Shown here in pieces: positions 1 to 64,000 of a DNA stretch of 64,000 nucleotides (its first letter is position 1; each line of letters begins with the position of its first letter). The notes beneath the pieces were generated by a model, which was not told the DNA's origin, searched no databases, and was given only the letters and a program-made list of their open reading frames with translations. The DNA is from Gammaproteobacteria bacterium (GTDB lineage Bacteria; Pseudomonadota; Gammaproteobacteria; UBA4575). The stretch covers positions 62,001 to 126,000 of the forward strand of contig JANQOB010000020.1 of NCBI GenBank assembly GCA_028279275.1, in the 5' to 3' direction. The position numbers and the translations under genes are program-made.

Positions 1-1720
1 ATCCATGGCGGGCAGCCTGTGTATTTCCGAAAAATATAGATACAGATCTTGGTAATCTGGTATTTTCATATTTACGAAGTAACTCTTGAACCACATAAAA
101 ACCGGTACTTTCATTCCCATGTAACAACACACTAATAAAAACTATTTCCGGCCTCATTCCTTGTAGATGTAGCAAGGTAGGTTCTGGAAAAATCTTATAA
201 AGATCTTCTGCACTTACATCAAGCAATTCTTTCGGAAAGCTTTCCAGTTGCTTAAGTTCTAATGACTTAGCGGGTATATTCTTATTCATTTTATTGCGTT
301 TAATTTCCCAAGTATGAACAGGTTGCTCTGTACGTTGTAACTCTAAATAAGCATGAGTGAGTTCAGTCATATCACTACTATGCTTAGAAACGTATTTTCT
401 TTGCCAACTTGCACCTGTTTGTTCATTCGTCACGCGTGATTCGATCACATTTAAATATTTCCTTATATCTTGTGAACAAATTTTTAAGTCATTTAAACCA
501 TGTTCGGCTTGAGTCAATAATTCATCCAGAAATAAGGCTTTCAACTTTCTTGGTTTTCCAAACCATTGGACAGTACTTTTTAAATCATTAGTTGCGGCGA
601 GATAAAAATTATTTTTTGTTTCTTCAAATGTTGGTAACGCTTGACCTTGTTTTAAACGCTGTGCCCAAAATTGTTGTAAACCGTAAAAAAAAGCGGCATT
701 CGCCATCATATCGATAAAAGTAGGGCCTGCTGCAATTACACGATGTTCAACGCGTATATGGGCTTCACCACTTTCACTAAATCCAATTAAAGGCCTGTTC
801 CATCTCCATATGGTTCCATTATGTAAACGTAAATGACTAAGCTTTGCATTGTTGTCATCAATTATTGGAAGCAGAATATGAAAGTCTTTCAAGTTTTCAT
901 GAAAGCATTCCAAAATGGAATCTTGCACGAATCCGCTGCCAAAACTCACTCTTTTAAAAGGCGCATTTGGGTTGTCTGTGTCAATAGATTGTTCAAACAA
1001 TGGAATTCTTGTTTCACTCCATACATTTTTGCCAAAGGCGAAAGGGGAATTAGCCGTGATGGCTACTAAAGGTGCAGAAATAATAGAAGATGCATTGTAA
1101 TAATGATGTGCGTCTTGTACGGGTACTTTTGTATGAATTTGAAAAGAAGTAGTTGAAGCTTCTATCATTACATCATGGCTGTATACATCGAGTACTTCAT
1201 TTCCTTGAATGTGTAAATGCAATGGCTTCTTTCTGCGTCGATCCATAATCTCACTGTTCAACGCTCTATAACGGTTCATGTCAGACATTGAATGTTCATT
1301 TAAATCAGAAAGATTTAATGTAGGTAATGTGCCAATGAGTAATAATGAGGATGAGAGGCTCAGGCTATCGGCTACTTTTTCAGCATGTCTCCATGTAGCC
1401 AGTAATTCTTCATGAAAATCCGATAACACTGTACCGGATAACTTTCTTGGAGTGTTATTAAACTCAAGATTAAATTTTGCAAGCTCTGGGGTAACAAGTT
1501 CTGAGTCAAATCGATCCAGAAATTCTTTATTTAAAGGTGCAGGTTGTAGAGATTCATTTAATAACCAGCTTTCAATTTCAAAACCACCCATTAAGCCATC
1601 ATTTGATAATGCGTTATCTTCAAACCATGATGATAGTAGAGCCGTTTCTTGTTCTAATACCTGTCGAAATATCTTGTATTCGTCTTTAGTAAAAAAGGTT
1701 TTTTCAATTTCCTGACCCAT
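1..1720 (-). CDS. GCS2-type carboxylate-amine ligase fused to M14 deacylase (partial)
   Basis: A single open frame runs from an ATG near base 1720 off the left edge, giving at least 573 residues. Residues 1 to about 477 resemble the GCS2 family (glutamate-cysteine ligase-like, YbdK-type): an early G-G-F-E-I-E motif, a central Y-N-A-S-S-I-I-S-A-P-L stretch, G-E-A-H-I-R-V-E-H-R-V, and the family's usual C-terminal Q-P-V-H-T-W. No stop codon follows. From about residue 478 a second domain begins that resembles the succinylglutamate desuccinylase/aspartoacylase (M14) family, with the zinc motif H-G-N-E and a following F-G-N-T-Q-A-A-R. An in-frame ATG lies exactly at the junction, so separate translation of the second domain is possible. 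By family knowledge one half makes and the other breaks amide bonds; the substrate is unknown. The C-terminal part of the M14 domain is outside the window. Confidence 0.8.
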   Translation of the reverse strand, partial: MGQEIEKTFFTKDEYKIFRQVLEQETALLSSWFEDNALSNDGLMGGFEIESWLLNESLQPAPLNKEFLDRFDSELVTPELAKFNLEFNNTPRKLSGTVLSDFHEELLATWRHAEKVADSLSLSSSLLLIGTLPTLNLSDLNEHSMSDMNRYRALNSEIMDRRRKKPLHLHIQGNEVLDVYSHDVMIEASTTSFQIHTKVPVQDAHHYYNASSIISAPLVAITANSPFAFGKNVWSETRIPLFEQSIDTDNPNAPFKRVSFGSGFVQDSILECFHENLKDFHILLPIIDDNNAKLSHLRLHNGTIWRWNRPLIGFSESGEAHIRVEHRVIAAGPTFIDMMANAAFFYGLQQFWAQRLKQGQALPTFEETKNNFYLAATNDLKSTVQWFGKPRKLKALFLDELLTQAEHGLNDLKICSQDIRKYLNVIESRVTNEQTGASWQRKYVSKHSSDMTELTHAYLELQRTEQPVHTWEIKRNKMNKNIPAKSLELKQLESFPKELLDVSAEDLYKIFPEPTLLHLQGMRPEIVFISVLLHGNESTGFYVVQELLRKYENTRLPRSVSIFFGNTQAARHG

Positions 1721-1885
1721 ATTCAAATATGCTAGCAGATAAATTCTACTTTCCTAAGAGTGTTACCTGACCTAAATCAATAAAATAATTGCTATGTGGT
1801 TATTTCCACTAATTTACCCAATTACACTGTAAATTCAGTACACCTTATATGACTAAAGCGAATTCTGAGATTAGATGTAGCTTAA

Positions 1886-2596
1886 TTAGCTTTTACCATA
1901 AACAGGCACAGCTGCTCCGGTAACACCCTTTGCTTGTTCAGAACACAGATGCAAAATTTGATTGGCTAAATCGGTGGTGGGTACCCAGTTACTAAAGTTT
2001 GCATCGGGCATATCATTTCTGTTTTGTTGAGTGTCGACTGTGCCAGGTAGAATGCAGTTCACATTGATGTTATTCAATTTATGTTCTGTTGCTAAGCTTT
2101 GAGTGAGTGTGATAACTGCTGCTTTGCTTACGCAATAAGGCGCCATTTTAGCTTTTCCTTCGATTGCAGCACGTGCGGCGACATTTACAATTTTGCCCTT
2201 TTGTTTTTCTAACATGTGTGGGATGACTGCACGGCACATAAGAAACACACTTTTTGCATTTAGATTTAGCATGAATTCCCAATCCGCTACAGAAGTTTCA
2301 TGCACCATAGGGCCCATTTTGAAACCGCCTGCTACATTAGCAAGACAATCAATTTGATTAAAACGATCTACGATATTTGCAACCGAATCACTCACGGAAT
2401 TAACATCCGTTAAATCGGTTTTAAACATCCCAACATTTTTGGCATTCTTCCAACGTGGATGGGACAGTTTGGAAAAGTCGATGTCTACTAGCGCAATGTT
2501 AGCCCCTGCACGAAAAAATAACTCAGCTGTTGTAGAGCCTAAAGCTCCTGCTGCACCCGTAACGATTACAGTTTGTGATGAAAAATCAAAACGCAT
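1886..2596 (-). CDS. SDR-family NAD(P)-dependent oxidoreductase
   Basis: A short-chain dehydrogenase/reductase of 236 residues, the usual length for a classical SDR. The N-terminal Rossmann motif T-G-A-A-G-A-L-G (residues 13-20) binds the nucleotide. The acidic D38/D40 after the second strand suggests NAD(H) preference, which is inference. Asn113 and the catalytic Y154-C-V-S-K158 motif are present, and P-G-T-V-D-T follows strand 6. The usual catalytic serine site reads N-V-A-A-R-A-A, that is alanine where serine is expected, so the active site may be altered. It is flanked by a DUF3179 gene on the same strand, but 88 bp separates them and co-transcription is uncertain. The substrate cannot be inferred. 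Confidence 0.85.
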   Translation of the reverse strand: MRFDFSSQTVIVTGAAGALGSTTAELFFRAGANIALVDIDFSKLSHPRWKNAKNVGMFKTDLTDVNSVSDSVANIVDRFNQIDCLANVAGGFKMGPMVHETSVADWEFMLNLNAKSVFLMCRAVIPHMLEKQKGKIVNVAARAAIEGKAKMAPYCVSKAAVITLTQSLATEHKLNNINVNCILPGTVDTQQNRNDMPDANFSNWVPTTDLANQILHLCSEQAKGVTGAAVPVYGKS

Positions 2597-2684
2597 AATT
2601 CAACCTTGATATATTTTAATCGAATGCTTAATTGTATGTGCATTCAATCGTATTTTATGGTTGTTTTTTATGCAATTAAAAAAG

Positions 2685-4016
2685 TTACTTTGCCAAGGTT
2701 TCCGGGAAATAACCCGTCCATGCAAACCAATAAGAAATATGCCCGGGGAGACGGGAGAGTTTTTTATTGTTGGGGCCAATAAGTTCGTTTTCAGTTAGTG
2801 TCCAGACTTGATTGTCCGCTGTTAATTCACCACTTTCTGAAAGCTTGAATTGAATGCCATCAGAGCGATAGGCGCGTACAGTTTCAGATTTTTCATTGCC
2901 AATTAATACGATAGGGATGATGCCAATTTGATCATTTATTACGGTTTGCTTTTTAAAGGATGAAAGTGGCCAGGCTTTATTGGCGCCACTGATGCGTAGA
3001 CCAAACACTTTTTCTTTTTTATTTAGAGTTTTATCTTGCACGCTGGCGGGGAACATAAGCTCTTCACTGAAGAAATAGGCACCGTAAGCCGCGCCTGGCG
3101 TGTAGTCACGATGGAAGCCTGTATCTTCTGCCAATACTTTAGTGTCTGGATGTTGTTTGAGCCATTCTCCCCAGGTAGTGGTCACGAGTGGCAGAACTTC
3201 AAGTTTTATTCCACTATTGGTAAGTTTTCCGACAACAGGTTGACCGTTAAATTGATTCCACAACGAATGGGTTTCTTGGTCGTACATTAGTTTGTTTGAG
3301 CGATATAAAAACCCTGAAGAGCCAAAAATAATGGGTTCTTTGTTAGAACCAATTTGGGTTTTATACAAAATGCCCGAACCACATAGGGTGCAGTAGGCTA
3401 ATGATACGGCTACTCCACCGATTTCATCATTTAACATTTCGTGCCAGTCCATAAAACGGTAAGGATAAGCCCGAGTATCACCGTTTATAGAGATTCCAAA
3501 GACCAGTTCTTTGTCTGTGATGTAATCCGCTTCATTTGCCAGGATTAATTTGGGGTTGGTAAGCGCAGGAATACCATCTTTACGTACGCCGCCCCATAAA
3601 ATTTCTTCAAGACGAATTTGTCGTTCAATATCGGGATAGAAAAAAATATCAAAGTTTTTATCTATTCGCTTGAATACTTTTTCTAAATAAATTTCATTAT
3701 TTGTGAATGGTTCAGTTGGGTTGTCTTGCCACCATACAATCCATTCAAACCAGTTTTTACCGAAATCTTCACCGGTGAGTTCTTTTAAGACAAGTAATGT
3801 CTGTGAAGAATCTTCTGGGAAATATCGTAAGCTGCGAATAAGGGGAGGAACTACGTCCGTTTGACCTCTTTCTAGCATCCATTCTCGTGCGGCAATGCGC
3901 ATGTGTGTGGCACCAAATAAATCCAGCGCATATTCATGTATTTCTCTTTCTTTTGCAGATATACAATGACTGCAACTAACGAAGAGGAGTATTAAGAAGA
4001 AAGTCAGTCGCAGCAT
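2685..4016 (-). CDS. DUF3179 domain-containing secreted protein
   Basis: The 443-residue product begins with a hydrophobic signal peptide (L-R-L-T-F-F-L-I-L-L-F-V-S, then C-S-H-C-I-S-A), so export is likely. The body matches the DUF3179 family: L-A-Y-C-T-L-C-G-S-G-I (two conserved cysteines), S-L-W-N-Q-F-N-G-Q-P-V-V-G and F-H-R-D-Y. DUF3179 proteins have no established biochemical role. The next gene on the same strand upstream is a DUF547 protein, 29 bp away, so the two probably form a bicistron, and both appear to be envelope proteins. The Cys-x-x-Cys in the conserved core could bind metal or form a disulfide; this is inference. Confidence 0.85.
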   Translation of the reverse strand: MLRLTFFLILLFVSCSHCISAKEREIHEYALDLFGATHMRIAAREWMLERGQTDVVPPLIRSLRYFPEDSSQTLLVLKELTGEDFGKNWFEWIVWWQDNPTEPFTNNEIYLEKVFKRIDKNFDIFFYPDIERQIRLEEILWGGVRKDGIPALTNPKLILANEADYITDKELVFGISINGDTRAYPYRFMDWHEMLNDEIGGVAVSLAYCTLCGSGILYKTQIGSNKEPIIFGSSGFLYRSNKLMYDQETHSLWNQFNGQPVVGKLTNSGIKLEVLPLVTTTWGEWLKQHPDTKVLAEDTGFHRDYTPGAAYGAYFFSEELMFPASVQDKTLNKKEKVFGLRISGANKAWPLSSFKKQTVINDQIGIIPIVLIGNEKSETVRAYRSDGIQFKLSESGELTADNQVWTLTENELIGPNNKKLSRLPGHISYWFAWTGYFPETLAK

Positions 4017-4045
4017 TGTTTAGCGGATTTTATTTGTTTGAGAGC

Positions 4046-4798
4046 TCAGGGTTTAGCTCCGTTTAAACTCCAATCATATTTTAGATATTTGATTTTATAA
4101 TTTTCTGCACGTAAGTCATTGGCAACCGTCTCATCGTTTACATACTGCGCAAGGTACTTTTGTACTGAGCCTGAATGTTTTACGAAATCTTCCTCAAACC
4201 AGTCGAATATTTTGGAAATGTGTGCGGTTTTTGTTGCGGGATCAAAATAGTTTCTCATGGTGTCATTAATAAACGTATTCGTAGCTTCTGTAAGCTGTTG
4301 ATCTAAAATTTCTGCTTCAAAAACATTTGATTGCAGTTTTGGGCATGAGGTAGATGCGCAATTGATTGCAAAATGAATACGAGGTTCACCAATCGGTATG
4401 ATTACCTTGCGTTCTAAATCATTCAGATTAATCTGCATACCTGCAAGTTCATATTCATCGCCTTTGAAAAAGCTTTGTCTGCTAAAGAAGGTACTAGGTG
4501 AACCACCATCTAAAATGCCTTTTATAACCAAGGCATTGTACGCATTAATCCAATAAGCAAGTTCTTGATTTTTGTTATCAAAATTGGGTTTCATTTTGAG
4601 TGTATCTATATATACAGAAAAATTTGGATTATCTTTAATGGCCTTATAGTCCACTTTGCCATTTTTTACGCTTGTACTTAGTACCTTGTTAAAAGGATCA
4701 TGTATATCCGTGCTTGCCCATCCAAGGTTGGCATATATCAACAGCGCGAAAGTGAACGCCATGACCACTATTACTCCGAAGTTATTATCCTTTTGCAT
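4046..4798 (-). CDS. DUF547 domain-containing exported protein
   Basis: A 250-residue protein with an N-terminal signal or anchor (G-V-I-V-V-M-A-F-T-F-A-L-L-I-Y-A, then N-L-G-W-A-S). The body shows the DUF547 hallmarks: A-Y-W-I-N-A-Y-N-A-L-V-I, then H-F-A-I-N-C-A-S-T-S-C-P-K-L with its invariant cysteine pair, and a late W-F-E-E-D-F. The family is widespread in Gammaproteobacteria and of unknown function; a papain-like or transglutaminase-like fold has been suggested for some members, which I cannot test here. It lies immediately upstream of the DUF3179 gene and probably shares its transcript. Confidence 0.85.
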   Translation of the reverse strand: MQKDNNFGVIVVMAFTFALLIYANLGWASTDIHDPFNKVLSTSVKNGKVDYKAIKDNPNFSVYIDTLKMKPNFDNKNQELAYWINAYNALVIKGILDGGSPSTFFSRQSFFKGDEYELAGMQINLNDLERKVIIPIGEPRIHFAINCASTSCPKLQSNVFEAEILDQQLTEATNTFINDTMRNYFDPATKTAHISKIFDWFEEDFVKHSGSVQKYLAQYVNDETVANDLRAENYKIKYLKYDWSLNGAKP

Positions 4799-4832
4799 TA
4801 GAATGAGCCTTATAATTATTGTTTGTCGGAAT

Positions 4833-5006
4833 TCATATGATTTCCACAGCGTCTAATAATGAGTTGTAGTAATCATCACATTTGTCACATTCACCGTTAT
4901 AATCGACCCACTCTGGATATTGTTTACGAATCATTTCGCGAAGATATAACTCTGCGACTAAATTTAAATGTTTGTTTAATGTTACTTGTTTATCAATAGG
5001 GCTCAT
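4833..5006 (-). CDS. 57-residue protein with a Cys-x2-Cys pair
   Basis: A small frame starting M-S-P-I-D-K-Q-V-T-L, with a good GGAG ribosome site seven bases before the ATG. It is acidic at the C-terminus and has C40-D-K-C43 followed by D-D-Y-Y, so a single metal or disulfide site is possible. I do not recognise the family. Support comes from the ribosome site, plausible helical composition and tight packing behind a 41-residue membrane peptide whose last codons overlap the ribosome site. It may be the end of a small operon read towards the DUF547 gene. Confidence 0.55.
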   Translation of the reverse strand: MSPIDKQVTLNKHLNLVAELYLREMIRKQYPEWVDYNGECDKCDDYYNSLLDAVEII

Positions 5007-5010
5007 GTTC

Positions 5011-5136
5011 TTACTCCATAATTAGATTTTTTGGATTTATTGTCTGTATGGTTTGTTTTAGACCGAGTAATATGAGTACTGCTATGATGAATAGCATTAG
5101 CACTATTACAGCAAACAGTCTATATACAATTTTCAT
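5011..5136 (-). CDS. 41-residue single-span membrane peptide
   Basis: The frame begins M-K-I-V-Y-R-L-F and continues as one strongly hydrophobic segment (A-V-I-V-L-M-L-F-I-I-A-V-L-I-L-L-G-L), ending in a short polar tail. A transmembrane helix with a positive N-terminus, probably cytoplasmic, is the only visible feature. The stop codon lies five bases before the next small gene and inside its ribosome-site region, which suggests translational coupling. The ribosome site of this gene itself is weak. Unknown function. Confidence 0.45.
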   Translation of the reverse strand: MKIVYRLFAVIVLMLFIIAVLILLGLKQTIQTINPKNLIME

Positions 5137-5212
5137 ATTGAATCAGGTCTAAAAAGAACATCCTTGTTCGAACTGCAATCCCTTATTTGTTTATAGTTTG
5201 CCATTTGGCAAG

Positions 5213-5473
5213 TTATAAAACGTCTTGAAGTGAGTCATATGAAGCTTTTACATCTGAGCCATATGATTGTTGAAGTGAACTGGTATCCACTTTTTCATTG
5301 TTTTCAACTTTAACGTTGAAAGCGTCAGTAGGTCCTTGTACTTTGATCTCAGTTATTTCTACTTCTGTAGGCTGGATGTTGCTTACATCCACTGAGTCAA
5401 TACTCAAGCCAGATGCCCAGCTTGTCCCAGTTGCGGCTAAAAGAGCAGCGAATAAAGTTGCTTTTGTTTTCAT
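5213..5473 (-). CDS. 86-residue secreted protein of unknown function
   Basis: It begins with a clear Sec signal peptide (K-T-K-A-T-L-F-A-A-L-L-A-A-T-G-T-S-W-A-S, cleavage probably after W-A or A-S). About 65 acidic residues follow, rich in V, D, S and T (for example E-V-E-I-T-E-I-K-V-Q-G), with no cysteine or known motif. The start codon has a GGAAA ribosome site. The mature protein looks like a small beta-rich periplasmic protein; this is inference. It probably heads the transcript that includes the two small genes downstream. Confidence 0.65.
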   Translation of the reverse strand: MKTKATLFAALLAATGTSWASGLSIDSVDVSNIQPTEVEITEIKVQGPTDAFNVKVENNEKVDTSSLQQSYGSDVKASYDSLQDVL

Positions 5474-5768
5474 GTCTATTTCCTTTTGTTAAAAAGTTAT
5501 ATTAGTAATCAGTTACGCACTAATAGACATGGGGTAAGGGAAATATATTGCAGCAGAAAACGTTGATTTCTATGCAAAAAATTCATCGCGCCAATCGATT
5601 TTTTGCATGTAAGATTTTGGGAAATGTGCTGGTCTTATAGGATGGTGTAAAGCTTTTACATGCCGAAAACTCCGTCCTGCGTTATATCTATTTTTATTTA
5701 ATTAAGTATTGAATTTAAGAATACTGGCAACTGCTCCTCGACTCGGGCGTCCTGCTTCGTTCTACCTC

Positions 5769-5817
5769 CTACATCCATGTAGTCTTGCATTTTCTGTACT
5801 TCCGCCATCCATGGCGG
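5769..5817. repeat. REP-like pair of palindromes with a CATCCATG core
   Basis: Two perfect hairpins lie side by side: CTACAT-CC-ATGTAG (5769-5782) and CCGCCAT-CC-ATGGCGG (5802-5817). Both have the same CC loop and CATCCATG core. They sit between the nrdB terminator and the next transcription unit. A partial copy of the second unit, including the preceding GTACTTCCGCCA, occurs near 48.74 kb. This resembles the dispersed intergenic palindromic repeats of Gammaproteobacteria. The whole-genome copy number is unknown. Confidence 0.6.
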
Positions 5818-5841
5818 TCGTATCTCGCCCATTTATAAAGC

Positions 5842-5870
5842 AAAAAAAAGGGAGCAGAGGTTGCTCCCTT
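5842..5870 (-). terminator. Rho-independent terminator of nrdAB
   Basis: On the minus strand the sequence folds as AAGGGAGCA, a short loop, then TGCTCCCTT, followed directly by a run of T residues. It lies 64 bases after the nrdB stop codon, so it ends the nrdAB transcript. Confidence 0.85.
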
Positions 5871-5933
5871 AATATAACCACCATAAGTGGTGGCCCCATA
5901 ACGCCGGTTTCTAACGTGCTTACCTCAGAAAAT

Positions 5934-7244
5934 TTACCAAGTAAGTGCACCGCCTGTTTGATATTCAGTAACACGTGTTTCAAAGAAATTCTTTTCTTTC
6001 TTGAGGTCTAGAATCTCAGACATCCAAGGGAATGGATTATTCACACCTTCATATTGTTGCGGTAAACCGATTTGTGAGAAGCGTCGGTTGGCAATGAACT
6101 TGAGGTATTGTTCGAACATTGGTGCGTTTAAGCCCAAAATACCGCGAGGCATGGTGTCATAGGCATATTGTGTTTCAAGTTCAACACCACTCTTAATGAG
6201 CTCAACCATTTCTTGTTGAAATGCTTCGGTCCATAAATGTGGGTTTTCCAGTTTGATTTGGTTGATGACATCAATACCAAAGTTCATATGCATGGATTCG
6301 TCACGTAATATGTACTGGAACTGTTCTGCAACGCCGGTCATTTTATTGCGACGACCCATGGAAAGAATCTGCACAAAGCCCACATAGAAGAAGATACCTT
6401 CAAACACCACATAAAATGCAATGAGGTCGCGTAGTAAACGTTGGTCATCTTCTATTGTGCCAGTGTGGAATTCTGGATCCCCTAAACTGTTGGTGTAAGG
6501 TAATGCCCATTCCGCTTTGCGTGCTACAGCAGGGAGCTCGCGATACATATTAAAGACTTCACCTTCATCTAAACCTAAAGACTCAATGCAATATTGGTAA
6601 GCATGAGTGTGTACCGCCTCTTCAAATGCTTGACGTAATAAATACTGTCTGCATTCTGGATTAGTGATATGACGATATACGGCCAATACCAAATTATTTG
6701 CTACCAACGAGTCTGCAGTTGAGAAAAATCCAAGGTTGCGTTTAATGATGGTGCGTTCGTCTTCGGTTAAACCTTCCGGGTTTTTCCAAAGCGCGATATC
6801 TGCGGTCATGTTGATTTCTTGTGGCATCCAATGATTGGCACAACCGTCTAGATATTTTTGCCAGGCCCATTCATATTTGAAAGGCACCAGTTGGTTTAAG
6901 TCTGCACGGCAATTGATGATTTTTTTATCATCCACTTGAATGCGGCTAGCACCCATTTCGATACTTTCTAAACCGGTGACGCCCCCACTTTTTCTAGTTT
7001 CACGCTTCTCTTTAGTTTGCCGTTGTTCAGCTTCAACTTCAGCTTTTAATTTGTTAAGTGCTTTAGTGGCTTCAATAACAGATGCATCACTTGGTCTTGA
7101 TACCACGTCATCAAAGGAAGGTTTGATGTCAGCGTGTGTTGGTTGTGGTGCGCTTTTAGATGTTTCTGGTTCTGTAAAAACAGCGGGTGCAGCGGCACTT
7201 GTCATGACGCGTGCATCCGCAATTGGGTCTTCCCAGCTTTGCAT
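5934..7244 (-). CDS. nrdB: Class Ia ribonucleotide reductase small subunit
   Basis: NrdB carries the di-iron tyrosyl-radical cofactor that starts ribonucleotide reduction by NrdA in the cytoplasm. The ferritin-like core begins near residue 120 (K-Y-E-W-A-W-Q-K-Y). The metal and radical residues are visible as E209-A-V-H212-T-H-A-Y216, matching E115/H118/Y122 of the E. coli protein, so this is a tyrosyl-radical (Ia) rather than a Phe-containing Ic enzyme. A late E-S-M-H-M-N-F supplies further ligands. At 436 residues it is longer than usual because of a roughly 100-residue low-complexity, charged N-terminal extension (A/P/S/E/K-rich) before the core. It follows nrdA by 28 bp and ends at a strong terminator. 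Confidence 0.95.
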
Positions 7245-7272
7245 ATTTCCTTTCTCCTCTTTTTAGCGCCTG

Positions 7273-10164
7273 CTATTGGCAGGCTTCACATTCTGGATCC
7301 AAAATCGAACAAACTTTTGGTGCCTCTTGCTCATCTACTGAGTTACTGCTTACCGCATTGAGTTTGTTTTCCCGACCTTGAACAGTACTTTTTTCTACAT
7401 GTGTAGCACCCATGGAACGTAAGTAGTACGTTGTTTTTAAGCCACGCACCCAAGCAAGTTTGTATAAATTATCTAGCTTTTGTCCTGAAGGTTCTGACAT
7501 GTATAAATTGAGCGACTGAGCTTGATCAATCCATTTTTGTCGGCGTGAAGCGGCTTCAACTAACCAACGTGGATCTACTTCAAACGCAGTGGCGTATAAA
7601 CTTTTTAATTCATCCGGGATGCGATCAATGGACTGCACGCTGCCGTCATAATATTTGAGGTCATTGGCCATGACTTCGTCCCAAAGATTGCGCTTCTTCA
7701 GATCTGCAATTAGATGTGGATTGCTAACAGTGAATTCACCGGATAAATTCGATTTAACGAATAAGTTTTGATAAGTAGGTTCAATACTCTGCGTAACGCC
7801 ACAAATGTTGGAAATGGTTGCAGTAGGTGCTATAGCCATAGTGTTGGAGTTGCGCATGCCCACCTGCTGTACGCGTTGGCGCAGGCTATCCCAGTCCATT
7901 GTGGTGCTGATATCTTGTTTTAGATAATTGCCGCGGCCTTTTTCTAAAAGTTCGATTGAATCAATAGGTAAGATACCTTGATCCCACAATGAACCTTTAT
8001 AAGTTGCATAAGTGCCACGTTCTTCAGCTAAATCAGTTGAAGCTTGTATAGCAAAATAACTTACCGCTTCCATCGAACGGTCTGCAAACTCCACGGCCTC
8101 TTGACTACTATAAGTAATATTTTGTTTATACAGCGCATCTTGGAAACCCATAATGCCTAAACCAACAGGACGATGACGCAAATTAGAGCGTTTTGCTTTG
8201 TCTACACTGTAATAGTTGTATTCAATTACGTTGTCTAACATACGCATAGCAGTAGATATGGTTTGCTTGAGTTTTTGAAGATTCAAACCATTTTCATCAA
8301 GGTGTGCTGCTAGATTAACAGAGCCCAAGTTACATACTGCTATTTCATCTTTAGTAGTGTTGAGAGTGATCTCTGTACATAAGTTAGAGGAGTGCACAAC
8401 ACCTGCATGTTGTTGTGGTGAGCGCAAGTTACATGGGTCTTTAAATGTGATCCAAGGATGGCCGGTTTCGTACAACATGCCGAGCATCTTGCGCCAGAGA
8501 TCTACCGCTTTAATTTTTTTAAAGTTCTTAATTTCACCATTAGCCGCCATTTGTTCATAAGACGCATAACGTGCTTCAAATTCTTTACCACTCAATTCAT
8601 GTAGGTCTGGTGTTTCGTGTGGTGAGAATAAGGTCCATTCTTTTTCTTCAGTAACGCGCTTCATGAATAAATCAGGTACCCAATTCGCGGTGTTCATATC
8701 ATGGGTGCGACGGCGATCGTCACCGGTGTTTTTACGAAGCTCTAAAAACTCTTCTATATCTAGGTGCCAAGTTTCTAAATAGGCACACATTGCACCTTTA
8801 CGTTTACCGCCTTGATTCACTGCAACAGCAGTGTCGTTTGCAACTTTTAGAAACGGCACAACCCCTTGTGACTTACCATTAGTGCCTTTGATATGTGCAC
8901 CCATGGAACGCACGGATGACCAGTCATTACCTAGGCCACCCGCAAACTTGGATAACATGGCGTCGTCCTGAATGGCTTCAAATATGCCAAACAAATCATC
9001 AGGTACTGTAGTTAGATAACAAGATGATAATTGTGGGCGTAATGTGCCGGAGTTAAACAAGGTTGGTGTGGAACTCATGAAATCAAATGAGGACAACAAG
9101 CGATAAAACTCAATCGCACGTGCTTCGCGTTCTACTTCATTTATGGCTAAGCCCATAGCAACGCGCATAAAAAATGCTTGTGGAAGTTCAAAACGCGTGC
9201 CTTCACTTTGAATAAAATAACGGTCATACAAAGTTTGCATGCCAAGATAGGTAAATTGATGATCACGTTTTGGTTCTAGTGCTTTACCTAATTTTTTTAA
9301 GTCATATTCACTGGCAAGCTTAGGATCGAGTAGCTCTAACTGAATGGCTTTATGAACATATTTTTCAAAGTAGTCTGCATACTGATACGCCATTTCCTTG
9401 AACGTTGCTTCTGATGGTACGCCGTAGACAAAAGTGAGTGCTTGACGTCGCAGCGTGTCGAGTAATAGACGTGCTGTTACATACGTGTAATTGGGTTCTT
9501 GTTCAATTAAGGTGCGCGCACTCATGGTTACGGCAGTGCCAACTTCATTTTCCGGAATGCCGTCGTATAAATTACGCAGTGTTTCGTTAATAATGGGTTT
9601 TGCTTTTACATCTGCGGTGTCGACACACGCTTCTTCCACCATGCGTGCCAGCCGTTCTACGTCGAGAGGCTTTAAATCACCGGCTTCGTTTTTTACGTTT
9701 AGCGTGGATGCATTACTGCCTTGCTGAGAAGCTTCAGCAGCAAGTTCAAGTTGTTCGCGTTCTTTATGACGTTCTTCCCTGTATAAAACATATGCGCGAG
9801 CAATTTTGTGGTGTTCGCTGCGCATTAGTTCCAGTTCTACCTGGTCTTGGATGTCTTCTATATGAAAAGTACCACCTTGCGGACGACTGCGTGATAGTGC
9901 ATAAAAAACTTTATCGGTAATTTCATTCACCATCTCATGAATGCGCGTGGAAGCAGCAGCATGGCCGCCTTCTACGGCTAGAAAGGCTTTGGTTACGGCT
10001 ACCTTGATTTTGTCACGGTCAAAGCTTGTGACTTTGCCATTACGGCGTATTACACGGTATTGCCCCGGTGCTGTGGCCGCTATTTCAAGCTTTGTAGGAG
10101 CATTATTTTCATGTGTAGGGTTAGGGGCTTTTTCGTTGGCAATAGTAGTAAGTTCTGGCTGCAT
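7273..10164 (-). CDS. nrdA: Class I ribonucleotide reductase large subunit
   Basis: NrdA holds the catalytic and allosteric sites for reducing ribonucleoside diphosphates. The 963-residue protein starts with an ATP-cone (about residues 35-135: V-I-R-R-N-G-K-V-T-S-F-D-R-D-K-I) and continues into the barrel domain. Active-site cysteines appear in L-S-S-C-Y-L and S-N-L-C-T-E-I, and the radical-transfer tyrosine pair in K-T-T-Y-Y-L-R. The C-terminus ends C-S-I-L-D-P-E-C-E-A-C-Q, the mobile cysteine tail reduced by thioredoxin or glutaredoxin. It is longer than E. coli NrdA (761), partly because of an insert of about 90 residues after the cone. It is expressed from a promoter covered by two NrdR boxes. 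Confidence 0.97.
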   Translation of the reverse strand: MQPELTTIANEKAPNPTHENNAPTKLEIAATAPGQYRVIRRNGKVTSFDRDKIKVAVTKAFLAVEGGHAAASTRIHEMVNEITDKVFYALSRSRPQGGTFHIEDIQDQVELELMRSEHHKIARAYVLYREERHKEREQLELAAEASQQGSNASTLNVKNEAGDLKPLDVERLARMVEEACVDTADVKAKPIINETLRNLYDGIPENEVGTAVTMSARTLIEQEPNYTYVTARLLLDTLRRQALTFVYGVPSEATFKEMAYQYADYFEKYVHKAIQLELLDPKLASEYDLKKLGKALEPKRDHQFTYLGMQTLYDRYFIQSEGTRFELPQAFFMRVAMGLAINEVEREARAIEFYRLLSSFDFMSSTPTLFNSGTLRPQLSSCYLTTVPDDLFGIFEAIQDDAMLSKFAGGLGNDWSSVRSMGAHIKGTNGKSQGVVPFLKVANDTAVAVNQGGKRKGAMCAYLETWHLDIEEFLELRKNTGDDRRRTHDMNTANWVPDLFMKRVTEEKEWTLFSPHETPDLHELSGKEFEARYASYEQMAANGEIKNFKKIKAVDLWRKMLGMLYETGHPWITFKDPCNLRSPQQHAGVVHSSNLCTEITLNTTKDEIAVCNLGSVNLAAHLDENGLNLQKLKQTISTAMRMLDNVIEYNYYSVDKAKRSNLRHRPVGLGIMGFQDALYKQNITYSSQEAVEFADRSMEAVSYFAIQASTDLAEERGTYATYKGSLWDQGILPIDSIELLEKGRGNYLKQDISTTMDWDSLRQRVQQVGMRNSNTMAIAPTATISNICGVTQSIEPTYQNLFVKSNLSGEFTVSNPHLIADLKKRNLWDEVMANDLKYYDGSVQSIDRIPDELKSLYATAFEVDPRWLVEAASRRQKWIDQAQSLNLYMSEPSGQKLDNLYKLAWVRGLKTTYYLRSMGATHVEKSTVQGRENKLNAVSSNSVDEQEAPKVCSILDPECEACQ

Positions 10165-10279
10165 CTGTTCTCTCAGCTTAGTATTGTAAGTTGTTGTTTT
10201 TTAAATCCCTTTTCACGCGTCCTTCGAGGTGTTTTTTTTAGCTTCAGGCACTACTGAAGTGGACTGCTGTGAACAGGAA

Positions 10280-10326
10280 TAACTATAAATTGGGGTGTGA
10301 AATCCGTCAAGCACAATATCTTGTGT
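10280..10326 (-). promoter_or_regulatory. nrdA promoter with two NrdR boxes
   Basis: On the minus strand TTGACG (10305-10310) and TATAGT (10282-10287) are separated by exactly 17 bp, a near-ideal sigma-70 promoter. Two 16-bp sequences fitting the NrdR-box consensus (acaCwATATaTwGtgt) lie at 10311-10326 (GCACAATATCTTGTGT) and 10280-10295 (TAACTATAAATTGGGG, weaker). Their starts are 31 bp apart, three helical turns, the spacing known for NrdR. They abut the -35 element and cover the -10 element, so repression by NrdR-dATP/ATP is expected. The nrdR gene is not in the window. Confidence 0.85.
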
Positions 10327-10679
10327 GTATATTGCGGGAAATCCTGTGGATAAACGGTTTAATGTTACAAAAAGGTTAAAAATATCCCAAACGTTTGTGG
10401 GGTTGGGAAATTGCAAGCTTTTTTTGAGGTTTCTAGCTTAAAATCTTTCAATCGATTGAATAGAAAAGTTTTATAAATTTTTTTATAAGATTTAGTCTAT
10501 TTCAAAAAAATTAGCCTCAAAACGACCGCTTATTTTTTTCATATAAACAAATTTGGTTACATGAAATTTCTTAATTTAAGAATTTTTTTGATTCATATTG
10601 CTTTAAATAAATTGACCAATGTAATTACTTGCAATTTACATCTAAATTCATAAGAACAGATATTAAGTAAAGTAAACAT
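10327..10679. other. AT-rich divergent intergenic region nrdA / ABC exporter
   Basis: No gene is supported here. It holds the upstream side of the nrdA promoter, a perfect 14-bp palindrome TTCAATCGATTGAA (10447-10460), repeated TTTTTTATAAG-like tracts, and an inverted repeat around AAATTTCTTAA/TTTAAGAATTT (near 10563-10586). The promoter of the ABC exporter must lie here, but I cannot place it with confidence. Confidence 0.5.
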
Positions 10680-12488
10680 ATGCAATTCCGCGCCCGTACT
10701 GAAGCACCGCATAAGCAGCGGACCGATTTTAAAAACTTGCTGCAGATGTTTCCCTATGTCTGGGACTATCGCTGGCGTGTGCTTATCGCATTAACCTGTC
10801 TGATAATTGCAAAGGTGGCAACGGTTGCGGTGCCACTGATATTGAAACGCATCGTAGATTCACTAGATATTGAAGCTAGCTTATTGATTTTGCCACTAGG
10901 TTTACTACTGGCTTATGGTGCGTTACGTTTAACTACAGCATTATTTAATGAGTTGCGCGATGTATTATTTGCGCGCGTTCGCTATCGGGCCATACAAAAA
11001 CTTTCCACTCGTGTATTAGATCATTTACACAATTTGCCTTTGCGGTTTCATTTAGAACGTCAAACGGGCTCTATCACGCGGGACTTGGAACGCGGTACAC
11101 AAAGCTTATCTTCTATTATCAATTATATGGTGTTTATTATTTTGCCCACTTTTGTCGAGTTAGGTTTAGTTGCTGTGATCTTGTTAGGCGCCTACGCAAT
11201 TAAATTTTCTCTCGTCACTCTTATCACAGTTGTCGGCTATATCTTGTTCACATTATTAGTGACTAATTGGCGCATGAAATATCGCCATGAAATGAATCGT
11301 TTGGATTCACAAGCTAACTCGATAGCTGTAGACAGCTTATTAAATTATGAAACCGTGAAATATTTTAATAATGAGCAATATGAATTGTCACGTTATGGCG
11401 CAACACTATCGCAATGGGAAAATGCCGCAGTAAAAAGTATTACTACTATGTCTATGTTGAACTTTGGGCAGGCAATAATTATTGCTATTGGAGTTACGAT
11501 TATTATGATCTTTGCCGCGCAAGGTGTCACAACAGGTACGATGACATTAGGTGATCTTGTCTTAGTCAATGCGTTAATGCTGCAGTTGTTTGTACCATTG
11601 AATACTCTGGGAATTGTGTATCGACAAATTACTTACTCATTAGCAGACATGGATATGTTAGTTAAATTGTTAGAAAAAGATACTGAAATTAAAGATGCAG
11701 ATAACGCCGCTTCATTAAAAATCAGTGCTGCAAACATTGAGTTTGATGATGTTTCGTTTGCATATAACCAAGAGCGTGAAATATTACGTAATGTTTCCTT
11801 AAGGATTCCTTCTGGCCATAAGGTTGCAGTAGTAGGGCCATCAGGCGCAGGAAAGTCAACGATCGCGAGACTATTGTTTCGATTTTATGATGTTACATCA
11901 GGTGCAGTGCGTATCGACGGCCAGGATGTGCGAGAATGCACTCAGCAAAGTTTGCATGAAAATATAGCTGTAGTTCCACAAGACACAGTGCTATTCAACG
12001 AGAGTATTTTCTTCAATATTCAGTATGCCAAGCCAGGCGCTAGCCAAGAAGAAATCGAACATGCTGCCAGGTTGGCAAATATTCATGACTTCATAGAACA
12101 ACTTCCGCAGCAGTATGAGACTATAGTAGGTGAGCGGGGTTTAAAGCTTTCTGGCGGAGAGAAGCAACGCATTGCCATTGCCCGTGCGGTACTTAAAGGA
12201 CCTCGCATTTTAATTTTCGATGAAGCGACCTCCAGTCTCGACTCGCAATCGGAAAGCATGATTTTAAATGCTATGAAAGAAGTAACTAAAGGTGTTACGA
12301 CCCTGGTTATTGCACACAGACTTTCTACAATTGTAGATGCAGATTCTATTTACGTATTTGATCAAGGCCGTGTAGTTGAGTCAGGCAATCATTATGAATT
12401 GCTTCAGCAACAGGGAATCTATGCGAATATGTGGGCCTTGCAGCAAGAGGAGCGTGCAGCAGAGAAAGCTGCCGAAAAGGTTATATAG
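10680..12488 (+). CDS. Atm1/HMT1-type ABC exporter (half-transporter)
   Basis: A 602-residue ABC half-transporter with a six-helix exporter domain (about residues 25-320) followed by the nucleotide-binding domain. The Walker A motif is G-P-S-G-A-G-K-S, the signature L-S-G-G-E-K-Q-R, and Walker B I-L-I-F-D-E-A-T-S-S, with the switch histidine in A-H-R-L-S-T. Phrases such as S-L-L-N-Y-E-T-V-K-Y-F-N-N-E and R-F-Y-D-V-T-S-G are typical of the Atm1 (mitochondrial/bacterial) subfamily, which exports glutathione persulfide or glutathione-metal species. In a sulfur oxidiser, export or handling of persulfidic thiols would make sense, but that is inference. The next gene starts 32 bp downstream. Confidence 0.9.
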   Translation: MQFRARTEAPHKQRTDFKNLLQMFPYVWDYRWRVLIALTCLIIAKVATVAVPLILKRIVDSLDIEASLLILPLGLLLAYGALRLTTALFNELRDVLFARVRYRAIQKLSTRVLDHLHNLPLRFHLERQTGSITRDLERGTQSLSSIINYMVFIILPTFVELGLVAVILLGAYAIKFSLVTLITVVGYILFTLLVTNWRMKYRHEMNRLDSQANSIAVDSLLNYETVKYFNNEQYELSRYGATLSQWENAAVKSITTMSMLNFGQAIIIAIGVTIIMIFAAQGVTTGTMTLGDLVLVNALMLQLFVPLNTLGIVYRQITYSLADMDMLVKLLEKDTEIKDADNAASLKISAANIEFDDVSFAYNQEREILRNVSLRIPSGHKVAVVGPSGAGKSTIARLLFRFYDVTSGAVRIDGQDVRECTQQSLHENIAVVPQDTVLFNESIFFNIQYAKPGASQEEIEHAARLANIHDFIEQLPQQYETIVGERGLKLSGGEKQRIAIARAVLKGPRILIFDEATSSLDSQSESMILNAMKEVTKGVTTLVIAHRLSTIVDADSIYVFDQGRVVESGNHYELLQQQGIYANMWALQQEERAAEKAAEKVI

Positions 12489-12520
12489 TCGAAGCTAAAC
12501 TGAAAACGTACAATATATAA

Positions 12521-12886
12521 ATGGCCGATTCTAAAACACCAATCAATGAGCAGGTACTGCATGCAGATTTAGCCGATCATGGCGGTTGCGCGAATTCAGA
12601 ACCGTTTGCATTGCGCGTGATGGGAGACAGCATGGAACCTGAATTCAAAGACGGTAGTATTATCATAATTGATTCTGCAGCCGCAGTTGAAAGTGGAAGT
12701 TATGTTTTAGCGATGGTTAACGACGAATATATTTTTCGACAATTTATTGAGAAAGATGAGCGTTGTTATTTACACGCACTCAATGAGGGTTATGAAGATA
12801 TATTACTTTCGAGCAGGGATGCAGTTAGAGGAGTAATAGTACAGAGAGCTGGAACACGCCGTAAGGATCACAAACATTACTCGTAA
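12521..12886 (+). CDS. S24 (LexA/UmuD-like) peptidase-domain protein without HTH
   Basis: A 121-residue protein consisting almost only of a LexA/UmuD-type S24 domain: R-V-M-G-D-S37-M-E-P-E-F carries the nucleophilic serine motif, and G-S-Y-V-L-A-M-V-N-D-E-Y-I-F-R73-Q the following strand. In LexA and UmuD a lysine activates the serine at this place (V-K-R); here the aligned residue is Arg73, so self-cleavage may be lost. No DNA-binding domain precedes it. It lies close behind the ABC exporter and may be co-transcribed. A role in SOS-like control, or as a binding or decoy partner, is open. An S26 signal-peptidase relation is less likely because there is no membrane anchor. Confidence 0.7.
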   Translation: MADSKTPINEQVLHADLADHGGCANSEPFALRVMGDSMEPEFKDGSIIIIDSAAAVESGSYVLAMVNDEYIFRQFIEKDERCYLHALNEGYEDILLSSRDAVRGVIVQRAGTRRKDHKHYS

Positions 12887-13075
12887 ACTTTAATTTGTTT
12901 TAGAGTTTTGTGCGATGTGATGCACCACTTGTCATTTATTCCATTACATTCACCTTCTGTCATGAAGCTATCAACGATCTGTAATATTGTATTCATTTTC
13001 TAAGTATAGTCTGCCACCGTTGTTTAGATGCAGAAGTATTTCAAACTCTCAGGATGTTAGAAAATGCAACACGGA
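12887..13075. other. Intergenic stretch upstream of the sigma-54 unit
   Basis: No coding potential is seen. An inverted repeat GTGC-GATGTGAT-GCAC lies near 12911-12926. Its arms are in the opposite orientation to an NtrC site, so I do not assign it. Confidence 0.3.
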
Positions 13076-13092
13076 TGCACACAGAATGTGCA
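13076..13092 (+). promoter_or_regulatory. NtrC-like enhancer site
   Basis: TGCACACAGAATGTGCA is a 17-bp interrupted palindrome that fits the classic NtrC recognition form TGCAC-N7-GTGCA exactly. Its centre lies about 95 bp upstream of the predicted start of the sigma-54 transcript, a normal enhancer distance. Another bacterial enhancer-binding protein with a similar site cannot be excluded. Confidence 0.65.
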
Positions 13093-13152
13093 ATATACAC
13101 TAAGCACAAAATCGGTTGATTGGTAAGTGTCTGAAAACTAAGTGATGAAAAC

Positions 13153-13169
13153 TTGGCACGGCATTTGCT
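13153..13169 (+). promoter_or_regulatory. Sigma-54 (RpoN) -24/-12 promoter
   Basis: TTGGCACG-GCAT-TTGCT matches the sigma-54 consensus YTGGCACG-N4-TTGCW at every position, with GG and GC at the correct ten-base spacing. Transcription should start near 13180 on the plus strand, leaving a leader of about 180 bases before the 36-codon gene. It is the only such promoter I found in the window. Confidence 0.85.
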
Positions 13170-13360
13170 AAATAGAAATTAAATTCTGGTTGCTTGTTAC
13201 AGCATATAAAGATATCGGTAATCTTGTATAGAAAAGATTCATATCGATAACTTGAACTTAATGTGGTTGGTCCCATCTAATTAAGTGCTTGGAACGCAAG
13301 ATAGTAACTAGGACTGTACTAAAAAATTAACCCATAACTTTAAACTAGAGGAACTTAACC

Positions 13361-13471
13361 ATGACACATGAAGCAGAAAATGACTTTGCTTACAATATAT
13401 TGGTACCAGACTTCTTGCTTTTTGCGATTGCAATGACAGGAGTGTTTGGTTTGCTAATAGCTGTTTTTTAA
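13361..13471 (+). CDS. 36-residue single-span membrane peptide, sigma-54 controlled
   Basis: M-T-H-E-A-E-N-D-F-A-Y-N-I-L-V-P-D is followed by one hydrophobic helix (F-L-L-F-A-I-A-M-T-G-V-F-G-L-L-I-A-V-F) that ends the protein. A good ribosome site (AGAGGAAC) precedes the ATG, a perfect sigma-54 promoter and NtrC-like site lie upstream, and a strong terminator follows 62 bases later, so this is a free-standing one-gene unit. A tail-anchored membrane peptide with an acidic cytoplasmic N-terminus is the visible form. I do not recognise a family. If the NtrC reading is right it is induced by nitrogen limitation. The 180-base leader is long enough for post-transcriptional control. Confidence 0.7.
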   Translation: MTHEAENDFAYNILVPDFLLFAIAMTGVFGLLIAVF

Positions 13472-13532
13472 CTATTTTTAAATATGCAATTTAATACGTA
13501 GATAACTCCTCCAAAACCCCTACTACGTATGG

Positions 13533-13566
13533 AGCCCCAGCTGTTTATCCAGTGGGGCTTTTTTTA
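13533..13566 (+). terminator. Rho-independent terminator of the 36-residue peptide gene
   Basis: AGCCCCA, a 13-base loop, TGGGGCT and a run of T residues form a typical intrinsic terminator. It also confirms that the short upstream unit is transcribed on the plus strand. Confidence 0.85.
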
Positions 13567-13673
13567 TGTACAGGGATGTACTGTATGCTGACAACGCAGG
13601 AGCAGTTGTCAGTATTGTTAGCAGTGACATATGTTGTGCATCTTGTGAGAATGAATCTTTTGCTTAGGTCTCG

Positions 13674-15353
13674 TTAGTTATAGTCTTCGTAGAGCGAGAT
13701 AAGAAAATCAACCAATGGCTGGATGTCTTTTGGTTTGATGTGGATATTCGCAATATCCTCGTCTGGGTTTCTAATCAAGCCTTGGCGTGTGTTGACAGAT
13801 ACAGCTAAATAAAAACTGACTACGGCATGCAGATCACTGATTTGACCGTTATGCATGTAGGGTGCCGAGTGCCCAAGATTTCGCACACTTGGAGTTTTAA
13901 ACGTCGCAATACTTCTTTTAAGCGTGTCATCTCTTGAGGTACAAATTTCATATCCTTCAGAAATACAAATTGCGGTATATATGCTTTCTTGTGGAAGAGG
14001 GAAATCAGAATTAAATAATATATTCCATGCGCCAAGGTCTGTTGCCATAGCATTCTTTTGTGAAGGAATACTACGAAAGATCCCTTTTCGATGAGGATTT
14101 TTTTGCGTTGCAGGCAGATAAAGATCAGCTTGCTTATCGCGTTGCTTGACGTTAGGGATTTTCAATTCGTTGAATGCGTTTTGTCCGTGTATAGCTTCAT
14201 ATTCAACTTGCGTGATTCCAGTATTATGTAAATCAAAATCAGTAAAATGAGGTGCTGCGTGACATGCTACACAATTACCACCTGAGTTTTTATCTTTTTC
14301 CGGTTTAGAGAAGAATATGCGCATGCCCGCAAGTTGTTTTTCGCCAAATTCAAACGGTTGTTCGTCATGAAACTGAAATTTACCGTCTTCAGTATTAGGG
14401 TTTTTGCTAACAAAGGTTAATCGTTTTTCTTTATCTAGCTCATTGATGCGCGCTATTAGTTTCATACTATATGATTTATGAGACTCATCTTCCTCAGGCT
14501 CAGTGGGTAGATTGTTTAGTTTCAGAAATAAATCATAGGGTGAAATAATTTCCTCGTCTTGTGCGAATACAAGATCTTCGGTATAGATTGCTATCAAATT
14601 TGCAGCGCTAGAAAATACTTTTTCACAACTTTCTTTTTGCGGTTCAATTTGTAATTCTGTTGGGATAAGAAAGTCACTGCTTACAGATTTCCCATCAGTG
14701 GTTTTACCCGAGAATACTTCTGTATAGGAGTACCCGCCAAACTCTTCGGCGAGCTCGCTTTGACCATTATCTTCACGTATTACTTTACAAATATGTTCAA
14801 TGGCATCAGATTTCTCACCCGGCAACCAACCCATATTACGACCTGTCAATGTACCGCGTACCAAATGATCTAGAGATGAAAACTCACCATCAAAGTGCAA
14901 CATGAAATTTCTTCTCGGTAATGATGCATCCACGAGGGCTGGGCTATTTCTGACCGTGGTGAGCATGCCATCGTTTCGAGCAGGTAATGGACTGCGGGAA
15001 GCAAAGTCAGCATAAGAACGCATACCCAGTTCGCTTTGTTCCAGGTGCTCGTCTACAAGATGACAGGATCGACAATTGAAGCTCTGCCCTGCATAAGGGC
15101 CATCGGCGAAGGGTATTTGATAAGGAGGTAAACCAAAGAAGCGTGCTGTTTTATTTAGCGCTGGGTCACCTTCAATTAAAGGAGAGTTAACATCACCCTT
15201 ATCTTTTAGATTAACCGCGAAAAATTGTGAAAAACGAGTTTCTAAAAATAATCGTTCGCCCAGCATAATTTCAGGTGGATCCAAGTCTTCCGCCTGAATG
15301 GATGAAAACACTGTGCAGAGTATGAGGAGGGTTAGAAGGCGATTGACCATCAT
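13674..15353 (-). CDS. Periplasmic dihaem cytochrome c peroxidase (MauG/CcpA family)
   Basis: A 559-residue secreted protein with a signal peptide (L-L-T-L-L-I-L-C-T-V-F-S-S-I-Q-A) and two haem c sites, C94-R-S-C-H98 and C361-V-A-C-H365, the arrangement of bacterial dihaem peroxidases and MauG-like oxidases. The late S-V-R-N-L-G-H-S-A-P-Y-M-H-N-G motif is a hallmark of the family. It is larger than ordinary CcpA (about 320-350), with an insert between the haem domains. It would reduce hydrogen peroxide or oxidise a partner in the periplasm. The start region lacks a clear ribosome site; a Fur box lies directly upstream, so iron-limited induction is predicted. M2 is an equally good start. Confidence 0.88.
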   Translation of the reverse strand: MMVNRLLTLLILCTVFSSIQAEDLDPPEIMLGERLFLETRFSQFFAVNLKDKGDVNSPLIEGDPALNKTARFFGLPPYQIPFADGPYAGQSFNCRSCHLVDEHLEQSELGMRSYADFASRSPLPARNDGMLTTVRNSPALVDASLPRRNFMLHFDGEFSSLDHLVRGTLTGRNMGWLPGEKSDAIEHICKVIREDNGQSELAEEFGGYSYTEVFSGKTTDGKSVSSDFLIPTELQIEPQKESCEKVFSSAANLIAIYTEDLVFAQDEEIISPYDLFLKLNNLPTEPEEDESHKSYSMKLIARINELDKEKRLTFVSKNPNTEDGKFQFHDEQPFEFGEKQLAGMRIFFSKPEKDKNSGGNCVACHAAPHFTDFDLHNTGITQVEYEAIHGQNAFNELKIPNVKQRDKQADLYLPATQKNPHRKGIFRSIPSQKNAMATDLGAWNILFNSDFPLPQESIYTAICISEGYEICTSRDDTLKRSIATFKTPSVRNLGHSAPYMHNGQISDLHAVVSFYLAVSVNTRQGLIRNPDEDIANIHIKPKDIQPLVDFLISLYEDYN

Positions 15354-15359
15354 CTAAAC

Positions 15360-15378
15360 AATAATGATTATCATTTAT
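15360..15378 (-). promoter_or_regulatory. Fur box
   Basis: AATAATGATTATCATTTAT contains the perfect inverted repeat AATGAT-T-ATCATT and agrees with the 19-bp Fur consensus at 14 positions. It lies seven bases upstream of the peroxidase start codon, so iron-dependent repression of that gene is expected. The very short distance means binding would block the start region of the message itself or an overlapping promoter. Confidence 0.7.
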
Positions 15379-15404
15379 AATTGAATAACACGTAAGGTAT
15401 ACAG

Positions 15405-15447
15405 TAGATAAAAATAACCCCTATCCCAGTAAGGAATAGGGGTTATT
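15405..15447 (-). terminator. Rho-independent terminator after the secreted-protein gene
   Basis: AATAACCCCTAT and ATAGGGGTTATT form a 12-bp perfect stem (15413-15424 with 15436-15447), followed on the minus strand by a T-rich tract. It ends the cupin/secreted-protein transcript before the Fur-controlled peroxidase gene. Confidence 0.8.
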
Positions 15448-15475
15448 GGGTTGAGTAATTATATGGAGATTGAGC

Positions 15476-16933
15476 TCAATGTGTTGGTGTAACGGGTGGC
15501 TCAACTGTTGGATATTTTAGTTTCACTTCTCCTGTTAGATTTTCTGCATCCGGATTTTTTACTCCGCGCTCAACATTGTAAGGATCAGTGAACACTCCAT
15601 ATTCACCAGGCTCAACCGTGTAAACAACTTCTTCCTCACCATGTCCTGCATTGGCTAAATATTTGTTTGGATCATTCCAACTTTTTCCATCCAGGTTCGC
15701 AAAGAACTTGATATCAACTAACACCCCATCACATAGGGGAGTAATTTCTTCATAGTTAGTGGGCCAACCCGCAGCACCGGTAGTTTTAGGATAATTACTC
15801 CAGTCTCCACCTTTTAACGGACAAGCACCCCCGCCACCAAATGCTGCACGATTAGGATGATGTACGCCGTAAATGGGTAAGCCTTTAGCAGCTGCCATTT
15901 GGCCATTTTCTAAATGAAACCTTGGTTCATGAGTCACTTCAGTTTTTATTTTTTTACCTTTTAACGAATCAAAATAGGCGCCATCAGGACGTACGTATTG
16001 AAAATCCTGATTGTCATCATTATCAAATACTGCAGTAATAAAAAGATAGGGCTCATTAAAAAATGGCCTCTCGATTAAATAAAATTCAGCATTAGTTTTG
16101 CTTATATCTACAGCTTGCCAATCCACGCTTGATTCATCTTCGCCGCCTACATTAATCCAGGCACGTGCATCAGGAAATAAATCAACTCGCAATACTTTTG
16201 TATATAGCTCGTTAACATCTAAACCGGCACGTTTGCCTAATGGGCCTACTTCACCTGCACCATCCTGATTGAATGCATAATCAATAGCTTTTTTTGCGTA
16301 CGGATAACGGTTTGCAGACATCGTGCAATAAAAGTGAGGCAGATCTATTGGCACATGATCCGCATATTTGCCTTTATATTTTGGGTGGTTAAGCGGTAAG
16401 TCGACAAAGTTTAAACTTCCATCTTCCGCAACTTGTTGGTGTGGATGTTTATAACCGTCCCAACTTTCTTCAGGAATGTAACTACTGTATTGATTTGCAA
16501 TCGTTGCAAGATTTTCTTCTGCAAAAAGATCCGCATTTTTGGGTAAGCCTTTTGTTCCTTTCTTGCGATATTCGCGTATCGTACCGTTGTCTTGTACACG
16601 CCATAAACCATGTTTTCCCTCGCCCACCATAGTAAAAGTTTGTTCCACAATATTTACAAACCGATAGGTGTAGTTAGTATTCATGTAACCTGAATAAACT
16701 GGAAGGTGTGGAATTTTTGAATGAGTGGTTTTAACACGACCTAAACCAACGACATTTTTTTGCGCATTATCATCTTCGATGATCTGGTCTTGTGTGTAGT
16801 AGTAGGGATCATCACCGGTTAAATCAGTGAGACTTCCTTCAACTGGCAATTCATTTTTATCATCTGCAATTATGCTAGGTGCGTAAATCAAAATTGCTAT
16901 ACACGCTATACAAAGTAAATAGATTTTTTGCAT
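15476..16933 (-). CDS. Large secreted protein of unknown function (485 aa)
   Basis: The product starts with a Sec signal peptide (I-Y-L-L-C-I-A-C-I-A-I-L-I-Y-A-P-S-I-I-A, cleavage near A-D-D). I do not recognise a family. The mature protein is rich in aromatic and charged residues, has few cysteines (in H-F-Y-C-T-M-S, G-G-A-C-P-L-K-G and P-L-C-D-G), a glycine patch F-G-G-G-G-A, and a proline-rich C-terminal end (P-T-V-E-P-P-V-T-P-T-H). Several His-Pro pairs (K-H-P-H-Q-Q, H-H-P-N-R) could bind metal; this is speculation. It follows a cupin gene by 43 bp and is followed by a strong terminator. Its position beside a dihaem peroxidase suggests a periplasmic redox function. Confidence 0.7.
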   Translation of the reverse strand: MQKIYLLCIACIAILIYAPSIIADDKNELPVEGSLTDLTGDDPYYYTQDQIIEDDNAQKNVVGLGRVKTTHSKIPHLPVYSGYMNTNYTYRFVNIVEQTFTMVGEGKHGLWRVQDNGTIREYRKKGTKGLPKNADLFAEENLATIANQYSSYIPEESWDGYKHPHQQVAEDGSLNFVDLPLNHPKYKGKYADHVPIDLPHFYCTMSANRYPYAKKAIDYAFNQDGAGEVGPLGKRAGLDVNELYTKVLRVDLFPDARAWINVGGEDESSVDWQAVDISKTNAEFYLIERPFFNEPYLFITAVFDNDDNQDFQYVRPDGAYFDSLKGKKIKTEVTHEPRFHLENGQMAAAKGLPIYGVHHPNRAAFGGGGACPLKGGDWSNYPKTTGAAGWPTNYEEITPLCDGVLVDIKFFANLDGKSWNDPNKYLANAGHGEEEVVYTVEPGEYGVFTDPYNVERGVKNPDAENLTGEVKLKYPTVEPPVTPTH

Positions 16934-16976
16934 ATCATTTACCTCCTAAATACTTCACGAGTATTTTATATATTTA

Positions 16977-17411
16977 TTACAATTCTCCTGCAGCTCGTTG
17001 ACCGCAGTAAAAGCCAAGACCACTTGATTTACTTGAGAACGTTATCTTTGCGCCTTCTTCAAAGTACAGAACATCTCCTGCTTTTACTTCTATCGTATCG
17101 CCACCCACTTCAGAAATAGTCATTTCACCTTCGAGTATTATTTTGGCTTCATCGTAGCTGTATACGTATTCAAGCGGATTACCCTTATCCATTCTAAAAA
17201 AGCCGCATGAGATAGGTGCATTAGGATCATTCGATACAACAACATCTTGAAGATAAGCATTAACACCTTCGATATTCAGTGAAGCAATTTCTTGAGACTG
17301 TGCACCTGCATGATGTTCCATAAGAGCTTTATGTGCATGGATTGAATATGATCCTAAAAGTAAAACTAAAATAACAAGTAAATAGAAATAAGTAGGTTTT
17401 ATTTTCTTCAT
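16977..17411 (-). CDS. Periplasmic cupin-domain protein
   Basis: A 144-residue protein with an N-terminal signal anchor (Y-F-Y-L-L-V-I-L-V-L-L-L-G-S-Y-S-I-H-A) and a single cupin barrel. The second half shows the cupin pattern G-E-M-T-I-S-E-V-G-G-D-T-I-E-V-K-A-G-D-V-L-Y-F-E-E-G, similar to EutQ-like/DUF861 cupins. The usual metal-binding histidines are not obvious, so it may bind a ligand rather than act as a metalloenzyme. It is the first gene of a likely bicistron with the large secreted protein. It is divergent from a LuxR-type regulator gene, which could control it. Confidence 0.7.
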   Translation of the reverse strand: MKKIKPTYFYLLVILVLLLGSYSIHAHKALMEHHAGAQSQEIASLNIEGVNAYLQDVVVSNDPNAPISCGFFRMDKGNPLEYVYSYDEAKIILEGEMTISEVGGDTIEVKAGDVLYFEEGAKITFSSKSSGLGFYCGQRAAGEL

Positions 17412-17537
17412 GAGTGTTCTCGGTTATTAGTTATAAATACATATTAAGCGGAATACGTTGAGGAATACATGACAATAAACCCCTATGAAATTACTTAAGT
17501 GCTTGGAATTTGCACAGAACTAACGTAGATAAGAACT

Positions 17538-18323
17538 ATGAATTTCAAACAAGAACCACCCTCTACTAAAGCATTAAAACAGCACTTTATAGATGGTAAT
17601 TACCAAACAATTACAGATAGTATGTTGGACTGTGCTGCGCATATGATTTTGGCAATTGAAAGCCCAACTGAAACTGTTCGCATAGCACTTAGCTATCTGG
17701 GAGGTCATTTAAAAACGTGCAGAGCAGATGCAGGATTTGCAGTACCCACGGATCGAGAATACACGCCTTTAGCAGAATACTGTAATGAAGACTCAAAACC
17801 TCCTTCAGTAGCTAATTTCGTAATTTCTAATCAACATGAGGTTATGCAACGTGTATGGCGAAGTCGTACACCGGTTAAATATGAGTTTGTTGCGACAAAT
17901 CCGAAGTTAATTGAAGTGCGAGATGTACTGGAGGCAATTAATAGTAAATCAATGATGTTGCAACGCTTAATCTGGGATAAAGAACCCATCGGCATTTCAT
18001 GCGTGGATCATACTTTAAAAGAACACGAATGGGATGACACTGAGGTAGATTTCATGCATCAATTTTGCACAAAGTTTTTTGCACCTCTTGCAGGGATTAG
18101 TAACTATTGGCATAACCCTACTATGCATCAAATGTTTAAAAAACCGAGTGAGTCAGAATTAAATGCAATTCGCTTAGCTGCAGAGGGATTAAGTTATAAA
18201 AAGATTGCTGAAGAATTAAATAAATCTGTGCGAACCATTGAAAATCAACTTCGCAATGCACGGAGTAGATTAAATGCCGCTAATCAAGCGGAACTGATTA
18301 AAAAATGTGAACCTTGGCTTTAA
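17538..18323 (+). CDS. LuxR-type transcriptional regulator
   Basis: A 261-residue protein. The last 65 residues form a LuxR/GerE helix-turn-helix (S-E-S-E-L-N-A-I-R-L-A-A-E-G-L-S-Y-K-K-I-A-E-E-L with S-V-R-T-I-E-N-Q-L-R-N-A-R). The N-terminal 190 residues resemble a GAF/PAS-like sensory domain but lack a receiver-domain aspartate, so this is not a phosphorylated response regulator. No autoinducer synthase gene is nearby. It is divergently transcribed from the cupin gene with 126 bp between them, the usual arrangement for a local regulator; that role is inference. Confidence 0.8.
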   Translation: MNFKQEPPSTKALKQHFIDGNYQTITDSMLDCAAHMILAIESPTETVRIALSYLGGHLKTCRADAGFAVPTDREYTPLAEYCNEDSKPPSVANFVISNQHEVMQRVWRSRTPVKYEFVATNPKLIEVRDVLEAINSKSMMLQRLIWDKEPIGISCVDHTLKEHEWDDTEVDFMHQFCTKFFAPLAGISNYWHNPTMHQMFKKPSESELNAIRLAAEGLSYKKIAEELNKSVRTIENQLRNARSRLNAANQAELIKKCEPWL

Positions 18324-18324
18324 A

Positions 18325-18495
18325 TTATTTTCTTTTATAAGAATTCCAAAATAACACGTATCCTGCAAATAACGCAATTAAGAGTGCGATTAGCGACAAT
18401 GCTTGGTTTAAGCTGAGCATAGGAAGGTTAATGATGATGACAGATAGAAATATCACCAGCACTAGTGCAATTCTATTTCGTTGCCATGGACGCAT
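18325..18495 (-). CDS. 56-residue two-span membrane protein
   Basis: The frame begins M-R-P-W-Q-R-N-R and has two hydrophobic segments (I-A-L-V-L-V-I-F-L-S-V-I-I-I-N-L, and L-S-L-I-A-L-L-I-A-L-F-A-G-Y-V-L-F-W) with a basic tail K-R-K. The start codon lies three bases after the stop of the rhodanese gene, which suggests coupled translation. The stop lies next to the convergent regulator's stop. Family not recognised. Confidence 0.55.
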   Translation of the reverse strand: MRPWQRNRIALVLVIFLSVIIINLPMLSLNQALSLIALLIALFAGYVLFWNSYKRK

Positions 18496-18498
18496 TTT

Positions 18499-18960
18499 TT
18501 ATTTTGTGAATTGTTGAGGGATTGTGTTGAAGCTTAAAAAATTTATTACTTGATCCGGGTCAACTATGTTACCGTCTTTATTGAGAAGGGGTAGGTCAAA
18601 GTCATTCCAACCTTTTAAACCAGTTTTAAGTGAAATAGCATGTTCGTATCCCATTTCTTTCATTGTGTATGTAGCCATCGCACTGCGTTTTCCTGAGCCG
18701 CACACTACAACAACTTCTTGATAGCGTGCATTCACTAATTCGGGTGCATCTGATGCATTGTCAGGATCACAGGCAATTTCTAATATTCCACGAGGGATAT
18801 TCTTAGAACCACGAATATGCATCGCTGCAAACTCAGAGGGTTCGCGAATATCTAATAGTAAAGGTGGTATTTCTTGATTGAGCTTTTGCTCTAAATCCCA
18901 AGGCATAATTTCATTTATATGCTTGGCATACTCATCAACAAGATCTTGAAAGCTTTTCAT
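18499..18960 (-). CDS. Rhodanese-like sulfurtransferase
   Basis: A single-domain rhodanese of 153 residues. The active-site loop is C87-G-S-G-K-R-S, preceded by the typical V-V-V-V strand; an L-L-L-D-I-R-E-P-S-E-F element and H-I-R-G-S-K-N-I-P-R-G precede it. Rhodaneses carry a persulfide on the loop cysteine and pass sulfane sulfur to acceptors. In this organism it may deliver sulfur towards TusA/DsrE-type carriers, but no carrier gene adjoins it, so that is inference. There is no signal peptide, so it is cytoplasmic. It is followed by a small membrane protein gene. Confidence 0.88.
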   Translation of the reverse strand: MKSFQDLVDEYAKHINEIMPWDLEQKLNQEIPPLLLDIREPSEFAAMHIRGSKNIPRGILEIACDPDNASDAPELVNARYQEVVVVCGSGKRSAMATYTMKEMGYEHAISLKTGLKGWNDFDLPLLNKDGNIVDPDQVINFLSFNTIPQQFTK

Positions 18961-19009
18961 TATTATGAATTTACAACTTAGGCCAACAAGTTGTTGTTAA
19001 CCTAGAGCT

Positions 19010-19687
19010 TTAATTGCTAGGAAAAGTTTTATTCGCTCTTAAGCCTTGTTCAACTGCAATTACAGCAGCTTCAACACGTGAGTGTATATTCAGTTTTCTT
19101 AATATCGCTTTAACGTGCAACTTCACTGTACCATCTGATATTCCCAAATTTCGAGCAATTACTTTATTGCTTTGACCTTCAGCCAATAAGCTTAGAATTT
19201 CACGCTCTCGAGGTGTGAGATTATCAAGTGGACTTGGCTCAGGTTCTAGTGGGTCTTCACCTTTTACGACTTTAGCAAGTATTTGCGTAAGATTGGGTGC
19301 CACTACCGTTTCACCTTGAATAATTTCACGTAGCGCAGCGACTACATCATCAGGCTCCATATCTTTTAGCAGATATCCCTTTGCTCCGTTGCGTAAAGCT
19401 TCAACCAAATCTCTCTCGTCACCACTGGTAGTAAGCATAACAATGGGAGATTCAAACTTTACTTGCTGAAATTGTTTGAGCACGTCTAAACCGCTCATAT
19501 TCGGCATACGCATATCCAGCAGGACAATATCAGGTTTAAGCTCTTGAGCCTGTCGAATGCCTTCACGTCCATCCCCTACTGAGGCCACTACTTCGATTCC
19601 ATGGCGCCCCAGAAGGGTCTGTAATCCTTCACGAAAAAGAGTGTGATCGTCGATCACGACGATGCGTAGCGGTATTTCCACAGTCAT
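19010..19687 (-). CDS. NarL/FixJ-family response regulator
   Basis: A 225-residue response regulator. The receiver domain has the acidic pair D13-D14, the phosphoacceptor D58 in D-I-V-L-L-D-M-R-M-P-N-M-S-G, and T86 and K108 equivalents in M-L-T-T-S and L-L-K-D. The C-terminal GerE helix-turn-helix reads L-T-P-R-E-R-E-I-L-S-L-L-A-E-G-Q-S-N-K. It starts six bases after the stop of a NarX-like kinase gene and is certainly its partner. No nitrate reductase gene is in the window, so the signal is not known. Confidence 0.92.
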   Translation of the reverse strand: MTVEIPLRIVVIDDHTLFREGLQTLLGRHGIEVVASVGDGREGIRQAQELKPDIVLLDMRMPNMSGLDVLKQFQQVKFESPIVMLTTSGDERDLVEALRNGAKGYLLKDMEPDDVVAALREIIQGETVVAPNLTQILAKVVKGEDPLEPEPSPLDNLTPREREILSLLAEGQSNKVIARNLGISDGTVKLHVKAILRKLNIHSRVEAAVIAVEQGLRANKTFPSN

Positions 19688-19693
19688 ATTCTT

Positions 19694-21094
19694 TTAGCTT
19701 ATATTTTCGTTTTTATTGATATTTTGTAGATTTATATCTTGCAGGTCATCGGATAAATAATCAAATTCTAGGCGTACTTGAACGCCTTCCCCAGTATCCC
19801 CATCGATGCTAAGTGTACCACCAATTCTATTGGCGCGGTCTTGCATGACGCTTAGGCCCACATGTTCACCTGCAGAATTTTGTTTTTGAAGCTCGGATAT
19901 TCCTATGCCGTCATCCTCGATTAATACGATGAAATGACCATCCTCATCACCTCGCATCCAGACACGAACTGCATTTGCCTCGCTATGTTTGCGTGCATTG
20001 GTTAAAGCCTCTTGGATAATGCGTAAAACTTGTAACTCGATTTGTGCGGGTAAGGCTACATCGGGCCACTCTTTTTGCAGATAGATCTGGATGCCGTCAG
20101 AGTCTTGTTTAAATCGCTCCACAACTTGTTCAACAGAAGCAATTAAACTATGTTCACTTATGGGAACACGGAAATGGGCAATTAAGGCACGTAATTCAGA
20201 GTGTGCCTCGTCAATGGTAGTTTCTATACGTTCGAGCTCTTGCCAGGTGGCTGCTTCGTCTCCTTGATGGATAGTCTCATCCAATACGCGAACTTGATAT
20301 TTCACGCTAGCAAGCGTTTGTGCCAATGAATCATGTAGCTCATTTGCAAAACTCGTGCGTTCACGCACGATATTTAAAGCATTGGCTTCATTATCTAAAC
20401 GTGCCTTTTCTACAGCAATTCCAAGATGTCTACCGATGCTTGTAAATAATTCTTCGTATTCGCTTTTACTAGAGAATCGATTTTCATCAATATATAAATT
20501 ATAAACCCCTAATATATCGCCTCTGTACTGTAAGGGTACAACCAGTATCGATAGTTTTTTTCCATCGAAATATTTATCTAAAATTTCTTGAGGGCAGGGG
20601 ATTATGCTAACAGGAATTGTCTGTTGTTGATCTGAAATTTCTTCTGGTAATTGAGGATGTTGATTACTAAATTCGTTGTTTAAGCCAATTTCAGAAATAA
20701 GTAAGCAGGTATTTTTTTCAGACTTTAAATACACGGTAGCGGCATGTGCATTTGCAAGTTCTGTCATTGTATGCAAGAAATGTGTGAGCAGTGTATGAAT
20801 ATCCCGCGTCATGTTAATGCTCGTTACCACATCATAGAGAGTCTCTAGTGATTTGTTTTTTTGAGCGATATGCTCCGTATGCCTTTGTAGTTGTAACTCA
20901 GCCCCCCGAGATAGTGAATTCAACATTTCGGCTACAAAATTAATATCTTGGCAAAGCTCGGATATTTCACTATTTTCTGCTTCAGGTATTCGTGCAGAGA
21001 GTTCTCCTGCACGAATTTTTTGTGTCCATGAACGTAGAGATGAAAGGAAATCGTCTACTGTTTGCTGGGTTAAAGTTTGTAGATCTTGTTGCAT
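19694..21094 (-). CDS. NarX-like soluble histidine kinase with GAF domain
   Basis: A 466-residue kinase of the HisKA_3/NarX class. It begins with a HAMP-like helical segment (residues 15-65) but has no transmembrane helix, followed by a GAF domain (about 85-235), the dimerisation box E-R-T-S-F-A-N-E-L-H254-D-S-L-A-Q with its phospho-histidine, and an HATPase domain with N-A-R-K-H-S and D-D-G-I-G-I. Full NarX has periplasmic sensing helices that are missing here, so the signal is probably cytoplasmic or redox-related. It forms a bicistron with the downstream response regulator. Confidence 0.9.
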   Translation of the reverse strand: MQQDLQTLTQQTVDDFLSSLRSWTQKIRAGELSARIPEAENSEISELCQDINFVAEMLNSLSRGAELQLQRHTEHIAQKNKSLETLYDVVTSINMTRDIHTLLTHFLHTMTELANAHAATVYLKSEKNTCLLISEIGLNNEFSNQHPQLPEEISDQQQTIPVSIIPCPQEILDKYFDGKKLSILVVPLQYRGDILGVYNLYIDENRFSSKSEYEELFTSIGRHLGIAVEKARLDNEANALNIVRERTSFANELHDSLAQTLASVKYQVRVLDETIHQGDEAATWQELERIETTIDEAHSELRALIAHFRVPISEHSLIASVEQVVERFKQDSDGIQIYLQKEWPDVALPAQIELQVLRIIQEALTNARKHSEANAVRVWMRGDEDGHFIVLIEDDGIGISELQKQNSAGEHVGLSVMQDRANRIGGTLSIDGDTGEGVQVRLEFDYLSDDLQDINLQNINKNENIS

Positions 21095-21157
21095 GAAATA
21101 GTTATGTTCTAACGAATGCTTTAATTATACGCATTATATTGAGCAGGAACTGCTACC

Positions 21158-21934
21158 TTATTCCCAAATGCTCTTAAGATAGGTACTACCCCCTAATGAA
21201 TTGATTTGTTCCTCTATATGTAATGCACGTTGCTGGACATATTCAGATGGTTGTGAAGCATGCATTTTGTGTGGATTGGGAAGTACGGCTGCTAAAGTAG
21301 TTGCTTCGTATTGTGTGAGTTGTAAGGCAGACTTTTTAAAATGTATATATGCGGCATTTTGTGCACCAAAAATATTAGGACCAAATTCTGCAACATTTAA
21401 ATACACCTCTAAAATACGCGATTTAGGCCATAAGGTTTCAATCAATAATGCAAAATAAGCTTCTAAACCTTTTCTTATTAAACTTTTCTTTGGCCAAAGG
21501 AAAACATTTTTTGCCACTTGTTGCGTGATCGTGCTTGCACCACGTAATGTTTTACCTGTTTTATTTTTTTCCAATGCCATTTGGATAGCTTTAAGGTCAA
21601 ATCCGTAATGAGTTGGAAACTTTTGATCTTCAGCAGCGACTGCTGCAATTTGCAAATGCGGTGAAATATTGTCAAGTGATACCCAGTTTATTTTATAAGG
21701 CACAAAATCAGTTGAGATCCTTTGTACGAACATAAAGCTTGTATACGGTGGGTTAATCCATCGCATAGACAGTGTTAACAGCAAAGTAAGGCCAACAAAA
21801 ATGAAGATAATATTTCTTATCCACTTCAATAAACGCTTCAGGGCGTAGAATGGTGTAAAGAAAATATTTTTCCTTCTGGAAGGCTTTCTTCTGTATTTGG
21901 GCTTTCTTTTTTCAGCGTATATGTGCAGGCTCAT
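21158..21934 (-). CDS. mtgA: Monofunctional peptidoglycan glycosyltransferase
   Basis: A 258-residue GT51 enzyme that polymerises lipid II glycan strands at the inner membrane. A basic N-terminus (R-K-P-K-Y-R-R-K-P-S-R-R-K) precedes one transmembrane helix near residues 38-60. The catalytic region A-A-E-D-Q-K-F-P-T-H-Y-G-F-D holds the active-site glutamate, and R-G-A-S-T-I-T-Q-Q-V-A-K-N-V-F-L-W follows. There is no transpeptidase domain. The length fits MtgA. It lies upstream of the NarX-like gene but 63 bp apart, so it is probably a separate function on the same transcript. Confidence 0.95.
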   Translation of the reverse strand: MSLHIYAEKRKPKYRRKPSRRKNIFFTPFYALKRLLKWIRNIIFIFVGLTLLLTLSMRWINPPYTSFMFVQRISTDFVPYKINWVSLDNISPHLQIAAVAAEDQKFPTHYGFDLKAIQMALEKNKTGKTLRGASTITQQVAKNVFLWPKKSLIRKGLEAYFALLIETLWPKSRILEVYLNVAEFGPNIFGAQNAAYIHFKKSALQLTQYEATTLAAVLPNPHKMHASQPSEYVQQRALHIEEQINSLGGSTYLKSIWE

Positions 21935-22065
21935 GGTGCATCAATATATAGACAAAATAGGCGGCGACTCAAAGTCTTCATTTTAACTCGGGTTTTCTTC
22001 TCATGAGAGAGCATAAAATCGAGATAAAACAACAAATTATAGTCTTTTTGGTGTCCCAGCATGGC

Positions 22066-22094
22066 TTTAGCAAGCAAAGGGTCAGTGCTATAAT
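22066..22094 (+). promoter_or_regulatory. Possible sigma-70 promoter for the 29-residue peptide gene
   Basis: TTTAGC, 17 bp, then TATAAT fits a sigma-70 promoter with a perfect -10 element. The start would be near 22101, about 80 bases before the small gene, and the leader can form a TGGCT/AGCCA stem. Confidence 0.4.
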
Positions 22095-22179
22095 ATCTGA
22101 TGGCTGGAATTGCCTCACGGCTGAATATCGTAAAAGCCAGATAAAACCATAGAAAAAATGTTTCATAGGAGTAATGAAA

Positions 22180-22269
22180 ATGGATGAGTTTGTAAAAACG
22201 ATGCTAGTAGTGGCAGCAATGGTAATCCCATGCATCATCATAGGCGTTGCTATTATCGGTAAATTTTAG
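22180..22269 (+). CDS. 29-residue membrane peptide
   Basis: M-D-E-F-V-K-T-M-L-V-V-A-A-M-V-I-P-C then I-I-I-G-V-A-I-I-G-K-F: one transmembrane helix with a basic end. An AGGAG site lies eight bases before this ATG. A second in-frame ATG two codons upstream is too close to the ribosome site. A candidate promoter precedes and a GC-rich hairpin follows. Function unknown; a real gene is plausible because all signals are in order, but the length is near the limit of what can be trusted. Confidence 0.5.
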   Translation: MDEFVKTMLVVAAMVIPCIIIGVAIIGKF

Positions 22270-22291
22270 CCACCGGCCCGAATCTGTACTG

Positions 22292-22312
22292 GGCGCGGTA
22301 TTCATTCGCGCC
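22292..22312. terminator. GC-rich hairpin after the 29-residue peptide gene
   Basis: GGCGCG-N9-CGCGCC is a six-bp perfect GC stem in very AT-rich surroundings. No T run follows, so it is either a weak terminator or a message-stabilising stem. Confidence 0.4.
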
Positions 22313-22357
22313 TAAGTCACAGATAATCAATCCTTTCTAGTATCTTTCTTTTTTAAT

Positions 22358-22708
22358 TTGATTCTTTCCATCTTGAATTTAAAACGCTCCCGCTTACTTA
22401 TATTCAGCTTGCTGATTATAAGCGTGTGTAATGCTTGTTTATCTTTGCCAAAATCAAATGAGGAAGTGCAGGCAAAGTATAGCCACACAGAGCTTAGTCC
22501 GGGCAAACATTACTTGGCTTATAGTGGAGAGTTTGCTATGACCTTGGAAATTGCGAGTGAAAAATGGCTAGCTAAAGCAGAGAAGTTGTGCAAGTCACGC
22601 GAATTCGATTATGAATACGATAAAGAAGAGTTTCGCGGTAAAGATTTTTCCGAAAATAAATACCCATACATTGAAGGGAAATTATTCTGCAATAAGTCAG
22701 AATCCTAG
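22358..22708 (+). CDS. Small exported protein, possible lipoprotein
   Basis: A frame of 116 residues with only TTG start codons available (at 22358, or five codons later). It begins with a hydrophobic signal (R-L-L-I-F-S-L-L-I-I-S-V-C-N-A-C-L-S-L) that could be cleaved as a lipoprotein at one of two cysteines, although neither fits the lipobox perfectly. The mature part is charged (K/E/D-rich) with two further cysteines. No family is recognised. The unusual start makes the exact N-terminus uncertain. Confidence 0.5.
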   Translation: MILSILNLKRSRLLIFSLLIISVCNACLSLPKSNEEVQAKYSHTELSPGKHYLAYSGEFAMTLEIASEKWLAKAEKLCKSREFDYEYDKEEFRGKDFSENKYPYIEGKLFCNKSES

Positions 22709-22920
22709 CTTCGTTTCTTAATCAAAAAATTTAAACCCAACTACTAAACTATTGTTAAGAGACAGTGGTTTACATCAAATTTTAATAATAGCTAATTAAA
22801 CTGATTCTCGGCATAAGTAATTTGTTGTCGAAAAGTCAGATACTTTGATTTACAATTATTTATCATTTGAGTAATTCAAATGACGAAGTAATAATAATTT
22901 TAGAGAGTTGGAGTTGGATT

Positions 22921-23283
22921 ATGGCTATTTGGTCATCGCGTGCGAAAAAAAGTGAAACATTAAAGCGCACACAATTAAAATCTGTAACGAAATCTTCAAT
23001 CAGTCCCTATCACTGTGTTGAGATAAAAATGTCATATAACGCTTGCGAAGAAGTTTTGCAGCTTTATGGCAAGCGTTATTTATCTGCTGAAGCCCCAATG
23101 CTACCGGTTGCAGGGTGTAATCAACCATGTAAATGCAAATTCAAACATTATGATGATCGACGTCAAGATGATCGCCGCGATGCATTTAGTTCCAGTGGAA
23201 TACATTTCAGTGGCGAAAAAAATCGCCGCTTAGGGGGAGACAGACGAAGAAGTTCTGAAAGCCGCCGCTATAGCTTAGGCTAA
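22921..23283 (+). CDS. Small basic protein with Cys-rich motif and DRR repeats
   Basis: I chose the ATG at 22921 (GGAG ribosome site about eight bases before), giving 120 residues; an upstream TTG in frame would add 18. The N-terminal half is basic and polar. Then comes C-N-Q-P-C-K-C-K-F-K-H-Y, a three-cysteine site that could bind zinc or a metal, followed by repeated D-D-R-R / G-D-R-R-R / S-R-R arginine-rich units to the end. Arg-rich tails of this type often bind nucleic acid, but no function is established here. The gene stands alone, convergent with a lipoprotein gene. Confidence 0.6.
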   Translation: MAIWSSRAKKSETLKRTQLKSVTKSSISPYHCVEIKMSYNACEEVLQLYGKRYLSAEAPMLPVAGCNQPCKCKFKHYDDRRQDDRRDAFSSSGIHFSGEKNRRLGGDRRRSSESRRYSLG

Positions 23284-23334
23284 TTCCTGATCACAGCATC
23301 AATCTAGTTTTATGGGATTCAATCTACAGTCTGC

Positions 23335-24027
23335 TCAAGAGCCATCTTTTTGCTGAGCAACGATTTCCTCCTCTAATTCAATTTCATCGATATCGAAATC
23401 GATGGGGCGCAAATTTAAATCATTAGATATATCTGCAAATGCAGACTCAAAAGCAAGTACCATAGCTTGGTATATTGCTTGTCCATAACTATCTTGCGTT
23501 TCGCGTTTAGTTCGCAAAATTTCACCTTCTTTACCCTCGCCAACTGCAGTAAACACACTTTCATAGATACGGTTTTTATCATTGTCAGTTAAAAACACTT
23601 CGATCTTGGTTTTTGCCATAGGCTGCATACGGCCTTTAACAACACGAATAGAGTGGTCTAACTTATAAATACGAGCATGAATGTTTAGTAATGGTAAATC
23701 TGTATGTTTACCGTCATCTTGGAACCAACGGAAAATACTTGCATGGCCTGCTAGATTAAGCATTTCATCTTCAGGAATGACGATTGTTTTTAAGTTACGT
23801 TGGTCTGCATTGTCGACTTCTGTCCTCCCCGATGGACTACGTACCTCAGGATAAAAATAAACTTTTGCCAAGTAAGGCTTTACTTCAGGAAGGCCTTGCA
23901 TGGCCGCAACTAATTGATCCGCATCTGCATCCGCTTCATATTGTGTCGCGCATGCGGATAGCAGAAGTAAAGCTGAAAAAAAGATAGATTTGATTAGCTG
24001 ATTGATCTGATGTACTTGCATACTCAT
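23335..24027 (-). CDS. Putative lipoprotein of unknown function
   Basis: A secreted protein whose signal ends in the lipobox L-L-S-A-C-A-T-Q, so an outer-membrane or inner-membrane lipoprotein is likely. I start at the M-S-M-Q-V-H-Q methionine, which gives a normal signal length (230 residues); the longest frame would add 14 residues from 24069. The mature domain has alternating strands (Y-L-A-K-V-Y-F-Y-P-E-V, I-E-V-F-L-T-D-N-D-K) and an acidic C-terminus (D-F-D-I-D-E-I-E-L-E-E-E). Family not recognised. Confidence 0.65.
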   Translation of the reverse strand: MSMQVHQINQLIKSIFFSALLLLSACATQYEADADADQLVAAMQGLPEVKPYLAKVYFYPEVRSPSGRTEVDNADQRNLKTIVIPEDEMLNLAGHASIFRWFQDDGKHTDLPLLNIHARIYKLDHSIRVVKGRMQPMAKTKIEVFLTDNDKNRIYESVFTAVGEGKEGEILRTKRETQDSYGQAIYQAMVLAFESAFADISNDLNLRPIDFDIDEIELEEEIVAQQKDGS

Positions 24028-24091
24028 CTCACTTATTACTACTCCTGTATAGAAGTGTAACGGCATCATCTACTAACACGAATACAGTAGC

Positions 24092-24125
24092 AGACCGTTA
24101 GTAAGCTAGATTGATCTAACGGTCT
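24092..24125. repeat. Perfect 10-bp inverted repeat
   Basis: AGACCGTTAG and CTAACGGTCT are separated by 14 bases, between two minus-strand genes. No T tract follows in either direction, so it is a stem-loop (possible processing or stabilising site) rather than a classic terminator. Confidence 0.5.
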
Positions 24126-24162
24126 GGATATCTAATGAGTGGGGCTGAATATATAGGCCAGC

Positions 24163-24687
24163 TTACTTGTCTTGTTCTACGGTAATTTTAAGCTGGTTTA
24201 GGTTTTCTTTGAACATTTCGCCAATTGAATACTGCATAAATAAAGCAAAATAACCGCCAATAATAGGTGCATCCATATTGCCTTCAAGTGTCCATTTCAC
24301 ACGTGTTCGTGTTGTCGAGGAGCTAACATATTGAATTGCACTTTTGCTTTTGTATTTTCCACCCTGAAAAAACAAATCATACTCAATACCTTTTTCAGGC
24401 GACCAAGATGTAAATGTAAGCGACCCGCCTCCATGTTTGTCTTTCCAGCTTTGATTTGCACCAATGCCTTTAGTTTTTTCGCTAACAGTGATTTCCATAT
24501 CAGGATCATCGCCTTTCCACACGGTCCATTCTTGCCAGGTATTTAAGTCTCCAACATATTTGTGGATATGTTCAGGTGTAGAAGAGATAGTTGTAGTTTT
24601 ACTAATTACAAATTTTGTAGGTAAAAAATATCCTATTACACCTAAAATGATAATCAGGAACAGTAGGAAGCTTAGAAATTTTTTCAT
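24163..24687 (-). CDS. SRPBCC-family protein with membrane anchor
   Basis: A 174-residue protein of the SRPBCC (START/Bet v1-like) superfamily. A single N-terminal hydrophobic segment (F-L-S-F-L-L-F-L-I-I-I-L-G-V-I-G-Y-F-L) is followed by the characteristic opening strand K-T-T-T-I-S-S-T-P-E-H-I and the V-G-D-L-N-T-W-Q-E-W-T-V-W motif near the pocket entrance. Such proteins bind hydrophobic ligands; the ligand here is unknown. It follows a four-helix membrane protein gene by 18 bp, at the downstream end of the dsr locus, where A. vinosum has dsrS. Confidence 0.8.
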   Translation of the reverse strand: MKKFLSFLLFLIIILGVIGYFLPTKFVISKTTTISSTPEHIHKYVGDLNTWQEWTVWKGDDPDMEITVSEKTKGIGANQSWKDKHGGGSLTFTSWSPEKGIEYDLFFQGGKYKSKSAIQYVSSSTTRTRVKWTLEGNMDAPIIGGYFALFMQYSIGEMFKENLNQLKITVEQDK

Positions 24688-24705
24688 TTGGATGAGCAGA
24701 AGTAT

Positions 24706-25116
24706 TCAGCTTGATTTATTTTGATAAATCAAAGCAACAATAACACCAGCTAAAATTAACTGAATAGTAATTGCCGCTATCCAGTTAATGACTATATTTA
24801 TAGGATAAGGAGATACGGCATAGCCAATTAGGTTATGGCCAGCAAAAATAATAGCCAGTAGTAAGCCATATACTGCACCTTCAATTATTCCGCCCCTTTT
24901 AAATGCTTTTGTAAATAAGGCTACAAAACCGATTGAAATAATAATTTGACCAAGCATGATCCAAATACCATGGTTTTGCATATCCGCTTCAGGTCGCCAT
25001 AAGCTTGCAGTGTTTTTGTATGCATCCGCCATTAGCATGCCATGAAATATATAATCAAAAGCCATAACGAATATAATGACGGCGACACATGCAATGATGA
25101 ATTTTTTAGTGTTCAT
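24706..25116 (-). CDS. Small four-helix membrane protein
   Basis: A 136-residue integral membrane protein with four predicted helices: K-F-I-I-A-C-V-A-V-I-I-F-V-M-A-F, I-W-I-M-L-G-Q-I-I-I-S-I-G-F-V-A-L-F, A-V-Y-G-L-L-L-A-I-I-F-A-G, and I-T-I-Q-L-I-L-A-G-V-I-V-A-L-I-Y. His26 and Trp41 sit near the first helix. No established family is recognised with confidence. It starts 21 bp after the dsrR stop, so it may be read from the dsr operon; a role in sulfur oxidation is unproven. Confidence 0.65.
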   Translation of the reverse strand: MNTKKFIIACVAVIIFVMAFDYIFHGMLMADAYKNTASLWRPEADMQNHGIWIMLGQIIISIGFVALFTKAFKRGGIIEGAVYGLLLAIIFAGHNLIGYAVSPYPINIVINWIAAITIQLILAGVIVALIYQNKSS

Positions 25117-25137
25117 ACATATTCCTCACTTTCTAAG

Positions 25138-25464
25138 TTATGTTTCTGTTGGAGGTACGTAATTGGGATCGTTAGGGTTTAAAAATACAAAATGAAATTG
25201 TTTGGGCTCTAATTCTATGTAATCGAGGGTAGTGCCATTTAATAATTCATAGCTTGAATCTGCCACAACAATCTCTACCCCATTCGATTGGAAAGCATGA
25301 TCTTTTTCGTTACCACTTCCAATATCATCAAACCCGAGTCCATAGTGGAGAGAATTATCCTCTTGGCGAGTGGCTGCAATGCGAAGTGGAGTGTTTTCAA
25401 GTTTAGATTCAAGAGCCGCTTTCTTGATTTGTTCGGCAGCCGCTTCAGTTACTTCAATTGTCAT
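25138..25464 (-). CDS. dsrR: DsrR, cysteine-free A-type (IscA-like) protein
   Basis: A 108-residue protein with the HesB/IscA fold: I-E-V-T-E-A-A-A-E-Q-I at the start, L-R-I-A-A-T, and S-S-Y-E-L-L-N-G-T-T-L-D-Y-I-E, as in IscA. All three cluster-binding cysteines of IscA are absent; there is no cysteine in the protein. This is the known character of DsrR, an IscA-like protein encoded after dsrN that supports dsr gene expression rather than carrying a cluster. It is the last recognisable dsr gene, 47 bp after dsrN. Confidence 0.88.
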   Translation of the reverse strand: MTIEVTEAAAEQIKKAALESKLENTPLRIAATRQEDNSLHYGLGFDDIGSGNEKDHAFQSNGVEIVVADSSYELLNGTTLDYIELEPKQFHFVFLNPNDPNYVPPTET

Positions 25465-25511
25465 AGAGTCTTACATTTATAATTATTTTTGAGCCTCTAA
25501 TTGTAGTACAT

Positions 25512-26870
25512 CTACTTATGTGTTTTTACAAATTCTAGAAAGCTTGAAATCCATTGATTTTGTAGCGTATTTCGTTGATGTGCATAACAAGCCAATAGGT
25601 TTTTATACACTATTCCATCATTTTGGCCATTTATGCCGTAACCACGATTAACTTGATAGGCGTATTGCTGATGAGCAAAAGAATTGTTTAATTTGGAGTA
25701 ATGAAATTCATGTCCTGGCAATTCACTAGTTTCTACCCTTCCCCAGGGATGATGTGAAGTTTTTTGTAATAAAGTATAACCACGCCCAATGGGCTTCTCT
25801 TGCATTTGGCAATCAGCGTTGATGATGCCGACCATTTCTGCCCGCTGGTTTTCATATTCAATGGCATTGCACAAATACATTAAGCCGCCACACTCTGCAT
25901 AACATGGCATACCATTTTCAATGGCTGTTTTGATTGTTTTTCTCATGTGAGAGTTATTGGCAAGTTCCTGCATACGTTTTTCCGGGAAACCGCCACCAAT
26001 AAATAATGCATCTGCATCAGGTAGAGTTGTATCGTGTAATGTATCAAAGGGAATAAGTTGTACTCCAAGTTCACGAAATATAGCTAAGTCATCTGCATAA
26101 TAAAAGCCAAACGCTTCGTCATTTGCATAGGCAATATTTAAATCGTACTTGGTGTTAGTTATGTCTTTTTTATAATGCGGTATGGCTTTTGCTGTTTTAG
26201 AAATTTCAATAATTTTATTTATATCGACTTGATCTGAAATAATTTCTGCTATTTGTTTTATTTTTTTATTCGCAAACTGATCTTCATTGCTTGGCATAAG
26301 CCCTAGATAGCGTTCAACTAATTCAAGCTTTTTGTTGCGGTGTACTACGCCTAATACTGGGATAGTTGTATAACGTTCGATAACGGTTTGTAATTTGGCT
26401 GCATGTCGACTACCACCCACAAAATTTAAAATAACACCTGCAATGTTCACTTCTGGGTCAAATTGTTGATAACCCAACAATAGAGGCGCGATTCCGCGAA
26501 TTGTGCCACTTGTGTTTAATATAAGAATAACCGGGGCCCCCGTAAGCTTTGCTAATGCGGCATTGCTATTGCTACCATCTGCAGCAAGTCCATCATGTAA
26601 ACCTTTGTTGCCTTCGATGATAGAGATGTCGGCTTTTTGGCTATGTACGTGAAGAGTGGTTAGGATTTCTTTTTTACTTTGTGTCCAGAAATCTAAGTTA
26701 TAGCAATCATTCTGTGTGGCTTTTGCTAACCACATAGGGTCAATATAATCTGGGCCCTTTTTAAAACTTTGTACGGTATAGCCTTTATTACGCAGCGCGC
26801 TACAGATCCCTACTGTAAGAACGGTTTTGCCAGAAGATTTTTGTGCGGCTGAAAGGAGTAAATGAGCCAC
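25512..26870 (-). CDS. dsrN: DsrN, sirohaem amidase
   Basis: DsrN is a cobyrinic acid a,c-diamide synthase (CbiA/CobB) relative that amidates sirohaem for DsrAB. The N-terminal half has the P-loop-like A-A-Q-K-S-S-G-K-T for ATP. The C-terminal half is a class I glutamine amidotransferase with nucleophile motif C-Y-A-E-C-G-G-L-M-Y and a late H-E-F-H-Y-S. The length of 452 matches CbiA-type enzymes. No other cobalamin gene is present, and its position between dsrP and dsrR supports the Dsr role. It acts in the cytoplasm. Confidence 0.92.
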   Translation of the reverse strand: MAHLLLSAAQKSSGKTVLTVGICSALRNKGYTVQSFKKGPDYIDPMWLAKATQNDCYNLDFWTQSKKEILTTLHVHSQKADISIIEGNKGLHDGLAADGSNSNAALAKLTGAPVILILNTSGTIRGIAPLLLGYQQFDPEVNIAGVILNFVGGSRHAAKLQTVIERYTTIPVLGVVHRNKKLELVERYLGLMPSNEDQFANKKIKQIAEIISDQVDINKIIEISKTAKAIPHYKKDITNTKYDLNIAYANDEAFGFYYADDLAIFRELGVQLIPFDTLHDTTLPDADALFIGGGFPEKRMQELANNSHMRKTIKTAIENGMPCYAECGGLMYLCNAIEYENQRAEMVGIINADCQMQEKPIGRGYTLLQKTSHHPWGRVETSELPGHEFHYSKLNNSFAHQQYAYQVNRGYGINGQNDGIVYKNLLACYAHQRNTLQNQWISSFLEFVKTHK

Positions 26871-26910
26871 GATGTATTAAATAAGCACCTTAGTGCTGTA
26901 AAAAGTTAAT

Positions 26911-28125
26911 TTATGAAGCCTTTGCCGTGTCTAGCTTCAAGGCTTTATCGGAAAGGCTTTCAGGTAAGAAGTCAAGAACAGCAACGCTTACTGTGACAAT
27001 TAACAGCGCTATAGAAATGCCACCTATGCCAAGCAGTATTTCCCATATGCTAGGTGAGTATTCCGCTACAACCCCATCAAAAAAGCTACTGCTGACTTCA
27101 TAACCTGGAAACATATCTAGAGGATAGGCTTGTCCACCGACAATTATTACGTACAACTGAGCTAATCCACCGATAATGACTAATACCGAAGCAATACTTA
27201 AGCAGTTTCGGCATTGACTCATAGGCTTAATAAATACTAATGCGAGAGGGATTAAACTACCTACGACAATCTGTACGCCCCAAAACAAGAATGTATAGAT
27301 CCCACCGTTTAACAAAATAAATGCTTCTATGCCATGGTGCTCTGTTGCATATAAGTTTGTTAAATGTTTTGCGATTACAAAGTACAAAATGGCTGATACA
27401 AATATACCGAGTAATTTTCTAAGTTTATCCAGCATGGCATCACCTAAACTGCGATGTGTCCATGCATAGCTTGCTTGTAGTACTAAAATGAAAACGGCTA
27501 ATCCAAATGCAAATGACATGATGATAAACATGGGTGCCATGATGGCGGCATCATAGGCTTGACGGGCAACTAAAAAACCAAAGATTGAACCCGTACCTGT
27601 GGTAAGTATTAATCGCCAAATAAATGCTAAGAAACCTGCAGGTTTGGTAAATTTATTCATTTTGCGTTCCATCATCATCCACAAATAAATACCCGTAATG
27701 ATGATGAATCCGGTATATAAGAAAATATTCCACGCAAATATCGATTTGAAGTTATATATCGTCATGGCAACGATCAAGCGATCAGGTCGACCTAAATCCA
27801 AAACAAGAATAACCAATCCGCCAACTAATAAAGCAATGGCTAATAGCGCTGAAAGTCTGGCTAATGGTTTGTAGTCATATTTTCCAAATACAGACGAAAT
27901 AGAAGCGACATTTAGAGCACCAGAAGCAGCGACGATTAAAAAGATCGCGATGACATGTGGGAAGCCCCAGATTATTTGATTACTCATGCCAGTAATATGG
28001 TGGCCTTCAACATCCATATGATGTGCGGATAGATAACCAATCAATGCGGCAAGGCCAAGAGCACTTAACAAAATCCAATATTGAATCGATTTTGCTTCGA
28101 TAGAACTAAAACGTGTGGTTTCCAT
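26911..28125 (-). CDS. dsrP: DsrP, NrfD-type quinone-interacting membrane subunit
   Basis: A 404-residue integral membrane protein of the NrfD/PsrC family with about ten hydrophobic segments. It is the quinone-reactive anchor of the DsrMKJOP complex and probably exchanges electrons between the periplasmic DsrJO subunits and the quinone pool. No cysteine motif for a bound cluster is visible in the helices. It starts eight bases after the dsrO stop codon, and 40 bp separates it from dsrN. Confidence 0.92.
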   Translation of the reverse strand: METTRFSSIEAKSIQYWILLSALGLAALIGYLSAHHMDVEGHHITGMSNQIIWGFPHVIAIFLIVAASGALNVASISSVFGKYDYKPLARLSALLAIALLVGGLVILVLDLGRPDRLIVAMTIYNFKSIFAWNIFLYTGFIIITGIYLWMMMERKMNKFTKPAGFLAFIWRLILTTGTGSIFGFLVARQAYDAAIMAPMFIIMSFAFGLAVFILVLQASYAWTHRSLGDAMLDKLRKLLGIFVSAILYFVIAKHLTNLYATEHHGIEAFILLNGGIYTFLFWGVQIVVGSLIPLALVFIKPMSQCRNCLSIASVLVIIGGLAQLYVIIVGGQAYPLDMFPGYEVSSSFFDGVVAEYSPSIWEILLGIGGISIALLIVTVSVAVLDFLPESLSDKALKLDTAKAS

Positions 28126-28133
28126 AATATTTT

Positions 28134-28937
28134 TTATAAACCGCTATATCTCACACCAGTGTTTAGATTCAAGTCTGCACGAATCTGCACACCACCATGT
28201 TTTTCTAACTGTTTTGAAATCTCACTGTTGGGATCATTTAAATCTCCAAACAAAAGAGCTTGATGTCCGTCTTTTGCGCAAGCCTCAGCGCAAGCAGTAT
28301 TGTTGTCACCACGATCCACTTTATGCACACACAAAGTACAACTCTCCACGCAACCCTTACCACGTGGAGCATGTGGAAGTTGGTCAACAAGGGGTTCGTG
28401 AATAAATGAACGAGCTTTATAAGGACAAGCCATCATGCAGTAACGACAGCCAATACATGTATGTGGATTAACCAATACGATACCGTCTGCACGTTTAAAT
28501 GAAGCCCTCGTAGGACAAACATCTACACACGGTGGGTGCTCACAGTGTTGGCACATCATTGGTAACGATGTCACATGTCCGGTTAGTTTATCTTTTATAT
28601 TTAATTTACGAATCCATTGCGCATCGGTTTTGGGTCGGCCTAAATCCCATAAGCCATGCTCTTCATTGCATGCAGTAACACATGCATCGCAATCTTCTTG
28701 GCAGACATTTGTATCAATCAACATACCCCAACGGTGTTTGTCCGTCACGGGTTCATCATCAGGTTTGGCATGTGCAGTTTGATATAACATCACACCAGGG
28801 GCGATGGTTAATCCACCAACTAATGCAGCATTGCGCAAAAAATTGCGTCTCTCAAGATCAACTTCATAGACGACATCATCTGATGAGTCGTTAAGTACGT
28901 GATCAATATTCGTGTCAATTTCTAATTTGTAGCGCAT
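28134..28937 (-). CDS. dsrO: DsrO, periplasmic iron-sulfur subunit (Tat-exported)
   Basis: A 267-residue ferredoxin-like protein. The Tat signal E-R-R-N-F-L-R (residues 29-35) with a following hydrophobic stretch (A-A-L-V-G-G-L-T-I-A-P-G-V) shows export in folded form. Four groups of cysteines provide [4Fe-4S] clusters: C-Q-E-D-C-D-A-C, C-Q-H-C-E-H-P-P-C, C-I-G-C-R-Y-C-M-M-A-C and C-T-L-C-V-H-K. It connects the haem protein DsrJ to membrane subunit DsrP in the DsrMKJOP complex. The twin-arginine lies unusually far from the start (about 30 residues). Confidence 0.94.
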   Translation of the reverse strand: MRYKLEIDTNIDHVLNDSSDDVVYEVDLERRNFLRNAALVGGLTIAPGVMLYQTAHAKPDDEPVTDKHRWGMLIDTNVCQEDCDACVTACNEEHGLWDLGRPKTDAQWIRKLNIKDKLTGHVTSLPMMCQHCEHPPCVDVCPTRASFKRADGIVLVNPHTCIGCRYCMMACPYKARSFIHEPLVDQLPHAPRGKGCVESCTLCVHKVDRGDNNTACAEACAKDGHQALLFGDLNDPNSEISKQLEKHGGVQIRADLNLNTGVRYSGL

Positions 28938-28955
28938 GAGTAAAGTTTTACGTTA

Positions 28956-29450
28956 TTAATGCTCTGCATTACTGAATTGCAAATAATGTTGTATTTTTTG
29001 TTCACTTGATTGATCCACAGTCTGGTTAGGATTGATTGCTTTACGTATCGCTTCTTCAGGGCGATCTGCATGGCACTGAAAACAATCAATATTTACGGCT
29101 GCGAATTGATGACAGCTCGCACAAAAATGCGTTTCCTCAGAATAGCGGGCATATTCACCTTTTGCATTGGCGGTGATATGACATTCAATACACTCAATCA
29201 AGCTATGTTTTTTTGTGCGAATACCATCGATTACGGTTTTATCTCGATGATCTAATACAAATGTAAAGTGCTCTTTGCGCATAACCTCCACCGGCTCAAC
29301 GCATAATGTTTCATCATTATAGTTTTCTTTTGGTGGTGGTATCTCTGGATGGTCATTATGTGCATAGGCAATAGTAATACCAATCGCACAAAATATAAGT
29401 GTGATCACTAATAATACATAAACAAGGTATTTTTTTATAATTTTCCGCAT
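28956..29450 (-). CDS. dsrJ: DsrJ, triheme cytochrome c subunit
   Basis: A 164-residue protein with an uncleaved N-terminal signal anchor (Y-V-L-L-V-I-T-L-I-F-C-A-I-G-I-T) and three haem c sites: C87-I-E-C-H, C110-A-S-C-H and C123-F-Q-C-H. Cys50 lies before the first haem; in characterised DsrJ an unusual His/Cys-ligated haem is known, and this residue is a candidate ligand. It is the periplasmic haem component of DsrMKJOP. It starts 169 bases after dsrL, behind a hairpin with a T run, so JOPNR may be expressed at a lower level. Confidence 0.93.
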   Translation of the reverse strand: MRKIIKKYLVYVLLVITLIFCAIGITIAYAHNDHPEIPPPKENYNDETLCVEPVEVMRKEHFTFVLDHRDKTVIDGIRTKKHSLIECIECHITANAKGEYARYSEETHFCASCHQFAAVNIDCFQCHADRPEEAIRKAINPNQTVDQSSEQKIQHYLQFSNAEH

Positions 29451-29522
29451 TTTCTCAATACTGTTTTATTATTAATGCACTAAGAGTTTTGCACGTATAG
29501 AAATTTAGTTTTCATACCAGGT

Positions 29523-29575
29523 AAAAAATTCGCGCAATCAAGGAGTTTACAAAACGCAAATGACCGATTGAGCGC
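29523..29575 (-). terminator. Hairpin/T-tract attenuator between dsrL and dsrJ
   Basis: On the minus strand GCGC and GATT-type arms (29532-29539 with 29566-29575, one two-base bulge, 26-base loop) are followed by a run of six T. It sits inside the dsr operon, so partial termination would separate high expression of the upstream dsr genes from lower expression of dsrJOPNR. The long loop makes it weaker than a standard terminator. Confidence 0.5.
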
Positions 29576-29619
29576 ATTTTTAACAAAGGATGAGGACAAA
29601 ATAGCATGTCTTAAATGTC

Positions 29620-31572
29620 TTAGTGGCCTAAGGCCATATCGATGTAGCCCGTTGGACACACGTCTGCACAGATATGACAACCAATGCATTTGTTGTAGTC
29701 GGTGTCTACATAACGTCCTGTAGTTGACTCATCTTTCTTTACTCTGAAAACAGCATCTTGTGGGCAATACACTACACAGTTATCACATTCAAAACACATC
29801 CCACAACTCATGCAACGTCCTGCTTCTTCGACAGCTTGCTCTTCAGTGAAGTTTTTCATGCGTTCTTCAAAATGACCTAATACTTGTTCTGCATCTGGGC
29901 CATGTTCTTCACGTAAATTACGTGGTGTGAAAGGGAAGTGTCCTAAGAACAATTCATCATAAGAAATGATTTCTTGTTCCGAGCGATCTTCATAATTATG
30001 TACTGAGAATTTAGATTCATCTGTACCCCAATGCTCACCTGACTGATAGTCTTCAGGCTCGAGTCCCGATTCTTGTAATTTCTCTAATAGATCAAAATGG
30101 TGTACATCCACTTTAGGACGTTTTTTAATCTCAGTATTACTAAAATAGTAGTCGATACTTTCAGCAGCAATGGATGCTTGCCCGATAGCAGTCGTTAATA
30201 AGTGAGGGCGAATGATGTCGCCAGCAACAAAATGACCTTCGCGATTTGGTATTGCATAGAATTTATCTGCATCAATTAAGCCACGACCGTTATCAAATTC
30301 TTCTAGTCCTTCTAGATCTCCTCCTTGACCAATCGCAGATACAATGAGATCGCATTCAATATCGAATTCAGTGCCCTCAACCGGCACGGGTCGGTTGTCT
30401 TCCATTTTGCATTCCGCCATACGTAAAGCCGTCGCACGCCCATCGTTACCAAGAACAACTTTGACCGGCATGACTCCATCTTTAATGGTTACCCCTTCAC
30501 GTTGAGCATCGTGAACTTCGTGTTCTGCTGCAGTCATTTCAGCTTTAGGGAACAATGAAGTAAGTGTCACATCCGCACCTTCCCGAGCTGCAGCATAGGC
30601 CGCATCATGCGCGACATAACCTCCAATTACATGTTCAGGAGCTTCTTCTTTATTAAGTTTCTCAATTCTTCCAAGACGACGTGCAACGGATACTACGTCG
30701 ATTGAAGTATCACCACCGCCTACACATACAACACGGTCAGCGGTTACTTGTAAACGACCTGTATTAAAAGCTTCTAAAAATTTCACTCCTGAAACACAGT
30801 TTGGTGCATCGCCTCCTTCAACCGGTAAGCCACGACCTGATTGACAACCCAGTGCCCACAGAACTGCATCAAACTCTTTTTCAATATCTTCCACCGATAC
30901 ATCTTTACCAACACGTGTATTCATACGTGTTTCGATATTTCCCATATCGATAATGCGTTGTATTTCATGATTCAAAAATTCGCGCGGAGTTCGATAGCCA
31001 GGTATGCCATAACGGAACATGCCACCCAGTTCTTCATGATCATCAAAAATAACACTGGCATGACCCATACGACGTAATTGGTATGCTGCTGCCATTCCTG
31101 CAGGTCCACCACCGATGATGGCTACGGTTTTACCAGATAATTGCTCTGGAGCCTCAAATTTGAAACCTTGCTCGTAAGCTGTGTCTCCTATGTATTGTTC
31201 TACTGCATTAATTCCTACGTAATCTTCTACGTGGTTGCGGTTACAACCATCCTGGCAAGGCGCGGGGCATACACGACCCATCATTGACGGAAATGGATTA
31301 GCATCGGTTGAGCGCAAGAATGCATACTCTTGCATACTCATCCCTTCTACTTGAGGTTTCTCAATACCGCGGACAATTTGCAACCAGCCTCGAATATCTT
31401 CTCCAGAAGGACAGCTCCCCTGGCAAGGAGGTGTACGGTGCACATAAGTAGGACATTTATGAGAAGTATCTTCTTTAAAAATCTGATCGCCAAAATTACC
31501 CCAGGTGTGATCACCGTCTTCAAACATTCTGAATGTTAGTTTGTGGGTCATTTCTTCTTTACTAGTTGCCAT
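29620..31572 (-). CDS. dsrL: DsrL, iron-sulfur flavoprotein NAD(P)H oxidoreductase
   Basis: A 650-residue cytoplasmic protein similar to the small subunit of glutamate synthase (GltD), with a C-terminal ferredoxin domain. N-terminal cysteines (C-P-T-Y-V, C-Q-G-S-C-P, C-P-A-P-C-Q-D-G-C) hold clusters; two Rossmann motifs follow, for FAD (G-G-G-P-A-G-M-A-A-A) and NAD(P) (V-G-G-G-D-T-S-I-D). The tail carries C-M-S-C-G-M-C-F-E-C and C-I-G-C-H-I-C-A-D-V-C clusters. In sulfur oxidisers DsrL partners with DsrAB and passes electrons to NAD+. It supports the oxidative direction of this locus. The gene ends 169 bp before dsrJ. Confidence 0.95.
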   Translation of the reverse strand: MATSKEEMTHKLTFRMFEDGDHTWGNFGDQIFKEDTSHKCPTYVHRTPPCQGSCPSGEDIRGWLQIVRGIEKPQVEGMSMQEYAFLRSTDANPFPSMMGRVCPAPCQDGCNRNHVEDYVGINAVEQYIGDTAYEQGFKFEAPEQLSGKTVAIIGGGPAGMAAAYQLRRMGHASVIFDDHEELGGMFRYGIPGYRTPREFLNHEIQRIIDMGNIETRMNTRVGKDVSVEDIEKEFDAVLWALGCQSGRGLPVEGGDAPNCVSGVKFLEAFNTGRLQVTADRVVCVGGGDTSIDVVSVARRLGRIEKLNKEEAPEHVIGGYVAHDAAYAAAREGADVTLTSLFPKAEMTAAEHEVHDAQREGVTIKDGVMPVKVVLGNDGRATALRMAECKMEDNRPVPVEGTEFDIECDLIVSAIGQGGDLEGLEEFDNGRGLIDADKFYAIPNREGHFVAGDIIRPHLLTTAIGQASIAAESIDYYFSNTEIKKRPKVDVHHFDLLEKLQESGLEPEDYQSGEHWGTDESKFSVHNYEDRSEQEIISYDELFLGHFPFTPRNLREEHGPDAEQVLGHFEERMKNFTEEQAVEEAGRCMSCGMCFECDNCVVYCPQDAVFRVKKDESTTGRYVDTDYNKCIGCHICADVCPTGYIDMALGH

Positions 31573-31613
31573 AACAAAATCCTATTGTTAAGTTTAATAT
31601 TTGAGTTAAAAAT

Positions 31614-33167
31614 TTATGCAGCTTCAGCTTGATCTTCATTATCTGTTGCATCTTCTTCATCGCCTTCAGACACATTTTCGGGCTCTAACACAATCGCGTT
31701 GCTGACCAATTGATGCAAACTCACAATTTGGTCCATGCGAAAATCATAGTATGGGAAAACTTTTGAAAACTGACTTTTACATATCGCACATATAGCGGCC
31801 ATGTGCGTGACACCGTAATCATCTACTACATTTTTCAGCGCTTCCATTCGCGGTTGTGCACCCTTCACGCGTAATTCAATTAAATCATCTGTCAATAAAC
31901 CGCCCCCACCGCCGCAGCAATAAGTGCCTTCTTTAATGGCATAACTCGGCATATCCACATAGTTATTGCATACCGCTTTTATAATTGCTCTTGGAATTTC
32001 GAACTGGCCGCCAGGCATATCGCCCATACGTGATGCACGCGCAACGTTGCAGGAATCATGATAAGTAACGACCATGTCATCATTTTCAGATGGGTCTAAG
32101 TTCAGTTTTCCTTCTTGTATTAACTGATATGTGACTTCACACATGTGTTGCGGTACAGGGTAGTTGGCGTCGAGAAAATCAAATGGTCCAGCCAATGTAT
32201 TTAAGAATGAATAGGCTACACGCCAAGCATGACCGCACTCACCAAATACAATTCTTTTTACACCAAGATCAATCGCAGCTTGTCGTATACGTAATGCAAG
32301 TTTTTGCATGTTTTCGTAACTGCCGATAAACATACCAAAGTTTGCAGCTTCACTTGCATAGGAGCTTAAAGTCCAGGAAATACCCGCTTGATGAAATACT
32401 TTTGCATAACCAATTAAGCCATCAATATGTGGTTCTGCAAAAAAGTCCGCAGACGGTGTAATAAGTAATACTTCTGCGCCTTTTTCGTCAACTGGGAAGC
32501 GAACTTTAACCCCTGTGTCTTCTTCAACGTCTTCTTCTAATCCTTCGAGAGTATCTACAAGGGCCGGCTCGGGTAATCCTAAGTTGTTGCCGATGGTTTG
32601 GGCTTTGCCAATGATTTCATTACAGTATTTTTGTCCTTTACCAACTGCATCCATGACTTCACGTGCTGCCATGGAAATTTCTGCCGTATCAATGCCATAA
32701 GGACAATACACTGAGCAACGACGGCATTGAGAACATTGATGAAAATAGCTATACCAATCATCCAAGACTTCTTTAGTTAAGTCTTCCGCACCAACGAGTT
32801 TAGGAAACAACTTTCCTGATAAGGTATAATAACGCCGATATACTTTTCTAAACAAATCTTGGCGAGCCACAGGCATGTTTTTAGGATCCGTTGTACCAAG
32901 ATAGTAGTGACACTTGTCAGTGCAAGCGCCACATTTCACACAGGAATCTAAAAAGACTTGTAATGAACGATATTTATCTTTGAGCTCGCCCATTTTATCA
33001 ATTGCAACTTGTTGCCAGTCATCTACTAATTCACCTGGAAACCCTAATTTTTCTTGAAACTCTGCTTTTGCAACAAAAGGTTGGCTGTGTTTCATCACAT
33101 CTTTTTCAAGACGCGGGATCACAGGGTATTCATTAAGTACAGGAGTATCGAATTCTGCAGCAGCCAT
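31614..33167 (-). CDS. dsrK: DsrK, HdrD-like catalytic subunit of DsrMKJOP
   Basis: A 517-residue cytoplasmic protein with two [4Fe-4S] ferredoxin motifs (C-V-K-C-G-A-C-T-D-K-C and C-S-Q-C-R-R-C-S-V-Y-C) and the heterodisulfide-reductase-type CCG domains, seen as G-E-C-G-H, H-D-S-C-N-V-A-R and C-C-G-G-G-G-G. It is expected to oxidise or reduce the disulfide/trisulfide form of DsrC. The C-terminal tail is highly acidic (E-G-D-E-E-D-A-T-D-N-E-D-Q). It starts two bases after the dsrM stop codon. Confidence 0.95.
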   Translation of the reverse strand: MAAAEFDTPVLNEYPVIPRLEKDVMKHSQPFVAKAEFQEKLGFPGELVDDWQQVAIDKMGELKDKYRSLQVFLDSCVKCGACTDKCHYYLGTTDPKNMPVARQDLFRKVYRRYYTLSGKLFPKLVGAEDLTKEVLDDWYSYFHQCSQCRRCSVYCPYGIDTAEISMAAREVMDAVGKGQKYCNEIIGKAQTIGNNLGLPEPALVDTLEGLEEDVEEDTGVKVRFPVDEKGAEVLLITPSADFFAEPHIDGLIGYAKVFHQAGISWTLSSYASEAANFGMFIGSYENMQKLALRIRQAAIDLGVKRIVFGECGHAWRVAYSFLNTLAGPFDFLDANYPVPQHMCEVTYQLIQEGKLNLDPSENDDMVVTYHDSCNVARASRMGDMPGGQFEIPRAIIKAVCNNYVDMPSYAIKEGTYCCGGGGGLLTDDLIELRVKGAQPRMEALKNVVDDYGVTHMAAICAICKSQFSKVFPYYDFRMDQIVSLHQLVSNAIVLEPENVSEGDEEDATDNEDQAEAA

Positions 33168-33169
33168 AA

Positions 33170-33934
33170 TTAACTCGCTTTCGCTTTGTTGGTTTCAAGC
33201 TTTGTTGCCCATTCGGCAATGTGTCGTTGTTCACGAGGATTATCTACTTGGTTACGTGTGGGACTAAAAAATACACCTGGAGCATGCAAAAGTTTACTGA
33301 ACGGGAATATGATCATCAGCATGATCACAAGAGCTAAATGTATAATTAATACGTAATCGTTAGGCATGGGTGTTAAACCAGCATTCGAGGCCCAAGCGAA
33401 TGTCATTAATCCAATTAAAAATGATTTCAATGCAACAATGTCGGTGTGCGTAACGAATGTCATTAATACGCCAGTCACGCCAATTGCAATGAGTAATAAC
33501 AACATCAAATGATCAGAAGGCGCGGAGATATAACGCACACGATCCACAAATATTCGCCGCGCCCACAATCCGGCTAAACCGATAATCATCATGAAAGATG
33601 CATATTTGCCAAAGGGTTGTATGAATGCCACCCAGCCCCAAACTGGATCAGTAAAGTAACGCAAATGTCTCAATAAAACTAAAAGCAGACCAAAATGAAA
33701 TAGCCAACCAAATAACCATGTCCATTTATTGGATTTAAATAAACTTTCAAAGATGGTGAGTTCTTTCACCATTCTGAAAGCCACCCCAGTACGTGTAGTA
33801 GGTGCAGGTGTAGTTGGAATTTTGAGAGGTGCGGGAGTCTTTTTATAAATCCAAATTTTACGCGCAACAAATATTACTAATATAGCGGTAGCTATATAAA
33901 ACAATATCGCGAATGTTACGGTTAATGCTGACAT
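33170..33934 (-). CDS. dsrM: DsrM, NarI-like cytochrome b membrane subunit
   Basis: A 254-residue membrane protein related to the nitrate reductase gamma subunit NarI. It has about six hydrophobic segments and histidines for haem b (W-L-F-H-F-G-L-L-L-V-L-L-R-H, T-H-T-D and I-I-H-L-A-L). It binds the quinone-active haems of the DsrMKJOP complex and delivers electrons to or from DsrK. It follows dsrC after 126 bp containing a strong stem-loop, and it overlaps the start of dsrK's context with a two-base gap. Confidence 0.93.
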   Translation of the reverse strand: MSALTVTFAILFYIATAILVIFVARKIWIYKKTPAPLKIPTTPAPTTRTGVAFRMVKELTIFESLFKSNKWTWLFGWLFHFGLLLVLLRHLRYFTDPVWGWVAFIQPFGKYASFMMIIGLAGLWARRIFVDRVRYISAPSDHLMLLLLIAIGVTGVLMTFVTHTDIVALKSFLIGLMTFAWASNAGLTPMPNDYVLIIHLALVIMLMIIFPFSKLLHAPGVFFSPTRNQVDNPREQRHIAEWATKLETNKAKAS

Positions 33935-34012
33935 CTATTGCAGATCCTAAGTCACACATGTTTTGGGTAAACATGACTGCGACGAATCGGTTAAATTAAC
34001 TTTGGAAGATGA

Positions 34013-34043
34013 TGCTAAGGCGAGTAAGAATCACACCTTAGCA
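34013..34043 (-). other. Stem-loop downstream of dsrC
   Basis: TGCTAAGG, a 15-base loop, and CCTTAGCA form a perfect 8-bp stem 18 bases after the dsrC stop codon. No T run follows on the minus strand. Such a structure usually protects an upstream message from 3' decay, consistent with dsrC needing a larger protein supply than dsrMK. Confidence 0.5.
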
Positions 34044-34060
34044 AAAATTCTTCTTACGTC

Positions 34061-34393
34061 TTAAACGCAACCCGTGGGCTTTGGTAGTCCCGCATATTTA
34101 CATGCTTGCTTTGCAGGACCATAAGGGAACAATTCATACAAGTATTTACTGTTACCTTTATCTTTACCAAGTTTTTTACCTATTGCTTTTGTTAGCACGC
34201 GAACGGCTGGGGCAATTTGATACTCTTCGTAATACTCACGTAGAAAGTTAATTACTTCCCAATGGTTATCACTTAATTCTGCACCATCTGCGGTAGCCAT
34301 TGCTTCAGCCAGTTCAGGCTGCCAATCATTAAGGTTTGCTAAGTAACCTTCTTCATCAGTTTCATAAGACTGACCATTTACTTCTAAAGGCAT
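34061..34393 (-). CDS. dsrC: DsrC, sulfur carrier protein
   Basis: A 110-residue DsrC. The flexible C-terminal arm carries both functional cysteines, Cys98 (K-Q-A-C-K-Y) and the penultimate Cys109 (P-T-G-C-V), which form the persulfide, trisulfide and disulfide in sulfur oxidation. The helical core shows the family's H-W-E-V-I-N-F-L-R-E-Y-Y motif. DsrC accepts sulfur from DsrEFH, presents it to DsrAB and is recycled by DsrK. The gene has its own downstream stem-loop and a ribosome site AGGAG. Confidence 0.97.
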   Translation of the reverse strand: MPLEVNGQSYETDEEGYLANLNDWQPELAEAMATADGAELSDNHWEVINFLREYYEEYQIAPAVRVLTKAIGKKLGKDKGNSKYLYELFPYGPAKQACKYAGLPKPTGCV

Positions 34394-34425
34394 AAGACTC
34401 TCCTATTTACCTATAGTGATTATAA

Positions 34426-34734
34426 TTAAAGCCAAGACTGAACAGTTTTATGTTCGGTCGTTAAATCTACAAAGCCGTCATAATCGATAACATTTATGCC
34501 ATCAATTACATTGTCATCGTTAAGACCTCGGGCTTTGATATCGGGGCCTAAGACATAAAACTTGTGATCGCTCATTGCAGTGTTTATCGCGTCAGAGTGT
34601 TTTGTGTTTTGCATCGCACCTATTACTCCATCTTCAAAAAGCAATACTGCACTTCCTTTTGCGGCAAGACGTAAACAAGCGTCTAGACTATTACGTTCGA
34701 ATGGAGATTTATTAACAAGGTGTAGAGTTGACAT
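34426..34734 (-). CDS. dsrH: DsrH, subunit of the DsrEFH sulfurtransferase
   Basis: A 102-residue DsrH (TusB-like) with Cys20 in S-L-D-A-C-L-R-L, the conserved position in the A. vinosum protein. It is part of the alpha2-beta2-gamma2 DsrEFH complex that relays sulfur to DsrC. Its order after dsrF and before dsrC is canonical. No signal peptide; cytoplasmic. Confidence 0.93.
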   Translation of the reverse strand: MSTLHLVNKSPFERNSLDACLRLAAKGSAVLLFEDGVIGAMQNTKHSDAINTAMSDHKFYVLGPDIKARGLNDDNVIDGINVIDYDGFVDLTTEHKTVQSWL

Positions 34735-34799
34735 GTATTAATATCCTTTTAAAAACTTAAATGAACTTGTAAGTATTCAAACATCCAAAATATTTTCAG

Positions 34800-35216
34800 T
34801 TAAAAGCTCAAGACCACATCTTGTTCATCAATTATCTTTGAGAGTTCTTCTCGACCCACCACAAACAATGAATCTTTTTCAGCCCAATCATCGTCTTCAT
34901 CTTCATATTTCAATGCTTGAAGATCATCAGCTGTTAAGCCACGTTCTTCCAAAGATTCTTTTTCAACGTAAATCTTTTTAATGTCGTAATCACCCAGTGC
35001 GGTATAAGTTTTAGAAAAGTTCTTCATTCCGATTCCATCAGTATCCTGGTTGTTTGTGAGCTGGTATACACCATCATCTGCAAACACCAAACTTATATCT
35101 TGGTCAAAAGCTGCCGCGATCAAAACTACTTCTAATGACTCAAGTGCATATATGGTTCCGTAAGGAGCCTTACGATTCATGTAACAAAACTTTTTTACAA
35201 CGCCTTCATCTTCCAT
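34800..35216 (-). CDS. dsrF: DsrF, subunit of the DsrEFH sulfurtransferase
   Basis: A 138-residue DsrE/F-family (TusC-like) protein. It has the fold's A-L-E-S-L-E-V-V-L-I-A-A-A-F-D-Q-D and L-V-F-A-D-D-G-V-Y-Q-L motifs. The only cysteine is Cys11, in an N-terminal part. It is a structural partner in DsrEFH. The gene starts three bases after dsrE, consistent with translational coupling. The long acidic segment E-D-E-D-D-D-W in the middle is notable. Confidence 0.93.
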   Translation of the reverse strand: MEDEGVVKKFCYMNRKAPYGTIYALESLEVVLIAAAFDQDISLVFADDGVYQLTNNQDTDGIGMKNFSKTYTALGDYDIKKIYVEKESLEERGLTADDLQALKYEDEDDDWAEKDSLFVVGREELSKIIDEQDVVLSF

Positions 35217-35219
35217 GAC

Positions 35220-35612
35220 TTAATCTCCAAAAGTAACTAGGCGATCCGCTTGAATACCCGCTTCAATTAATTGGCCAAGCCCAGATATACGAAAACCTTT
35301 AACTAAGTTATTTGCCTCTTTGCCATGACGTTTCATTTCATCTTCGTCTAACATGCCACGACGTTGTGCAGCAGCGACACAAACAACTAAATCTAAATTA
35401 TGTTTTTCAGCAAGTTCAGACCACTGATTAGGCAAATTACGATCATCCTGAGGAGGAACGCCGAGACTTGTACCGTTGTTCACGCCATCGTGATAGAAAA
35501 ATACACGAAAGATTTCATGACCTTTGGCGAGTGCAGATTTTGTAAACTGTAGTGCCGAATCAGAGGCTTGATGCGTATACGGTCCCTCGTTAATTACGAT
35601 TCCAAATTTCAC
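35220..35612 (-). CDS. dsrE: DsrE, catalytic subunit of the DsrEFH sulfurtransferase
   Basis: A 130-residue DsrE (TusD-like) with the active-site cysteine Cys78 in V-V-C-V-A-A-A-Q-R-R-G, which matches the A. vinosum position and binds the persulfide. The start codon is GTG, with a strong AGGAG site five bases before it; the overlapping ATG is out of frame and closes at once. It passes sulfur to DsrC. dsrE follows dsrB by 18 bases. Confidence 0.95.
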   Translation of the reverse strand: MKFGIVINEGPYTHQASDSALQFTKSALAKGHEIFRVFFYHDGVNNGTSLGVPPQDDRNLPNQWSELAEKHNLDLVVCVAAAQRRGMLDEDEMKRHGKEANNLVKGFRISGLGQLIEAGIQADRLVTFGD

Positions 35613-35630
35613 ATTGACTCCTAAAGAAGG

Positions 35631-36704
35631 TTAGAAACGAATGTGGGTCGAAGCATTTAAGCTACGTCGCGCACCACGCCAGTTATCAATATGAAATTTT
35701 GTAAATGGTAAGCCAGTGATTTCAAAGAAGCGTGGCCAACCGATTCGCTCAACCCAATCATTAATGCGTTCCCAATCTTTAGCATCATCGCGATACGAAC
35801 GCAGAATACGTTTAACGATTGCAGTGGCTTCTGGCCATCGTGGCGGATTATTAGGAATTCCTGCTGCAACTAGTTTTTGAAAAGTTGGTTTACCGCGTGC
35901 ATTTGAATGGTTTCCACCTACCCAAATAGCTAGTTTGGTATGCTCGGCATCATTAATTTGCATAGGAGGACAAGGAGGGTAACACGCACCGCAACAAATA
36001 CATTTTTTCTCGTCCACTTCCAGAGAGGGCTTGCCATTTACTTGCGCAGGTCGAATCGCTGCAACCGGGCAGCGCGCAACAACTGATGGTCGCTCACATA
36101 CATTTGACACTAAATCATGATTGATTTTAGGTGGCTTGGTATGTTGCACGTTAATTGCTATGTCGCCTTGACCGCCACAGTTAATTTGACAACAAGAAGT
36201 TGTGATGTGCACGCGATTAGGCATGTTATTTTCTTTAAACTCATCAATGAGCTCATCCATCATGGCTTTTACAACACCCGATGCATCCGTTCCTGGAATA
36301 TCGCAGTGTAACCAACCTTGTGTGTGGGAAATCATAGCGACAGAGTTTTTGGTTCCACCTACCACAAAACCTTCTGACTCTAATTTATCAATTAGAGGTT
36401 GTACTTTTGCTTCATCCGCCACCATGTATTCGATGTTGCTGCGAATAGTGAAGCGCACGTAACCATCTGCAAACTCATCACCAATGTCACACAAGGTGCG
36501 TAGTGTGAATACATCAAGAATACGTTGTGTACCTGCGCGAACTGTCCAGATTTTGTCGCCGTTATCTGCAACATGAAGTAATACACCTGGACGTGGGTGT
36601 TCGTGGTAATCCCACATGCCATAATTTTTTCGCATCAATGGATGCATGTATTGGAATCCGTCTGGGCATCCTGATTCAATTGGTGGACGATGCTCTTGCG
36701 CCAT
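35631..36704 (-). CDS. dsrB: DsrB, dissimilatory sulfite reductase beta subunit
   Basis: A 357-residue subunit. The sirohaem/[4Fe-4S] cysteines appear as T-S-C-C-Q-I-N-C-G-G and C-E-R-P-S-V-V-A-R-C-P, and the ferredoxin domain as C-I-C-C-G-A-C-Y-P-P-C. Together with DsrA it forms the alpha2-beta2 enzyme that, in the reverse direction, oxidises DsrC-bound sulfur to sulfite. The length is usual. A ribosome site AGGAG lies seven bases upstream, and 64 bp separates it from dsrA. Confidence 0.97.
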   Translation of the reverse strand: MAQEHRPPIESGCPDGFQYMHPLMRKNYGMWDYHEHPRPGVLLHVADNGDKIWTVRAGTQRILDVFTLRTLCDIGDEFADGYVRFTIRSNIEYMVADEAKVQPLIDKLESEGFVVGGTKNSVAMISHTQGWLHCDIPGTDASGVVKAMMDELIDEFKENNMPNRVHITTSCCQINCGGQGDIAINVQHTKPPKINHDLVSNVCERPSVVARCPVAAIRPAQVNGKPSLEVDEKKCICCGACYPPCPPMQINDAEHTKLAIWVGGNHSNARGKPTFQKLVAAGIPNNPPRWPEATAIVKRILRSYRDDAKDWERINDWVERIGWPRFFEITGLPFTKFHIDNWRGARRSLNASTHIRF

Positions 36705-36768
36705 TTATATTCTCCTAAGCTTAATGCTTATTAAATTACGATTAATAATTAGTTTTTAGTTTTGTTGA

Positions 36769-38028
36769 TTAACCGGCAGCTGCTTGTTCCGCTTTTTTCT
36801 GGAACCATTGCTCTGCTTCCTCATCCCAGCCATCCATACGAACGTATGAACTTTGTCTAGGTTCGTTAACCATATTTGGATCCACATCAACATCAACACC
36901 TTCTAGGAAGTTGACTAATCCAATGCGTTCGATCATTTCACCACAGCGTTCATGTTCGAGCCCATTTTCTGCCCAGAAGTCGATGGTTTCTTCAGCAAGT
37001 TCTACAATTTTTTCGTAGTCTTCTTCGGTTTCAAGCTTCATAAACGGCACCACAACCGTTCCCATCAAGTCACCAATCTTAAGCGTACGCTTCCCGCCCA
37101 TTAGAATGGAAACACCTTTGTCGTCACCCGGGGAAAGTGCTTTCACCATGACATTCAAGCAGTGCATACAACGCACACAATCTTTGTTGTTAACATCTAA
37201 TGTATCGTCATCTTTAAGTGCCAAGGCTTTAGTTGGGCAACGTGTAATGACGTTATCAATCACATATTGACGACCTTTACGCTTAACAAACTTCTTCACT
37301 TCCTCTTGATCTACTTTCATGTCGTCGCGCCAAGTACCGATAATGGCAAAGTCAGCACGTTCAATTGAATTCATACAATCATTAGGACAACCAGAAACTT
37401 TAAATTTGAATTTGTAAGGGAGAGCGGGGCGGTGAACATCGTCAGTAAAATTATTTAAAAGTGTGCGGTGTATTCTCATTTCATCCGCATTTGACATTTC
37501 ACAACGTGCAGCGCCTACACATGACATTCCAGTACGTACGCATGGTCCTGCACCCCCAAGATCCCATCCGTAATCATTAATTTCATCAAAAAAGTGTTGT
37601 GTGTTTTCTGTAGTTGCGCCGATAAACATAATGTTTCCGGTTTGGCCGTGGAATGTAACTAATCCAGAGCCGTGTTTTTCCCAGCTATCACCTAGCTGGC
37701 GAAGCATATCTGTGGAGTAGTAATTACCTGCAGGAGGTTGCACGCGCAATGTATGAAATTCTTTCGATTCAGGAAATGCAGCTCCTACTTCTGAAAAACG
37801 GGGAATGATTCCACTACCGTATCCAAATACAGAAACGGTTCCACCTTTCCAATATCCTTTACGCGTTTCGTAAGAGTGTTCAAGCTGACCAAGTAATGAA
37901 TTTGCTACACCTTGAATCCGTTCATCATCATGTTTATCACGAAGACGTTTGATACCAGAAATAAAGCTTGGCCATGGGCCTTTCTCTAGCTCATCAAGCA
38001 TGGGGGTAGGATGATGCTTATCAGCCAT
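36769..38028 (-). CDS. dsrA: DsrA, dissimilatory sulfite reductase alpha subunit
   Basis: A 419-residue subunit and the first gene of the dsr operon. The sirohaem-linked cluster cysteines are in C-V-G-A-A-R-C-E-M-S and V-S-G-C-P-N-D-C, and the ferredoxin domain in C-V-R-C-M-H-C-L-N. The start has a strong AGGAG site. The reading of the locus as oxidative rests on dsrEFH and dsrL behind it. The promoter region upstream contains an inverted repeat and a sequence box shared with other genes of this window. Confidence 0.97.
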   Translation of the reverse strand: MADKHHPTPMLDELEKGPWPSFISGIKRLRDKHDDERIQGVANSLLGQLEHSYETRKGYWKGGTVSVFGYGSGIIPRFSEVGAAFPESKEFHTLRVQPPAGNYYSTDMLRQLGDSWEKHGSGLVTFHGQTGNIMFIGATTENTQHFFDEINDYGWDLGGAGPCVRTGMSCVGAARCEMSNADEMRIHRTLLNNFTDDVHRPALPYKFKFKVSGCPNDCMNSIERADFAIIGTWRDDMKVDQEEVKKFVKRKGRQYVIDNVITRCPTKALALKDDDTLDVNNKDCVRCMHCLNVMVKALSPGDDKGVSILMGGKRTLKIGDLMGTVVVPFMKLETEEDYEKIVELAEETIDFWAENGLEHERCGEMIERIGLVNFLEGVDVDVDPNMVNEPRQSSYVRMDGWDEEAEQWFQKKAEQAAAG

Positions 38029-38359
38029 AGTGGAATCTCCTAAAAAATGTTGTCAAAAAATCGTTAATTTTGAAATTTGCTAAGCAAATCTAGGTCGACA
38101 GAAAACATATTCCGTTACGTTTAAGAACCTGATAGAAAAGTCCTAAAAACATAATGTTAGAAGTGTAGAAGTAGGGCTAAAAAGGCAAAATCCCTACCAT
38201 TGGGTGCCGCCTTAAATACAACTTATCCCAATAGAGATACGATTTATTACAGTCATGAGATAAGTAAATTACATGGGTTTACGAGTAGTCTAGATCTATG
38301 TTCGTAACTAATAACAGAACCAGATATTTACGCTATTTTACTCATATAGCTCCTAAGCA
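38029..38359. promoter_or_regulatory. Divergent dsrA / TauD-like promoter region with shared box
   Basis: This gene-free region must hold the promoter of the dsr operon. It contains the inverted repeat GTAGGG-N15-CCCTAC (38171-38197) and the sequence GGCAAAA-TC-CCTACCATT (38184-38201), which is nearly repeated upstream of the DsrC paralogue, as well as TGCCGCCTTAAATAC (38205-38219). On the minus strand TCTCTATTGGGATA resembles TCTCAATAGGGATA upstream of the TrpD-like gene. I could not fix a -10/-35 pair. Confidence 0.5.
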
Positions 38360-39274
38360 ATGCAGTCCTATCCCATAGAAGAAAAGCATGCTTATCAAGC
38401 TTGGCGCGAGGAAAAATTAAACCGCTACCCTTTATCGGTTAATGAGTTAATAATCGAGCTAAATAACCCTATAAAACTAATGGATAAAGAGATTCGTGCA
38501 CTTCAGTCAAGCTGCGTAAAAACGAATATTGTCTTTTATCGTCTACCCGCCAATACACAAATTGACAAACAGATTGTTTTGTCGATTGCGGATCAATTGG
38601 GATTAAAGCAACTCGATGCAAATTTATGTGCGGATGAAGATAAGATTTCGGTTATTCAAAACGCAAATAATTCAAGCTCACATTACATTCCCTACACAAA
38701 CAAAGCATTAAATTGGCATACCGATGGTTATTACAATCCGTCATCACAGCGTATTCATGCATTTTTAATGCATTGTATTCATGCAGCTAAAAATGGTGGT
38801 GAGAATAATTATTTAGATCCAGAAATTGCCTATATTTTTTTGAGAGATGAAAACCCTGAATACATCACAGCGCTTATGGATGAGAATGTCATGACTATTC
38901 CGGCAAATGAAATTGACAAAAATAATATTCGTACCGCACAAACCGGACCCGTATTTTATTTTGAAAATGGCGTTGACTTATGTATGCGATACACTTCCCG
39001 TAAACACAACATTGAATGGAAAAAAGATAAAACTGTGCAGAGTGCACTGTCTTGTTTGCAAGAGATATTAACAGATAATGCCTATATTTTTACGTATCGC
39101 TTACGACCCGGAGAAGGTGTAATTTGTAATAATGCACTACATAACCGTACTGCGTTTGAAGACGGTGATGAGAAATACACAAAACGTATGTTATATAGAG
39201 GGCGGTTTTATAATCGTATAACGAATAGTTTAACTTCAGCAGAATTGGAGACTAATAATGCTATGGTTAAGTGA
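38360..39274 (+). CDS. TauD/TfdA-like Fe(II)/2-oxoglutarate dioxygenase
   Basis: A 304-residue protein with the metal triad of the TauD family: H120-T-D122 in N-W-H-T-D-G-Y-Y, and H261 in N-A-L-H-N-R-T, with R263 nearby for 2-oxoglutarate. The barrel sequences F-L-M-H-C-I-H-A-A-K-N-G-G-E-N and L-R-P-G-E-G-V-I-C-N-N fit. The substrate is unknown; TauD itself releases sulfite from taurine, so an organosulfur substrate is an attractive but unproven idea beside dsr. It is the first gene of a four- or five-gene plus-strand cluster, and its last 17 bases overlap the next gene. Confidence 0.82.
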   Translation: MQSYPIEEKHAYQAWREEKLNRYPLSVNELIIELNNPIKLMDKEIRALQSSCVKTNIVFYRLPANTQIDKQIVLSIADQLGLKQLDANLCADEDKISVIQNANNSSSHYIPYTNKALNWHTDGYYNPSSQRIHAFLMHCIHAAKNGGENNYLDPEIAYIFLRDENPEYITALMDENVMTIPANEIDKNNIRTAQTGPVFYFENGVDLCMRYTSRKHNIEWKKDKTVQSALSCLQEILTDNAYIFTYRLRPGEGVICNNALHNRTAFEDGDEKYTKRMLYRGRFYNRITNSLTSAELETNNAMVK

Positions 39275-39458
39275 GTTGCTTATGCAACACCATGAGCTGA
39301 AGTCATTTGAAGAGTTAAAAGAAACTCTACTTGAAGCTGCACAACAAGGTGAAATGTTTTTTCGTATGGATGTGCGGCCTCCTTTTCAAGATACACCTGA
39401 TAATTGGGAAGATATCTTAGAGTCTATATTTACTAGTGCTAATAAAGTTGGTGACTAA
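39258..39458 (+). CDS. 66-residue acidic protein of the satellite cluster
   Basis: A small acidic protein (L-W-L-S-E-L-L-M-Q-H-H-E-L-K-S-F-E-E-L then R-P-P-F-Q-D-T-P-D-N-W-E-D). Its start overlaps the last 17 bases of the TauD-like gene in another frame, and it stops seven bases before the Cas6-like gene, so it is translated from the same message. The helix-rich sequence has no known motif. The tight coupling with the Cas6-like gene suggests a partner or regulator. Confidence 0.7.
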   Translation: MLWLSELLMQHHELKSFEELKETLLEAAQQGEMFFRMDVRPPFQDTPDNWEDILESIFTSANKVGD

Positions 39459-39465
39459 TTAGATT

Positions 39466-40155
39466 ATGTTTTGGCAAGATCAAGATGAGCAAAAACAACA
39501 ATTTGTTGTACCAGATGACATTGTTGATTTATCTTTTAAAGTACAATGCAAGCAGTTACCGCTTGATCATGCTTATGAATTGTCACAAGCCATTCAACAA
39601 AAATTACCTTGGATGGTGGACGAACCACAAGCAGGAATTCATTTGATTCATGGAGCTGAATCTGGAAATGGGTGGATTCGTCCTGAAGAACCTGATGCAA
39701 TTTTAAGCTTATCCAGACGCACTCGTTTTATGTTGAGGCTACCCAATTATCGAGTTGATGATGCAAAGCAACTTGAAGGTCAATTATTAAATGTTTCGGG
39801 CAATGAATTAGTTTTAAGCGCACCCCACCAAAAAAGTCTTTCGACATTGACTACTATTTTCTCTCGCTATTTGGCTACTGATCAAGTTGATGATGAAGAG
39901 GTTTTTCTGAATCAGGCTGCGGAATTATTAAACGAGCAAGGCATAAAAGTTAAAAAAATGATGAGTGGGCGAGCCCATGTTTTAACAACACCAGATGGTG
40001 AGCTGCAGACGCGCAGCTTAATGATTGATGGCTTAGAAATAGAAGAATCTATTTTCCTCCAGCAACACGGACTAGGTGATGGGCGTTTGCTAGGATGTGG
40101 TTTATTTCTCCCACATAAGGGAATTGATGCTGTCGGGCAAGCACAAGAAAATTAA
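39466..40155 (+). CDS. Cas6/Cmx6-like RAMP protein
   Basis: A 229-residue protein that resembles the Cas6 of type I-MYXAN systems (Cmx6): I-H-L-I-H-G-A-E-S-G-N-G-W near residues 58-70, S-R-R-T-R-F-M-L-R-L-P, T-R-S-L-M-I-D-G-L, and the C-terminal glycine-rich loop G-L-G-D-G-R-L-L-G-C-G (202-212) ending L-P-H-K-G-I. Cas6 proteins bind and cut CRISPR repeat RNA. No CRISPR array or other cas gene is seen in the window, and it sits between a TauD-like gene and a DsrC paralogue. The function is therefore likely different, perhaps RNA processing or binding linked to sulfur oxidation. Family assignment rests on remembered motifs, not a search. Confidence 0.75.
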   Translation: MFWQDQDEQKQQFVVPDDIVDLSFKVQCKQLPLDHAYELSQAIQQKLPWMVDEPQAGIHLIHGAESGNGWIRPEEPDAILSLSRRTRFMLRLPNYRVDDAKQLEGQLLNVSGNELVLSAPHQKSLSTLTTIFSRYLATDQVDDEEVFLNQAAELLNEQGIKVKKMMSGRAHVLTTPDGELQTRSLMIDGLEIEESIFLQQHGLGDGRLLGCGLFLPHKGIDAVGQAQEN

Positions 40156-40174
40156 AGCAAGATAATAAATGATC

Positions 40175-40201
40175 GGCAAAAAACCTCCCATTTTGGTAGG
40201 T
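40175..40201 (+). promoter_or_regulatory. Candidate regulatory box before the DsrC paralogue
   Basis: GGCAAAA followed by AACCTCCCATTTTGGTAGGT contains a 19-base near-palindrome (ACCTnCC...GGnAGGT). It matches the box in front of dsrA (GGCAAAA-n2-CCTnCCATT-n-GGT). It lies about 65-90 bp upstream of the DsrC-like gene. Confidence 0.45.
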
Positions 40202-40265
40202 GAAGTAAATTTCGATCTATATTAATTTTGTTAGCAGTGCTTTATTTATAAGTTAGGAGTCGAGC

Positions 40266-40595
40266 ATGAGTTTAAGCGATATTGAAACCACACCTTCTGG
40301 ATTTTTAGTAAACATTGAAGATTGGAGTAAAGATCTTGCGCAAGAAATTGCTGTAGATGAGGGCCTTGAGCTAACCGAAAAACATTGGGATGTAATTAAC
40401 TATTTGCGAGATGAATTTATAAACAATGCAGGCAATCAGCCCAATACCCGCAATATGACTAAGGCTATGGCCAAAGCCTGGGGCGAGAAAAAAATCGATG
40501 CCAAAGTTCTATATGATCTATTTCCTGGTGACCCAAGCAAACAGGCTGGGCGTATAGGTGGATTGCCAGAGAGCCGTCGCAAAGGCGGTTATTAG
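40266..40595 (+). CDS. Cysteine-free DsrC/TusE-family paralogue (RspA-like)
   Basis: A 109-residue DsrC-family protein: T-P-S-G-F-L-V-N-I-E-D-W-S-K-D-L-A opens the domain and L-T-E-K-H-W-D-V-I-N-Y-L-R-D-E forms the core. Both C-terminal cysteines are missing: the arm reads D-L-F-P-G-D-P-S-K-Q-A-G-R-I-G-G-L-P, with Gly in place of the first cysteine, and it ends without G-C-V. It cannot carry sulfur on the arm. Proteins of this kind (called RspA, regulatory sulfur-related) have been proposed to have a regulatory role. A good GGAG site precedes the start. Confidence 0.9.
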   Translation: MSLSDIETTPSGFLVNIEDWSKDLAQEIAVDEGLELTEKHWDVINYLRDEFINNAGNQPNTRNMTKAMAKAWGEKKIDAKVLYDLFPGDPSKQAGRIGGLPESRRKGGY

Positions 40596-40689
40596 TCTGT
40601 TTGTGCACAATGCTGCATCCAAAAGGGTATACAGACTGTCTAGGCTAAATCATTAAATTATTACTTACCTGATATTTAGAGGATTCAAT

Positions 40690-40893
40690 ATGAGTTCTAA
40701 GCAAGAAAAAATTGAAAAAATGCTTGAGATGCAAAAAAAGTTTATTGAACTTGAGCAAAAAGGCGAAGTAACTGCTGAAGGCTATTTTGCACCTGAGCCT
40801 GGTTCTGATCTTGATGGTTTTCGTGAAGAATATATGAAACTAGCGATGGAAGTGGTTGATGAAGCCCACGAAGATAAAGGCTCGCATCGTTAA
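40690..40893 (+). CDS. 67-residue charged protein of the satellite cluster
   Basis: A small helical protein: K-Q-E-K-I-E-K-M-L-E-M-Q-K-K-F-I-E-L-E-Q then A-E-G-Y-F-A-P-E-P-G-S-D-L-D-G-F. The first half could form a coiled coil, and the second half has a conserved-looking Y-F-A-P-E-P-G motif. The start has an AGAGGA site. It ends the cluster before a strong terminator. Family not recognised; the location behind a DsrC paralogue suggests a link to sulfur oxidation. Confidence 0.75.
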   Translation: MSSKQEKIEKMLEMQKKFIELEQKGEVTAEGYFAPEPGSDLDGFREEYMKLAMEVVDEAHEDKGSHR

Positions 40894-40918
40894 GAACTGA
40901 ATAGTTAAAAAATTTACA

Positions 40919-40957
40919 AAGGCCGCAGTCTTGTTTTTTCAATTGCGGCCTTTTTTA
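40919..40957 (+). terminator. Rho-independent terminator of the satellite cluster
   Basis: AAGGCCGCA, a 16-base loop and TGCGGCCTT, followed by a T run on the plus strand. The stem also could stop the convergent minus-strand gene. Confidence 0.88.
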
Positions 40958-40968
40958 TTGCATCTACT

Positions 40969-41637
40969 TTAAACTTCGCTCCACATGCGCACTAAATTTA
41001 CATAAGTATTATCTACTCGTTTTGTATCTTCTGATTCAGGTGCATCACGAAGCATTTTTTCACGTGTTTTATTAAGTTGATAGAGTAATTCACGTTGTTC
41101 ATTACTGCGAATCAAGCTTTGAATCCAAGTTACGGCAACTATACGTTTACCCTGAGTTACCTTTGTAACTTGATGTCTGGTTGTAGCGGGATACAAAACA
41201 GCATCACCAGCATCAGATTTTATACTTTGTGCGCCATAAGGTGTTTGAATAATAAGTTCACCCCCTTCGTAGTCGGTTGGCGAATTGAGAAAAATTGTCA
41301 TGGCGAGATCAGAGCGATAGCGATTTTGTTGCCCCATTACCGGATCATCAATATGTTCACCATATTCCATGCCTTTTTCATAGCAGGCATAAAACGGTGC
41401 GGCAATACGATGAGGTAAGGCTGCTCGCTGATATTCAGTGTGTCTAACAACATTATTCATCACAATGTTATTTAAAGATGAAATAACTTTTTCATCTGCA
41501 ACTTCTTGATTATTTTTAACTGACTGTGCTGCCAGTCCAGCAGAAAGTTTTCCATCTCTGAATGTTGCATTGTTCAGTAGTTCTTGAACTTTTTGTAGTT
41601 CATCACTGCCAAGAATATGTTTAATATGAACCAACAT
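40969..41637 (-). CDS. PKHD-type Fe(II)/2-oxoglutarate hydroxylase (PiuC/YbiX-like)
   Basis: A 222-residue protein of the PiuC/YbiX family. The metal site is H95-I-D97 in Y-G-E-H-I-D-D, with H155 in T-T-R-H-Q-V-T-K-V and R165 for 2-oxoglutarate. Family members are often found with siderophore receptors and hydroxylate unknown substrates; no such receptor is here. The gene is convergent with the plus-strand cluster and divergent from an unknown gene. The motif TACTACTTTTGTTAC lies between the divergent starts. Confidence 0.87.
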   Translation of the reverse strand: MLVHIKHILGSDELQKVQELLNNATFRDGKLSAGLAAQSVKNNQEVADEKVISSLNNIVMNNVVRHTEYQRAALPHRIAAPFYACYEKGMEYGEHIDDPVMGQQNRYRSDLAMTIFLNSPTDYEGGELIIQTPYGAQSIKSDAGDAVLYPATTRHQVTKVTQGKRIVAVTWIQSLIRSNEQRELLYQLNKTREKMLRDAPESEDTKRVDNTYVNLVRMWSEV

Positions 41638-41653
41638 GGTTATCGATACTAGG

Positions 41654-41668
41654 TACTACTTTTGTTAC
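41654..41668 (+). promoter_or_regulatory. Candidate shared box TACTACTTTTGTTAC
   Basis: This 15-mer resembles TACCACCTTTTGTAT before the TrpD-like gene (minus strand) and TACCACCTTTATTAA before the 203-residue unknown gene. It lies between two divergent genes. A shared operator or promoter element is possible, but the alignment was done by eye. Confidence 0.4.
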
Positions 41669-41706
41669 AGGTTATACTTTTACAGATTACAGAGAAATAG
41701 ATTGCG

Positions 41707-42027
41707 ATGATACTCAAAGTTACCATTGATGAGAAAACTTATCCGCTGGAAATTGATAATGAAATGATTTCAAGTGCAAAGGAAATCTTTTCAAAAATGG
41801 ACATAGATATGGATCAAGGTTGGCAGATGAGCCGTACCTGGGTTGATGCACCCAACGACACGCAACGTTGCCAAATTGTTGCAGATAAAATGCTCACTGC
41901 AATACAACAAGAGAAAACTGCTACTGTTGGATTGATGGCTGCTTATATCTTAAATAAAGTCCCTGGCATAAAAGCGGTAGATATCGATACAAGCGGGGAT
42001 ATGTTGCTCACTGAATTGATCATGTAA
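41707..42027 (+). CDS. 106-residue protein of unknown function
   Basis: A small protein with mixed strands and helices: I-L-K-V-T-I-D-E-K-T-Y-P-L-E-I-D opens it, followed by A-K-E-I-F-S-K-M-D-I-D-M-D-Q-G-W-Q-M-S-R-T-W and a helical middle, then V-P-G-I-K-A-V-D-I-D-T-S-G-D. One cysteine only. No known family. Its last eight bases overlap the convergent acetyltransferase gene. Confidence 0.7.
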   Translation: MILKVTIDEKTYPLEIDNEMISSAKEIFSKMDIDMDQGWQMSRTWVDAPNDTQRCQIVADKMLTAIQQEKTATVGLMAAYILNKVPGIKAVDIDTSGDMLLTELIM

Positions 42028-42457
42028 CAATAAGTTTTTGCATGCGCAGGTGAGGGATTTGTAGTTCACTGTGCGCAGTTCCACTTATTTCATAATTATT
42101 CTTCTCATAAAAAGGCACAGCTTCTTCTCGAGCAAGCAACCAACATAAATTTATGTTATTTGATAAAGCGTGAATTTCTAATTTTTTAAGGAGTTTACTG
42201 CCAATTCCACGATTTCGAAATCGAGACTCTACTGCCATATAGCGTATACGTGCTAAGGAATTTTGTTCGAGCTGTATGCGACCTACGCCAATTAAATCAT
42301 TCTTGTCAAAAGCTGCAATATGAAATGCATATTTTTCTAATTCATCTTGTTCGCTGCCACGTTCAAGTCCTAGAGGTTTGCGTAGTTGATTCCAACGAAA
42401 TTTGTAATAGTTTTCGAATTCTTCTTTTGTTCTAGGAGATCGATAAGTTATTGTCAT
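42020..42457 (-). CDS. GNAT-family N-acetyltransferase
   Basis: A GNAT protein of 145 residues from the chosen start (M-T-I-T-Y-R-S-P). The acetyl-CoA loop reads R-F-R-N-R-G-I-G-S-K-L-L, preceded by the strand L-A-R-I-R-Y-M-A-V-E, and A-V-P-F-Y-E-K-N-N-Y-E follows. A longer frame would start nine codons upstream, inside the previous gene, and is less likely. The product resembles the ElaA/YjcF-like subgroup; the substrate is unknown. It follows a 2-oxoglutarate oxygenase gene by eight bases and is probably co-transcribed. Confidence 0.85.
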   Translation of the reverse strand: MTITYRSPRTKEEFENYYKFRWNQLRKPLGLERGSEQDELEKYAFHIAAFDKNDLIGVGRIQLEQNSLARIRYMAVESRFRNRGIGSKLLKKLEIHALSNNINLCWLLAREEAVPFYEKNNYEISGTAHSELQIPHLRMQKLIVT

Positions 42458-42465
42458 GAAAATAT

Positions 42466-43059
42466 TTAAGCAAAAACTACCCAAGTCGTAGCGATATACT
42501 TTATTCCATTCTTGAGCGTGACTCCTCGGTGTTCATGTGTCCAAAACGGTGGAAATAAAATTAATTTTCCAAGTTCAGGCTTGATTTTGATATCTTGAAA
42601 CAAAAATTCTGTTTCACCGCCCGGGCCTTCTACGTCATTTAAATACCAAATGGCGACTAGTTGTCGATGGCTAAAATCATGACTGCCTCCGTCAATATGC
42701 CAATGATAATGTTCACCAGGTTTCGTTCTTTGTACGCCATAACCCATGTCTTTAAACGGGCCTTTAAAAAAAGGATAGGATTCACGAAACTCTAAAATGG
42801 CTTTGCCTAAAGATTGAAATAGTGCTTTATCTACATCTTTCCAGTGCTCTTTTCCACTTACAAGAAGATCAGTTGATTTTTTAATGCTTTCATCCTCGTC
42901 GGCGAGTTGTCCAATACGTCCTTTATATTGTCCTTTTTTATCTTTTTCGAAACGTTCGATTATGTTTTGGCAGAATTCATTTGTAAGGGCGTTTCGTTTT
43001 TCAAAGACAAATGAATTGGGCTTGACCTCTTCTATGGTCTGCAAAGATTTAACGGACAT
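42466..43059 (-). CDS. Fe(II)/2-oxoglutarate oxygenase (prolyl-hydroxylase-like)
   Basis: A 197-residue protein. The metal motif is H121-I-D123 in Y-H-W-H-I-D-G-G, and the distal part F-P-P-F-W-T-H-E-H-R-G-V supplies histidine and arginine. The overall layout is that of P4H-type 2OG-Fe(II) oxygenases (DUF/PF13640-like). It starts three bases after the stop of the 347-residue unknown gene, so it is part of the same operon, together with the acetyltransferase. The substrate is unknown. Confidence 0.85.
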   Translation of the reverse strand: MSVKSLQTIEEVKPNSFVFEKRNALTNEFCQNIIERFEKDKKGQYKGRIGQLADEDESIKKSTDLLVSGKEHWKDVDKALFQSLGKAILEFRESYPFFKGPFKDMGYGVQRTKPGEHYHWHIDGGSHDFSHRQLVAIWYLNDVEGPGGETEFLFQDIKIKPELGKLILFPPFWTHEHRGVTLKNGIKYIATTWVVFA

Positions 43060-43062
43060 ACA

Positions 43063-44106
43063 TTATAATTTGTTGTTTTGTACAAGATGTTCTAATTTTT
43101 CAAAATCCAAATTTTTATCTTCTTTGTACTGCTGCAACATTTTTTTTGCTAAGTTGCTCCAGTGTTGTACACCTTTAGCAACAAGTACTTTCATGGGTTT
43201 AATATCTTCTGTTTCTATCCAATTTTGATAGGCGGATTGAAAACTTGGGAATAGCTCTTTACGCATGGCCGCTAAATTTGCTGAATAAAAATGTAGTGAA
43301 GCCGGATTATAATTTTCAATTAAACCTGGAAGGGTGGATAAACAATCAGCCAGTAAGTCTTTAACAGCTCTTGCCATAAATTCAGCACGTGAACGAGGTA
43401 AGTTTACAATCATTTCACGCCAATCTTCGCCGAGTTCTTTAGTAGCAATTAATTCTCCAATTTCATGTAGTGCTACTGCTTCAAGTTCATTATCTGTCAT
43501 ATGATCGAGCGCTTGATCGACGTTGTTTTCAAAATCGTAATACGATAAAGCACGTGACATTGCGTTTTCATATTTATTCCACTGCCATTCAGTAAATTTT
43601 TCCCAAAGATATCTGCGTAATGCTTCACGCCGAATAAAAACGTTTTTACCTTGTGTCATTGCTGGAGGAGCTGTTAAGTCTCGCGCGCATTCATCTGCAG
43701 ATACATACATTGTGAAATCGTTATACACTTCTTTTTCTTCTAGCTTGGCTAAAAAAAAGTGAGGTGCGGATCGAACACCTATTCCACCACTGTAGACATA
43801 ACCTTTGGGCGCTAATACTTTATTAATATTTTCGGTATCGAAAGGATCATATTCTTTGCCGTCTATTTTTAAAGGTATGTATGAATGATCTTCAATTTCT
43901 TCCCATAATGTTTCACGCTCTTGTACCCAATTTCCAACATCTTCTTTTGGTAAGACATCATTATATGAATAACCATTCTCCCAACGATAATATTCGCGCA
44001 TCTTAAGTAGATATACACATAGAGTGTAATTTGCCGCGTGATGCGCATCTGAGATATCACAGTTCTTCTGAACCGTTTCGCAAAGTGGATGAGTGTCTTT
44101 TAGCAT
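43063..44106 (-). CDS. Unknown 347-residue protein, conserved-type in dsr organisms
   Basis: I do not recognise this with certainty; the sequence style is reminiscent of the Sfum_1244 family, which I recall from dsr-containing bacteria. It is cytoplasmic, rich in Trp and Tyr (Y-Y-R-W-E-N-G-Y-S-Y, W-E-K-F-T-E-W-Q-W-N-K-Y). It has a motif A-V-A-L-H-E-I-G-E-L-I-A that looks like an incomplete HExxH metal site. It begins the minus-strand operon with the oxygenase and acetyltransferase, and is divergent from another unknown gene with only 70 bp between. Confidence 0.7.
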   Translation of the reverse strand: MLKDTHPLCETVQKNCDISDAHHAANYTLCVYLLKMREYYRWENGYSYNDVLPKEDVGNWVQERETLWEEIEDHSYIPLKIDGKEYDPFDTENINKVLAPKGYVYSGGIGVRSAPHFFLAKLEEKEVYNDFTMYVSADECARDLTAPPAMTQGKNVFIRREALRRYLWEKFTEWQWNKYENAMSRALSYYDFENNVDQALDHMTDNELEAVALHEIGELIATKELGEDWREMIVNLPRSRAEFMARAVKDLLADCLSTLPGLIENYNPASLHFYSANLAAMRKELFPSFQSAYQNWIETEDIKPMKVLVAKGVQHWSNLAKKMLQQYKEDKNLDFEKLEHLVQNNKL

Positions 44107-44141
44107 AGACCTATTATAAGGACTCTATGTTAGGATCTTAA

Positions 44142-44156
44142 TACCACCTTTATTAA
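44142..44156 (+). promoter_or_regulatory. Candidate shared box TACCACCTTTATTAA
   Basis: It lies 20 bp upstream of the 203-residue unknown gene and 36 bp upstream of the divergent 347-residue one. It shares AATACCACCTTT exactly with the minus strand before the TrpD-like gene. CTCTATGTTAGGAT just upstream also resembles the flanking sequence there. Confidence 0.45.
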
Positions 44157-44176
44157 CATTATAAATTGCAGGTTAA

Positions 44177-44788
44177 ATGGCAAGGTTAAAGACTAAATGG
44201 AACCAAGAAGGGCGAAAACGCACACCTGAAGAAATTGCAGGTGTTATTGGCTTTAATCTGTGGGTGCTTGCAGGTGAATCCTGTTTATTTCTTGAAAACG
44301 AGGGCTTTGAGACTGTTTCTCGTTTTCAAAGGTTAGATGTTATTGCAGAGTTTGTTGCTTTTGGAGCGCATATTGCGGACCGAATGGTATTTGATGATAT
44401 GACCGCAACAGAGCGCGAGATTTTTATTAACTCTCTTGGTCAACACTTAGCAGATACTATGCAAAGCAATCGTAGAGATGTTCGTGAAGGTGAATATCGC
44501 TCTGACTTTATAAATTTGCTCAATGAAAGAATGAGTGAGTATTCTGAATATTCATATAGTCATGAAGACGGGCCAGGGTTTTCCATGCGTAGATTAGCTG
44601 GTAATCATGTCCAAGATGTGATGGGGGAAAAAGATAATAAGTGGATTCCTGATTACGTAATTGATTCTGAAATTCCAAAAATATTATTAGGACTGAAACG
44701 AGTGTTTAAAGGGCAAAGCCCATCTTTAAGCGAGGCTGAATTTGCACCACCACCTATTCCTGAAAGCGGGGTTTGGGGAGAGGAATAA
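44177..44788 (+). CDS. 203-residue protein of unknown function
   Basis: A cytoplasmic, helical protein starting M-A-R-L-K-T-K-W-N-Q-E-G-R-K-R-T-P-E-E-I. It has A-G-V-I-G-F-N-L-W-V-L-A-G-E-S, a middle rich in acidic and aromatic residues, and ends with the proline stretch F-A-P-P-P-I-P-E-S-G-V-W-G. A conserved-looking F-G-A-H-I-A-D-R-M may form part of a site. It is divergent from the 347-residue unknown gene and precedes a DUF1272 gene. No function is assigned. Confidence 0.7.
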   Translation: MARLKTKWNQEGRKRTPEEIAGVIGFNLWVLAGESCLFLENEGFETVSRFQRLDVIAEFVAFGAHIADRMVFDDMTATEREIFINSLGQHLADTMQSNRRDVREGEYRSDFINLLNERMSEYSEYSYSHEDGPGFSMRRLAGNHVQDVMGEKDNKWIPDYVIDSEIPKILLGLKRVFKGQSPSLSEAEFAPPPIPESGVWGEE

Positions 44789-44807
44789 ATTAACAAAGGA
44801 GAAAAAG

Positions 44808-45056
44808 ATGCTTTTATTAAAACCAAATTGTGAATGTTGTGATAAAGATCTTCCTCCAGAATCAACAGAAGCACGAATGTGCTCCTTCGAGTGTACCTTT
44901 TGCTCTTCATGTGCGGACACTGTCCTTAAGGGGAAATGCCCGAATTGTAATGGTGAATTAGTAAGAAGACCGCGAAGGCCAGCGAATAAACTTATCGAGT
45001 TTCCCGCATCAACAGAACGAGTATTCAAACCAGATGGATGTAAAAGTGTTGCCTGA
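44808..45056 (+). CDS. DUF1272-family small zinc-ribbon-like protein
   Basis: An 82-residue protein that fits DUF1272: L-L-L-K-P-N-C-E-C-C-D-K-D-L-P-P at the start, then M-C-S-F-E-C-T-F-C-S-S-C-A and C-P-N-C-N-G-E-L-V-R-R-P-R-R-P. The eight paired cysteines probably bind two zinc ions. A strong AAGGAG site fixes the start; a longer in-frame ATG upstream lies inside the previous gene. It shares a transcript with the 203-residue gene. Function unknown. Confidence 0.88.
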   Translation: MLLLKPNCECCDKDLPPESTEARMCSFECTFCSSCADTVLKGKCPNCNGELVRRPRRPANKLIEFPASTERVFKPDGCKSVA

Positions 45057-45160
45057 TCATTAAACATTAAATTGATTGCCCATATCGGTTTTTCATTTGA
45101 TTAAAGCCATTAACAAAAATTTCTACTTATATATGAAGCCTAGTACCTATAAATTCGTTC

Positions 45161-45305
45161 TAACTCTTAACCTCAATCTATACTCCAATGTTTATGTATT
45201 TTCATTTTGCATAAAGTCAGTAACAAAATATTTTGCTTATGCATCAAGTTATGTATGTTTATAAAACCAATTTAACTCTTAACTTTGAACCAGACTCCAT
45301 TGTTT
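45161..45305 (+). repeat. Imperfect direct repeat upstream of the sigma factor gene
   Basis: Two 33-bp units (45161-45193 and 45273-45305), each starting TAACTCTTAAC and ending ACTCCAnTGTTT, share 26 of 33 bases. They are 112 bp apart, in the gene-free AT-rich stretch (45057-45427) before the sigma factor gene. No other gene or RNA is supported in this stretch. They could be operators or remnants of a duplication. Confidence 0.5.
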
Positions 45306-45427
45306 TTTAAACTTAAAATAATATGGACTTAGATCATTTACGGACCTTCATGCAATTGAATACTTAAACTTTTCCGTTAAGCAATAACTTTATTTAAGCA
45401 ATTATTTATTTATGTTTAAATAAATTT

Positions 45428-46129
45428 ATGCAAAATACATATATACATCCAGACTATATGTTGTTAGTTAAAAACCTAGCTAACTATTATAAAAATAAGT
45501 TTATTAACAATACTGACTACAATGATCTAGAGCAGTCCGGCATGGTTGGGTTATTAGATGCACTAAGTTTAATTGATAAAAATAAACAGGAAAGCTTTAG
45601 ATCATTTGTTTATGCGCGCATATGTGAAGAGATGCAAAAAGAACTTCGTAATGGAGATTGGACACCTCCTAGTTATAGCAAAATGTATCAAAACATAATT
45701 GATACTAGAGAAAATATTGAACGAACTAAGGGAATAAAAGCTACTGACTTACAAGTTGCAAATGAAATGAATATTCCCATCGAAAAGTACTATAAATTTA
45801 TTGCTGATTATCAAATTTCTCGCATGTTGAATTTCAAAGAAAATCAAAACTTTCATGAAACCAACCAAGACGATGACTTGTTACAATTAAATTTCACTTC
45901 AAGTATCTACTTAAGCCCAGCTGATAAATGTAATTTAGATGATCTAAGACAAAGGCTTGCTAAGGAAATTGATAAGTTACCTGAGCGACAAAAGCTGGTG
46001 CTCTCAATGTATTATGATGATGAGCTTAAGATGAAAACAATTGGTAATATCCTTGGCGTTAGTGAATCTAGGGTATGTCAAACACATAAAACTGCATTGG
46101 CTCAATTACGTAAATCTTTCGTTAATTAA
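45428..46129 (+). CDS. FliA-like sigma-70 family factor
   Basis: A 233-residue group 3 sigma factor. Region 2 is seen as D-L-E-Q-S-G-M-V-G-L-L-D-A (near residue 33), followed by F-R-S-F-V-Y-A-R-I-C-E-E-M; the region 3 part reads R-T-K-G-I-K-A-T-D-L-Q-V-A; region 4 is K-L-P-E-R-Q-K-L-V-L-S-M-Y-Y-D-D-E-L-K-M-K-T-I-G-N-I-L-G-V-S-E-S-R. The sequence order resembles FliA, but no flagellar or FlgM gene is near. Its promoter region carries a direct repeat, and codon use is AT-rich. The small gene behind it may encode an antagonist; unproven. Confidence 0.88.
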   Translation: MQNTYIHPDYMLLVKNLANYYKNKFINNTDYNDLEQSGMVGLLDALSLIDKNKQESFRSFVYARICEEMQKELRNGDWTPPSYSKMYQNIIDTRENIERTKGIKATDLQVANEMNIPIEKYYKFIADYQISRMLNFKENQNFHETNQDDDLLQLNFTSSIYLSPADKCNLDDLRQRLAKEIDKLPERQKLVLSMYYDDELKMKTIGNILGVSESRVCQTHKTALAQLRKSFVN

Positions 46130-46167
46130 TCGTATATTTTCAGTAACTCTATGCAAGGACACGCATT

Positions 46168-46488
46168 ATGGAAAAACAAAAGGACACTTTCATTTTCCCT
46201 AAAGAAGTAATTTCGGTTCTTTCAGAGAGACTCATTAAATTTCGTCAATTTGATAATCAAGATACCACCGTTATGTATCAAATTAATGATGATGACACGA
46301 TTTATGAAACCCCTACTGACGGAGTAAATACTAAGATATGGAAAGCGAAAAAAAATTTATTCAACAAATCAGGAATAAATATTGACTTAAATACAATTAA
46401 CATGTCTGAAGATGAGTTTCGTAGTTATTTAGATGATATGAATTTACTAGATTGTACTACCAATATAGTTGGAAGGAACTGTAAATGA
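46168..46488 (+). CDS. 106-residue unknown protein downstream of the sigma factor
   Basis: An acidic protein with no recognised family: K-E-V-I-S-V-L-S-E-R-L-I-K-F-R-Q-F-D-N-Q-D-T, then E-D-E-F-R-S-Y-L-D-D-M-N-L-L. It lies 38 bases behind the sigma factor and could be co-transcribed. The position is typical of an anti-sigma factor, but size and motifs give no independent support. A weak ACTGT/ACAGT stem follows. Confidence 0.55.
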   Translation: MEKQKDTFIFPKEVISVLSERLIKFRQFDNQDTTVMYQINDDDTIYETPTDGVNTKIWKAKKNLFNKSGINIDLNTINMSEDEFRSYLDDMNLLDCTTNIVGRNCK

Positions 46489-46675
46489 GGTACAGTCTTC
46501 TAAAAAGATACGCTACAGCGAAACCGTAACGTTTACACTATTTATCAGTTATAGTCGAGCCTAAACAAGGCAAATATCTTGCAGGATTAAGTTGTTAATT
46601 TGTTACGAACTTTTGCTATTTGTACAAGTAGATAGCAATGTTAAATAATTTCGTTCGCAGTTTTAAATAGCTGTT

Positions 46676-46730
46676 CCCAACCTAAAAATTTCTCCCAAAC
46701 CTAAGTAGTGTCCCCAAACCTAAGTAATGT
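46676..46730 (+). repeat. Short tandem repeat CCCAAACCTAAGTARTGT
   Basis: Two copies (46694-46711 and 46713-46730) differ at one base and are 19 bp apart; a third, shorter match (CCCAACCTAA, 46676) precedes them. They lie just after the end of the minus-strand MerR gene, in an otherwise empty 261-bp gap. Binding sites or a slippage remnant are both possible. Confidence 0.45.
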
Positions 46731-46749
46731 ATTAGTATCTTTATCTCTA

Positions 46750-47619
46750 TCAATGTGTTGTCATAAAGTGCTCGTTTAATTTTTTTAATTTGTAGTCCCA
46801 TTTAAGTATCGCTTTCTCGCCATTGGATACAACACCTGAAGATTCATACATTTCGGAACTGAGTTTTTTCATATGCTCGTGTGCTTTGAAGCCATGTTCT
46901 GTCATTTCATAATTTTTAAAGATATTATCGCCTGCAAATAAAATTGATCCAATCACTTCACCAAAGGTGGAGCAATCAGCAACAAACTTTGTAACATCTC
47001 TTTCCAATGGTATAGCAGGAATAAAAAAATTGATATCTGCATTGGATCCATCTGCAATGGTGAACTCACGACTTACGTTCCACATTCCGTCATTGTGTTG
47101 CACACTCACAATACCTTCAATTTCCACAGAATCTGCATTCTCTTGTGCGACTGTACCCGTTAATTTCCAGTCACCTGTCTCAAACAAATACGTGTGCCTA
47201 CAAACAACAAGCTCTGATGCATCCACGTTTTTATCTGCAAATAAATAATCGAGAAATTGGCGATTTTCTTGCTCAGGTGTGCAACGCGCTTCCATCACAT
47301 CGAGTGTGCGCTTGACATGTGCAATTTCAGCTAGATATTTACCATATTGTCCGGATTTATTTTTTAGTATCTCTTTTATCTCATTACAGGCCCCTGGTTG
47401 GTAATTAAACTGGAGTAGCTGTTTTATTTCTGAGAGTGAAAATCCAAGACTTTGTGCCTTTTTGATAAACATTATTTGTTTGATGGATTCATCTGTATAG
47501 ATGCGATAACCATTCTGTTTGCGTTCATGAGGCTTAAACAAGCCTTGTCGCTCGTAATAACGTAGGGTGTCTACATTTACTCCAGTTTTCTCGGCTAGTT
47601 TGCCGATTTTAAATTCCAT
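46750..47619 (-). CDS. MerR-family regulator with unusual C-terminal domain
   Basis: A 289-residue regulator. The first 70 residues are a typical MerR DNA-binding domain (K-I-G-K-L-A-E-K-T-G-V-N-V-D-T-L-R-Y-Y-E-R), followed by the dimer helix; Cys77 and a C-T-P motif near residue 113 could bind a metal. From about residue 130 a second domain with strands follows (V-E-I-E-G-I-V-S-V-Q-H, E-F-T-I-A-D-G-S-N-A-D-I-N-F-F). It is about twice the usual MerR length. The ribosome site GGAGG is strong. The effector is unknown. Confidence 0.85.
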   Translation of the reverse strand: MEFKIGKLAEKTGVNVDTLRYYERQGLFKPHERKQNGYRIYTDESIKQIMFIKKAQSLGFSLSEIKQLLQFNYQPGACNEIKEILKNKSGQYGKYLAEIAHVKRTLDVMEARCTPEQENRQFLDYLFADKNVDASELVVCRHTYLFETGDWKLTGTVAQENADSVEIEGIVSVQHNDGMWNVSREFTIADGSNADINFFIPAIPLERDVTKFVADCSTFGEVIGSILFAGDNIFKNYEMTEHGFKAHEHMKKLSSEMYESSGVVSNGEKAILKWDYKLKKLNEHFMTTH

Positions 47620-47643
47620 GTGTCCTCCATAAAATTTTTCTGA

Positions 47644-47674
47644 ACTGTAAGTCTAAACCCCACTTCAGAGTCAA
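47644..47674 (-). promoter_or_regulatory. MerR-type promoter with 19-bp spacer
   Basis: On the minus strand TTGACT (47669-47674) and TACAGT (47644-47649) are exactly 19 bp apart. This long spacer is the mark of promoters twisted and activated by MerR proteins. It precedes the MerR gene itself by about 25 bp, so auto-activation or repression is likely. Confidence 0.65.
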
Positions 47675-48184
47675 CTTATTAAAAGAATAAATATTTTAAA
47701 ATTAATAAAATTGAAAGAACCATTAGGACCAAATTCGGGCTTAAAAAAGTGTAAGTAATTTTTTAATTAACAAAATATATATGTATCACTAAAGTGCAAT
47801 TGTTTCTTCAAAGTGCATGTTTACTTTTTTCAAAGTCTATTTCGATAAACTTTATCTTAAAGACATTTTTCTTACATTACATCGCAGTATCATCACAATT
47901 TATTTTACGAAGTTTGAATTTGTTTTATCTATGGACTGAATAATGTAAACCTATAAATATTGGAGTGCGTTTGATAGGTAGTGTAAATACTTTTGAATTA
48001 AGTTAATTACTATAAAAAGTGCTAAAGCTTCCATTATTTCTTGCGATTGATTCTGTACATTACAATACTTATTGACTCTGGTCTTAAGTCCAGACACATA
48101 CTCAATTGTAAATCTGTAACTCGTTTTTAATTTTAAACATGCTGAATACGGATTAAGCTTCGGGGGACTCAATCAATAGCACAT
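47675..48184. other. AT-rich gap without supported genes
   Basis: A 510-base AT-rich stretch between the divergent MerR and winged-helix-like genes. A 73-codon frame exists on the minus strand, but it has no ribosome site and its composition looks random. I see no RNA gene or repeat. Confidence 0.4.
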
Positions 48185-48199
48185 GTGTGCAAATTATTG

Positions 48200-48622
48200 A
48201 TGCAGCAAAATACTGTGTTGACAAAGGAACAATTAATTGCGATCGAGAAATTGCGTGGGTGTGTGCATGCGGCTCAAGAATTTGTAAGCAAAACATTCAA
48301 TGCACATCATTTAGATATACTTTTCTTGATTAGCTTGAATGAAGGCATCACGCGCAAAGAAATTAATAAAGCATTGACCCCACAATCATTGACGACAACC
48401 AAGCGCTATGTGGGGGATCTTACACAATATTCTTTCGATCGTGATCGGCAAAGTAAGCAACGTCTGCCTGGCTTTGACTTGATCCATGAAATAGAAGATG
48501 AGTTTGATAGCAAAACTAAACATTTGTATCTAAATGAACGCGGACAAGAATTGTGCGCAGTTTTAGCGAATCGCGTATTAAATGAGCCACTTAATATTAA
48601 TCAAATAGATGAAGAACATTAA
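48200..48622 (+). CDS. Small winged-helix (MarR-like) DNA-binding protein
   Basis: A 140-residue protein. H-H-L-D-I-L-F-L-I-S-L-N-E-G-I-T-R-K-E-I-N-K-A-L-T-P-Q-S-L-T-T-T-K-R-Y-V-G-D-L looks like a winged-helix DNA-binding core, with a strand-turn wing after it. A GTG five codons upstream would extend the N-terminus by five residues; neither start has a clear ribosome site. There is no known ligand domain. It could be a phage- or plasmid-type regulator, but no mobile element is seen. Confidence 0.6.
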   Translation: MQQNTVLTKEQLIAIEKLRGCVHAAQEFVSKTFNAHHLDILFLISLNEGITRKEINKALTPQSLTTTKRYVGDLTQYSFDRDRQSKQRLPGFDLIHEIEDEFDSKTKHLYLNERGQELCAVLANRVLNEPLNINQIDEEH

Positions 48623-48735
48623 GTCATAGTGTCATCTATCATTTAAACATATCTAAAATATCCAGTAGAAATTTCAGTCTGTAACAGTTTCTTCGTTGCC
48701 CTAATAAGTTACATTCATGTAATGATGCAATTTAG

Positions 48736-48760
48736 GTACTTCCGCCAGCCATAACGGGCG
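48736..48760 (+). repeat. Degenerate REP-like unit
   Basis: GTACTTCCGCCA is identical to the flank and left arm of the second palindrome near 5.8 kb, and the following GCCATAACGGGCG is a degraded right arm. It marks a second, decayed copy of the same repeat, here next to the J-domain gene. Confidence 0.4.
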
Positions 48761-48771
48761 ATGTGAATAGT

Positions 48772-49473
48772 TTAAATTTCTAATGAAACAAAAGTGCCGT
48801 GCGCGCGGTGAAAACGCAGGGTTATATATTCAAGCCCGTAACGCCATTCCTGATCGATTTGTTGATAGTTAACTACTTTCGCTACTGCAAAAAGTTCATT
48901 GCTTGTTATTTTTAAAACTTGATTGATTTCTAATTCAACTTCTGAGATTAGTTGCATCCCGTTTAATGATACGTTCTTAGTTATGCCAGTATTAGCTTCA
49001 GCATGAGGCCATGTGGTATAAAATTTTACAGGCCATTCTTTATTAATACGTTCGATAGTGCGTTTACCACAAATTTCTATAGTTTGTTTGGTTGCTGGGA
49101 ATAGTGGGCTTTCACATTTTGGGCAAACATCGTCTGGGCCAATATTGTTTCCCATATTGTGTAGTGTGCTACAAAAAGGGCATTGTTGTGTTACATCTAT
49201 ATGTTTGAAATGTTTGTTTTTTTTCGTTTGATTTTTTGTTTTAGAAGTTCTTTTTGCCTTAGTGTTTAATGACGCATCATATTCTGCGCGTTTAGCGGGA
49301 TTCATTAGCACGTTGTAAGCTTCATTTACAATCGCCGCATTTTCATGGCAGCCACCTAAGTCAGGATGCATTTTAAGTTTTTGCATCATGGCACGATAAC
49401 TCGAACGAATCACCTCCTGTGGTGCATCGGGTTGAACGTGAAGGATTTGGTAATAATTCTTTAGGTTTTTCAT
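48772..49473 (-). CDS. J-domain protein with zinc site and PilZ domain
   Basis: A 233-residue fusion. Residues 7-70 form a J domain with the H36-P-D38 tripeptide, so interaction with a DnaK-type chaperone is expected. A basic linker (T-K-N-Q-T-K-K-N-K) leads to C-P-F-C and C-P-K-C, a four-cysteine zinc site. The last 100 residues resemble a PilZ domain (I-T-K-N-V-S-L-N-G-M-Q-L, A-V-A-K-V-V, W-R-Y-G-L-E-Y), although the c-di-GMP binding RxxxR motif is not clearly kept. The combination would link c-di-GMP-like signalling to chaperone action; inference. Confidence 0.75.
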   Translation of the reverse strand: MKNLKNYYQILHVQPDAPQEVIRSSYRAMMQKLKMHPDLGGCHENAAIVNEAYNVLMNPAKRAEYDASLNTKAKRTSKTKNQTKKNKHFKHIDVTQQCPFCSTLHNMGNNIGPDDVCPKCESPLFPATKQTIEICGKRTIERINKEWPVKFYTTWPHAEANTGITKNVSLNGMQLISEVELEINQVLKITSNELFAVAKVVNYQQIDQEWRYGLEYITLRFHRAHGTFVSLEI

Positions 49474-49694
49474 ATCTGCTTATATATGTATAAGACAATT
49501 TACCCATAATTGCTTGATTGATTATCGGCTTGAGATCTTCATACTTTAATGAAATTTAAAGGATTTATTGGGTAAAACATCACTCTGCAGTCTCAGAAAT
49601 AGAACGATTATATGTCTGAAATTGAAGATGAACTAAGTAGATTTTACTAAGTCTCAAGAGTAGATTAAGTGCCATCATCAACAGAATTTCTTGT

Positions 49695-50039
49695 ATGAGA
49701 ACTTTAATTACATACCTACTAATTTTGATGTTCTCTGTTGGCTCGCTACAGGCCAGTATGCATTACTGTGTCCATATGGATATACAAGAAAATTCAAACT
49801 CTAGCATGTCAGATGAACAAACCCCATGTCATTCAATGGGAGATGAATTCCCGTCCCAAGAAGAAACAGATGATTCGTGTTGCGATGGTGGATGTGATTT
49901 ATGTCTTGGAACTACTGCTACTTTTAACTCCCTATTCAATAATTTTGAGCAAACAAACATAAATAGTTATACGCAATCAATTTCGTTTGCTATTGCTTCT
50001 AACCATATAAAAATTCCTACTCCTCCGCCAAATAGCTAA
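49695..50039 (+). CDS. Small Cys-rich secreted protein (DUF2946-like)
   Basis: A 114-residue secreted protein: signal peptide L-I-T-Y-L-L-I-L-M-F-S-V-G-S-L-Q-A, then H-Y-C-V-H-M, C-H-S-M-G-D and a cysteine cluster C-C-D-G-G-C-D-L-C-L. Such proteins are common as leading genes of copper/mercury-handling operons. The Cys, His and Met residues could bind a soft metal in the periplasm. It is followed by a beta-rich outer membrane-type protein and MerP/MerT-like genes, so a metal role is likely. Confidence 0.75.
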   Translation: MRTLITYLLILMFSVGSLQASMHYCVHMDIQENSNSSMSDEQTPCHSMGDEFPSQEETDDSCCDGGCDLCLGTTATFNSLFNNFEQTNINSYTQSISFAIASNHIKIPTPPPNS

Positions 50040-50103
50040 CTCCTACTGAAACCGTTTGCGGTTTTACACGTATGTTTTTTTTAAAACGTAAGGAGTTACG
50101 TTC

Positions 50104-50742
50104 ATGATATTTAGAATTTTTTTGTTGTTGGTTATATCGGCAACAATTCAAGTAGATGCAAGACCTGTTTCCTATCCAGGCGGATGGACTTTTTCTACGT
50201 TCAATGATGGGGATCGGTATTCTGTATTTACACATTATTCGCCGACTGCATTTTATTCCATTGGCTATCATGCTGAATATTGGCGTGCCCAGGATTATCA
50301 AATCCATGCATTTCACGTTAATAATTTAATTAAGCGTTGGAATGCAGAAGCTTCACAAGGCAATTTTTATGTGAAGTCGGGTGTCGGCTTTGTGTATTCA
50401 GATGAAGGTGATTTCGATAACCGTACGGAATTAGCCGTATATACAGGTATAGCTGCAGATTGGGAAACAAGGAAAGTATTTGTCGCTTATGAAAATAGGA
50501 TTACTGACGCTGGAAATATTGCCGATAACTTTAGGCAAAAAGTTAAGTTTGGTTTTGCACCCTACGTTGCAGAGTATGGCAATTGGCACACTTGGTTGAT
50601 GATGGAAATCATGCATGCACCAGAGTCCGATGACAAGCTAGTTGCTACCCCATTAGTGCGTCTTTTTAAAGGTGCAAATCTTTATGAAGCCGGAATAAGT
50701 GACCAAGGCGATGCATTGATTAACTTTGTGCATCGCTTTTAA
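50104..50742 (+). CDS. Putative outer-membrane beta-barrel protein of a metal operon
   Basis: A 212-residue protein with a signal peptide (F-L-L-L-V-I-S-A-T-I-Q-V-D-A), alternating beta strands with aromatic belts (Y-S-V-F-T-H-Y-S, Q-I-H-A-F-H-V, W-H-T-W-L-M-M-E-I) and a C-terminal phenylalanine (V-H-R-F), the mark of outer membrane proteins. No family name is certain. It stands between the Cys-rich secreted protein and a HMA-domain protein, and shares their transcript. A role in metal passage or sensing is inference. Confidence 0.7.
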   Translation: MIFRIFLLLVISATIQVDARPVSYPGGWTFSTFNDGDRYSVFTHYSPTAFYSIGYHAEYWRAQDYQIHAFHVNNLIKRWNAEASQGNFYVKSGVGFVYSDEGDFDNRTELAVYTGIAADWETRKVFVAYENRITDAGNIADNFRQKVKFGFAPYVAEYGNWHTWLMMEIMHAPESDDKLVATPLVRLFKGANLYEAGISDQGDALINFVHRF

Positions 50743-50757
50743 GTTAGGAGATTTATT

Positions 50758-51102
50758 ATGAAGAAATTAATTTTTATTTTACTGATTATGTTTGTAACAA
50801 GTTTTGATGTTATGGCCGGCGATATGCCTGAAGTCAAAGTAGGCGAAGTGGACCCTAATGGAGAAGTTGTTACAGTTAAAGCATTTGGCTTAGTTTGTGA
50901 TTTTTGTGCTAACGCGATAGAAAAGGTATTTATGCGCAAAGACGAAGTTTCAGGAATTGATGTCAGTTTAGATAAACATCAAATTCTGATTGCATTAAAA
51001 GAAGGTCAACAATTAGATGACACTGAAATTACAGAACTAGTAACGGATTCAGGGTACAACGTTAAAGAGATCATAAGATCCTCTTCAGGAGTAGGTGAAT
51101 GA
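50758..51102 (+). CDS. Periplasmic HMA (MerP-like) metal-binding protein
   Basis: A 114-residue protein with a signal peptide (L-I-F-I-L-L-I-M-F-V-T-S-F-D-V-M-A) and one heavy-metal-associated domain with F-G-L-V-C-D-F-C-A, the C-x-x-C metal-binding pair, followed by E-K-V-F. It would bind Hg(II), Cu(I) or a similar ion in the periplasm and pass it to the membrane protein encoded directly behind; the two genes overlap by four bases. Confidence 0.85.
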   Translation: MKKLIFILLIMFVTSFDVMAGDMPEVKVGEVDPNGEVVTVKAFGLVCDFCANAIEKVFMRKDEVSGIDVSLDKHQILIALKEGQQLDDTEITELVTDSGYNVKEIIRSSSGVGE

Positions 51103-51482
51103 AACCAACTACAAGTCAAGGTCACGTATTACCTTTTTTAAGCTTGTTCACGAGTGCAGGCACATTGGTTTGCTGTGCCTTACCTGCTTTACTAGTCTCG
51201 ATAGGTGCAGGGGCTACATTAGCTGGTTTAGTTTCTACAGTACCGCAGCTAATATGGTTGTCTACCTATAAAGTACCGGTCTTTGCTATTGCGGGTGTTT
51301 TATTGCTAATAACTGGATTCATACAGTGGAAAATGAGGAACGCACCTTGCCCGGTAGATCCGGAATTAGCAGCATCTTGTGTGAAGATGAGAAGCATAAA
51401 CACCCATTTGTTTATGCTCTCTCTTTTAATTTACGCGGTGGGATTCTTTTTTGCTTTTTTAGCAGTAAAAGTTCTAAGTTAG
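51099..51482 (+). CDS. MerT-like inner-membrane metal transport protein
   Basis: A 127-residue membrane protein with about three to four hydrophobic segments. The first helix contains V-C-C-A-L-P-A-L-L, the adjacent cysteine pair of MerT-type transporters. C-P-V-D-P-E-L-A-A-S-C adds a second cysteine pair in a loop. No merA reductase is present, so the unit is more likely import or trafficking of another soft metal than full mercury resistance. It overlaps the HMA protein gene (ATGA), which shows co-translation. Confidence 0.8.
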   Translation: MKPTTSQGHVLPFLSLFTSAGTLVCCALPALLVSIGAGATLAGLVSTVPQLIWLSTYKVPVFAIAGVLLLITGFIQWKMRNAPCPVDPELAASCVKMRSINTHLFMLSLLIYAVGFFFAFLAVKVLS

Positions 51483-51910
51483 TTATTTTTTCAGTTATCA
51501 AAATCACTGGCATTTTTTATATAATGTTTTTCTATCCTTGATGCTGTGAATACAACCTGTATTTTTGTAATGAATCTACTAGTTGATCTGTATTAATTCT
51601 GATTAACTTGTTTAAACTTAACTTCCTGATAGATTGTACTTTTTCAAAATTATCTAATAAAACACCTATCTCATTTTATTGAAAACTTTAAGTTCGTCAC
51701 AGTTTGTTTATATAAAATTAACAAATATGAGCACTTAGAAATATTTATTTCCTGAATGGAAATATACTTCTGAATAATAAATTAATAAAAATAAACTCGA
51801 GCATCTATATAAAAACTAGATTTCATATCATCACAAGTTAAGACGTTAACTATATACATTAACTCATGATTCGCTTGTTGATTAAAAATTTTGGAGCCGT
51901 GTGAATAATT
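51483..51910. other. AT-rich gap without supported genes
   Basis: A 428-base stretch of very AT-rich sequence. The only visible structure is the small inverted repeat GTTAA-GACG-TTAAC (51837-51850), about 60 bp upstream of the PhyH-type gene, which may be an operator. Confidence 0.4.
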
Positions 51911-52900
51911 ATGAATAATAATCTCCAAATTAGAATGAAAATCGCAAAATATAGAGATGTTTTCTTGCGTCGACAGGTTCGTGTTATCCTGATGAAAATT
52001 TGGCCACTATCGATATTAATTGATCGGTACTATCAAGCAAAATTCAGCACGAAAAACTGGCAAAAAATTAATAAACATGCTCAAACGCTGTGGTTACAAA
52101 ATCCTCCCAAGCTTTCACTATCACAACATAGTGTAATAAATGATTTACGTGATAAAGGCGTACATCAAACATCAATTAATAATTTCATCATAGATAACTT
52201 TGACTTTGAAGAACTCAATAAAGATGTAAATAATTTGTTTTTATCAAATAGAATTCAAAAACAAATAAAAAAAAGGTGCAGTTATTACGCAGGTAAATGG
52301 TATGTTATTAGAGCATTTGGTTTTAAACAACAAGTAAATATACCTACATCATTAGTAAATCTACTGCTAAATGAAAAAATTATCGATACAGTGAATGGCT
52401 ATTTAGGGTTATGTAGCCGATTAGTCTATTGCGATATTTGGCACAATATTCCGCGCTATGATGACGAGCCTATGCTTGATTCTGAGCTATGGCATCGAGA
52501 TCATGAAGATAGACGATTGTTTAAGCTTATTCTTTACTTAAGTGATGTAGACCAATCTAATGGGCCTTTAGAGTACGTATGTGGAACACAACCTGGTGGT
52601 GATCGTGAAAGGCTATATTCAGATAATCCACCAAATTGTTCATATGTACTAGAGGAAGATATAAGAGATAAAGTAAGTTCTCGTCATTTTTATAAATGTA
52701 TTGGAAATTCTGGTACCTTGATTTTTTTTGATGCACGTGGAATACACCGGGGTGGTAGAGCGATATCGTCAGCACGAAAAGTTGTTGTAGCAACATATGC
52801 TACAGATGCATCTATTGATAACTCAACCAAATACAAACTAGCAGAGCCTGAGAGAATTCATGAATTAAGCAAGCCTGCCAAGTATGCCATCAGAGCATAA
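51911..52900 (+). CDS. PhyH-type Fe(II)/2-oxoglutarate dioxygenase
   Basis: A 329-residue protein resembling phytanoyl-CoA dioxygenase enzymes. The metal triad is H195-R-D197 in L-W-H-R-D-H-E-D with H279 in A-R-G-I-H-R-G-G. The N-terminal 90 residues are basic and unrelated to the domain. Codon use and base composition are clearly more AT-rich than in the flanking dsr-type genes, and the gene stands alone behind an AT-rich gap, so recent acquisition is possible. The substrate is unknown. Confidence 0.82.
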   Translation: MNNNLQIRMKIAKYRDVFLRRQVRVILMKIWPLSILIDRYYQAKFSTKNWQKINKHAQTLWLQNPPKLSLSQHSVINDLRDKGVHQTSINNFIIDNFDFEELNKDVNNLFLSNRIQKQIKKRCSYYAGKWYVIRAFGFKQQVNIPTSLVNLLLNEKIIDTVNGYLGLCSRLVYCDIWHNIPRYDDEPMLDSELWHRDHEDRRLFKLILYLSDVDQSNGPLEYVCGTQPGGDRERLYSDNPPNCSYVLEEDIRDKVSSRHFYKCIGNSGTLIFFDARGIHRGGRAISSARKVVVATYATDASIDNSTKYKLAEPERIHELSKPAKYAIRA

Positions 52901-52958
52901 TTTCTCTCTAAACGTTATATTTATTATTTGGGAAAATATAGTACTGCATTCTCTAATT

Positions 52959-53153
52959 TTACTTTTTCCAATTATCGAAATTACTATCGTTTTTTTCTTG
53001 GCCGTCTTCATAGCCAGCAGTGTAGGCATCCGTAACACGTTGTTCTTCTCGCTCAGGGTGACCTAGGTAGCCTCCTTGCCAGCCTAGAATATACTCTGGG
53101 TCAACGTTTGCGGCTTCCATTTTAGTCACTGCATCTCGATAAGTTTGGTCCAT
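52959..53153 (-). CDS. 64-residue protein with G-W-Q-G-G motif
   Basis: A small acidic protein: V-D-P-E-Y-I-L-G-W-Q-G-G-Y-L-G-H-P-E-R-E-E-Q-R is followed by Y-T-A-G-Y-E-D-G-Q-E-K-N. The repeated G-Y-x-x-G pattern recalls ribosome modulation factor-like small proteins, but the match is weak. A GGAG-type site lies upstream. It follows the TrpD-like gene by 29 bases on the same strand and is probably its operon partner. Confidence 0.65.
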   Translation of the reverse strand: MDQTYRDAVTKMEAANVDPEYILGWQGGYLGHPEREEQRVTDAYTAGYEDGQEKNDSNFDNWKK

Positions 53154-53182
53154 GATTGTCTCCTTATTATTGAACTCTAAGT

Positions 53183-54319
53183 TTAAGATAATTGGTTTTT
53201 TTGAAAATGATTAAGTGCTTTACCTGAGTCTAGAACATCTCTCACTATTTTCGCAGATGCTTGTAAATCTTTTTCGATGCCTATATGTGTGAGCATAATT
53301 GCAGATGAATAAATTAAACTATCACGTGCAGGCCCTTGTTCACCATGTAATGCTGCAACACCTACTTTTGCCGCTTCAGCTGCAAGATGATCGGTATCAA
53401 TTTTTGCGGCGGTCTCATCACCTTGAACTTTAGCAGCATTCAAATCAGGTAAGGGTACTGCCCGCACATCTTGTTGTATATTTACTTGATCAGGATGGAT
53501 TTCAACTTCTATAAGTTCTTTTTTATTAATATATTCAAAATATTTTGATTCTTGTTTTAATGAGGGAATTACACCGCCTTCAACCCCGCGTACCAACACA
53601 GCAGAATCAAATCCAGAAAGTTTTGCCAAGTGTTCATAGACAGGTGGATAAGGTTTGTGAACATACCCTGTCATTAAAGTTGTCGATTTTTTCCCTCGTA
53701 CTGGTCCAATTAAAACTTCAACGGTAGTAATTACAGGGCGCTTAACAATTTGAGTACGCAAAGGAATTAAATTATGCAATGCAGGGCAAATTGTTTTTTG
53801 ATCTACATATGCCCATGCCACTTCAGGGTTGTTAATTTGTTTTAATGCTTGCTGCGTATCAAAGTCGACATTAACTCCGGCAGCGCGCAATACTTTTCTA
53901 TGGGTTGCTCCATACTTTGGCCCAACAGCTTCAGCACCATGTGATACTGAAGGTAGACCGCAGGCAGCAAGTACAGTAGGTATAAATGGAGAAACAGGTA
54001 GGCCGCGTGTATAGCCATCATAAGGGTCAGCCACATCAATTACATGATCAACATCTGCCGTTACGATATTAGATTTATCAATAATTGCTTGTAAGGAGCC
54101 TCCATTTTCATCCAAAGTTTCGCGCTTCATTCGCAAGGCAATTAAAAAGATTCCTGCTTGTACAGGATCGGCTGAACCATCCAAGATATGGCTCATGGCA
54201 TCTCGTGCTTCTTCAAACGAGATGTCCTTGCTGTACTCTGGACCTGTTGCTACACGTTGTATATAAGAACGCATGGCAAGTTTGGGATCAGGGTTAATTT
54301 CTTGTGCTGCTGCTGACAT
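53183..54319 (-). CDS. TrpD-like phosphoribosyltransferase-fold protein
   Basis: A 378-residue protein with the glycosyltransferase family 3 fold of anthranilate phosphoribosyltransferase: D-P-V-Q-A-G-I-F-L-I-A-L-R-M-K (N-terminal helical domain), and G-P-V-R-G-K-K-S-T-T-L-M-T-G-Y. The usual PRPP-site motif K-H-G-N is replaced by S-H-G-A-E-A-V-G-P-K-Y-G-A-T, so it resembles the YbiB/TrpD2 group rather than true TrpD. No tryptophan genes are near. It shares a sequence box with dsr-associated promoters. The substrate is unknown. Confidence 0.8.
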   Translation of the reverse strand: MSAAAQEINPDPKLAMRSYIQRVATGPEYSKDISFEEARDAMSHILDGSADPVQAGIFLIALRMKRETLDENGGSLQAIIDKSNIVTADVDHVIDVADPYDGYTRGLPVSPFIPTVLAACGLPSVSHGAEAVGPKYGATHRKVLRAAGVNVDFDTQQALKQINNPEVAWAYVDQKTICPALHNLIPLRTQIVKRPVITTVEVLIGPVRGKKSTTLMTGYVHKPYPPVYEHLAKLSGFDSAVLVRGVEGGVIPSLKQESKYFEYINKKELIEVEIHPDQVNIQQDVRAVPLPDLNAAKVQGDETAAKIDTDHLAAEAAKVGVAALHGEQGPARDSLIYSSAIMLTHIGIEKDLQASAKIVRDVLDSGKALNHFQKNQLS

Positions 54320-54356
54320 GAGTCGAATAATGCCACTTTAGATGAGATCTGGCAGG

Positions 54357-54371
54357 ATACAAAAGGTGGTA
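54357..54371 (-). promoter_or_regulatory. Candidate shared box TACCACCTTTTGTAT
   Basis: On the minus strand it lies 38 bp before the TrpD-like start. TCTCAATAGGGATA occurs just upstream of it and resembles TCTCTATTGGGATA before dsrA. The best of the boxes seen in this window. Confidence 0.45.
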
Positions 54372-54530
54372 TTTCCCTCTATATATCCCTATTGAGAGAA
54401 CAATATTTTATATATTTCCTGTAAACCCTCACTTGTACTGAATATATAAAGGGTTATTCCTACTTAATTAAGCTTTCGCGTATCATCATTGTTGCTGAAA
54501 TACATTTAATGACTGAAATATGGAGTCCCT

Positions 54531-54974
54531 ATGTCTGCACAAGATGAAATGGATTTTAATAGTGGCATGATGGCTTTTGAGGCCAAACATTTTTCCCGCG
54601 CAATGCAAATTCTTTCTCCGATTGCAGAGAAAGGAAATACGGATGCTATGCATCGATGTGCCATCATGTATCAAAATGGTCTCGGAGTCGCGGTTAATCA
54701 ACAAGCTGCATTTAACTGGATGCAAAAAGCTGCAGAACAGGGACATGAACTTGCACAACATGGCTTAGGATTTATGTACATGGAAGGAGATTGCGCTGAG
54801 CAAAATGGCGAGCTCGCTGTGAAGTGGTTTACCGCAGCTGCTGAACAAGGTTTACAAGGTTCACAAACTACTCTTGCTATGATGTATCAGCAGGGAATTG
54901 CTGGAATACAAAAAGATCCTGAAAAAGCAAAAGAATGGTATTCAAAAGCCGGGTTTTCACCAGAAGAAACTTAA
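54531..54974 (+). CDS. Sel1-repeat (TPR-like) protein
   Basis: A 147-residue cytoplasmic protein built of about three Sel1-like repeats: A-M-H-R-C-A-I-M-Y-Q-N-G-L-G-V-A, A-Q-H-G-L-G-F-M-Y-M-E-G-D and S-Q-T-T-L-A-M-M-Y-Q-Q-G-I-A, each ending in a helix such as A-F-N-W-M-Q-K-A-A-E-Q-G. Such repeats act in protein-protein contacts. It begins the operon with the MoxR, VWA, DsrS and CysG genes. Between it and the next gene lies a purine-rich run (AAAAGAAGAG repeated) that includes the ribosome site. Confidence 0.88.
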   Translation: MSAQDEMDFNSGMMAFEAKHFSRAMQILSPIAEKGNTDAMHRCAIMYQNGLGVAVNQQAAFNWMQKAAEQGHELAQHGLGFMYMEGDCAEQNGELAVKWFTAAAEQGLQGSQTTLAMMYQQGIAGIQKDPEKAKEWYSKAGFSPEET

Positions 54975-55019
54975 AAGAAGAGACATAAAAGAAGAGAATT
55001 CAAAGAAGAAATATTAGTT

Positions 55020-56069
55020 ATGCGTCCTGCACATTTGCTAACAGTTTTAGAAAAAGAATTTCAAGGTGCTGCTTCAGGTCACCACACCCCCGTGATGTTA
55101 TGGGGGCCTCCGGGTGTAGGAAAATCGCAAATGGTTTCTCAGGTAGCAGAAAAAAACAATGTTGAAGTGATTGATATTCGGTTGTCGCAAATGGAACCGA
55201 GTGATCTAAGAGGCATTCCTTTTAGAGAAAATGGTTCTGTGGAATGGGCTATTCCCGCTATGTTGCCAAATGAGGAGCGTCACGGCAAAAATGGAATTCT
55301 ATTTTTAGATGAAATCACTTCAGCCGCACCAAGTGTTTCTGCCGCTGCATATCAACTTATTCTTGATCGCCGGCTCGGTCAATATCTTGTTCCCCAAGGT
55401 TGGGCAATATTTGCTGCAGGTAATCGACAAGGGGATCGCGGGGTTACTTACACAATGCCTGCACCCCTTGCGAATCGATTTTCACATTTTGAAGTGGATT
55501 TAAATTTAGATGATTGGGTTGCGTGGGCATATACAAATAATATTGACGAACGAATTATTGCGTTTTTGCGTTTTCGACCCGACTTACTATTTGATTTTGA
55601 TCCCGCGCATAATCCAGTTGCATTTCCTTCACCACGTTCTTGGGAATTTGCACACCGCGCACTGCAAAAATTTTCTGAGCGCCCTGATTTATTAACCGGT
55701 GCTTTACAAGCTTGTGTAGGCCCTGCTGCAGGTGTTGAATTAAATGCATTTATTTCTAATCTTGATCAAATGCCAGATCTCGAAGCTATTGTGCGAGGTG
55801 AAGATATTGCTGCGCCACAAGAAATTGATTTGCAGTATGCTGTTGCTTCGGCATTAGTGGGACATGCAATCAGGGCAAAAAAATCTGATGACCCGTCCGC
55901 GGTGCAAGGTAATATCCTAAAATATGCAAATCAATTTCCACAACGTGAAATGGGTGTGATGATGGTTTCTGATATGCACCGAGCGATAGGTGAAGATTTA
56001 TTTGGTTTACCCGAGTTTGCTATTTGGGCAGATAAGATTGCCGATATCATGATTTTCGATCATGCCTGA
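55020..56069 (+). CDS. MoxR-type AAA+ ATPase
   Basis: A 349-residue AAA+ protein of the MoxR class. Walker A is G-P-P-G-V-G-K-S, Walker B I-L-F-L-D-E-I-T-S-A, followed by the sensor 1 part I-F-A-A-G-N-R-Q and an arginine finger candidate in P-L-A-N-R-F-S-H. MoxR proteins work with a VWA partner to insert metals or cofactors or to remodel enzymes (as in CbbQ/CbbO, NorQ/NorD). The VWA partner is the next gene, so this is a matched pair. Confidence 0.92.
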   Translation: MRPAHLLTVLEKEFQGAASGHHTPVMLWGPPGVGKSQMVSQVAEKNNVEVIDIRLSQMEPSDLRGIPFRENGSVEWAIPAMLPNEERHGKNGILFLDEITSAAPSVSAAAYQLILDRRLGQYLVPQGWAIFAAGNRQGDRGVTYTMPAPLANRFSHFEVDLNLDDWVAWAYTNNIDERIIAFLRFRPDLLFDFDPAHNPVAFPSPRSWEFAHRALQKFSERPDLLTGALQACVGPAAGVELNAFISNLDQMPDLEAIVRGEDIAAPQEIDLQYAVASALVGHAIRAKKSDDPSAVQGNILKYANQFPQREMGVMMVSDMHRAIGEDLFGLPEFAIWADKIADIMIFDHA

Positions 56070-56114
56070 TTAAAATAAATCAGAGCCACTTTGGTTTTAT
56101 ATGTTGTGCTCTAA

Positions 56115-57362
56115 ATGTCTAATTCTGATATTCAAAATAAACTTGCCGCGGCACGAACGCGATTAATTCTGGATAAACCTTTTTTAGGCGCATTAGTCTT
56201 GCGCCTGCCATTAGTTGCTGCTGATCCAACATGGTGTAAAGGTGCAACAACGGATGCTAAAAAGTTGTATTACAGTCAGGACTACATTGACGCTCTTGAT
56301 ATACAACAAACTCAATTTGTATTAGCTAAACAAGCATTGCACTGTGCACTTTCACACTTCGCGCGCAGACAACATCGCATTAAACATCGATGGGATTTAG
56401 CCTGCGACTACGCAGTAAACCCACTACTTATTAATGATGGTTTAAAAGCACCGCCCGAGACGCTGGTTGATGATGGGTATGAAGGTATGACCGCGGAGGA
56501 GATATATCACTACATCGGAGATTTGGATAACGAGGATTCTGAATTAGATAAACAAGATGAGCTAAATCAAGATGAAGAACCTAATCAAAATGGGGATGCA
56601 CAAAATTCTTCCAATGGTTCTGCTCAACAATCTGAGTCATCATCATCTAGTTCATCTATTGAAATAGATAATAGTGAAGAAAACAATAAACAAGAATTAG
56701 CACCTCAACCTGCAGAATTAACCCCACAAGAGCAAGAAGAACTCTCTATACAATGGCAACAACGTCTTGCAGGGGCTGCCCAACAAGCAATGCAAGCGGG
56801 AAAGTTGGGGGGTGCCATGCAACGCATGATAGATTTTATGTTGCAACCCAAGCTGCCATGGCGAATGCTATTGGCACGTTATATGACTGCCAGTGCACGC
56901 GATGATTACAGCTATGCTCGGCCATCTTCGCGACGTGGTGATCCAGCCATTTTTCCAAGTTTACGCAGTGCACAAATTGACATTGCTGTCGGTATCGATA
57001 TCAGCGGTTCGGTGGATGACAATGAGATGAGTGAGTTTCTTTCAGAAGTGAATGCGATCAAAGGCAGTATGCGTGCAAGAATTACATTGCTACCGTGTGA
57101 CGCGAGTCTTGCTGAAGGCGCACCATGGATTTTTGAACCCTGGGAAGAAATTAATTTACCGAAATCTTTAAAAGGTGGTGGTGGAACGGATTTTTGTCCC
57201 GTATTTGAATGGTTGGATTTACAAGATCAAAACCCAGATTTGCTTGTATACTTTACAGATTGCAAGGGTTCTTTTCCTAAAGTTGTACCAAGTTATCCTG
57301 TCATTTGGTTAGTTAAAGGCAAAGATAATGTTCCGTGGGGGCAAAGAGTTCAACTTAACTAA
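56115..57362 (+). CDS. VWA/DUF2201-type metallopeptidase-like partner of MoxR
   Basis: A 415-residue protein. The N-terminal 200 residues resemble the DUF2201 putative metallopeptidase domain, but the expected H-E-x-x-H reads K-Q-A-L-H, so zinc hydrolysis is probably lost. A Ser/Glu/Gln-rich linker follows. The C-terminal VWA domain carries the MIDAS motif D-I-S-G-S (V-G-I-D-I-S-G-S-V-D) and later T-D in F-T-D-C-K-G. VWA proteins recognise the target for the MoxR ATPase encoded just upstream. Confidence 0.88.
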   Translation: MSNSDIQNKLAAARTRLILDKPFLGALVLRLPLVAADPTWCKGATTDAKKLYYSQDYIDALDIQQTQFVLAKQALHCALSHFARRQHRIKHRWDLACDYAVNPLLINDGLKAPPETLVDDGYEGMTAEEIYHYIGDLDNEDSELDKQDELNQDEEPNQNGDAQNSSNGSAQQSESSSSSSSIEIDNSEENNKQELAPQPAELTPQEQEELSIQWQQRLAGAAQQAMQAGKLGGAMQRMIDFMLQPKLPWRMLLARYMTASARDDYSYARPSSRRGDPAIFPSLRSAQIDIAVGIDISGSVDDNEMSEFLSEVNAIKGSMRARITLLPCDASLAEGAPWIFEPWEEINLPKSLKGGGGTDFCPVFEWLDLQDQNPDLLVYFTDCKGSFPKVVPSYPVIWLVKGKDNVPWGQRVQLN

Positions 57363-57405
57363 GAAAGCTCTGGTTTCATTCAATACTTCGTAAAAATAAT
57401 TTGCA

Positions 57406-58512
57406 ATGCAGCTTTCTAGTGAAGATCTATTGCGACTGAATGTTTTGGTTGCTCAGCCTCTACAAGCCGTGCGCATAGATGAATCTCGAATGTGTGTGCA
57501 TGTATTATCTGAGAAAGGCGATGCGAGCGTGCAACTTAATCCTACATGTAAAGAAGAAAAATATATTCGTTTAGTACGTCAGTTCTTGTCTACGCACTTT
57601 TTGGGTTCGCCTGGTGGATACCCTGTTTTTTTGCGCCGTTGGACTCGAATGGGACAAGCACGTGATGATAGCCTAGAAAAATTATTATTAATTGGAGAGC
57701 CAGAAGCGGTTGCTGCGGTAGTGCATGCTTCTGGGTTAACCGATGAATTAGCTAGACGTGCGTGGTGGTGCAATGCCACCGCTGAAAATGCTCGCCGTAT
57801 GCTTGAGAAAAAATGTGTTGTAAATGGTGAAATGGGAAAAGAATTAGCGAAATTTTTAATTGAGTTTTTACCTTTTGAAGAACAACAAAAATCAATTATT
57901 GATAGTGTTCGCCTAGTGTTACAACCTGGTCTAATAAACAATGAAGTGCGAGAAGAAATTTGGAAGAGAGGTAAGCGGAAAAATATTTACTATGTAGGTT
58001 TTTTGCAGCAAACCCCAAATGATTTGCCTATTGAGATGCCAGCACACAAACAATGGCAGTCAGTATGTGAAAAATTGCAATCGGAGCTTAAGAAAGGCAA
58101 TAAAATTGCTGAGCTATTATCTTCAGTATTAAGTCCAAGTGGTCAGGCTTTTTTGCAAATCGCAGAGCTTGTTTTAAAAAAACCCAATGACCAAGAGGCT
58201 GTTGCGATAATACTAAACACGATAGGCCAATATTTTGATAAATTTAATGCGGGCCATTCGAAATGGCGTGATATCCATGAGTTAACAGCTTATACGAATG
58301 ACGGCTATCATGCTCATGAACAAGTCCGAAAGATTCTAGTAATAGATAATTCGCTAGAATCTAAGCTAAAAGCGTTATTCAATTTATCGATGATTTCTGA
58401 AACACTCGTAGACCCAATTTTTGGCATAACGGATGCAATAGGTTCTGTGATGAGAAAAAAGATAGAGCATGTTGTAAATCCGATCACAGAAAATATGCAG
58501 TTGCTTAGATAA
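57406..58512 (+). CDS. dsrS: DsrS-like cytoplasmic protein
   Basis: A 368-residue protein similar in sequence to what I remember of DsrS from purple sulfur bacteria: L-S-S-E-D-L-L-R-L-N-V-L-V-A at the start, then F-L-G-S-P-G-G-Y-P-V-F-L-R-R-W-T-R-M-G-Q, and L-T-D-E-L-A-R-R-A-W-W-C-N-A-T-A-E-N-A-R. DsrS is a cytoplasmic protein of unknown exact role needed for full Dsr activity. Here it is separated from the other dsr genes and lies between the VWA gene and cysG. No signal peptide. The assignment comes from recall, not a search. Confidence 0.72.
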   Translation: MQLSSEDLLRLNVLVAQPLQAVRIDESRMCVHVLSEKGDASVQLNPTCKEEKYIRLVRQFLSTHFLGSPGGYPVFLRRWTRMGQARDDSLEKLLLIGEPEAVAAVVHASGLTDELARRAWWCNATAENARRMLEKKCVVNGEMGKELAKFLIEFLPFEEQQKSIIDSVRLVLQPGLINNEVREEIWKRGKRKNIYYVGFLQQTPNDLPIEMPAHKQWQSVCEKLQSELKKGNKIAELLSSVLSPSGQAFLQIAELVLKKPNDQEAVAIILNTIGQYFDKFNAGHSKWRDIHELTAYTNDGYHAHEQVRKILVIDNSLESKLKALFNLSMISETLVDPIFGITDAIGSVMRKKIEHVVNPITENMQLLR

Positions 58513-58523
58513 AAAATAGATCT

Positions 58524-59954
58524 ATGGATTACCTACCCTTATTTCTTGATATAAAAAATAAGCCTTGTTTGATCGTTGGAGGAGGTGTTATTGCGGAGCG
58601 TAAAGTTTCCATTCTCTCTCGTGCCCAAGCAAAAATAACCTTAATTGCACCTGAGATTACTCCAGAAATTCAACATAAGTTCAAAGGCAAACTTGTGTGG
58701 CAGCAAAAAGAATTTGAAGAAAATGACTTGCAAGGCTTTAAAATTGTAATTGCCGCAACAGATAAACATCAAGTTAACGTAGAAGTGGCTGAACTATGTA
58801 GGGAGAAAAATATTTTAGTTAATACCGCTGACGATAGTAAAAATTGTGACTTTATTTTGCCATCTATAATCGATCGTTCACCTGTCCAAATCGCTGTTTC
58901 TACCGGTGGCGCATCGCCCGTGCTAGCGAGAATGTTGCGTACTAAATTAGAAAATTGCACGCCTGCATCTTATGGAAACTTAGCTAAGCTAATTGAGGAT
59001 AACCGTGTCAAAGTAAAAGAAAAATTATCTACCGTTGATAAAAGAAGAAAATTTTGGGAAAAAGTTTTACAAGGCCCAATTGCAGAGTTGGTGTTTGCAA
59101 ACCAACTAACTGCAGCTCAAAAATTATTAGAAGATGCGATTCATCAAGCTGATAATAAGGAGCTACCTCAAGGTGAAGTGTATTTAGTAGGCGCAGGACC
59201 GGGAGATCCTGACCTTCTTACATTCCGTGCTTTGCGTTTAATGCAACAGGCGGATGTAGTGGTTTATGATCGTTTAGTGTCTCAAGAAATTATGGACTTA
59301 GTCAGAAAAGATGCTGAACATATTTATGCAGGTAAAGAACGTTCCCAACATACGCTTCAACAAGAAACTATAAATGAATTGCTAGTACGGCTAGCAAAAG
59401 ATGGTAAGCGAGTGTTACGCCTGAAAGGTGGAGATCCATTCATCTTTGGTCGAGGTGGTGAAGAAATTGCATCACTTATTGATGAAAAAATTCCATTTCA
59501 AATTGTTCCTGGCATTACTGCAGCAACCGGTTGTGCAGCATATGCAGGAATCCCATTAACACACCGTGAATTTTCACAAGCTGCAATTTTTGCAACCGGG
59601 CATTTGAAAGACGGTACAGTAGACTTGAATTGGGAAATGTTAGCCCATTCAAATCAGACATTAGTTATTTATATGGGCTTACATGGGCTAGAAATAATTT
59701 GTAGCAATCTAATTAAACATGGTCTTAGTGCAGATACTCCTGCAGCATTGGTTATGCAAGGAACGACCGCAAATCAAAGAAATATTATCGGTACTATTGA
59801 CACTCTTCCTGAGCTTGTTAAAAAGCATAATGTTGAGCCACCAACCTTAATTATTATTGGTGAAGTTGTGAAACTTCATGAAAAGTTAAATTGGTTCAAT
59901 CCAGAAGAAGACGTTACAGCAGGGGCGGTGAAAGCATTTGGTGCAAAGATATAA
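58524..59954 (+). CDS. cysG: Sirohaem synthase, trifunctional
   Basis: A 476-residue CysG. The N-terminal Met8-like part has the NAD+ motif V-G-G-G-V-I-A-E-R-K and makes sirohydrochlorin and inserts iron; the C-terminal half is a uroporphyrinogen III methyltransferase with G-A-G-P-G-D-P-D-L-L-T and G-R-G-G-E-E. The product sirohaem is the cofactor of DsrAB, which fits the operon with dsrS. The start follows dsrS by 11 bases. The length matches the E. coli enzyme (457). Confidence 0.95.
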   Translation: MDYLPLFLDIKNKPCLIVGGGVIAERKVSILSRAQAKITLIAPEITPEIQHKFKGKLVWQQKEFEENDLQGFKIVIAATDKHQVNVEVAELCREKNILVNTADDSKNCDFILPSIIDRSPVQIAVSTGGASPVLARMLRTKLENCTPASYGNLAKLIEDNRVKVKEKLSTVDKRRKFWEKVLQGPIAELVFANQLTAAQKLLEDAIHQADNKELPQGEVYLVGAGPGDPDLLTFRALRLMQQADVVVYDRLVSQEIMDLVRKDAEHIYAGKERSQHTLQQETINELLVRLAKDGKRVLRLKGGDPFIFGRGGEEIASLIDEKIPFQIVPGITAATGCAAYAGIPLTHREFSQAAIFATGHLKDGTVDLNWEMLAHSNQTLVIYMGLHGLEIICSNLIKHGLSADTPAALVMQGTTANQRNIIGTIDTLPELVKKHNVEPPTLIIIGEVVKLHEKLNWFNPEEDVTAGAVKAFGAKI

Positions 59955-59966
59955 TAAGGTATTTTA

Positions 59967-60623
59967 TTAATCTGTTATTGCACTTTCTTTGATATTGATT
60001 TTTCCATTTTTAACTTGGATTAAGCCATCTTTTTTTAAGTCATGTATAACACGGCTTACTGTTTCGCGCGAAGAAGCTACAAGATTGGCAATATCTTTAT
60101 GTGTTAATCCTTTGACAATTCTTCGCCCATCTATATTGATAGAATGGTCAAGTAATGCGCGAACAACTCTACGATGAACATTATTTAATGCAAAATTCTC
60201 TAAGTCCTTAGTTAATTTTTTTATGGTTGTAGCCATGCTAAGGACAATTTTTTGTGCCGCTTTTGGATTGTTGCTATAGAATTCTATAAAGTCATTCTTA
60301 TTTATTAATAAGACTTTGCATTTATTTTTTGCAAGAATGCTAGCCGTTCTTGGGGTATTACAAAATAATGCAAGTTCACCAAACGTTTCACCCTCGTTAA
60401 TTTCATTTAGGGTAACTTCTCTTCCCTGTTCATTTTCTATATAAACACGAACACTACCCTCTAATATAAAATATACAGAAGTTGACTCATCTCCCTCAGT
60501 TAAAATGATTGTGTTTTTCGCATAATTCTTGATACGCAATTTTTTTGACAAAGGTTCTAGTTCTTCTTTAGAAAATTCTAGAAAAAAGGGAATTTGTTGG
60601 AGAGCATTTAATTTACTATTCAT
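59967..60623 (-). CDS. Crp/Fnr-family regulator
   Basis: A 218-residue protein: cyclic-nucleotide binding barrel (residues 15-125, with G-E-T-F-G-E-L-A-L-F-C-N-T-P-R-T-A-S, the phosphate-binding cassette) and C-terminal HTH (T-H-K-D-I-A-N-L-V-A-S-S-R-E-T-V-S-R). No Fnr-type cysteines, so a cyclic nucleotide is the expected ligand. Its start codon overlaps the stop of a nucleotidyl cyclase gene (ATGA), a strong sign that the cyclase supplies its ligand. Confidence 0.9.
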   Translation of the reverse strand: MNSKLNALQQIPFFLEFSKEELEPLSKKLRIKNYAKNTIILTEGDESTSVYFILEGSVRVYIENEQGREVTLNEINEGETFGELALFCNTPRTASILAKNKCKVLLINKNDFIEFYSNNPKAAQKIVLSMATTIKKLTKDLENFALNNVHRRVVRALLDHSINIDGRRIVKGLTHKDIANLVASSRETVSRVIHDLKKDGLIQVKNGKINIKESAITD

Positions 60624-62506
60624 AATTCTAATTCTGAGTGAGTAATATCATTCAAAGCTAGGTCAACCATAGAATGAACCTGTGAGTTGAAAGAATCTAA
60701 AGTTGATGGTGTTAAATATAAGCCGCCATTTTCCGTCCAGGAATCCGATAATAAATGTCGAGTATCTCTTTTTGTTACTACTTCAGATTTGCAATTATAA
60801 ACAACAAGCGAACTTGATTGAGTCCAGCTTGTTATTGATTTAGCAATACGCACGCTGGCAACATAATCTGCTTCATATACATTACAGTGTTCAACATCCA
60901 AACTTTTGAAGTCGTTTGACTCTATTGGAGGACTAAGCAGCACAAAGTTCGTTTTATAAGATTGCAAAGCCGAATCGGCTAAAGCCTCTTTATATAAGTT
61001 AACGATGTTACTGCTAATAATTTTTTTATTATTTATAGTTTTATGCGGGAGAGTAGGTATATAAGCGTATATGACTATCTTTTTTTTCTTAGGAGTGAGT
61101 TCTTTTTTAAAAATTTCAGGTTCTGCTAATTTGCTCTGTGGTAATGGAGCATTTTCATTATTATTGGGCCTGCAAAATAACTCCTCTCGAACGGAACCAC
61201 TAATACTTTCTAATGATTGAGGTTTAACGCCTTTATTTGTGTAAATTGAGCAATTAATTTGATTTTCATCATCAACAATCGGCGTGGGGTTAGATTCGAT
61301 AATGTCAATAATCTGCTGTCGTACAGGATTATACTCAGCGTATAAATTTTCATATGTGCTCAAAGCTTGTTGAGAGATAACCTTATCAAGTTTAGTAAGT
61401 AAATTTTTATTTGCTTCAATTAGTGTTCTGTTCTTATTTGTATAAGCCTTTATTTGTTCATTCTTAATATTTAGCTCATTTTCTACCAAACGAAATCTTT
61501 TTCTTATATCTTCTTGTTGTGCAATAAGCTTAGTATTTTGAGTTTCTAATGTGTTAAGGGTCTTTATTTGTGATTTATACTTCAGGGTTAATTGATTTTG
61601 TACATGTTGGTGTGTGCTAAGTTCGTTCTGTAGAGAACTGATAATTTTATTTAGACTATCAGCATCATATGCCCCCCTGTTTATAGCAGCAAAATCCGAT
61701 TCTTTAATATTAAGGTGATGGGTATCGTTGGTTATATTTGTTAACGGAATTTTATCGATCGATGTTTTGTTATTGTTTTCATTAGAGTTTGGGATGGTTT
61801 TTAAGAGTGCATTAATCGTATTTGTTTTATCAAACGCAATATGGAATGCAATAAAAATCACACAAGTAATTGAAATTGCATACGTGAAAATAGGAAGAAA
61901 TGAATCTTTCAGTTTGAGAGCAAAGGCAGAAAAAATATTTATTCTTGTTAATGAAAAATTTTGGTTAAGAGATACGCTATAAATCTTGACTGGTTTATGA
62001 ATATTTTTTAAATGATGTTTTCCTCTATAACTATAATTGTAGGGTAACTTGCGGTGTACATGATTAAATAGAGCTTCGGAAAAGACAATTTCTCCGGGTT
62101 TCGCAAAAGCTTCTAGCCGTTTAGCAATGTTTACGCAATTACCAAATGCTTCTCCATTATCAATCAGTACTTCCCCACAGTTAATACCAATTCTCAGTTT
62201 AAATTTTTCGCAATTAGAAAGAGATTCATTGTGGTCAGATGAGATAGATTGAATGTCTACAGCGCATTGAAGTGCATTAGAAGTCGCCGAAAATGTCGCA
62301 AGAAGACTGTCGCCTTCGGTTCTATGAATCACACCATTATGGTGACGAATTAGGTTTGTAATTAGTGAATAACGCGCACATAAATTATCATGTGTACGGT
62401 CTTCATTTATTTCCGTTAATCGAGCATATTCTGCAACATCTGCAAACAGAATCGTTTTTAATTCACGATGAGTAGATCCTTGTGGAGCCCCGTTCACGCT
62501 AATCAT
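60620..62506 (-). CDS. Class III nucleotidyl cyclase with coiled coil
   Basis: A 628-residue protein. Residues 15-180 form a class III cyclase domain with metal aspartates D23 (L-F-A-D-V-A-E-Y) and D66 (E-G-D-S-L-L) and N126/R130 (V-N-I-A-K-R-L) for the nucleotide. A transmembrane helix near residues 204-224 follows, then a coiled coil (about 285-400) and a C-terminal, probably periplasmic, domain of unknown type with Y-N-C-K-S-E and V-E-H-C-N-V-Y. The cyclase domain N-terminal to the membrane helix is an unusual order. It overlaps the Crp-family gene. Confidence 0.88.
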   Translation of the reverse strand: MISVNGAPQGSTHRELKTILFADVAEYARLTEINEDRTHDNLCARYSLITNLIRHHNGVIHRTEGDSLLATFSATSNALQCAVDIQSISSDHNESLSNCEKFKLRIGINCGEVLIDNGEAFGNCVNIAKRLEAFAKPGEIVFSEALFNHVHRKLPYNYSYRGKHHLKNIHKPVKIYSVSLNQNFSLTRINIFSAFALKLKDSFLPIFTYAISITCVIFIAFHIAFDKTNTINALLKTIPNSNENNNKTSIDKIPLTNITNDTHHLNIKESDFAAINRGAYDADSLNKIISSLQNELSTHQHVQNQLTLKYKSQIKTLNTLETQNTKLIAQQEDIRKRFRLVENELNIKNEQIKAYTNKNRTLIEANKNLLTKLDKVISQQALSTYENLYAEYNPVRQQIIDIIESNPTPIVDDENQINCSIYTNKGVKPQSLESISGSVREELFCRPNNNENAPLPQSKLAEPEIFKKELTPKKKKIVIYAYIPTLPHKTINNKKIISSNIVNLYKEALADSALQSYKTNFVLLSPPIESNDFKSLDVEHCNVYEADYVASVRIAKSITSWTQSSSLVVYNCKSEVVTKRDTRHLLSDSWTENGGLYLTPSTLDSFNSQVHSMVDLALNDITHSELEL

Positions 62507-62899
62507 TCTCTTTTTGTTCTGTTTAGATTATATATATCATAGCACTATGTGCTTGTTTTATTTGATTAAATTTCTGTTAAATGCTAATTGTATTTTCTTA
62601 GATTGCTTTTTTGGCTGTTTATATAAATTTTATTTATACAAATAGTTTATTTCAATTTATCAAATTTAGTTTGATAGAAGTCATTGCAAATCAACCTCCC
62701 GATATGTAACACAAATCATATTGTATTCACTTCATTAAATACGGTTTTGCTCATTTTTACAAAACCTAGTATCACAAAAAATATGTAGTAAATATCACAA
62801 TTGATTCGTATGTATTTTCACTGATGCACATTCGTTAATTCGATTAAATATTTCCACTGCAAACATAAACAAACGCATTAAGCGTTTATTGGAAAGCAT
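62507..62899. other. AT-rich gap with a palindrome near the cyclase promoter
   Basis: A 393-base gene-free stretch. AGCACTATGTGCT (62541-62553) is a 13-base interrupted palindrome next to a T/A-rich -10-like TATATA on the minus strand, a possible operator of the cyclase/Crp operon. Nothing else is supported. Confidence 0.4.
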
Positions 62900-63202
62900 G
62901 TGGAAAAAATATTTAGAAAGATAATTTCAAGCTTATTAATGAGCCCACTAGCTTTGTTATTTATCCAGCCAACTTTTGCTGAATTAATAACTGAAACAGA
63001 AAATAGGGCTTTAAATATAAAAGTTTCAAATGTATTCAAAGGTGAATTGATTTCTTGTTATGAGGATTATTACTCTCATTCAAAATTTGATTATAAATTT
63101 CACTTTGGATCTAGCCTAAGGTTCACACTTTCCGACAAAAGTTGTTTGCAAAACTTTTCACAATCACTTGAAAAAGAAAGCTCTGTGTCAAGTGATTTAT
63201 GA
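62900..63202 (+). CDS. 100-residue secreted protein
   Basis: A small exported protein starting at GTG with a GGAAA ribosome site. The signal peptide (I-I-S-S-L-L-M-S-P-L-A-L-L-F-I-Q-P-T-F-A) is clear. The mature 70 residues contain two cysteines (L-I-S-C-Y-E-D-Y-Y and D-K-S-C-L-Q-N) that may form a disulfide. Family not recognised. It lies 43 bp before a porin gene and may share its transcript. Confidence 0.6.
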   Translation: MEKIFRKIISSLLMSPLALLFIQPTFAELITETENRALNIKVSNVFKGELISCYEDYYSHSKFDYKFHFGSSLRFTLSDKSCLQNFSQSLEKESSVSSDL

Positions 63203-63245
63203 AAGCTTGGGGAAACTAACTTTAAACATAAGTCGGAGAGAAAAA

Positions 63246-64000
63246 ATGAAGAAAATTGGAATTTTATTGGGAGCATTATTTATTATTACTCCTTTTACAG
63301 TGATTGCTGGTGTAGGGGGAGGGAATGCAAACTCGAACTGGACGATCTATGGATGGCAAAACTATTCATGGGAATTCGTTGATAACGATGCGCGAGAATT
63401 TGATCGAATTAAGGCGAATGCGGCAAATATTGGATTTGCAGCAACTGTAGATACTGGTGTGTCCGTTGGTGGAACAGCTGTAAAAGCAAATGTTCAATGC
63501 GAACAATTTACATTTTTTAATGAATTTGCAGGTGGTGGTGGTTGGTGTAACCGTAACTCAAAGCTAAGTCTCTCAGGTCCATGGGGTGAGGTCGGCTTCG
63601 CTCACTGGTTGTTACCCTTTAACGAAATGGTGGCAGCATGGGTAGATCCATTCTATGACGCAGGTGCAGATTCTCACACATCAATAATGGGAACCCACGG
63701 ACTTTCCGGAAACTTTTTCAATGGTGGTACATTCGATGACACAACATTTGGCGGTGATTTTGACTATTCAAATTTCGCCGACTATGAAACCAGCTTCAAT
63801 CGGCGTCAAGAAAATTTGATTCACTGGTGGAGTCCAAATTGGAATGGATTCAATGCTCGCTTTGCAATTACCGCAGGATTGCGTGATGAAACCGCGGGAC
63901 CAGATGGTGACCTCGATCCACAAATCATCTCAACGGGCATTACCTATACTACCGACATAGGAAATGACAACCTTTGGCTTGCATTAGCCTATGAAGAGCA
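63246..64000 (+). CDS. Gram-negative porin (partial)
   Basis: A porin-like outer membrane protein running off the right edge (at least 251 residues). The signal peptide (K-K-I-G-I-L-L-G-A-L-F-I-I-T-P-F-T-V-I-A) is followed by N-S-N-W-T-I-Y-G-W-Q-N-Y-S-W-E-F, typical of the first strand of the trimeric porin family, and by alternating strands (N-A-R-F-A-I-T-A-G-L). A GGAGAG ribosome site supports the start. Substrate preference cannot be judged. Confidence 0.8.
   Translation, partial: MKKIGILLGALFIITPFTVIAGVGGGNANSNWTIYGWQNYSWEFVDNDAREFDRIKANAANIGFAATVDTGVSVGGTAVKANVQCEQFTFFNEFAGGGGWCNRNSKLSLSGPWGEVGFAHWLLPFNEMVAAWVDPFYDAGADSHTSIMGTHGLSGNFFNGGTFDDTTFGGDFDYSNFADYETSFNRRQENLIHWWSPNWNGFNARFAITAGLRDETAGPDGDLDPQIISTGITYTTDIGNDNLWLALAYEE

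Follow-up and report, generated by a model that had tools for sequence, protein, structure and literature searches.

The closest described systems are the type I-MYXAN (I-B type) CRISPR systems, such as that on a plasmid of Nostoc sp. CENA543, in which a basic Cas6/Cmx6 is encoded beside cas3-cas8-cas7-cas5-cas1-cas2. A precedent for work outside immunity is DevTRS of Myxococcus, a set of I-MYXAN Cas proteins with a developmental role. However, the DevTRS genes still lie within a CRISPR locus, and the proteins and the pathway differ from those of the Cas6-like protein described here, whose gene is linked to dsr. A second known family is DsrC/TusE. DsrC proper has one or more conserved C-terminal cysteines, and a cysteine-free class, RspA, has been suggested to be regulatory; a literature search for the RspA class gave no confirmation. 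TusE, a homologue of DsrC, delivers sulfur for tRNA thiolation (PMC3397948). A search of a collection of open-access papers found none on a dsr-linked Cas6.

The gene analyzed lies in a 64-kb stretch of gammaproteobacterial DNA, referred to as the window, and the features around it are collected in Table 1. Its packing is operon-like, as the first-pass annotation had noted. The gene of a TauD-like oxygenase with conserved HTD and distal His motifs overlaps s66 by 17 bases, a gap of 7 bases separates s66 from the Cas6-like gene, and a cysteine-free DsrC paralogue with the C-terminus RKGGY is found downstream. The predicted fold of s66 had no match in a structure search. The opposite strand carries dsrA, dsrB, dsrE and a canonical dsrC and, further on, ORFs resembling dsrF, dsrH, dsrM, dsrK and others. 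Two more Fe/2-oxoglutarate-type oxygenases (40969-41637 and 42466-43059) are located near the operon and recur in many relatives. A DUF6866/Sfum_1244 protein (43063-44106) and a 203-aa family (44177-44788) recur beside dsr, the latter adjoining TauD in beta-type loci. No viral or phage carriage was found.

Table 1. Positions of the features around the Cas6-like gene in the window.
Feature	Position	Strand	Basis or remark
Canonical dsrC, both C-terminal cysteines (..QACKYAGLPKPTGCV)	34061..34393	-	
dsrB	35631..36704	-	TIGR02066, 552.5 bits
dsrA	36769..38028	-	Divergent to the Cas6 operon
Second conserved partial dyad (ATCCCTACCATTGGGTGCC)	38190..38208	.	
Palindrome TATCCC-N4-GAGATA, candidate DNA operator	38224..38239	.	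Divergent dsrA/tauD intergenic region
TauD-like Fe/2-oxoglutarate oxygenase, 304 aa	38360..39274	+	PF02668, E 4e-20
s66, conserved 66-aa protein	39258..39458	+	No Pfam match; predicted small three-helix protein
Cas6-like (RAMP) protein, 229 aa	39466..40155	+	Profile matches, predicted structure, residue conservation
DsrC/TusE-family paralogue (DsrC-KGGY), 109 aa	40266..40595	+	TIGR03342, 98.2 bits
s67, conserved 67-aa protein	40690..40893	+	Mainly at loci without the TPR-like gene

The product of the Cas6-like gene was matched in profile searches by the Pfam Cas6 family PF09559 (202.7 bits, E 7e-60), by PADLOC Cas6 models (E 2e-58) and by TIGR02807, cas6_cmx6, at 131.8 bits, above the cut-off of 98.85. 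The assignment to the Cas6 family is far above chance, and the likeness to Cas6 first recognized in the bare sequence was borne out. A structure modeled with AlphaFold2, using 46 homologues as input, reached a pLDDT of 90.9 and is predicted to have the Cas6/RAMP fold; the 42 PDB fold matches at E ≤ 0.001 were all Cas6. The best of them was the Cas6 of a type I-B CAST, which is part of a Cascade complex (PDB 8fcj chain B; E 3.5e-11 by sequence and 1.2e-14 by structure) and has an asparagine where the dsr-linked proteins have His35. This histidine, at the putative catalytic position, is present in 115 of the 116 dsr-linked members, in the same alignment column as the His of CRISPR Cas6. The C-terminal glycine-rich loop (GLGDGRLLGCGLF) was also retained, with G202, G204, G210 and G212 each found in at least 97% of the dsr-linked members. 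Both the RAMP fold, as a prediction, and the histidine, which the first-pass annotation had singled out for checking, are therefore present.

The comparison set of MYXAN Cas6 proteins was made of cyanobacterial plasmid sequences, one of which (L167, from a Gloeobacter plasmid) comes from a short stretch that shows no cas gene. These proteins and the dsr-linked ones have in common the TIGR02807/PF09559 profile, the RAMP-type predicted fold, a DH motif with the His of the catalytic position, R91, R134, Q199 and the glycine loop. Nonetheless, the dsr-linked members have no cas3-to-cas2 neighbors and form a clade of their own, from which the CRISPR Cas6 members were separated with an SH-aLRT support of 99 in a tree built by a quick method and having many weak inner branches.

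Profile scores above the CRISPR cut-offs would suit a working CRISPR Cas6 that serves arrays elsewhere in the genome in trans. Repeat-array and gene searches agreed with the first-pass annotation that the window contains neither a CRISPR-like repeat array nor cas neighbors of the Cas6-like gene. The genome from which the window comes (94.7% complete) has one copy of PF09559, and a genome-wide search of it for Cas1, Cas7/DevR and Cas3 yielded neither of the first two and no Cas3 above the cut-off. Six closed carrier genomes (G044, G019, G034, G080, G082 and G132) gave the same result for these three. Altogether nine genomes, six of them closed, had no Cas7/DevR and no cut-off Cas3 match. PF09559 was found in 91 genomes of a sample of 274 gammaproteobacterial genomes, always as a single match except in G264, where the matches resemble one broken gene. 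A Cas1-family match was found in 42 of the 91 carriers, as service in trans would predict, but 49 had no Cas1; with 62 genomes having only Cas1 and 121 neither, the association was not significant (odds ratio 1.7, p 0.06). The link is instead with dsrB: 87 genomes had both genes, four only Cas6, eight only dsrB and 175 neither (Fisher p 2e-56, a value that ignores the relatedness of the genomes). On the Cas1, Cas7/DevR and Cas3 searches and the co-occurrence with dsrB, action in trans was rejected, and the separate clade makes it still harder to maintain; we consider it highly improbable. The Cas6-like protein is almost certainly not a CRISPR component.

The tie to sulfur oxidation that had been proposed from a single neighborhood held when gammaproteobacterial genomes were compared, in co-occurrence as well as in gene order. 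When Cas6 and dsrB shared a contig, they were within 8 kb of each other in 62 of 63 cases. Six of the 12 exceptions to the pairing were inspected, and all six are compatible with assembly gaps: dsrA adjoins the Cas6-like gene at a contig end in G033 (L082), the contig of G093 is 3.5 kb long, the locus of G127 is at a contig end, that of G123 (L081) has TauD and s66, with the contig ending shortly into the TPR gene, and the contigs of G207 and G110 break just past dsrA. Counted against the Cas6 model in a phylum-wide sample, the gene was present in all four dsrB-positive Gammaproteobacteria and in none of the 47 dsrB-positive genomes of other proteobacterial classes, whose oxidative dsr works without it.

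Gene order was compared in 40 regions of different genera and later in 80 loci with record titles, where the MAG labels included Thiogranum, Thiohalobacter, Sulfuricaulis, Chromatiaceae, Ectothiorhodospiraceae, Thiotrichaceae and other gammaproteobacteria. Usually dsrBA is divergent from TauD-like, s66, a TPR-like gene at some loci, Cas6-like, the DsrC paralogue and often s67, and the order from dsrBA to the DsrC paralogue is kept across dozens of families. s66 was present at 110 of the 126 loci bearing Cas6, and the DsrC paralogue was the next modelled gene 3′ of the Cas6-like gene at 101 of 123 loci, 11 having none of the modelled set downstream. That most genomes have the gene adjoining dsr could also be expected of a functionless remnant or hitch-hiker traveling with dsr. 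However, its conservation over dozens of families, its invariant residues and its persistence after relocation in G109 leave such a reading with hardly any credibility. In this closed 1.4-Mb genome (L057) the Cas6-like gene is 40 kb from dsrB; an RNase III-like ORF diverges from it, and a thioredoxin-like gene lies downstream. Near-constant company with dsr together with missing CRISPR partners indicates that the Cas6-like protein was probably recruited from bacterial immunity for a different task in sulfur metabolism.

The cluster occurs as two subtypes, one with the TPR-like gene (220-270 aa) between s66 and Cas6 and the other with s67 after the DsrC paralogue (noted at L036-L041, L046, L051, L053-L055, L065, L066, L069 and L070). 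They are nearly mutually exclusive, the TPR-like gene being found at 45 loci, s67 at 63 and both at two. The beta-type loci retain dsrAB, Cas6 and DsrC-KGGY, and three deeper loci (L077-L079) keep dsrAB, the Cas6-like gene, DsrC-(G)KGGY and TauD, arranged differently. The Cas6 ORF of L079 (8228-9115) is extended at its N-terminus, and on visual inspection the extension resembles a protein of about 70 aa encoded after TauD-s66 in alphaproteobacterial-type loci without Cas6 (L185, L187, L188 and L189). Four dsrB loci of other classes, where dsrE is present, keep TauD and s66 and have neither the Cas6-like gene nor DsrC-KGGY, which suggests that these two were acquired jointly.

DsrC-KGGY is by profile a clear member of the DsrC/TusE family (TIGR03342), and a KGGY tail takes the place of the redox cysteine of DsrC in all 93 distinct sequences adjacent to Cas6. 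The supply of sulfur for tRNA thiolation by the homologue TusE (PMC3397948), and the location of an RNA-type fold next to a TusE/DsrC paralogue, could mean by analogy that the two proteins sense tRNA, or process it, depending on its 2-thiolation, tying sulfur oxidation to translation. The KGGY protein has no sulfur-carrying cysteine, however, and we regard a tRNA role as quite unlikely.

The dsr-linked Cas6 proteins differ from their CRISPR relatives in charge. Their median pI is 5.9 (4.8 for the protein of the window) as compared to 9.3-10.2 for CRISPR Cas6, and their median net charge is negative, where that of the CRISPR relatives is positive. The basic character that is typical of RNA binding, although not strictly defining, has been lost, which weakens the case for a generic RNA-binding role. 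The clade also has invariant residues of its own (W3, a GNGW loop, R85, E144, K164 and PHK), which may serve a protein or small-molecule partner, and conserves Cys28 and Cys211, Cys211 being found in CRISPR Cas6 as well. Acidity, these residues and the strict pairing with DsrC-KGGY would all fit a Cas6 fold reused without RNA, to scaffold or chaperone DsrC-KGGY or a different Dsr protein or to bind a sulfur compound, with His35 and the glycine loop employed in that role. Conservation of the Cas6 active-site His and the glycine-rich loop at ≥97-99% would not be expected if RNA handling had been lost, and RNA-free reuse seems to us rather unlikely. That the clade keeps its active-site and RNA-loop residues although its overall positive charge has gone suggests a narrow, specific target rather than general RNA binding. 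Most likely the protein would regulate the Dsr pathway as a sequence-specific riboregulator, together with DsrC-KGGY.

Candidate targets were sought near the operon. The palindrome TATCCC-N4-GGGATA was found with at most one mismatch in 66 of 99 dsrA upstream regions, compared to 0.3 in shuffles, and has a single exact match in the genome of the window. Its half-sites vary independently: 13 of 61 sites give C-A mispairs (pairs 3 and 5) on one strand and 16 of 61 do so on the other. Beta-type loci that have Cas6 lack the palindrome. It was therefore rejected as the RNA target of Cas6; a DNA operator fits these observations better than an RNA hairpin does, and the palindrome is a probable candidate operator for a dimeric DNA-binding regulator of dsr. 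The partial dyad, whose consensus is near TCCTACCCATGGGGTG, is found about 20 bases from it in many dsrA upstream regions. The stretch separating cas6 from the DsrC paralogue had no hairpin common to the loci, and a search of the region for known RNA families produced one weak match below the gathering score and none that was accepted. Thus, the new function in sulfur metabolism proposed in the first-pass annotation stands as regards a protein outside CRISPR, tied to dsr and with a DsrC-like neighbor, and is less secure as regards RNA binding or cutting, for which the retained His and glycine loop are offset by the lost basic charge and a search that found no RNA target.

On balance we lean toward a domesticated Cas6, a dsr accessory paired with DsrC-KGGY that would act as an RNA-binding and probably RNA-cleaving regulator. 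A Cas6-fold protein would have left CRISPR-Cas and become a fixed accessory of oxidative Dsr (reverse dissimilatory sulfite reductase) in gammaproteobacteria, including the beta-type lineages. Working as a pair with the cysteine-free DsrC-KGGY, it would bind one specific cellular RNA and probably cleave it through His35 in the manner of Cas6, independently of metal and beside a hairpin or a defined sequence. Its action on this RNA would adjust expression or translation while sulfur is being oxidized, and DsrC-KGGY may be the signal input or the regulator of the Cas6-like protein. Its extension to a gammaproteobacteria-wide dsr ribonucleoprotein regulator, in which a Cas6 from immunity and DsrC-KGGY control oxidative sulfur metabolism by specific RNA cleavage, is advanced tentatively, as a possibility of nearly even weight.

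One search pattern alone returned 566 relatives. Since the dsr-linked proteins pass the TIGR02807 cut-off, automated annotation can be expected to call them CRISPR Cas6, and the gene is probably annotated as type I-MYXAN CRISPR Cas6 in hundreds of genomes. This label is most likely a misannotation; it leads surveys of CRISPR systems astray and conceals a conserved part of a main sulfur-oxidation pathway. If the protein handles RNA, Cas6 would have been put to use in energy metabolism, and Dsr control would include a post-transcriptional layer in which a DsrC paralogue takes part.
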